Shown piece after piece: positions 1 to 31,350 of a stretch of 31,350 nt of DNA (position 1 is its first letter; each line of letters opens with the position of its first letter). A program made the position numbers and the translations under genes. This stretch comes from Conidiobolus coronatus NRRL 28638 (lineage: Eukaryota; Entomophthoromycota; Entomophthoromycetes; Entomophthorales; Conidiobolaceae). The stretch lies in contig KQ964421.1 of assembly GCA_001566745.1 (NCBI GenBank), positions 104,480-135,829 on the forward strand, given 5' to 3'. The notes beneath the pieces were generated by a model that was not told where the DNA came from, did no database searches, and saw only the letters and a list, made by a program, of their open reading frames with translations.

Positions 1-251
1 AATAAAAATTTAAAGCTTAATTAGAATCACTAATATGCTTGTTATATCTCTAGTAATATCTAAATTATTATTTATATTTAAGTAAACTAACTAAAATACA
101 ATATAAGCTAATAGGATATAGTTTGGTTTACTTTTAGATAATTATATATTAAGTTGCTAAAAAATATAAACTACTATATATAAATTTACTTGCTTATTAA
201 CCTCAGATATTTATTTAGTTGGTTTAGTTATAAATTTTTAATAAAAAACTT
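1..251. other. AT-rich intergenic, no gene seen
   Basis: Very AT-rich sequence with many stops in all frames and no recognisable gene. An imperfect inverted repeat lies at about 81-134 (AAGTAAACTAACT against AGTTTGGTTTACTT). It belongs to the same repeat-rich segment as the elements that follow. Confidence 0.5.
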
Positions 252-516
252 ATATAAGAGATTATAATTAATCTAACTTAAATTGTATAAACTCTATAAA
301 AATTTTTTATTTTAATATGAGAATGTTATTGTATATATAGTTATTAAATAAAAGAGAAGGGTTGATAATATCATATTAGAAGGCTATACTAAAAACGTTG
401 AATAATAAAAGAGTTGTTTAATATGCATTAATCAAGTAAAAATTGATAATATTATAAATTTGCAATATAAAAAATTTTGGACCAAATTTCCTCAATTTAA
501 CCAAAATCTTTCATAT
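252..516 (+). mobile_element. MITE-like element, copy 1
   Basis: A 265-bp non-coding element whose left end (ATATAAGAGATTATAATTAA) and right end (TTTAACCAAAATCTTTCATAT) are imperfect inverted repeats of each other and match the family ends. Inside are blocks shared with other copies: ATAGTTATTAAATAAAA, GTTGATAATATC, TAATAAAAGAG and, near the right end, AAAAAATTTTGGACCAAATTT. It shares its last four bases ATAT with the next copy, so the two sit head to tail. No coding potential; a transposase would have to act in trans. Confidence 0.72.
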
Positions 517-777
517 GTGTAATTCTAGTTAATTTGATTCAAATTTTGTATGAGCTCAGTTCAAAATTTTAACTGTAGTATAACCAAGTTATTAGTATTT
601 ATAGAGATTATTTAAAAAGATTAGGTTATATAACATATTATAATGCTGTTTTTTAGATTTAACTAACAAATAAGACTGTTTATACGCTTTAATCATATAA
701 AAAACAAAAATATTGCAAATTTGATCTATAAAAAATTTTGGACAAATTTTTATCGTTTTAGCCAGAATCTTTCATAT
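513..777 (+). mobile_element. MITE-like element, copy 2
   Basis: A 265-bp copy in the same orientation as copy 1 and directly abutting it. The left end reads ATATGTGTAATTCTAGTTAA, followed by the family block TGAGCTCAGTTCAAAATTTTAA-like sequence at 551-572. The right end reads AGCCAGAATCTTTCATAT. The internal block AAAAAATTTTGGACAAATTTT precedes the right end, as in the other copies. Diverged but alignable along its whole length by eye. Confidence 0.72.
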
Positions 778-955
778 ATAATTTTATTCAATAAATCTAA
801 ATATTTTAATAGTTAATTAATTAAATAGACGTATAAGAATTTTAAGAAATATCAAATGCCAAGTATATTACCATTTTAGATTATAAAACTTGTTTGAAGT
901 GAAGATATTTTTGAACCATTAGCTAAACTCATTAATTTTTAAAAGTATAAGGATT

Positions 956-1219
956 ATATAGAGATTCTGGTTAATTTAACTTAAAAATTGTATGAGCTTT
1001 GTTCAAAATTTTAATTTTAATATAATCGAGCTATTATCATATATAGCTATTAAATAAAAGACAAGAGTATCTTGTCATATTAAAACACTGTATTAAAAAT
1101 TAACTAATAAAAGAGGCTGTTTAATACGCCTTAACCATGTAAAAATCTAAAATATTATATATTTGCCATATAAAAAATTTTGGTCCAACTTTCCTTGATT
1201 TAACCAGAATCTCTCATAT
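956..1219 (+). mobile_element. MITE-like element, copy 3
   Basis: A copy of about 264 bp with well kept ends: ATATAGAGATTCTGGTTAAT on the left (one base short of the family consensus) and TTTAACCAGAATCTCTCATAT on the right. Internal family blocks include GTTCAAAATTTTAATTTTAA, ATCATATATAGCTATTAAAT, GAGGCTGTTTAATACGCCTT and TTTGCCATATAAAAAATTTTGG. With copy A at 17233-17482 it is one of the best-preserved members and helps define the consensus. Confidence 0.78.
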
Positions 1220-2279
1220 TTACAAAAGTCAAGGGAAGCTAAATATAAGCTATATCTTGTCATATATATTGTACTTATTATTAATTTATTCCTTAATTAT
1301 ATTACTTTATCTATATAATTTATTAGTCATTTTCTTTATTAATTTATGATTTATTAGATCACTTTTAAAACTAGATGCATATTATACAGTTAATAAATAT
1401 TAAATTTGGAAGCCAAATTAACTGTCATAATGAGCTAATCTTATTTGCTGTGATACCTTGTGGTTATTGAGTCCCCTGTGTATTTTTATTACAATACTGT
1501 ATATAAAAATTATAAGCTTTTTTAATCAGCGTATTATTTTGATAACTTTAATACAATCATACCTACTGAAAAACTTTAAATAACTGGTCAGCTTATTAAA
1601 TTATTACCTCAGATTTTTATTAATTTAAAACAAATTTCTACACATTACGTCATTTTATTGATTGAGCACAGATTATTATAGAGAGCCCAGATTTTATAAA
1701 CATTTTAAAATTAATAAATATGATCTGATCATGCTGTAAACATAATAGATCTATTTTAGCTATAGGTTTAGATTTTCTACTTTCTCAGCAAAAAGAAATC
1801 TATATGATAATAAAGGGATCCAAGTTAAACTGCAGTTTGTTAGAAGGCAAGTAGCACAAGCTATTATAGAGCATATGACCGATGAAACTTCTTAAAACTC
1901 AACAAATTAATTTCAGCCGCATCTGCTTACAAATAGGTGAAAAAAGTTTAGATGATTTCATAATTATATTAATATCAAAGCATGAGATATTTTTTCACAT
2001 AAAATAAAGCTAGATAAGTACAACACTGAAGAGTTGTTAATAGTAGATTATAAGCATATAGAAATATATGATTTGATTGCTTAAATAACTAATATGAATG
2101 CATTATTTAAAATTAAACAGATCTAAGTAGTGTAAAAAAATATTAGTAGTAAATAAAAATTAGTAGAAATTTATTGGCATATTGGGAAAACAAGTACAGT
2201 GCAATACAATGCAAAAGGTGTATATATAGACATTTTAAAGAGTTTATGTTGAAAAATGAAAAGCGAGGATATATTGGTG
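1220..2279. other. Intergenic, no confident gene
   Basis: About 1.06 kb between the repeat copies and the 3' end of the transcription factor gene. No family could be recognised. One stretch at about 1804-1900 (+) stays open for roughly 30 codons with a protein-like composition (…GIQVKLQFVRRQVAQAI…), but stops flank it on both sides. It could be a decayed transposon fragment or chance. Confidence 0.4.
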
Positions 2280-3902
2280 TTATAAGGGGTACCGTATTAG
2301 TAATCTCTTCAGCAGTGTAAGCATATCATTTAGAATTGGCCATACAAGAGAAAGACTTTGAAGCTTGTCATGGAAATAGTCAAAGTTTTGCCTACATCTG
2401 AGCTGAGGATGAATAAGAGTACATTTTGCAGCATAAAAGTAAAACATGCCAAACATATGATCAGATAGTTCAATACGTTCAAATTGTTCAATATGGGAGT
2501 GCTGTATGATTTTAAGCCCTTGTATAAGGTTAGTGAACACCTGTAGTTCGATTTGCTTAATTTGAGTGAGTTTATCTGCAAGATTGTGATCCTCTGGGTT
2601 TTGAGCAACTGCATCTTCAATTGGAGATATTAGAGAAACAAGGAGCTGGATACATATCACTTGGTTGGATAAAAATAGATAATAGAGACAAAAATATTGG
2701 TCGCAGGTAGTGGGTGAGTTATTGATCAAATAATTTAGATTTAAGTGACAAGGAAGAGTATAAATGTTGAATTGAAGAATGCTAAATAGTTGCGGTGTTT
2801 GCTCGAGAGGTGGTTTAGGGAAAGGCCAGCTATACCGTTTGATAAGTGCAAAAAAATATTGAGTCCAGCGAGCAGATACTTTTAGAGCTTCAGTTCGAGT
2901 TAAAGTAGAAGGGTCTTTAGAATACAGCGGCCCCAAAGGAGTGCTATAGTCGATAACAATGAAGTGAGGAATATTAAAGTGAAAGCTAAGAGCATTGTTG
3001 AGCGCAACGCAGCGGTGCCAAGTGGCTTCCTTTTCTTGCTTGGTAGCTGGATCCTCTAACTGTCTCATAGGGTCTGATGGATTATGTAGATTCATAATAT
3101 AAGACTTTTTCACCGCGTGGCTCATATGGCTCAAGGCTTTAACTGTTAATAAGCAAGATAGCTCAACACTTACCAATACTAAGCAAGACTGAACAAACTC
3201 TAAGCTAAACTCGGAAAATTTCTGTTCAATCAAATGACAAGCATACCTATAAAAATACTGGTCTTGAAGCTTTGGCGGTCTTTTGTTAGTAAATTCCGAT
3301 AGACAGAAGTATTCACTTCTACAAAATATAGCAGCCAATAAGGGAGAGCATTGTGAAGAACTCCTATACTGTGAATATATCTTCGACATATCTAAAAATG
3401 GCGAAATTGGATGTATATAACGATCGAAAATTTGTATCAGTTCATAAGCTACACCGTATGGCACTAAAAGAGTTAAATTAGAACAGTAAATGTATAATAA
3501 ATAAGATAGCTTACTTGATAGAACGCTAGCATTTGATAATCTATTAAAAACTTGAAAGTAAATATATAAAACTGACTGCTTATACTTGTTAAAGTTTTCA
3601 AAATCTAGTTGAGTTGAAATCAAAGAGTGATCTGTATATTTTAAATTCAACCTATTAATGTTTTGAATTAAGTTGTTTAAAGTTGATTCGACCTGGTGAC
3701 ATTTGAAAGTTAAAGATCTTCTATGTTGAGTATTTTGAGAATAATAAAACCAATAGTAATTACAATTTTCATTTCTAGCAGCACACCTTCCACAAACTGT
3801 AGCCCGGTCACACTTTTTCTTTGACATAAAACATTGTAAACAAGAGTGTAGATTTACAGGAACCTTGCTTTTGTTGCTTAAATTCCATTGATTGTATGGC
3901 AT
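2280..3902 (-). CDS. Zn2Cys6 fungal transcription factor
   Basis: A 540-residue single-exon protein. The zinc binuclear cluster lies at residues 21-47 with the spacing C-X2-C-X6-C-X5-C-X2-C-X6-C (Cys 21, 24, 31, 37, 40, 47) and the usual basic KKKCDR stretch inside it. The middle resembles the fungal-specific regulatory domain: FDRYIHPISPF around residues 159-169 followed by SPLLAAIFC (186-194), and TWHRCVALNNALSFHFNIPHF around 294-314, where family members have the WW...DR.LS..LGRP-type block. A helical or leucine-rich stretch at 71-90 may serve as linker and dimerisation region. Known family members bind CGG-type sites in the nucleus; the targets of this one cannot be told. The first Met is used because the cluster follows 20 residues later. 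Both flanks are gene-poor. Confidence 0.9.
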   Translation of the reverse strand: MPYNQWNLSNKSKVPVNLHSCLQCFMSKKKCDRATVCGRCAARNENCNYYWFYYSQNTQHRRSLTFKCHQVESTLNNLIQNINRLNLKYTDHSLISTQLDFENFNKYKQSVLYIYFQVFNRLSNASVLSSKLSYLLYIYCSNLTLLVPYGVAYELIQIFDRYIHPISPFLDMSKIYSQYRSSSQCSPLLAAIFCRSEYFCLSEFTNKRPPKLQDQYFYRYACHLIEQKFSEFSLEFVQSCLVLVSVELSCLLTVKALSHMSHAVKKSYIMNLHNPSDPMRQLEDPATKQEKEATWHRCVALNNALSFHFNIPHFIVIDYSTPLGPLYSKDPSTLTRTEALKVSARWTQYFFALIKRYSWPFPKPPLEQTPQLFSILQFNIYTLPCHLNLNYLINNSPTTCDQYFCLYYLFLSNQVICIQLLVSLISPIEDAVAQNPEDHNLADKLTQIKQIELQVFTNLIQGLKIIQHSHIEQFERIELSDHMFGMFYFYAAKCTLIHPQLRCRQNFDYFHDKLQSLSLVWPILNDMLTLLKRLLIRYPL

Positions 3903-6277
3903 GAATCGGGAGCATCCAGTATAAAGATGGTATGATTATATAGTTGAAGTTATGAGTATAAAATGAGAGCTGTTTAAGGAGAAATCGAATTTTCTAGTGC
4001 AATTTGAGAATCGCCTTAAATGTTAGAAAAATGGGAATGAAATTTCCTCAGTTAACTTACACAGTAAATAAAAACAACTCAGAAAATGAACTGGGTTTCA
4101 AACAAGCCTGTGATCATCCACTCGAAATTTGGGCCAATCAATGTATCATAAATATAGCTATAAAATATGCTTAAACAAATCTAGCCCATATCTAGCACTA
4201 GTTAGCTATCTGAGTTATTATATCCCTAATCCAACTAATTTTCTCGAATTAATATTTAGTTTATTTTATCTGTTTCGATCTGAAAGCGTATAGTGGGAAA
4301 ACTTGGTCAAAATTGTGGAAAATGATATGAAGCTATTATTGGATTAAGGTATTAATTTGATTGGGCTACAGGTTTCAAAATAATTTTATAGGCTCGATTT
4401 AAGAACAGTCATAAATCATTTCATATCATTTTGCTTTACTCCTTATATCTTATATCACCGATTCAATAGCTAATATTAATTATAGAATCAAATATACTTT
4501 AAATAGAAATATTTGCTTAGTAGCTATAATATTACTTCTTTTGTGCTTTAATATAAATACTATCACTATATACATTTTTTATTTGTTAAAATCTAGTTTT
4601 CTGCTTAATGAATACTATCAACAAATCAAAGATAAAGTGAGAAAAAGCAAATTACTAACGAAATTATTAAGATAAAGAGAAATTTGACATGTTCTGTTAT
4701 ACTTTTACCCACTAACAGAAAAACATTTGAACTATTAATATCTAGTATTATCCAGATTTAATAGGTCAAAAGCTACTAACAATAAAGTATTATGGTATTA
4801 TTGCAATTAATGCATGATAATTAAACATGATATGTAATTACGTTCATATTCGTAAAGTTAATTAATATATATATTTATTAAATAGCTTAAAATATTTACA
4901 TCTAAAATTTATTACTTGTTAAGATAGCATAATGTAGCACTTATAACATAACTGATTTAGAGCTACATCTAGTGTTTGATATATAAAATAACTTAATACA
5001 TCATCATTCAATTTAATTGGGGTGAAAATAATTTAAAAGATTCTATTGGCTAAAATACATATAAATGAAGAATTTATTTTTCTTATAATGTGTACTTCCT
5101 GTATATAAAAAAACTTCTCATCAAAAAAATTTAAGCTACTAATCTAAAATTTATTAATATTATTTAGCTACAATCTAAAATATTGGCATATTTAGAAAAT
5201 ATATATAAGCAGGCTAAATGGCACCATTAGGTAGATTAGTTTTTTAAAACAAAAGTCAGTACTAGATAGTCAAAATAATCCCAGTAAATGAATTAGAATA
5301 ATTCATTTTGATAGCTAAAGAGTTGGAGTCAAACACAAATTAGTCGTTATATCAAGATTTTATAAAATATATGTATTGCAGTATCAATGTTATTGGAAAG
5401 CGTCATTACATGTTTTTGTATTGAAAGATGTCTATTAATTATACTATCTAGATCAGTATATGCTAATGTTATTACTATAATGGCGAAGTTCATTTTAAAT
5501 GTGAGCTTATTCAGTCGCAAATAGCAAGACTTTAAATCAAGTTGGTATTCAAATCTGTATTATAACCAGATTTTTATAAGAGCATTATTAACTTGTGAAT
5601 TTCGTATAAAAACAGATTTTATCTACTAATTATCAAGGCTAACAAAAAGATTTTGGCAATATTTTCTCTTATCGGATATTAGTGTAACCATTTTATAGCT
5701 TATAATCTTACTATATTAAAAACATAGTCATAATAAAGCTAAATAGATATAATATTAAGATTTAAGATATGCACGAGATTAGTTGTAAAAAATAAACATA
5801 TGAATAATAACTGAAATCTTCTATTTCATAGTACAAGCACTCTACAATAAGCAACTTTAAAGCTATTCTAACTCTAAGGTTCTATAGATTAATAACATAC
5901 TAATAAAAATGTAGTCCAACTGAATTGCTTTATAAGATGTTTGCATTACCTATTTATGTAATTTTGTCCTTTACTTATGTTATTTATAAAGAAGCAATCA
6001 TTTCAATAAAATAGCTAGATTATAATAATCTCTAAAGTGGCAACTTGATAAAGATTAGCCACATATTAATATGTATAGGAGTGCTTAGTAATATAAACTT
6101 TAGTATCATAGGCAATAAACTAATTGAATTCAATAGTACGTATTAATGCTATTCAAGTAAATATTAAATACCTAGATATATGATGTTTAATGGAGTTAGT
6201 TTATAGAGATATTAAAGTTGATATAGCTATGTCAGTATATAATCTTTTATATTTAAAGATCAAAAGTAGTATAGCTA
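3903..6277. other. 2.4-kb intergenic stretch
   Basis: Lies between the start of the transcription factor gene (which reads left) and the stop of the SARAF gene (which also reads left), so it holds the promoter of the former and the terminator of the latter. It is AT-rich, dense in stops in all frames, and shows no tRNA, no MITE copy and no recognisable protein. Nothing else is supported. Confidence 0.5.
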
Positions 6278-7451
6278 TTATCTAGTTTCTGTTGATGGAG
6301 AAAAACTAACTGTAGATGATGAGTCGCCTCCCCAATAGCTCGATTGATTAGAAGAGCTTGAGTTAGATGATGTTCTAGTTTCTGTTGAAGGTGAAAAATG
6401 AGCAGTATAAGATGGGCCACTGCGTAAGTTGCTTAATTTAGACGTGAAACTTGGCTTAGAGCGTGGTTTTGTTGAGTCAGAGGTTGAATTTGCTCTACGA
6501 TTTGATTCAGTTTGACTGTATGAAGATGAAGAACTTCTACAGGGCTGAGAACGAGAATCACAGTGATGAGTGGTTGGGTTATTGACAATAATAGTTTGTC
6601 TACTATTTTATAATTAGCTTTGATTTCTAATAAATGGACTTAATTACCTTGGATAATAAGAAGTGTGACTTTGAAACCACCTGTTAAAACCAGATTGATC
6701 TCTGTTAGTTTGAGTGGTTTGTTGGTAATCTTCGTTTGTTGAAGAAGTGGCAGTATCATAATCAGGAGGAGCATCTATAATAATTATTATTACTTTCAAA
6801 CATAGGTTAAATATATTTACCATTGTAGCTATTTCTTTGATTGTCGTGGCTTTGAGCACTATTATACCATTCAGAGCTTTTTATAATCTTATATATTATG
6901 AATAATATAAACGTTACAAAAAATACTATAAAAACTGGGTGTATTGTGGAGTTATCAGTGGGTATTTTATCTTTAGAGCTTGAATCAGATTTTAACTTTA
7001 ATTCATATTTTAAACCACAGCTTCCAATTAACACAAAAGGATCACTTGAATCGTCATAGCCTAATATCGAGTTAAAAAATTTAATACTAATAATTATAAT
7101 AAAATAGAACCTTCGCAAGAAATTCGAGTTTGTCCTAGTTTTAAATTGTCAGGGAGTTTAGCTGTACAGTGCCACTCAGGTTCTAAAAAACAAAATTAGT
7201 TTTAAATTAAATATCATATTAGAAAAGTACCTGAGCCACTTTGATTCACGTTATCGCATACTACATTATCTAAACTATGGTTAATAAAGACACTTCGTCC
7301 TCAGTATGAAATTACCAATCACATTCTTTTTGCATAACGGACCCACGCAAGTCAACTGCTGAATAGGGCTTAATCTTCTTCCTGTAGTTCTTTGACCTTG
7401 TTTAAACTCTAATTGGTCAATTTGATTTAGCAGAATTCTTTGGGCTCTCAT
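6278..7451 (-). CDS. SARAF (TMEM66) homologue
   Basis: Six exons, read leftwards: 7451-7316, 7260-7231, 7182-7111, 7060-6821, 6774-6648 and 6602-6278. The five introns are 45-55 nt with GT-AG ends. The frame is kept throughout, giving 309 residues. Recognisable SARAF blocks are GRRLSPIQQLTCVG (25-38), NVIVCDN (43-49), EPEWHCTAKLP (56-66), SCEGYDDSSDPFVLIGSCG (77-95), one transmembrane helix at about 120-140, then a Pro/Tyr motif APPDYD and a Ser-rich cytosolic tail. In animals SARAF is an ER membrane protein that restrains store-operated calcium entry through STIM; a similar ER calcium role here is inference. The tail carries FSPSTETR twice. No signal peptide is visible before the first Met, whereas the family has one, so a 5' exon may be missing. 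The 30-nt second exon is unusually short. Confidence 0.85.
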
Positions 7452-8208
7452 TATTACTAGCGTTATTCGATATACTTATTATTTATTCTTGTAATCATTT
7501 TATATTGTTTATATTTTAATTTTTATAGAATCAAAGTGTAAAAATTAAACCAATCAAAAATTTCCATAAATATTTCAATTTAATGTTTAATTTTTGAATG
7601 TGAAATATGTTAAGAAGTTTTCATAAAACTGGATTTAAATTTAAGCACTTAATCAGCAATCAATATAATATTTTGAAAAATATGTGGTTTATCATACGGC
7701 TTAAGCTTTAAAATTTAAATAATGCCAAGTAATATATATAAAATAAACTAAGATAGTGAAATCGTGTAGTATTATTCTGTTTTGCGTAAGATTAAAAAGT
7801 CAGGTTATATGAAATAATATAATATTGCTAGCTATCAAACAAGAATATAAGCGATAATTTCAACAATTTATTATTTATATATAGCTTAATGTATACATAT
7901 TAATATTTATTAAAAACGTACAATTATAAACTAGCCTCAAGAGCTATTTGATTAAATTTTTTTGCATATTTCAAATATTCTGCTAAAGTATTCTTAAATT
8001 CAATAGATGTGAATTTTCTTAAATATTAATGGCTTTAGTGTTGTATTATTAGTAGGTATATGATATAATATAACTATTTTCGAATAAAAAAGTGATATCA
8101 TCAATGTTCACTTATTTAATTAAATAAGGATGAAAGTATATTTTAGTTAGCTTGTGACAATATTGTACTAAATACTTGTATTCTTTGATATATTTTACTC
8201 ATAACACA
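7452..8208. other. Intergenic between divergent genes
   Basis: AT-rich sequence upstream of the leftward SARAF gene. No coding segment was found that supplies the missing signal peptide: the nearest upstream ATGs lead to stops within a few codons without a usable splice. No other feature was seen. Confidence 0.45.
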
Positions 8209-8477
8209 ATATGAAAGATTCTAGTTAAAACGAGGACAAATTTGACCAAAATTTTATATATGGAATATTCGCGATATTTTTGATATTTAATCGCTTAAAG
8301 CTCATTAAAGACTAGCTTTTATTAGTCAAAGTTGATAATATAGTTATATAATACAATATTATTATCAATTCTCTATTAAATAAATACTATACACGATGAA
8401 AACTTGGTTATAAAAAATATAAATTTTGAACTTAGCTCTTACAAAATTCAAATCAAATTAACCAGAATTACTCATAT
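8209..8477 (-). mobile_element. MITE-like element, copy 4 (inverted)
   Basis: A 269-bp copy in the opposite orientation. The left end ATATGAAAGATTCTAGTTAA is followed by ACGAGGACAAATTTGACCAAAATTTT-like sequence at 8229-8254, the complement of the family's right-end block. The right end carries GAACTTAGCTC, then TCAAATTAACCAGAATTACTCATAT, the complement of the left-end block. It lies in the SARAF/NAA50 divergent intergenic region. Confidence 0.7.
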
Positions 8478-9012
8478 ATATTTTTAGTAAAATTCTTATT
8501 GGATAATTTCAAGCTATTATTAAAAAATATGCGCAAAGTGTTAAATATAACTAAATAACAGTTAAAAACTCATATTTGCGTTGTAGAGTGTATTAATTAA
8601 AGTTAAATTAGCATATATTCTTCAAGGCTAAAAGCATGGTACTATAGTTTAAATATTGATTGATCTTTATTGTTGTAATTAACACAATTTTCAAGCTAAT
8701 ATTTAATTTTAAATTAGAGCCAATATGATAGAGTAATGATAACTTGTCATCCGTATAACAAGAATTTTGTAACTAATATTAAGTAGGTTAACTTTAATGA
8801 GTAAAATAATTGATTCTATTTTGAATAATGAGTCAATTTTAGTTATAAATTTTTTTAAAAAGACAAGTATATTTATAGAAATAGCTAGAGTCTTTTTATA
8901 GCTTCCTTCTTTGAATTATGCTATGACTTTGCTAATAGAGTGATATCAAATCACTTAATAGATTACAATATTTTTTATTATCTAGAAAAATAATCTATTA
9001 ATAAAGTTAATA
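8478..9012. other. AT-rich spacer between two MITE copies
   Basis: A 535-bp AT-rich segment separating two copies of the element that lie in opposite orientations. No open frame, RNA gene or other repeat was recognised. Confidence 0.45.
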
Positions 9013-9253
9013 ATATCAAAGATTATGGTTAACTTAGTTCAATTTTTGTATGAGCTCAGTCCAAAATTTTAATTTTTATAACCAGTCTTCATCATATATA
9101 GTCATTATTTAATAGAGATTTAATGATAATATCATACTGAAATAGTATATCATCAACTTTAACTGATAAAAGTATCTTTTTAATAAGCTTTAAGCAACTA
9201 AAAATCAAAAGTTTTGGACAAATTTTCCTCGTTTTAACTAGAATCTTTCATAT
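9013..9253 (+). mobile_element. MITE-like element, copy 5
   Basis: The shortest copy, 241 bp. The left end ATATCAAAGATTATGGTTAA is followed by TGAGCTCAGTCCAAAATTTT. The right end reads AAAGTTTTGGACAAATTTTC then TAACTAGAATCTTTCATAT. Compared with full copies, the AT-rich block TTTGCCATATAAAAA before the right arm is reduced, which explains the length. It ends about 300 bp upstream of the NAA50-like start codon. Confidence 0.7.
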
Positions 9254-9557
9254 CATGTTCAGTTATTTTAATCATTTTGATCTATATATTATATTTAATA
9301 CTCGAATTTTATCAAAAATCTTATTTTTTCTATAGTATTCACATATTTTTATATTATCAAAAGGAATTCATCTATATTAAATTTTATACAACGCTGTCTT
9401 TTTAACACATTAAATTTTATTGTAAATTTGATATCAAAGATCAAACCCATAATACTTAAATTGAACAATATAATTTTAAATTGTTTAATTTTTGTGAAAT
9501 TAACAATACTGAAAGTATCAGAATAATTGAAACTCATCAACTAACATACTCAATAAA
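9254..9557. other. Promoter region of the NAA50-like gene
   Basis: About 300 bp between MITE copy 5 and the start codon. AT-rich; no conserved promoter motif could be named. It must hold the core promoter and 5' UTR if transcription starts close to the gene. Confidence 0.4.
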
Positions 9558-10139
9558 ATGACTGTCACTTTATCTCACCCAAATGTTAGAATTGGTTTAG
9601 ACGAAATCAACCCCAATAACTACGGACAATTCAGAGTTCTACATAACAAAGTATACTCAAAGCATGCCGAAACTGATTTCAGCAAAGCAATCACTCACCC
9701 TGATTTTTCAAAATATGGTAACTTGTAGCTTAATATTAATTAACTCATTTTTAATATTTTTATTAGTTTTTTATAATGATGTTGCTGTTGGTGCCATTGT
9801 CGTTGAACAAATTAGCACTCCTAATGCCACCGATTCTAAAAATAAGACAAGTAATCATTCATACGTCATTAAGCAGCTTTTAGTTTTACCCGCTTATAGG
9901 AGGAACGGTTTAGGTATATATTTTAATACATACTATTATATTGTTTACTCATTTCAATTGGCTTAGCTTCCCGTTTAATTAAGTTTGTCATTGATATTTG
10001 CGCTAAAGACTCTGAATTTACTCACTTAACTGTTGAGCTCAATGATAGCACTAAAGATTCATTTGTATTAGAATGGCTTCAACGCTTAGGATTCTCTAAG
10101 CAAGAAGAATCATACATAATTAATGTAAATATTGCCTAA
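9558..10139 (+). CDS. NAA50-like N-terminal acetyltransferase (GNAT)
   Basis: Three exons, 9558-9717, 9767-9913 and 9967-10139, with 49- and 53-nt GT-AG introns, encode 159 residues. The fold is GNAT: beta strands around YNDVAVGAIVVE (56-67), YVIKQLLVLPAYRRNGLA (86-103) with the acetyl-CoA loop R-X-X-G-X-A, then HLTVELND (122-129) and LGFSKQEESYIINV at the C-terminus. The blocks line up with NAA50, the catalytic or structural partner of the ribosome-bound NatA complex. Several NAA50 residues differ: the substrate loop Phe-Pro-Val is replaced around VYSK (32-35), the catalytic His on the fourth strand is Thr124, and the Tyr-Tyr pair near the end is Tyr-Ile (152-153). Tyr86 aligns with the catalytic Tyr. 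It could instead be another GNAT subfamily member. It converges with the EF-P gene 210 bp downstream. Confidence 0.75.
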
Positions 10140-10349
10140 TAATGAGTTTATACACAATATCTAACTTATATTTTTATAGAATACTGAATTATTAAGCTCA
10201 GCTCTTGAAAAGTTGAAAATTTAATCGAGAATAAACATGTATTTATTCATAATATTATCTTTTATCAAAATTAAAGTATTTTAATGATTTACTGACAATA
10301 ATTAAAAATTTTGGTTTACTTTATTAGACGTAGTTAATTTAGCAAAAAT

Positions 10350-11146
10350 TTAAGCTCTTCCCATATATTCGAAGGTGTTCAAATCAATTTGAACTTTATC
10401 TCCAGATTGGACAAATTCGGGAACCATAACTTGCATTCCTCCTTTTAAGAATCCTGGAACCTTCATTACTCCTCTGGAAGCCTGCTTAGCCTTCATTGTA
10501 ACACTTTCAACTTCATAGATGCCTGAACTGGGCAACTTAGCGGACACTGGGTTACCGTCTTCTAAAATGGAAACAACCAAGCTCATTTCTTCTTGAAGGA
10601 AATTAATTGCTTTTTCACCTCCAACAAGTGCTGACAATTGAACGCTGATTTGATCACTGGTCTCAGGGTGGAGTAAGTGGATTTCATCAGCATCATGGTA
10701 AAGGTATTGATAAGTTGAAGTCCTTTGCTCAACAACTAAAAAAAGATTATTATTAGCTAATTCAGTTTATGATAATGTGATTATTTACTTTCTAAATCGT
10801 CTTTAGGCTTGAACCTTTCTACAATTTTATAATCACTTGATAAATCTTTAATTTCAAGCTATACCAACTGAGATTAATACATATACACATTGAATGATTT
10901 AATAGTACCTTAATAGTAGCACTTCCACGACCCATTACACTGTGATCTTTGTTTAATACTAGCCAATTTTTGCCTTTGTGCTCAATAATATTTCCTTCTT
11001 TAACTGAGTTTACTCCTACTTTGTAACCTCTATTGAAAAAGAGAGAATACTTCAAGAATTAGTATATCGTAACGGTAAAATTTGAAAATGCTCACTCTTT
11101 GAACTGAAGGAATTTTAGAAATTGCTTTAATATTATTGATTAACAT
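10350..11146 (-). CDS. Organellar elongation factor P
   Basis: Four exons, read leftwards: 11146-11096, 11049-10909, 10858-10789 and 10735-10350. Introns are 46, 50 and 53 nt; the first has TACTAAT close to its acceptor. The model gives 215 residues. The first about 25 residues (MLINNIKAISKIPSVQR...) are basic, lack acids and look like a mitochondrial targeting sequence. The KOW-like domain I follows at about 26-86, the OB domain II at about 88-150 (EQRTSTYQYLYHDADEI) and domain III to the end (VPEFVQSGDKVQIDLNTFEY). EF-P enters the ribosomal E-site region and rescues ribosomes stalled at proline runs. The tip residue equivalent to E. coli Lys34 is Arg58 in MGRGSA. An apparent start at 11055 is a TTG inside intron 1 sequence and is not used. 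bL17m, another mitochondrial translation gene, lies just upstream on the same strand. Confidence 0.88.
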
Positions 11147-11501
11147 GCTTGTTTTATCTCTGTTTGACAATATTTAATCAGTATATTAAACTGAGAATAT
11201 AATAGGTGATGTAACTAGATCTGATTTAAATTTAACTAAATAAAGTAATTATATACTTTTATGGGATTGCTGGCGAAGGTTGGCTATTGAGTTAATATAG
11301 CTTGGGAAGGCATTATTTAGGTGATTTTGAATAAAAGAAAGAAAGTAGATCACAATGGTTTTCAATAAGCGAAAAACTGATTAAATAATAGCATAATATG
11401 AAGCATACTCTATAAATATGTATAATAAATATTAAAATCTAGTAATAAATAGCAATTTAATAATTATGTAAATAATATCTATTATAATAAATTAAATTTA
11501 A
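11147..11501. other. EF-P promoter / bL17m terminator interval
   Basis: A 355-bp spacer between two leftward genes. AT-rich, with a slightly less AT-rich patch at 11255-11330. No RNA gene or repeat recognised. Confidence 0.45.
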
Positions 11502-12269
11502 TTAAACAGTTAGTTTGGACATGGATTCAGTCATTAATTTCATTTCTTTTTGTACTTCTTCGTTCCAAGCATTTTCATCTAAAAAGTGATCCTTTTTAAC
11601 TTGTTCAACCTTGCGTTCAAAGCTTTGCATAGACTTCTTTAAGTACATTAAGCGTTGGAATTCTTGCTTAGGTAAAAGCATTTGCTTAGTTTTGCTTGTT
11701 TCTAAAAGTTCTTTGATTTCGGCGCTTGTTAAAAGTCCCTTAGAGTCTTTGTCTAATCTTCTCTTAGCTTCAGCCTTAATGGTCATAAACTTTTTAATAT
11801 CATTGGGCTCTCCAACATATTCAATGATACCAACAGGGGCATTATCACCATATCTAGTACCATATTTATGAACTCTAGTGTAACCACCAGGGCGATCTTG
11901 GAATCTCTTTGCAAGTTCTTGCAATTTAGGAATGGTGGTTTCGTGTTCCTAAAATGAAAAATAAATACAAGCTTGAGAAAAATAATATATGAAAAAATAC
12001 CCTAATATAGTTTTTGGCTAAAACAACATGATGGTCTTGTCCTTTTTTGAAATAAGTGACAATCTAAAAAATGGGGTTTTAGTATAAATTAAATTAACAA
12101 TAGTAATTATTTATACTTTATCAGCTAAGCGTTGAAGAGATTTAGCCTTGGTCCAGGTAGTTTCGATTCTTCCGTGTTTAATTAAGGAAGTGAGCATATT
12201 TCTCAACATATCTTGACGATGTAAAGTGGTCTTGCGTCCTAATCTTTTTAAATGTTTTCCGTGATGCAT
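11502..12269 (-). CDS. Mitochondrial ribosomal protein bL17m
   Basis: Three exons, read leftwards: 12269-12117, 12063-12001 and 11948-11502. Introns are 53 and 52 nt, GT-AG, and the model gives 220 residues. The N-terminal about 120 residues are the bacterial L17 domain: [20 protein letters not shown], then [24 protein letters not shown], later [20 protein letters not shown] and GIIEYVG. Bacterial L17 ends there; the remaining about 90 residues form a charged, helical extension ([14 protein letters not shown]... [20 protein letters not shown]) typical of mitochondrial versions. The protein sits near the exit tunnel of the large subunit. No cleavable leader is obvious; the protein begins directly with the L17 domain, as in yeast. 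Expected to be co-required with the neighbouring EF-P for mitochondrial translation. Confidence 0.92.
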
Positions 12270-13345
12270 TTTTATAAATTTTTAATATAATAAGCTGATT
12301 AAATTGGTTATTTATTTAAACTGTTTTTTAAAATAATTTGAATACTAATAAATTTATCAAATTATCAATTGACCAAGTTATTTATTATTATTACTCATTT
12401 GGCCGATTGTTAAAAATTATTTATAATTATCTGTTTTATTGAAAAATTGTGGGATCTAATTCAAATGCTGTGCTATGATCTAAATTCATTGCTTCAATGT
12501 CGCACATATATATAATATATATAGCACAATTGACCATTAAACTAGGTTTTTGAATTATTATTAATATTGATGTTGATATCTTTGTTATACTCTGTATTCT
12601 TTATATTGCCTAAACCCTTCAAACTAATTATATATTTTATATTTTTAGTTGACATGCTCAAAAGTATTGATATTTTGATAAAATGCAAATTTACTCAGCT
12701 AACTAGATAATCATAAATTATAAAACTATTTATTTTAATATAATATATTTCAATACCACGTTTACAATTAAATTACTGAATATACTTCACCATTAAAGAG
12801 CTTAAAATATAATTTTACCACAGTTTTAATAATAATTAGCTTTGATGACTATTTAATCCTAGATATTTTGTAAACTCTAACTAAAAATCTAAAAATATCA
12901 TAGAAGTGTAAGAGTATAATCTTAAATTGCATTTATGATGCTCTATTAGAAAATCACTTGATTTAAATAAAATATGAAATATGAAATACTCTATCAAATG
13001 TTACAATTTAAAACTTTTGTGAACTATATATACAATCTGTAGCTGATTTATAGCTACGTTTTTATATAAATATATATTGTTTTAACCTTGATTTTATATG
13101 CACTATAGAAGCTAGGGAACTACCCTGTCACTTGAGCTAGTTATTATGTATCGCTCGTAACAGATTTTCAAGCTTGCAAAACCAACATTTTAATTTATTT
13201 CTTTTTGAAACTAGATTTGCCAATAAGAATCTTTATTGAATTTGTATAACGAAATAAAACTTTAAAAATCTTCGATAAGTGTTTTTGGTTAAACTGAGTA
13301 GTTATAAATTTATTTCTTGTTAATCCTTTTACTTTTTTAATTAAA
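12270..13345. other. Divergent intergenic region, 1.08 kb
   Basis: Separates the leftward bL17m gene from the rightward 7TM gene and so holds both promoters. It is AT-rich with short ATAT runs (for example 12508-12522). No repeat copy, RNA gene or protein segment was recognised. Confidence 0.45.
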
Positions 13346-14098
13346 ATGCTTGCACTTGAACATCTTTGCTCTTATATAACTACTACTTTAGTTCTTCTTA
13401 TGATACTTCACACAGCTTTTCATGCTGTACTCTTGGAAGTCAAAGTAAACAAGTGTTTGGTTTTATTATTTGTGATGTTGGTGTTTTGCCTTTTCAATGC
13501 CGTATCTAATAACATTCTTATGAACAGCAGCTTAGTGAAGTACCATCTTTATGGAGCTGTTGGGGCTTGCGTCTTTTGGATAATATGGTCACAAGCTTAC
13601 AATATGCTAGTTATTCAGCTTAATAGATTTCTCATCAAGCCTGCGATTTACAGAATATCCAAGTTCTTCATTGCGTTGATTCTTATAGTACAATTAGTCA
13701 TGACAGGAGTATATGTCAAAGCAAATTTGGGTGATAAAGACCCTAATGGCGAAGATGCTATTTTATGAACTTTATGCAAATATATTGACATTCTTTACTT
13801 AGTGATAGCATGTTTGCTAGAGTATTTTATTAGCATTTCTATTTTTATTGAGCTTAGGAGCTTTATAAAAAGCATTGAAGAGCTTGATCTGGTTAAAAGA
13901 AAGATTAAAATTCTATTTGGTGTCATTGTGTTTTTTATGCTTGTTGATATTGTTATTTTATACTTGGAGATATCAGATCATTCAAATATCGGATATGCGA
14001 CAAAGCAGTTTTTCTTTAGCTTGAAGGCGGTTAACGAGTATTTTTGCATTTCTAAGCTGCGAGAAATTTTAATAGCCACTTGTATGATTCAAGGTTAA
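13346..14098 (+). CDS. Seven-helix membrane protein, unknown function
   Basis: Two exons, 13346-13730 and 13803-14098, joined by a 72-nt GT-AG intron, encode 226 residues. Seven hydrophobic segments can be seen at about 9-31, 36-56, 66-91, 103-124, 128-150, 163-185 and 190-213, with short loops and almost no N-terminal tail. The size and topology fit small fungal 7TM proteins, sometimes called GPCR-like, but no diagnostic GPCR motif (such as DRY or NPxxY) is present, so no function is assigned. The last helix is followed by the basic CISKLREIL. If the intron is retained, the reading frame runs 12 codons into it and stops, giving a 140-residue, four-helix protein. A degenerate MITE copy starts 42 bp after the stop codon. 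Confidence 0.65.
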
Positions 14099-14139
14099 AA
14101 TTTTCTTAGTTATAATCTTTCATAATATTAAAATAAAGT

Positions 14140-14393
14140 ATATGATAGATTCCAGTTAAATGATAAAGTATTGTCCAAATTTTTTTCTAGACAAATTTAT
14201 AATACTGTTGATTATTTTTTTCAATAAAGCATTAAACCATCGTTTTATTAATCAAAGTTGCTAGTATATGATATTATGATATTATCATCGTTTCTTCTTT
14301 AAATAATAGATTTAAGGTCAATAGCTCGTATATAATAAAATTTATATTTTGAACACAGCTATAATGAATTAAATTAACTGGAATAGCTTGTAT
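14140..14393 (-). mobile_element. MITE-like element, copy 6 (inverted, degenerate)
   Basis: A diverged copy of about 254 bp in the opposite orientation. The left end ATATGATAGATTCCAGTTAA and the following GTCCAAATTTTTT and CAAATTTATAATA match the complement of the family's right arm. The right end ATTAACTGGAATAGCTTGTAT matches the complement of the left arm with several changes. It begins 42 bp after the stop codon of the 7TM gene and may form part of that gene's 3' end. Confidence 0.55.
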
Positions 14394-15005
14394 ACTCTAG
14401 CCTATAATTTGGTTAATCATGATAAAAGTCGGCATATTATTTCTCGTGTATAGATAATACAAATATGCACGGCTTGCTTTTTTCATTCCTTGTTAATGGA
14501 TATGTAACGCTTTTAATATTAATGCTCTTAATCTCAATTTAGAGTTAAACAGTTAATTCTTAAGATTTTATAGAACTATTTTTATTAATTATTTGAGCTG
14601 TATATAATTATTAAAACTATAGTGAAGAGTTCAAAATATAATATATAAATTTTAATACATAAAGAATCATAATGACTTATAGATTTTGGGCTAATTAATC
14701 ATGATAAAATAATAACCGGATCTTTAATATTTTATAGTTTATTTTTGAGAGTTTCAACGTCATATTTAATAAATTTAGCTATTTAGGTCAAATTAACATA
14801 AATGTAATTATTATTAATCAATTACAATATATTATTTTGGCTATTCTACTAAAATAAGTTGAATTTTAATCACGAAAAAAATTATTAGATCTATTTATAT
14901 ACTTAACGCTATAATTCCATTCATATTAACAAAATTAGCACATGTTTCATTAATACAAACTTTTAAAAAATAGAATAAAGATTCGTATTTCTGACTTTTT
15001 TTTTT
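14394..15005. other. AT-rich intergenic stretch before the gap
   Basis: About 610 bp without a recognisable gene, ending in a run of nine T at 14997-15005 where the assembly breaks off. An open frame on the minus strand here exists only because it runs through unknown bases. Confidence 0.45.
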
Positions 15006-15276
15006 NNNNNNNNNNNNNNNNNNNNNNNNNNNNNNNNNNNNNNNNNNNNNNNNNNNNNNNNNNNNNNNNNNNNNNNNNNNNNNNNNNNNNNNNNNNNNNN
15101 NNNNNNNNNNNNNNNNNNNNNNNNNNNNNNNNNNNNNNNNNNNNNNNNNNNNNNNNNNNNNNNNNNNNNNNNNNNNNNNNNNNNNNNNNNNNNNNNNNNN
15201 NNNNNNNNNNNNNNNNNNNNNNNNNNNNNNNNNNNNNNNNNNNNNNNNNNNNNNNNNNNNNNNNNNNNNNNNNNNN
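15006..15276. other. Assembly gap (271 N)
   Basis: A run of unknown bases. The left border is a T homopolymer, the right border is ordinary AT-rich DNA. Nothing can be said of the content. Confidence 0.98.
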
Positions 15277-15894
15277 TTTACACTAATCATAAATTAATGT
15301 TAGACTATTATCATGTTATTTTACATATATTTCCATACCAAGCTCAAATTAGTATTTTATATGCAACTTGATATACATATTCTGATAGCTGTTATATAAA
15401 ATATAGTAACATTAATTTCAATAGTCAATATAATATGTAAATAAAACCATCTAATCAAGCTTCAATTTTGTTTATAAACTTCAAACAAGGTTGATAGACT
15501 GAGTTCATTAAAATGAAGATGAATGTTTTTAATTAATTTATCATTCTCAACGACTCTTAACATCTTTCATTTAAACGTAGATTTACTATTCAAGTATCTT
15601 AATCCTATTATATGCCTTAAAATCTCCTTTCTTAAGTAAGCAAATTCCCAATATTTGCATTTATAATCTTCACTTTTATTCTTAATTTTTCAATAACATC
15701 TTTTTACAAATATATTAGACTCAGCTCAAATTATACCAGTAAATGCTGATTTTATAACTTAACGGCAGTCATAGGCTAAAAATATTATTTTATCTTAATC
15801 TCTTTACTTATCAGTATGTTTAATTATAGTAATACTGATATCTATACACGAAAAATCCTTTGGTAGTATTGATAAAAATAAATAATCGCAAATT
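15277..15894. other. Intergenic, distal ASF1 upstream region
   Basis: AT-rich sequence between the gap and the proximal ASF1 promoter. No gene, repeat copy or RNA gene was recognised. Confidence 0.4.
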
Positions 15895-15966
15895 ACGCGT
15901 TCTAGACATTTGATTGGTCCAATCTAGTTATCATAAATGACATTAAGTCTAAAGAAACTTGATTGG
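15895..15966 (+). promoter_or_regulatory. ASF1 promoter: MCB box and CCAAT boxes
   Basis: ACGCGT at 15895-15900 is a perfect MluI cell-cycle box, the site bound by MBF-type (Swi6/Mbp1-like) regulators of S-phase genes in fungi. The near-palindrome GATTGGTCCAATC at 15912-15924 offers a CCAAT box on both strands. A further inverted CCAAT (GATTGG) lies at 15961-15966. They stand about 100-170 bp before the ASF1 start codon. That the sites are functional is inference, but S-phase control suits a histone chaperone gene. Confidence 0.55.
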
Positions 15967-16067
15967 CTAATTTTTACAACCCATAATTATTATTAACACG
16001 ACTCTTAAATAATTTAACAAACCTATTCTGAGCTTGTTAGCTTATAATTTTATAATATAACCACAAT

Positions 16068-16688
16068 ATGAGTATCGTAAATCTTACTGGTGTCCAAGTT
16101 TTAAACAACTTAGTCCTTAGCACTGAACCTTATCAATTTGAAATCGCCTTCGAGTGCTTAGGTCAGCTTCAAACTGATTTAGAATTCCGCATCAGCTATG
16201 TTAAGCAAGCTGATAGATTAACTGAAGATTTAATTTTAGATTCTTTCAACGTTGGTCCTGTCCCTATAGGTTTAAGCAAGTTTAATATCGAAGTTCCTGC
16301 CCCCGACTTCTCCAAAATTAACTCTTTGGATATTGTAGATGTTACTGTTGTTTACATTTCCTGCTACTATAGAGAACAAGAATTTGTCAGATGTGGCTTT
16401 TACCAAAATAACTACTACGAGTCTGAAGAGCTTATGAATGAACCTCCTTTGCAAATCGACTTCACTCAACTTAAGAGAAACTTATTGGCAGAGCGTCCTA
16501 AAGTAACTGTTTTCCCTATTAACTGGGACGAGCCCAATCCTGAGTTACAAGTTCCCGACCAACCTGAAGCCGATCTTGATCAAAGCCAACAATATGTTAC
16601 ATTAAATGGCGATGATAACGAAATGGAAGCTGATGAAGGTGACTTTGTAGATGAAGATGATGATGCTATGTCTGTTGAAGAAAACTAA
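16068..16688 (+). CDS. ASF1: Histone H3-H4 chaperone ASF1
   Basis: A 206-residue single-exon protein. Residues 1-155 are the conserved Ig-like ASF1 core, with landmark stretches PYQFEIAFECL (21-31), LDSFNVGPVPIG (57-68), DVTVVYISCYYREQEF (91-106), RCGFYQNNYY (108-117) and FPINWDEPNPE near the end of the core. Val94 and Arg108, both needed for H3-H4 contact in yeast and human ASF1, sit at exactly those positions. The last about 45 residues are a Glu/Asp-rich tail, as in fungal orthologues but shorter than in budding yeast. The protein hands H3-H4 to CAF-1 and HIR and supports Rtt109-type acetylation in replication-coupled assembly. An MCB box and CCAAT boxes precede the gene. Codon use is richer in C and G than the surroundings. 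Confidence 0.97.
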   Translation: MSIVNLTGVQVLNNLVLSTEPYQFEIAFECLGQLQTDLEFRISYVKQADRLTEDLILDSFNVGPVPIGLSKFNIEVPAPDFSKINSLDIVDVTVVYISCYYREQEFVRCGFYQNNYYESEELMNEPPLQIDFTQLKRNLLAERPKVTVFPINWDEPNPELQVPDQPEADLDQSQQYVTLNGDDNEMEADEGDFVDEDDDAMSVEEN

Positions 16689-17232
16689 ACTCAAGAATCA
16701 TATACGTTTAAATAACAACCATGTAATTATTATTGTTTATCAATATTCATCATCAAGATTGCGTTATTTCGCTTTCTCTCTTTAAATTTTATTTTAGTAC
16801 AAACTCTGGTCAAGTTTCTACTCTGAATAGCATACTCAATATTATATTCGGTATTCTAATTCAACTTATTTTTAGCCACTATTGCTCTTCTATAAAATCG
16901 TTATCTTATTATTTGTAATATAATAACGAGTTGTGTAAGTAAAATTGAAAAACTCTGGGTGCAAAAGTGATCGCAGATAACGTCATTTTATTTTATAGTT
17001 ATATCAGCAGTATCTTCATCATCACAACATCTATATCGTTATAATTAAGACTAAATAATAATAATTTTTACATTTTAAATCATTTATCTTGAGTCATTAA
17101 CTGTGATTAAATTCCATAATAATTTTTTAATAATTTTAAATTTAGTCTAGATTCTGAATATCTAGTATATTTTACTATTTTTTTCAAAGTTTTTTATCTT
17201 TGCTGACAGTAATCTAAAAATTGTAAAATTTC
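16689..17232. other. ASF1 downstream spacer
   Basis: About 540 bp of AT-rich sequence holding the ASF1 3' end. The small open frame at 16733-16918 has AT-driven composition and no recognisable features, so it is not called. Confidence 0.45.
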
Positions 17233-17482
17233 ATATGAGAGATTCTGGTTAATTTAACTCAAATTTTGTATGAATTCTGTTCAAAATTTTAATATAAGCG
17301 AGTTACTATCATATATAGTTATTAAATAAAACAAAAAAGTTGATAATATCGTACTAAAAGTATTGGCTAATAAAAATGGTTATTTGATACGCCTTATTCA
17401 TGTAATAATCAAAAATATTATAAATCTGCCATATAAAAAAATTTGGACCAAATCTCCTTGATTTAACCAGACTCTCTCATAT
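17233..17482 (+). mobile_element. MITE-like element, copy 7 (well preserved)
   Basis: A 250-bp copy with strong ends: ATATGAGAGATTCTGGTTAA on the left and TTTAACCAGACTCTCTCATAT on the right. Internal blocks match copy 3 closely: GTTCAAAATTTTAATATAA, ATCATATATAGTTATTAAAT, GTTGATAATATCGTAC, CTAATAAAAATGGTTATTTG, ATACGCCTTATTCATGTAAT and CTGCCATATAAAAAAATTTG. All copies keep TA just inside the outer A/T at both ends, as expected if the target duplication is TA. Confidence 0.8.
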
Positions 17483-18308
17483 ATTAAATTTAATAATAAA
17501 TGTAATGCTATTTTAAAAAAACTTAATTTTACTTTTTACATCTAATTTCTAATAATATTTTTATAATTGAGCCTCTTTATATATTCTAGGTTATAGATAA
17601 CTACTTTAAATTAGTTATTATTCTCCTATACTATACAAAAATTAACTATCAAATGCTATTTAAATTACTAAACATAAGGTATATTGTTACATTTAAATAA
17701 GAAAGGATTATAGATAATGTAAGCATTCTTTTTTAATAAATTAATTAATATTTCAATTATATAAAAGTTTTAAGAATTTAAACAAAATATTTATATTCAT
17801 ATTTTTCTATTATTGTTTCTATACTAGTTATAATTAATTAATTATTAACTTAATGAATAGAAATATCATTTATATTATTTTTTTATAAAAGATATTTAAA
17901 AATTATTATTAAAAGGTTAAAATGTTATAAAATATTGTTATGCTTATTTATTTTATACATAGTATAATTTATTAATAAAAACTATTAAGAAATCTTTGTA
18001 TTTTATAGAATTTAAATACCTTATATTCTATCTATCCAAAAATGACTTCGAAAAATATAATGTGCAGTGATTAGATTGCCGCATATATTAAATATGCATG
18101 CATATGATAATAATAAGGTGCTAGGAAATTAAATAAAAGTAATATCCCGGCATACATGTACAGCAGACGATTTTATAGTTACAGTTATAAACATAATGAG
18201 ATTCTGCAAATACTTCCGTTACAGTATTTAAGTATAGATGGGGAGTTTTTAAAATCAGTATAAATTACTCAATTATGCGCTGTGTTTGAATTTCCAGAAT
18301 ATAACATC
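17483..18308. other. AT-rich spacer between MITE copies
   Basis: About 830 bp, extremely AT-rich up to 18030 and slightly less so after that. No open frame of note, RNA gene or further repeat copy was recognised. Confidence 0.45.
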
Positions 18309-18590
18309 ATATGAGCGATTCTGGTTAATTTGACTCAAATTTGTGTCATTTTTGCTCAAAATTAACTTTAACATTAATTTTAACATTAATTTTGAGTGAG
18401 TTATTATTGATTACAATCGCTATTTAAAGAAATATAGCTGATAACATCGTATCATTATGTACGATATCAACTTTAGTAGATAACGATGAATTGATAATAC
18501 ATTTTAAATACGTTATATAAATAATATTGCAAATTTTCCCTATAAAAATTTTACACAATGCTTCCGCAGTTTAATTGAAATCACCCATAT
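18309..18590 (+). mobile_element. MITE-like element, copy 8 (longest)
   Basis: A 282-bp diverged copy. The left end ATATGAGCGATTCTGGTTAA is well kept; the right end TTTAATTGAAATCACCCATAT is degraded. Near 18362-18394 the unit TTTAACATTAAT occurs twice in tandem, which accounts for part of the extra length. The AATATTGCAAATTTT block before the right arm matches copy 2. Confidence 0.68.
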
Positions 18591-20337
18591 AACATAGTAA
18601 ACTTCAAATAAGATTTATAATTTGATTCACTATATTATATGCATGTATGGTAGCACATAAAACAAAATAATGTTTATTTTAAAGTATAGCTCTTGCATTA
18701 TTCTAAATAGAACGGAAGAGAGAATCGTGATTCATTAAAAATATCAACTCAAAAGTCATTCTATATAAATAAACAAATGCGTCATGTTTTATAATCTTAT
18801 ATATACTTTTCTGCTGATTAAAAATATATTATACCTTTTAACCTATTTTAAAGCAAACTTTTTCTTTATGGCATTAAAACAAAATTTAGCTCGCTAAGAC
18901 CTTTAATTTCATACATAGAAATGGATCTGCAGGGATAGTACGCTTGAGAACTAGGATAAATAAATACTCAATTAAATTCCCATATGGTGTAAAATTTTAG
19001 AATGGATAATCATTTTACCAAATTGGAAGTTACACAAAAGCTTCAAATTAAAACAGCAGTTTTTAAATGCAGTTACTCTGCTTCAGGTAATACTTATTGT
19101 GCAAGGTACATTGAGGTACACGCAATCCTGGTTTGTTTGAGGCTTAATGCAAAATTTATTATATGCATTTCATGTGTTTTGCTATTTTATATTTAAATAT
19201 TTAAAATTAGCGTAATAAATGGTATGTATCTGGAACAAGTATATATGCTGTATACAATCGATAGCATAAATTAAGTTTCGAAAGCTTGAACTAATTTTAA
19301 TTATTAGTAGAATCGAGTGCGTTTAAAATTAATTGAGTTAAATTTTATATCCATAAATATAATGAATTAAAACCACAAAAGTACTGGGGATAAATGAAAC
19401 AAAGTAATAAGTCTAGTCACTTTGAAAGTATTAATGCTGAAATCATCAAATTCCAGAGTAATATTCGAAATCGCGGTTTTGATTGGATAATATACATAAT
19501 TAGAATAAATTAAGCTTTAATCAAATTTGAATTTAGATCAATCATGCAAATTACTACAGGATTGTTTACTTTTAGAAACTAGCAAATAAAGATAGTAGCA
19601 CAATATTTGAAATGGTACAGATAAGAATATGACAGGAATAAAAGTTGTATAAATAATGGCTGTTTGTGCTAGAATTAAAGTTGAGAGTATGACCAAATAT
19701 AGGGGCAGGATTTTGTTAAAGAGATTAAAATCGGAGATATTTTACTCAGGCTAATTTGAAGCAATAAAATTGTAGAATTATTGGTGAGTGAAAGAACGCT
19801 AAAATTCTACTCCACATGCTTCCATATTTGCTAAAATCCTGATTCCACCCAACCCAGCAAAAGTAATTAAACCGGATGTAGAAAGTGATTTAATCATTGC
19901 GAATTAGGAAGGTGCTTTGACGATCAATTTAGCAGCAATCAGGTACATTCGTCACTCTAAAACAAAAAACATCATTTGACCAAATACGCTACAATTATTT
20001 TCCCACCTAAAATCACATTAGCCTAATGAATCCAACCAGATTTTATTACCACCCACCCCATCACACAATGATTGCCATATATGTTGATAATCCAATTCTC
20101 AGATTTAGGGAGTGTATCGTAATTCAAGAGGCACATTGAAGCAAATTAAGCTTATTCTAGTCCCACCCACACTTATCTCTATTTCAGTCTATTTTGTATC
20201 AACCTCCTACTGCGGTGACAATTTGGATTTTTAAATCTGATTTTCTCAATTCGTTCTTGCTTTTGTTTCTTACTTCCACTCCTTCAACACTTGAGCATTG
20301 ATTGAGTGTTAATTCAATACATATTCAATTACTTCAG
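18591..20337. other. SSN6 upstream region, no gene seen
   Basis: About 1.75 kb before the SSN6 5'-UTR intron. The first kilobase is AT-rich. A 64-codon open frame at 19002-19196 has no recognisable features and is not called. From about 19800 the sequence becomes richer in C and pyrimidines and contains the CCCACC cluster, as expected for promoter and leader sequence. Confidence 0.5.
19845..20168 (+). promoter_or_regulatory. Cluster of CCCACC-type boxes upstream of SSN6
   Basis: Four C-rich boxes stand out against AT-rich DNA, all on the + strand: CCACCC (19845-19850), CCCACC (20002-20007), CCACCCACCCC (20049-20059) and CCCACCC (20162-20168). Their complement GGGTGG resembles sites of C2H2 zinc-finger regulators (CACCC or GC-box type). 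They lie about 170-500 bp before the proposed 5'-UTR intron. Function is inferred. Confidence 0.4.
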
Positions 20338-20546
20338 GTGAGTGTGTGTAACTTTGTCTATCCTTTCAATTGTACTTTATAAACTTTTTCCTTGTCTACT
20401 CTTTTGCTTAACTTTAAATGATTCATGCTGCTACTGTTCAAAGTAGCTTTACTTCTATTCTTTAAATCATTTCATCTGAAAACTAAATTACTAATTATTC
20501 ATCTTAGCTTTTGCAATTTTACATTAGACGTTTTCCAAAATTTCAG
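20338..20546 (+). other. Probable 5'-UTR intron of SSN6
   Basis: A strong donor CAG|GTGAGT at 20337/20338 and a pyrimidine-rich acceptor TTTCAG at 20541-20546, eleven bases before the SSN6 start codon, bound a 209-nt segment with no coding frame. It is much longer than the coding introns here (45-72 nt). An alternative acceptor TTAG lies near 20508. RNA evidence would be decisive. Confidence 0.5.
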
Positions 20547-20557
20547 CTAATCATCAA

Positions 20558-23371
20558 ATGACAACCCCTGGGCCACAAGGCTCAATGGCCCCACCACACG
20601 ATTCAAACCCTTCTCAAGGACCTCCTTTTAATACAGGAAATCCCTCTCATCCTCAGCCACCTCCAGGCAATGCTTCGAATCAAAATTCCAGCTTGTCCAA
20701 CAGATTGACTAGTCTCAATGAACAGATTTGGGTTCAATTCGGTACTAAATCTTTAAACATAACCTATATATTTATTTATTTAACCCATCTTATTAAGGTA
20801 CCTCTTTTGAACTTGCTTCCGAGTTTGACAAAGCAATCAATGCTTATGAGCAAGCTCTTCGCCATAATCCCTACTCTACTAATGCTCTTCAGAAGATCGC
20901 TATGCTTTATCGTTCTCGCGAATGCTACGATAAAGCTGTTGATTATTTTCAACGTTTGTTAAATATTAACAAATCTAATGGAGAAGCTTGGGGTTGCTTA
21001 GGTCATAGTTACTTAATGATGGATGACCTTCCTAAAGCTTATGCCGCTTATCAACAAGCTCTTCATTTCTCCGAAGAGAACGAACCCAGACTTTGGTATG
21101 GTATTGGTATTTTATATGACAGATATGGTTCATTGGAACATGCAGAATCTGCCTTCTCATCAGTAATTCAAGGTGATCCTAACTTTGATAAAGCAAATGA
21201 AATCTACTTCCGTTTGGGGATCATTTATAAAAATCAAAACAAATTAGATTTAAGTCTTCAGGTATATATATTAAAGCATATTTTGTCTCACAATATTTAA
21301 CCATTAACTCTATATCTAGTGCTTTAGATACATCTTAAATTCTCCTCCCAAACCTCTAACTGAGGTCGATATTTGGTTCCAAATTGGCCATGTATATGAA
21401 CATCAAAGAGAAGTAATATTTATATTGATTTTATAATTATTTTTTTCTTATAAGACTTTTTAGTACGAATTAGCTAAAGAAGCATACGAAAGAGTAATCC
21501 AGGAAAATCCCTCTCACGCTAAAGTTTTACAGCAACTTGGATGGCTTCATCAACAACAGAATACTTCATTCTATAACCAAGAACACGCAATCACTCTTTT
21601 AAATAGATCTTTAGACTCAGGTATTTATATATATATTTGGATAATTAATTCCCGCATTAATTTCAATTCTTTTAATAGACCCATCTGATGCTCAAACTTG
21701 GTATTTACTTGGTAGATGCTACATGTCACAGCAGAAGTTTGATAAAGCTTATGAAGCTTATCAACAAGCAGTTTATCGTGATGGAAGAAATCCCACTTTC
21801 TGGTGTAGTATTGGTGTATTATACTATCAAATCAATCAATTCAGAGATGCTTTAGATGCTTATAGTAGAGCTATTAGACTTAACCCATACATTAGTGAAG
21901 TTTGGTATGTATACTTGCAGAGTTAAAACTTTTTTTATTAACTAGTATATTAGGTATGATTTAGGAACTCTTTACGAATCTTGCAATAACCAGATAAACG
22001 ATGCCATTGATGCTTACCAAAGAGCATCTGATCTTGACCCATCCAATCCTCACATTAAGCAAAGATTAGCTGCTTTACGTAATAGTCAAGCTGGAGGTAA
22101 TGGTGAAGGTCTTGGTAACGAAAATGGTATAGGCTCTCTTCCACCTGGTCCCCAAGGTCCACCTCCAGGTGTTCAAAGCTACCCAAGTCATATTCCCGAC
22201 AATTCTAAAAATATTCCACCACCATTAGTAAGCATTCCTTATTATACAAATATTTTAAATACTCACCTTCTCTTAGCGTCGCTTCAATGGAGAACTTCCT
22301 CCTCCTGGACCAGGAGGTCTTATTGACCCTCCTAAAGCAGGCCAAGGTAACCCATTTGCCAAATCCCAATATGGACCCCCTGGTCATCACAGAGACGATG
22401 ACCCTAGAATGGCTGACTCTGGACCTCCTTCAAGACCAGATTTACCTAGAATGGCTAGCCCTCACCCAATGGATCATCCATATGGATCAGGAATGCCTCA
22501 GGATCAAAGAATGCGCTCTATGAAGCCTGATCCTTTAGCTCCTATGGCACATCAAGCCTCAGACGGCCGCAAAATGTCTATCCCTATAAATATGGCTGGA
22601 CGCCATCCAAATCCTCCTCCACATCATAACAGCTCTCTTCCTCCTCCAAGAGGTAATCCCGATTACCCTCCTTACCCAGGACAAGAACCTTCCCATCATC
22701 ACTCTCGTCTAGGACATCCTCCCCCAAGAGGTGATTTTGATGAATATTCTCGCGGTACACCTTATTCTGGTCGTCCACATCCTCATCAAGAGCCTGGATA
22801 TCCTGGAGAGCCAAATTCCGCTTACCCACATCATCCTATTATATCAGATCCTAGAAGACCCTCAACTGGCGGTCCCAGAGGTGTTCCTCCATCGCACCCT
22901 GGTCATGAAGAGTATGGCCACCACTCTTCTATGCACTTGCCTGATATCAGATCTATGGAGCGCCAAGGAAAGCCACCTAGCTCTGCACCCTGGGCTCATT
23001 CTAATGCTATGGGCCATGGAGGCGAACATCACTACAATAGATCCGAGGTATCACCTAAATCAATGATGCCACCTCATAGACCCCCTACTCGTCATATTGA
23101 TGATGACTACGATAGAGCTGTTAACGCTCTTGTTAGCATAAGAGGGCAATCTGGAAAGATGCAACCTCCTCCTAGACGCTCACCCTCAGCCAAGCCTAAT
23201 GATCCACATTTAAAGTCTCACCAAAACAAGCCAATGTCAATGGGTTCTAACCTAAGCCCTGCTACCCACAGTCGCCATGCTACGCCTTTACCTTCACGCC
23301 CTGGTCCTTATCATTCAAAGCCTGGAAATGATGGTAGCGAGCCACCCAATCTACCACCATCTCAACCTTGA
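20558..23371 (+). CDS. SSN6: Ssn6/Cyc8-type TPR transcriptional co-repressor
   Basis: Seven coding exons: 20558-20741, 20798-21261, 21320-21412, 21464-21620, 21679-21904, 21954-22227 and 22277-23371. The six introns are 49-58 nt, GT-AG. The model gives 830 residues. After a Pro-rich leader, LTSLNEQIWVQFGTSFEL opens an array of about ten TPRs (about 60-415). It holds the highly conserved Ssn6 blocks AWGCLGHSYLMMDDLPKAY, LWYGIGILYDRYGS, DIWFQIGHVYE, TWYLLGRCYM, FWCSIGVLYYQINQFRDALDAY and EVWYDLGTLYESCNN. All introns fall in this half. The last about 400 residues, in one large exon, are low-complexity Pro/His/Ser/Arg-rich sequence. With Tup1 the protein forms a general co-repressor recruited by DNA-binding factors, in the nucleus. 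Regulation may involve the CCCACC cluster and the 5'-UTR intron. Confidence 0.95.
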
Positions 23372-25452
23372 ATTTAATCGTTATAGTAGCTTAATTGATT
23401 CAATTGATTTTTAATTTAATTTTTTCTTATATTCAGAATGCCAGGTTTATTATTTCATCATTCTAGTACATACAAAACTTACCCTTTGAAGGTTTAATAA
23501 AATTACAACATACAAAAACTTGTCTTTAGCTTAAATCGTTAAACATAGTTGTTAACTATATAGATAAAATTTTTAAATAAATTGAGCCATAGCAATAGGG
23601 GAGCTATCCATAATTTGTGAAACGCGAGTTACGTATTTTTGGAAGTCTGCTCATTTCTAAATTATATCTTTCAAGTTTGTTTGTTTGTTAGTCATTAACA
23701 AGTAATAATATTATCAAAACGAATTTTGATTCGATCATTCTTTTAATCATTAAGCAAGAAAATCTCACGTTGTACAACGCCAATGCGAGTAATTGGAGCA
23801 ACATAGAGCTGAAAATAGCTGAGAATTACGGACAAAGACTATTTCATAATTAATTTAAATGTTGATTTGTTGAATTTGAGTTAAATTAGACATTATTCTA
23901 ATCCATTTATCACTTGATATGAGTAAAAATAGTGAGAGTAATGTTTTCTAATGATATCATTAGGGCTTACTTTGTCTTAAATAAATTGTATTTTGTGATA
24001 CATGCGTAATTATATATAGCTAGTTTTTTTTGTCTAAATTTTGATAATTGTAAAATCACATTTTAAAATTATACAAAAACATCTCGAACGCAATTTTATA
24101 TTACTTCATAATTACCCAAAACTCAGTAAATAAGATGATTTATTTAAAGCTAATTTAGAAAGATCTTACAGGTTATTCATTTAGGTTAAATTGCCTCTAA
24201 TTTATGAGTAAAAGCAAAATTAGAACAACGTGACTGGATTGGGAATTGGTTAAAGGTGAACTTTAAATAGGCGGCTAGCTTGATGCATTTGAATTGTGAA
24301 ACTGGAATATCAATTAGGATGATAAATGCTGTATAATTTATTTTGTGATAAATTGACTTCACGCTCAAGCGTGGCCTAACTTGAATAATATCCTCAATAC
24401 CAAACCTGATTTAGCTCCAATTCAAGTTTTAAAGCTAATTTAAAGAAAATTCTGGAGGTTTTTTGTGCATTTTTATAATTTGTGATTTATGGATGGTGTT
24501 TTGTTTGGATAAATTTAATGTTTAGTAAATTAAATTTTTGGGTGTAATGATTAATGACACCCCTTAAGCAAAATTAAGAGGGGCTTATGCTTATTAGTGT
24601 GATTTATAAATAGCCATTCAGAAGTAAGCTTGTATGTTTTAAAATTCAATTTTATAGGCAATAAATGCTAAATAATTTACATATCAGCCATTATTCCAGT
24701 TATCAAAATCTAGTTGAATTGTGAAAATTGACCTAGAAATAATAAGGTATTAGCGTTATTGATAAACTCCCAACTTAATTTTAGCTCAATAATAATCTAA
24801 TACTAACTAGTTAATGCTAACTCAGCTAACTTAACCAAATCTATTAAGGGCCAAAATTGAAGCTAAACTGTTGCATTTTAATCTTAAATCAGTTTAACCA
24901 AATCCAGAATAACTGAATTTAACCTAATTGTTTGACTTTGGCTTATTTATACTTATGTGCATTACAGCTAAATAAACAAAATATCGTTATGATACAGTTA
25001 TTTAAACAAAAGTTTAAAAATATTTGCTCAAATCAAACGCCGATCTTTTTCCTGCTTTAATTAAGATTTGATTTTATTCCTGATAAAGTAAGGATAATTT
25101 GCATGGCTGGAAGGGAATAAGTGGTTTGTTTATATTAAATCTAGTTATATTTTACTTTAAGGATTTTAGTTAAAATAAATGGTAATGATGGCTTATCTCT
25201 CGATAATTCCCATGCCTATATGTAATACCAAGCTGTATCATATCAAAAAATATTTGCTGTTTACAATGTAGTTAACTGTGTATCAGGAGTTTGTTAAAAT
25301 TTATTATAATTAAGGCTAATATTAATATAGTTATAATATTTTATTAGCGTTGAGTGGAGCTATATTGTAAAAATATTGGTGCTAAAACATATTATATTGA
25401 GCTAAATAATTGGCTTGAGGTTAAATTTAACTTATGATAATATCAATCAAGT
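23372..25452. other. 2.1-kb convergent intergenic region
   Basis: Lies between the 3' ends of SSN6 and the WD40 gene, so no promoter is required here. AT-rich but with more G-containing patches (24180-24260, 24540-24590, 25080-25130) than other spacers. No protein, tRNA or MITE copy was recognised. A 60-codon minus frame at 24186-24368 has no support. Confidence 0.45.
24540..24583. repeat. Two overlapping small inverted repeats
   Basis: GGGTGT (24540-24545) can pair with ACACCC (24557-24562). The overlapping CCCCTTAA (24560-24567) can pair with TTAAGAGGGG (24574-24583) with a small bulge. The two hairpins share bases and exclude each other. This is unusual in such AT-rich DNA, but no role is known. 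Confidence 0.45.
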
Positions 25453-27635
25453 TTAATTCAAGTTATTAAAGCATGAAGGCTCAGTTTCCCAAACTAGTAA
25501 TATTATTAGTGTTTGCGTTATTTATAAATTGCATATATACCTTGCAAAATTGCGTCAGTACCATCATTCATTTGGGAAATTGAGGCAATTGATAAGAGTC
25601 CTTCTTTTAAGGGGAACCATTGGAATGATTTAACAGGGGATCTAATATAAAAGATTAGTATAATGAACATTATTCAATTGGTATAAATTACTGATGGCCG
25701 TAATGAGTGAATATTTTGTCTTTCGTCTAATGCAAAGTGTTATTAATTGTAAAAAAATATACAAGTTTGAAACCAAATTTACCATGAAGTTTGAATCAGC
25801 GGTATATATGTTAACTGTTCCATCATCAGAGCAAGAAGCAAAAGCATCACTAAGCATTGGAGACCATGATACTTGATTAACTTGTGAATGATGTTTTTGA
25901 ACTATTATTGAGGGATATGACTAGTAGAATTATATTAGAAATAAGTATACATGGTTGATCAAAAAAAACTACCGATTGCGAGTAGTTGGATGAGAGTTTA
26001 CGTCTATCCCACACCTTTACAACTCTATCTGAACCACCAGTGAGTAAGTAATTATCGTCGAATATATGGGAATCAATTGAGTTAATGGGACCATCGTGCA
26101 TATCAGGACTCTATTGGAAATTTAGTAAAATTTTGATATATGAGCGTGCTCTTACTATTTTTAATGAAGCATCTCTGCTGTCCCACAAAAAGAGCTGAGA
26201 TGAAGATGTAACACCATATAGTAAATTTTTAGAAACTTTGGAAAATTTGAGATCTGTAACTTCAAATGCTTTTTTAAAATCTACATTATCATAGGGAATT
26301 CTGATTTTGTTAAGCAATATTGGATTATAGGCTAAAAAACGTTTAATATTGAAATAATCATTCAAATACAATAGTTTAATATTACTGTTGTCATTTGCTG
26401 GTGATGAGCTATCGAATAGTGCAAGGTGTCCATCACGCCCTAGTTAATTTTTTGAATAAAAAAAGAATTGGTGGATAGAATTTATCTTTACCTGCAACAG
26501 CTCTTCTGTTATCACTAATAGCAATTGCCTTTGAAGGTGTAAAATTACTGCAGTTTAATCTAATTCAAAGATAGTTAATTACCTGAAAATAAATTTTAAT
26601 ATATATTTACATTTCTGGAGTGGATTCTGTTTGATAAAAATCACTAGAAATCTTAGAAACTCGTACTAAGTTATTTGAATAAACAGACATAGCTTGATCA
26701 TGATCGATACTAAATTTTACATTATAAATAAATGTCATATTCTTATAAAATAGCTATGCATACACTGTGTTCCGGCATTCAGCGGCAAGAGAAGTAGAGC
26801 ACCTATGGTAAAAAGGCTGAAAATTAAATTAGTATAGTTTTGCATTTCGTATACACAAGTAAGTTACTTGATCTCGCTGCATTCCTTTTAGCCCAATTTT
26901 CTTGAACTTATTAATTGATTCAGCTGCAACTGAGCCGTTTATAGTTTGAAAGGGAACAAGAGTATAATCACTTTTCGATTGCCATGCAGAACCAGCATTT
27001 GAAATATTGTAATCTAAAACTGTTGTTAGGAGACGTACTAGCATTATTTATCCCTCTTACTTATCATCAATGGAATATTAAAAGTATCACCTGAGCCATC
27101 GACCTTTAAATGAGCTAGAATTAGCTTTTGTTTTATATAGTTAAAATAAATTTACCTCTTCTCCTAAATATGGTAAGAAAAATACATTAGGATTGCTAAT
27201 TTTTTGGTCGTTTTCGTCTAGCTTGAGAGTATGTATGTATTTATAGTTGAATGGTACTTGATTTACCCAGTTTCTGTAAAAATCCTATATGTCGCAAAGA
27301 GTTAGTACAAAACTATGTTTAAAAATTTAAATAGCTTTAGTACCATATTTCCATGAACTATATCTTCAGAATATTTACTAAAATCATTAAGTTTCAACTG
27401 AGCTATATAAATATGTAATTTAGAAACTATTCTAATAAAAGAATAGAAATATTATACCATTATTGTGTTGCGCTTCTGACGTTGTATTATTTAAATATGT
27501 CATATTTATTGGATCAAGATTATATATATTATTAAAATTTAACTCTATTATTCTTTGAATTTTGATTAAAATTAATTTTGACCTCAGCTCAAGGTCTTTT
27601 AAATGAATTAAGCGAATTTGATGATTATGGGACAT
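25453..27635 (-). CDS. Diverged RBBP4/Msi1/Hat2-like WD40 protein
   Basis: Fourteen exons, read leftwards: 27635-27458, 27402-27344, 27284-27156, 27103-27091, 27037-26868, 26816-26764, 26709-26611, 26559-26492, 26439-26156, 26110-25973, 25920-25783, 25726-25692, 25641-25541 and 25493-25453. The thirteen GT-AG introns are 45-59 nt and the 501-codon frame closes exactly. An N-terminal block FYRNWVNQVPFNYKYIHTL (81-99) followed by FFLPYL and DGSVRLLTT resembles the H4-binding start of RBBP4-family proteins. Clear WD repeats follow: QLFLWDSRD, DDNYLLTGGSDRVVKVWDRR, HSQVNQVSWSP...FASCSDDGTVNIY and HYGHQSPVKSFQWFP...LQVWE. RBBP4-type proteins carry H3-H4 in CAF-1, Hat1 and deacetylase complexes. 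Similarity is weak, so another WD40 family is possible. Exon 4 is only 13 nt. The start could also be Met45 at 27503; the first 60 residues match nothing known to me. Confidence 0.7.
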
Positions 27636-28079
27636 GTACAACTTCTAATTTGCCAAATTTGTAACTTTGGGATAATTTGTGTACTTAAAAGGAATGAACT
27701 GAAGACAATTTAAAGTTAAAGTACGCAATATGCACTTGAAAGAGTATAAATACAAAGGAATCGTTTTAGTACACTTATATCAAAGTTTATCAAAATGCAG
27801 AAAATCTACTTAATAGCCAATTTTTAATATTTATTAAAGTAATAATAACAAGGTAACAAATAATATTTGAAGAAAAAAAGTAAAAGGGTAGATTAATATT
27901 TATGTAAAAGAAAATTATTATACCTAATTTAGGTAAGATGCTGAAAGAGATATGGGGTTTATTAAATAATAATAAAGAATCATGATTTATTAGTTGAGAA
28001 ATAAATATAATGATGATAAATATTAAACGTATCACTATTAAATTTAAATTATTATTAAGATTTTTATTCTAAATGACAT
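27636..28079. other. Promoter region of the WD40 gene, upstream of tRNA-Leu
   Basis: About 440 bp. A TATAAATA sequence on the + strand near 27746 points away from the WD40 gene and lies too far from the tRNA to be assigned. The AT-rich minus frame at 27790-28035 has homopolymer-driven composition and is not called. Confidence 0.4.
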
Positions 28080-28161
28080 GGACAGATGGCCGAGTGGTCT
28101 AAGGCGCCACGTTAAGGCCGTGGTCTCTTCGGAGGCGAGAGTTCGAACCTCTCTCTGTTCA
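28080..28161 (+). tRNA. tRNA-Leu (anticodon AAG)
   Basis: A complete class II tRNA of 82 nt without intron. The acceptor stem GGACAGA pairs with TCTGTTC (one G-T), and A28161 is the discriminator. The D arm is GGCCGAGTGGTCTAAGGC and the anticodon stem CCACG/CGTGG with loop TTAAGGC, so the anticodon is AAG, read as IAG after deamination. It has a long variable arm with a TTCG loop and a T arm GAGAG-TTCGAAC-CTCTC. A-box and B-box promoters are internal. Confidence 0.97.
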
Positions 28162-28165
28162 TTTT
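28162..28165 (+). terminator. Pol III terminator of tRNA-Leu
   Basis: TTTT directly after the discriminator base, the minimal RNA polymerase III stop signal. A second T run follows at about 28174-28178. Confidence 0.75.
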
Positions 28166-28363
28166 AAATATTATTTTTGTTAAATTCCCATAATTTTATT
28201 TCATCAATTAAATAGATTAATTCCCTAAATCAGTAGGCTTATTTACAAAAAAATACAAATGTCATATTATTAGATTTATTATTAAATATAATTATACTTA
28301 TTAATACGCTTTTATAACATAAAATTAAAATATATATAATATACTGATAAGAATATTTTTGTA

Positions 28364-30592
28364 ATGAGCAGAAGAATTTTACAAATTGGTAGATTATACC
28401 AATCCAATACGAATCATTTACAAAATATTTATTTGCCTCTAAAGTCTATCGCAAACGCAAGCAAAATTAATAATTTAACAAATTTGACTTCAAACTATAA
28501 AGTAAATAGACACTATACGACAGATAGTTCAAACGGATCTACTTCATTTGGTAAACAATTAGATAATTTAGCCAACTCAAAGGATAATTCCTTAAACTTA
28601 TCGGTTGATAACATTTGGTCAGATTACGTTGACGTTGTTCAAAATGGAAAATTAAATGATTACGACCACTCTTTATTAAATCAATTTTTATCATTTTTAA
28701 TTAAAAAAGCCAACACCGATAACCAAGCTCAATACAAAATTCAAAGAGTATTAAAAGATTTTGAATTATTTCAAGTTAAACTTGAATTGGCATCTTTAGT
28801 AGATTATATTAATATGTTAGCTTCAAAGGGTTTATTAAGTGAGAACTTAGATTTAATCAATGCTCAATTGAGTTTAAATAATATTTCTTGGAATTTACAA
28901 TTATATAAGTTAACTATTGTATCGCTATTTGAAGAAGGTGATAAGTTCAGTGCTGAGGAACTAATTCAAGATTTATCAAAATCCAATATTACTCCCGATA
29001 ATGAACTATTATCAGGTATTTTAAAGTACCGCGTTCAATATGGAGACTTAGAGCAAGCCAGTGTCTTATTTGAAGAAATTAAAACTAAGAAAAATATTAC
29101 CTTGGATGATAGTATTTACCAACCTCTTATTGGAGCTTATTTGAGCAAAAAGCAATACGATAAGGCTAGTGAATTATGGGAAGAATTAGTAGAAAGCGGT
29201 ATTTCAATGCAAAACTCTTCATTCCATTTAGGTCTCCAACTCTTCTGCACTGTCGATAAAGAACCCACTCGTTTATGGAAATTATTCCAATTAATGAATC
29301 AACTTCAAGTTGACTTGGATGATAAAGTTTATTACTATATGATTAAGGGAATGGCTAAATCTAACCGCTCTGAAGATGCAATTAACTTCTTCCAGCAATA
29401 TTTAGAGCGTGAATTAGATTTTAACCCCGAACTTTACCGTTACTGTATCCGCGCATACTTCCAGGCCGATCAAGTAGACTTAGCCGAATCTTTGTATAAA
29501 GATGCTCAAGAACTACTCGCTTCACAAACTGATTCAGCAATCTATAAATCACAAAAGCAAAAATTGGCAGAGGAAATGATTTTAGGTTATATTAGAACAA
29601 ACTCTGTAGATCAAACAATGAACTGGGTTAAACAATTAGATTTATTAAACGGACCCGTATCTTATAGATTACTCCCCGCCTTGATTCAATTCTATACTAA
29701 GAACGATTTAGTAGATAAATCCATCGAATTACTAAGTCAACTCATTGCTCAGCCAAATCCCGCTATTCCATCATCCGTTTACACTACACTATTCGTTAAC
29801 CTCGTCAACCAATCCAGACAGGATGAAGCTATGGAAATTTATTACTTCTTAAAAACTCATCGCCCTATAAAAAACGTTAAGCAATATACCAAACTTATCC
29901 AACCCCTCGTTAAAGGTGGCCACTTAACATATGCTCAAAAGCTCTTCGAAGATATGATTGCTTTAGAAATTCGTGCTGATGCCCTACTTTACTCCCTAAT
30001 GATTCAAGGAAATGCTAAAGCCAATCACATTAAAGGTGTAATGTATTACCATCGCATTATTAATATGGATATCTACTCCGACCCTGATGTTTCCGTTTAT
30101 AATAGTTTAATGGATGCCTATAATAAGTTGAACCGACCATTAGCAGCTTTACAATTATGGGATATGCTTACCTTTATGAATTATCCAATTGACGAAATTA
30201 CCTGCTGTAGTATTCTAGATACTTGTGGTCATCATCAGCAATTAGGTAGATTGGAGTACGCTTGGCAACATTTAAAAGATATCAAATTCAATATCACCTC
30301 TAACATCTTCACATCATACATCGAAGCTCTTGCAAGACTTGGTCAAATCGACAAAGCCCTAAAATTAGTCCAAAACCAATCAGAATACAAAATAACCGAC
30401 AAAACAATCACCACGTTGATTAAATTTTTAAAGAAGTACGACAAGGATGAAGCTCACTTTGATTTAGTTAAAATGGAATTAATTAAACAATTCCCTCAGT
30501 TAGAGCCTTTAATTCTTGAAATTATTAATAACGAAGAATTTGAAATCAATGAGGATGAAGGGTACTTCAATAATGAAAAACCTAGCTTATAA
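28364..30592 (+). CDS. Mitochondrial pentatricopeptide repeat (PPR) protein
   Basis: A 742-residue single-exon protein. The N-terminus (MSRRILQIGRLYQSN...) is basic, Ser/Asn-rich and nearly free of acids up to about residue 52. It includes VNRHYTT, which resembles a matrix-protease cleavage region, so mitochondrial import is likely. From about residue 205 to 680 there is a helical array of PPR-like units, each with the pattern Y..LI..Y...G....A..L...M. Good examples are LEQASVLFEEI, YQPLIGAYLSKKQYDKASEL, YYYMIKGMAKSNRSEDAINF, YTKLIQPLVKGGHLTYAQKL and YNSLMDAYNKLNRPLAALQLW. No catalytic C-terminal domain follows; the end is acidic. PPR proteins bind organellar RNA, for maturation, stability or translation of particular transcripts. 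The target cannot be told. Codon use is richer in C and G towards the 3' half, as in other expressed genes here. Confidence 0.92.
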   Translation: MSRRILQIGRLYQSNTNHLQNIYLPLKSIANASKINNLTNLTSNYKVNRHYTTDSSNGSTSFGKQLDNLANSKDNSLNLSVDNIWSDYVDVVQNGKLNDYDHSLLNQFLSFLIKKANTDNQAQYKIQRVLKDFELFQVKLELASLVDYINMLASKGLLSENLDLINAQLSLNNISWNLQLYKLTIVSLFEEGDKFSAEELIQDLSKSNITPDNELLSGILKYRVQYGDLEQASVLFEEIKTKKNITLDDSIYQPLIGAYLSKKQYDKASELWEELVESGISMQNSSFHLGLQLFCTVDKEPTRLWKLFQLMNQLQVDLDDKVYYYMIKGMAKSNRSEDAINFFQQYLERELDFNPELYRYCIRAYFQADQVDLAESLYKDAQELLASQTDSAIYKSQKQKLAEEMILGYIRTNSVDQTMNWVKQLDLLNGPVSYRLLPALIQFYTKNDLVDKSIELLSQLIAQPNPAIPSSVYTTLFVNLVNQSRQDEAMEIYYFLKTHRPIKNVKQYTKLIQPLVKGGHLTYAQKLFEDMIALEIRADALLYSLMIQGNAKANHIKGVMYYHRIINMDIYSDPDVSVYNSLMDAYNKLNRPLAALQLWDMLTFMNYPIDEITCCSILDTCGHHQQLGRLEYAWQHLKDIKFNITSNIFTSYIEALARLGQIDKALKLVQNQSEYKITDKTITTLIKFLKKYDKDEAHFDLVKMELIKQFPQLEPLILEIINNEEFEINEDEGYFNNEKPSL

Positions 30593-30850
30593 TTAGAGGA
30601 AAAATTTTAATTAACAGCTAAAAATAAAATTAATATTTATTTATAATAATTAGCTATTTTATTATTTTTTTTAATCAAGCGTATAAATAGATATAAGAGA
30701 CTGTTATTATATAAATTGCAGGCGTGACATAGCTTGGTAAAACTAAATATTTTTATATTATAACTATCTAATTATATAACAGATTGGATACATTTCATTT
30801 AATTTAACATATTATAAATCATATTTCATAAATTGATCAATAGAAAATAT

Positions 30851-30856
30851 AAAAAA
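30851..30856 (-). terminator. Pol III terminator of tRNA-Trp
   Basis: Six A on the + strand, so TTTTTT on the transcribed strand, a few bases after the tRNA 3' end. Confidence 0.75.
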
Positions 30857-30858
30857 TA

Positions 30859-30930
30859 TGACGCGTGAGAGACTCGAACTCCCAGCCTTCCGCTCTGGAG
30901 GCGGACGCGCTACCATTGCGCCAACGCGTC
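30859..30930 (-). tRNA. tRNA-Trp (anticodon CCA)
   Basis: A complete 72-nt tRNA without intron. The acceptor GACGCGT pairs with ACGCGTC perfectly and the discriminator is A. The D arm is GCGC-AATGGTA-GCGC. The anticodon stem is TCCGC/GCGGA with loop CTCCAGA, so the anticodon is CCA. The T arm is GGGAG-TTCGAGT-CTCTC. The all-paired GC-rich stems and internal promoter boxes support a functional nuclear gene. Confidence 0.96.
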
Positions 30931-31350
30931 ATGTCATTTACAACATAGCTTTTATTAAATTTATTTTTATTATTTTGATTTGTTTTACGTTTAGGTATAA
31001 TATTTAAAAATACATTTTCTGTATTTTTAGTTAATTTTTTATTTTTATATTTATCGTTTTTTCATTAATTATTTTGGTTATCTTACCTCCACTTTTTATA
31101 ACTTTATTTCTTTATATTGTAATTTATGCATTCATTACTAGATCATATATTATTATAAATTTTTTTACATCCATTCATATACTTTCTTAAGTCTATATTC
31201 TCTCACTTTTAAACTCAACACACAAATTAAATTAAATAACCAAACTAACTCAATAAACCCTAATCTTTAAATCCCATAATTTTTTCCACTAAAATTTAAG
31301 TTATTTAAATTTGTTTATACCACTACCATATATTCACTAAATAATTTTAT
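30931..31350. other. G-depleted right end, probable leader of a gene beyond the window
   Basis: No gene is contained. On the + strand from about 31140, and most strongly from 31201, G is nearly absent while C is common (CACACA, CCCTAATC, CCACTACC). Such pyrimidine- and C-biased, G-poor tracts are typical of sequence just upstream of fungal start codons, so a rightward gene may begin just outside. Confidence 0.4.

Follow-up and report, generated by a model that had tools for sequence, protein, structure and literature searches.

An old family of TA-type MITEs, probably moved by a Tc1/mariner-like transposase, in Conidiobolus coronatus

Eight segments of the Conidiobolus coronatus genome are best explained as copies of an old, TA-type MITE family that was mobilised by a Tc1/mariner-like transposase, a reading to which we give a probability of about 0.75. 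All eight lie in one stretch of 31,350 nucleotides (C4:104480-135829), the whole of which was analysed and is here called the window. Insertion of these MITEs duplicates the TA inside an ATAT target, or all of ATAT; the assignment to Tc1/mariner is likely but unproven. The evidence for this reading consists of the recovery of all eight copies by a profile, sharp ends, copies nested in one another, direct agreement between deviant ends and a Y-ATAT-R insertion context. In the mechanism that we propose, a transposase of the Tc1/mariner kind, made elsewhere, would recognise the terminal repeats and either cut the element out or copy it, and the element would then enter an ATAT site with duplication of TA (or all of ATAT). 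The transposase may since have been lost, have diverged or lie outside the assembly, and the copies would now be mostly relics.

The profile has 269 positions and was built without the window copies, from 24 others in the genome. It recovers each of the eight segments over almost the full length, at 62.7-222.2 bits (Table 1), while 50 dinucleotide shuffles of the window gave a single match of 8.9 bits. The boundaries proposed for the segments in the initial annotation agree with those of the profile to a single base (for the segment starting at 956, extrapolation puts the start at 955), and the copies do lie in both orientations, two on the minus strand and six on the plus strand. The ATAT at 513-516, the right end of copy 1, is common to copies 1 and 2, and their junction is also found as a junction-pattern match at C4:104980-105007. 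Copy 3 has an altered left end, ATATAGAGATT. The left end of copy 7, which served as the query for the genome search, is a perfect 20-base repeat. Copy 6 has the lowest score of the eight and is a singleton in clustering, and copy 8 belongs to a diverged subfamily (29% from the overall consensus; cluster 1, with 8 copies). On the minus strand, window positions 17-36 carry a degenerate version of the terminal repeat, ATATTAGTGATTCTAATTAA. The profile has no match next to it, and it could be either what is left of a ninth copy or a chance occurrence.

Table 1. Copies of the MITE family in the window, with their matches to the profile
Feature	Position	Strand	Profile match
MITE copy 1	252..516	+	profile 2-269 at 253-516, 159.7 bits
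MITE copy 2	513..777	+	profile 1-269, 136.9 bits; abuts copy 1
MITE copy 3	956..1219	+	profile 6-269 at 960-1219, 222.2 bits
MITE copy 4	8209..8477	-	profile 1-269, 125.3 bits
MITE copy 5	9013..9253	+	profile 3-269 at 9015-9253, 109.3 bits; shorter, 241 bp
MITE copy 6	14140..14393	-	profile 6-269 at 14388-14140, 62.7 bits
MITE copy 7	17233..17482	+	profile 1-269, 215.5 bits; 250 bp
MITE copy 8	18309..18590	+	profile 1-269, 67.8 bits; 282 bp

The density of copies in the window had suggested many more throughout the genome, and this is borne out by a search of the assembly (17.5 Mb in 186 contigs, probably partial). The 20-base terminal repeat, allowing at most 3 mismatches, has 380 + 368 = 748 matches genome-wide against 2 + 0 in a reversed control; with a looser pattern the counts are 1,157 and 138. 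A search with copy 7, as had been proposed, gave 386 first-look candidates; the 40 of these that were scored yielded 43 match rows, three of them short pieces and 40 nearly full length. The nearly full-length rows, which include copy 3, are 76-83% identical to copy 7, not counting the query itself (100%). The sequences are thus not confined to the window, and their high copy number at unrelated sites is that of MITEs. Of the matches to the stricter pattern, 11 belong to the eight window copies; the looser one has 15 in the window, 12 of them at these copies and 3 away from copy ends. By arithmetic from the terminal-repeat matches, we estimate the family at some 540-680 copies, or 0.8-1% of the assembly. 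The window is about eight times denser in copies than the genome average, which is why the family was noticed. Nowhere in the viral contigs did 19 bases of the terminal sequence match exactly.

For a survey of individual copies we used 258,131 bases of non-redundant fetched DNA, in which the profile has 139 matches; with four overlapping ones dropped, these represent 135 copies, 101 full length and 34 partial, in both orientations. The full copies measure 241-282 bp, and 90 of the 101 fall within 260-269 bp. The consensus consists of ATATGAGAGATTCTGGTTAA, then about 229 bp, then the near complement of ATATGAGAGATTCTGGTTAA. Terminal inverted repeats are thus present, as ATATGAGAGATTCTGGTTAA or a close variant at both ends, and beyond these terminal 20 bases the two sides of the element differ. 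In the 100 full copies with both flanks the ends coincide with the alignment boundaries and are sharp: conserved ATATGAGAG and CTCTCATAT give way to near-background composition from the next base out, except for a mild pyrimidine/purine preference directly beside ATAT. At either end the conservation extends to all of ATAT and not to TA alone, with 91-95% at each of the four bases, and directly outside this tetranucleotide the flanks are unrelated.

The copies are non-coding and lie between open reading frames, as had been noted for the window. In the 101 full copies the longest stop-to-stop run has a median of 39 and a maximum of 82 codons. None of the 135 copies is covered over more than 20% of its length by an ORF of at least 120 codons, in a test that covers ORFs only; such ORFs make up 25.4% of the remaining DNA. 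Copy 6 lies about 40 bp past the stop of the ORF at 13802-14098. Most copies are old, since their divergence from the consensus has a median of 16% (range 7-29%) and their pairwise identity a median of 73%; a few pairs look younger (maximum 96%). The commonest changes relative to the consensus are C-to-T and G-to-A. Average-linkage clustering divides the 101 full copies into one group of 91, one of 8 and two singletons.

Three lines of evidence show that the target is duplicated. Nested insertions can serve as empty sites within the genome, in place of the empty sites in related strains that the initial annotation had suggested inspecting for a TA duplication. In three of nine places examined, the host copy is interrupted and, once a single ATAT is retained, its alignment runs across the junction with no gap; the cases on C166 and C60 are clear, and the one on C72 is weak, with two bases aligned past ATAT on the short side. 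The other six places show abutting copies or are ambiguous. A second line of evidence comes from the terminal tetranucleotides, which are ATAT at both ends in 71 of the 101 full copies. In the eight copies in which both depart from it, three pairs agree directly and none in inverted form: AAAT/AAAT twice, with different flanks, and ATGT/ATGT once (permutation p 0.0003, a value that ignores the relatedness of copies). Such direct pairs indicate target duplication, because a mutated inverted repeat would give the opposite pattern. Restricted to the middle two bases, the comparison has seven copies deviant at both ends, with three direct agreements and one inverted, the last counting against our reading. 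The initial claim of a TA-type duplication therefore stands as to duplication, through the nested copies and the co-variation of the ends, while its length may be either 2 bp (TA) or 4 bp (ATAT), since the two leave identical sequence where the target reads ATAT.

Two further properties of the flanks were considered. A longer duplication outside ATAT was sought at eight widths from 2 to 10 bp, and only that of 3 bp is nominally high (0.39 vs 0.316; reached in 2 of 500 shuffles). Nominally it speaks against a Tc1/mariner-type element, but we do not believe it; by eye the three best-scoring copies are without it. The context Y-ATAT-R surrounds 32 of 69 usable copies (the 71 with ATAT at both ends less two that adjoin another terminal repeat), against 23.5% of 4,353 ATAT sites outside copies (p 4e-5). 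At the Tc1 consensus positions beyond Y-ATAT-R these copies show no preference. Tc1 is, in addition, an autonomous element. The likeness to Tc1 of Caenorhabditis elegans concerns the target site only, where Y-ATAT-R is the core of the consensus CAYATATRTG (PMC9635669), and it supports a Tc1/mariner assignment without defining one.

A rival that we consider clearly less probable, but still worth weighing, is that the MITEs were driven by the transposase of another superfamily, with a 4-bp duplication at a strict ATAT target. The equal conservation of the four ATAT bases at both ends is stricter than expected for a TA-only target and would suit such an enzyme, and at ATAT the 2-bp and 4-bp duplications look alike. 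The terminal motif points the same way, as the ends read TGAG... and not CAGT as in the published mimp pattern (PMC5579170). Against another superfamily, the three direct deviant pairs differ from ATAT at the two inner bases only, and the Y-ATAT-R context resembles that of Tc1. No superfamily described so far is known to duplicate ATAT.

The search for an autonomous partner bears on the same choice. In the genome no match was found to DDE_3, DDE_1, DDE_Tnp_1_7 or Transposase_1, a result that counts against the Tc1/mariner reading and would suit a different superfamily; of these four domains only DDE_3 matched in control genomes, so that the negatives for the other three are weak. Domain searches of this kind can work in this genome, as ASF1 and RVT_1 were found in it. 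Reverse transcriptase has only eight matches in the whole assembly (on C185, C138, C1, C85 and C115), which reflects either few retroelements or a repeat-poor assembly. This limited search did not find the full-length element, with a DDE/D transposase between the same ends, for which the initial annotation had suggested looking, and the fetched DNA, a biased sample around MITE matches, showed no longer element bounded by these ends. In that same biased sample, three of 205 terminal repeats (at most 3 mismatches to any of four variants) lie more than 25 bp from the end of any full or partial profile match. Unpaired exact terminal repeats were considered as ends of longer elements, but at all six sites examined (L091-L096), among the first 100 places listed, they lie within MITE copies, one of which runs off a contig end. 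A stretch of 2.9 kb between good ends, C2:318603-321524, was likewise rejected as an autonomous element; its two ends consist of nested MITE pieces and of a MITE copy, and what lies between them is a P450 gene. At positions 53-522 of this locus (L090, C2:318550-321580), several MITE pieces are nested within 470 bp near the P450 gene. Tc1/mariner elements make up 12% of the genome of E. muscae and 13.9% of that of E. maimaiga, both related Entomophthoraceae, and Massospora cicadina is effectively without DNA transposons (PMC11105155). A Tc1/mariner transposase in this lineage is thus plausible and no more.

Copies that abut end to end are the third line of evidence for target duplication and a natural record of target choice. 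Genome-wide, 20 junction-like sites at which copies share a single ATAT were found with at most 3 mismatches, against none in the control. About a dozen of the 20 have, by eye, a terminal repeat on both sides, and seven are backed by two abutting profile matches (the window pair and those on C134, C129, C36, C80, C35 and C37). The 21 sites found at 4 mismatches in the fetched DNA, without a control and many of them one-sided, were set aside. With ATAT sites at 18-21 per kb, we would expect only few end-to-end events by chance, so that the element may favour such ends as targets, unless some other bias is at work. One could imagine an undescribed superfamily of DNA transposons with a strict 4-bp ATAT target that prefers the ATAT ends of its own earlier copies, hence the end-to-end pile-up, but we regard this as improbable.

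It is very improbable indeed that the segments never moved by themselves and are regulatory or structural repeats dispersed by segmental duplication or gene conversion. Their age and their position between ORFs would suit such repeats, as would the folding of copy 7, the sole copy folded, which beats shuffles (z -3.25 as DNA, -3.89 as RNA). Yet the flanks are unrelated right outside ATAT, the copies interrupt one another with clean ATAT junctions and occur in both orientations, and Rfam has no matches in the window other than two tRNAs away from the copies. Chance similarity of AT-rich DNA, which the 18-24% G+C of the window copies might bring to mind, is already refuted by the one weak match in the shuffled windows and by the count of terminal repeats, 748 in the genome and 2 in the control.

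Among known systems, the Tc1/mariner-type MITE that we favour can be compared with mimp of Fusarium, a MITE mobilised by the Tc1/mariner element impala. It too is a fungal MITE of similar size (about 180-220 bp) with terminal inverted repeats and many copies, and it is believed to have arisen from a full-length element that lost its transposase ORF (PMC5579170). The same paper gives mimp ends as NNCAGT..., whereas those of the present family start TGAGAG, and the mobilising transposase is known for mimp1, whereas for this family none was found. Stowaway-like plant MITEs, such as DcSto of carrot, are likewise AT-rich, shorter than 500 bp and flanked by a TA duplication, with nested and clustered insertions, but their terminal motif is 5'-CTGCCTCCRT and their host a plant (PMC3695323); TGAGAG ends and a fungal host set this family apart.

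The window has a G+C content of 28.1%; published genomes of C. coronatus have 27.5-27.65%, and one of them measures 44.21 Mb (PMC12387763, a study that used MITE-Hunter for its repeat library). The window looks fungal, in that its predicted proteins include Zn2Cys6, ASF1, TPR and PPR types, and EF-P and L17, found in pieces, suggest introns. The P450 next to the MITE cluster on C2 matches one of C. coronatus NRRL 28638 at 88% identity across its full length, and a protein from sources labelled jgi and lgn at 97%. ASF1 matched itself and two relatives at 49%, one of these from the fungus Glarea and neither named as Conidiobolus, and the PPR protein matched only itself. Positions 15006-15276 are a run of 271 N, either a gap or withheld sequence, and 28078-28165 hold a tRNA-Leu (AAG) gene, the sequence of which recurs near MITE copies on C45 and C129 with 98-100% identity over 88-95 bp. 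The other repeats inspected in the masked fetched DNA are, by ORF reading, gene families (SDR, UGT, P450, 7TM) and a tRNA gene. At L013 (C113:42222-45480), two diverged short-chain dehydrogenase-like genes, so labelled from ORF reading and 81% identical over 849 bp, form an inverted pair that flanks a MITE copy.

The kind of element and its mode of movement are textbook matters and not new. Searches of open papers listed no description of MITE families in Entomophthoromycotina, and the family is new as far as these listings show. Conidiobolus (Entomophthoromycotina) thereby gains a well-bounded MITE family that would be of use in repeat masking and in dating insertions relative to one another in genomes of this kind.
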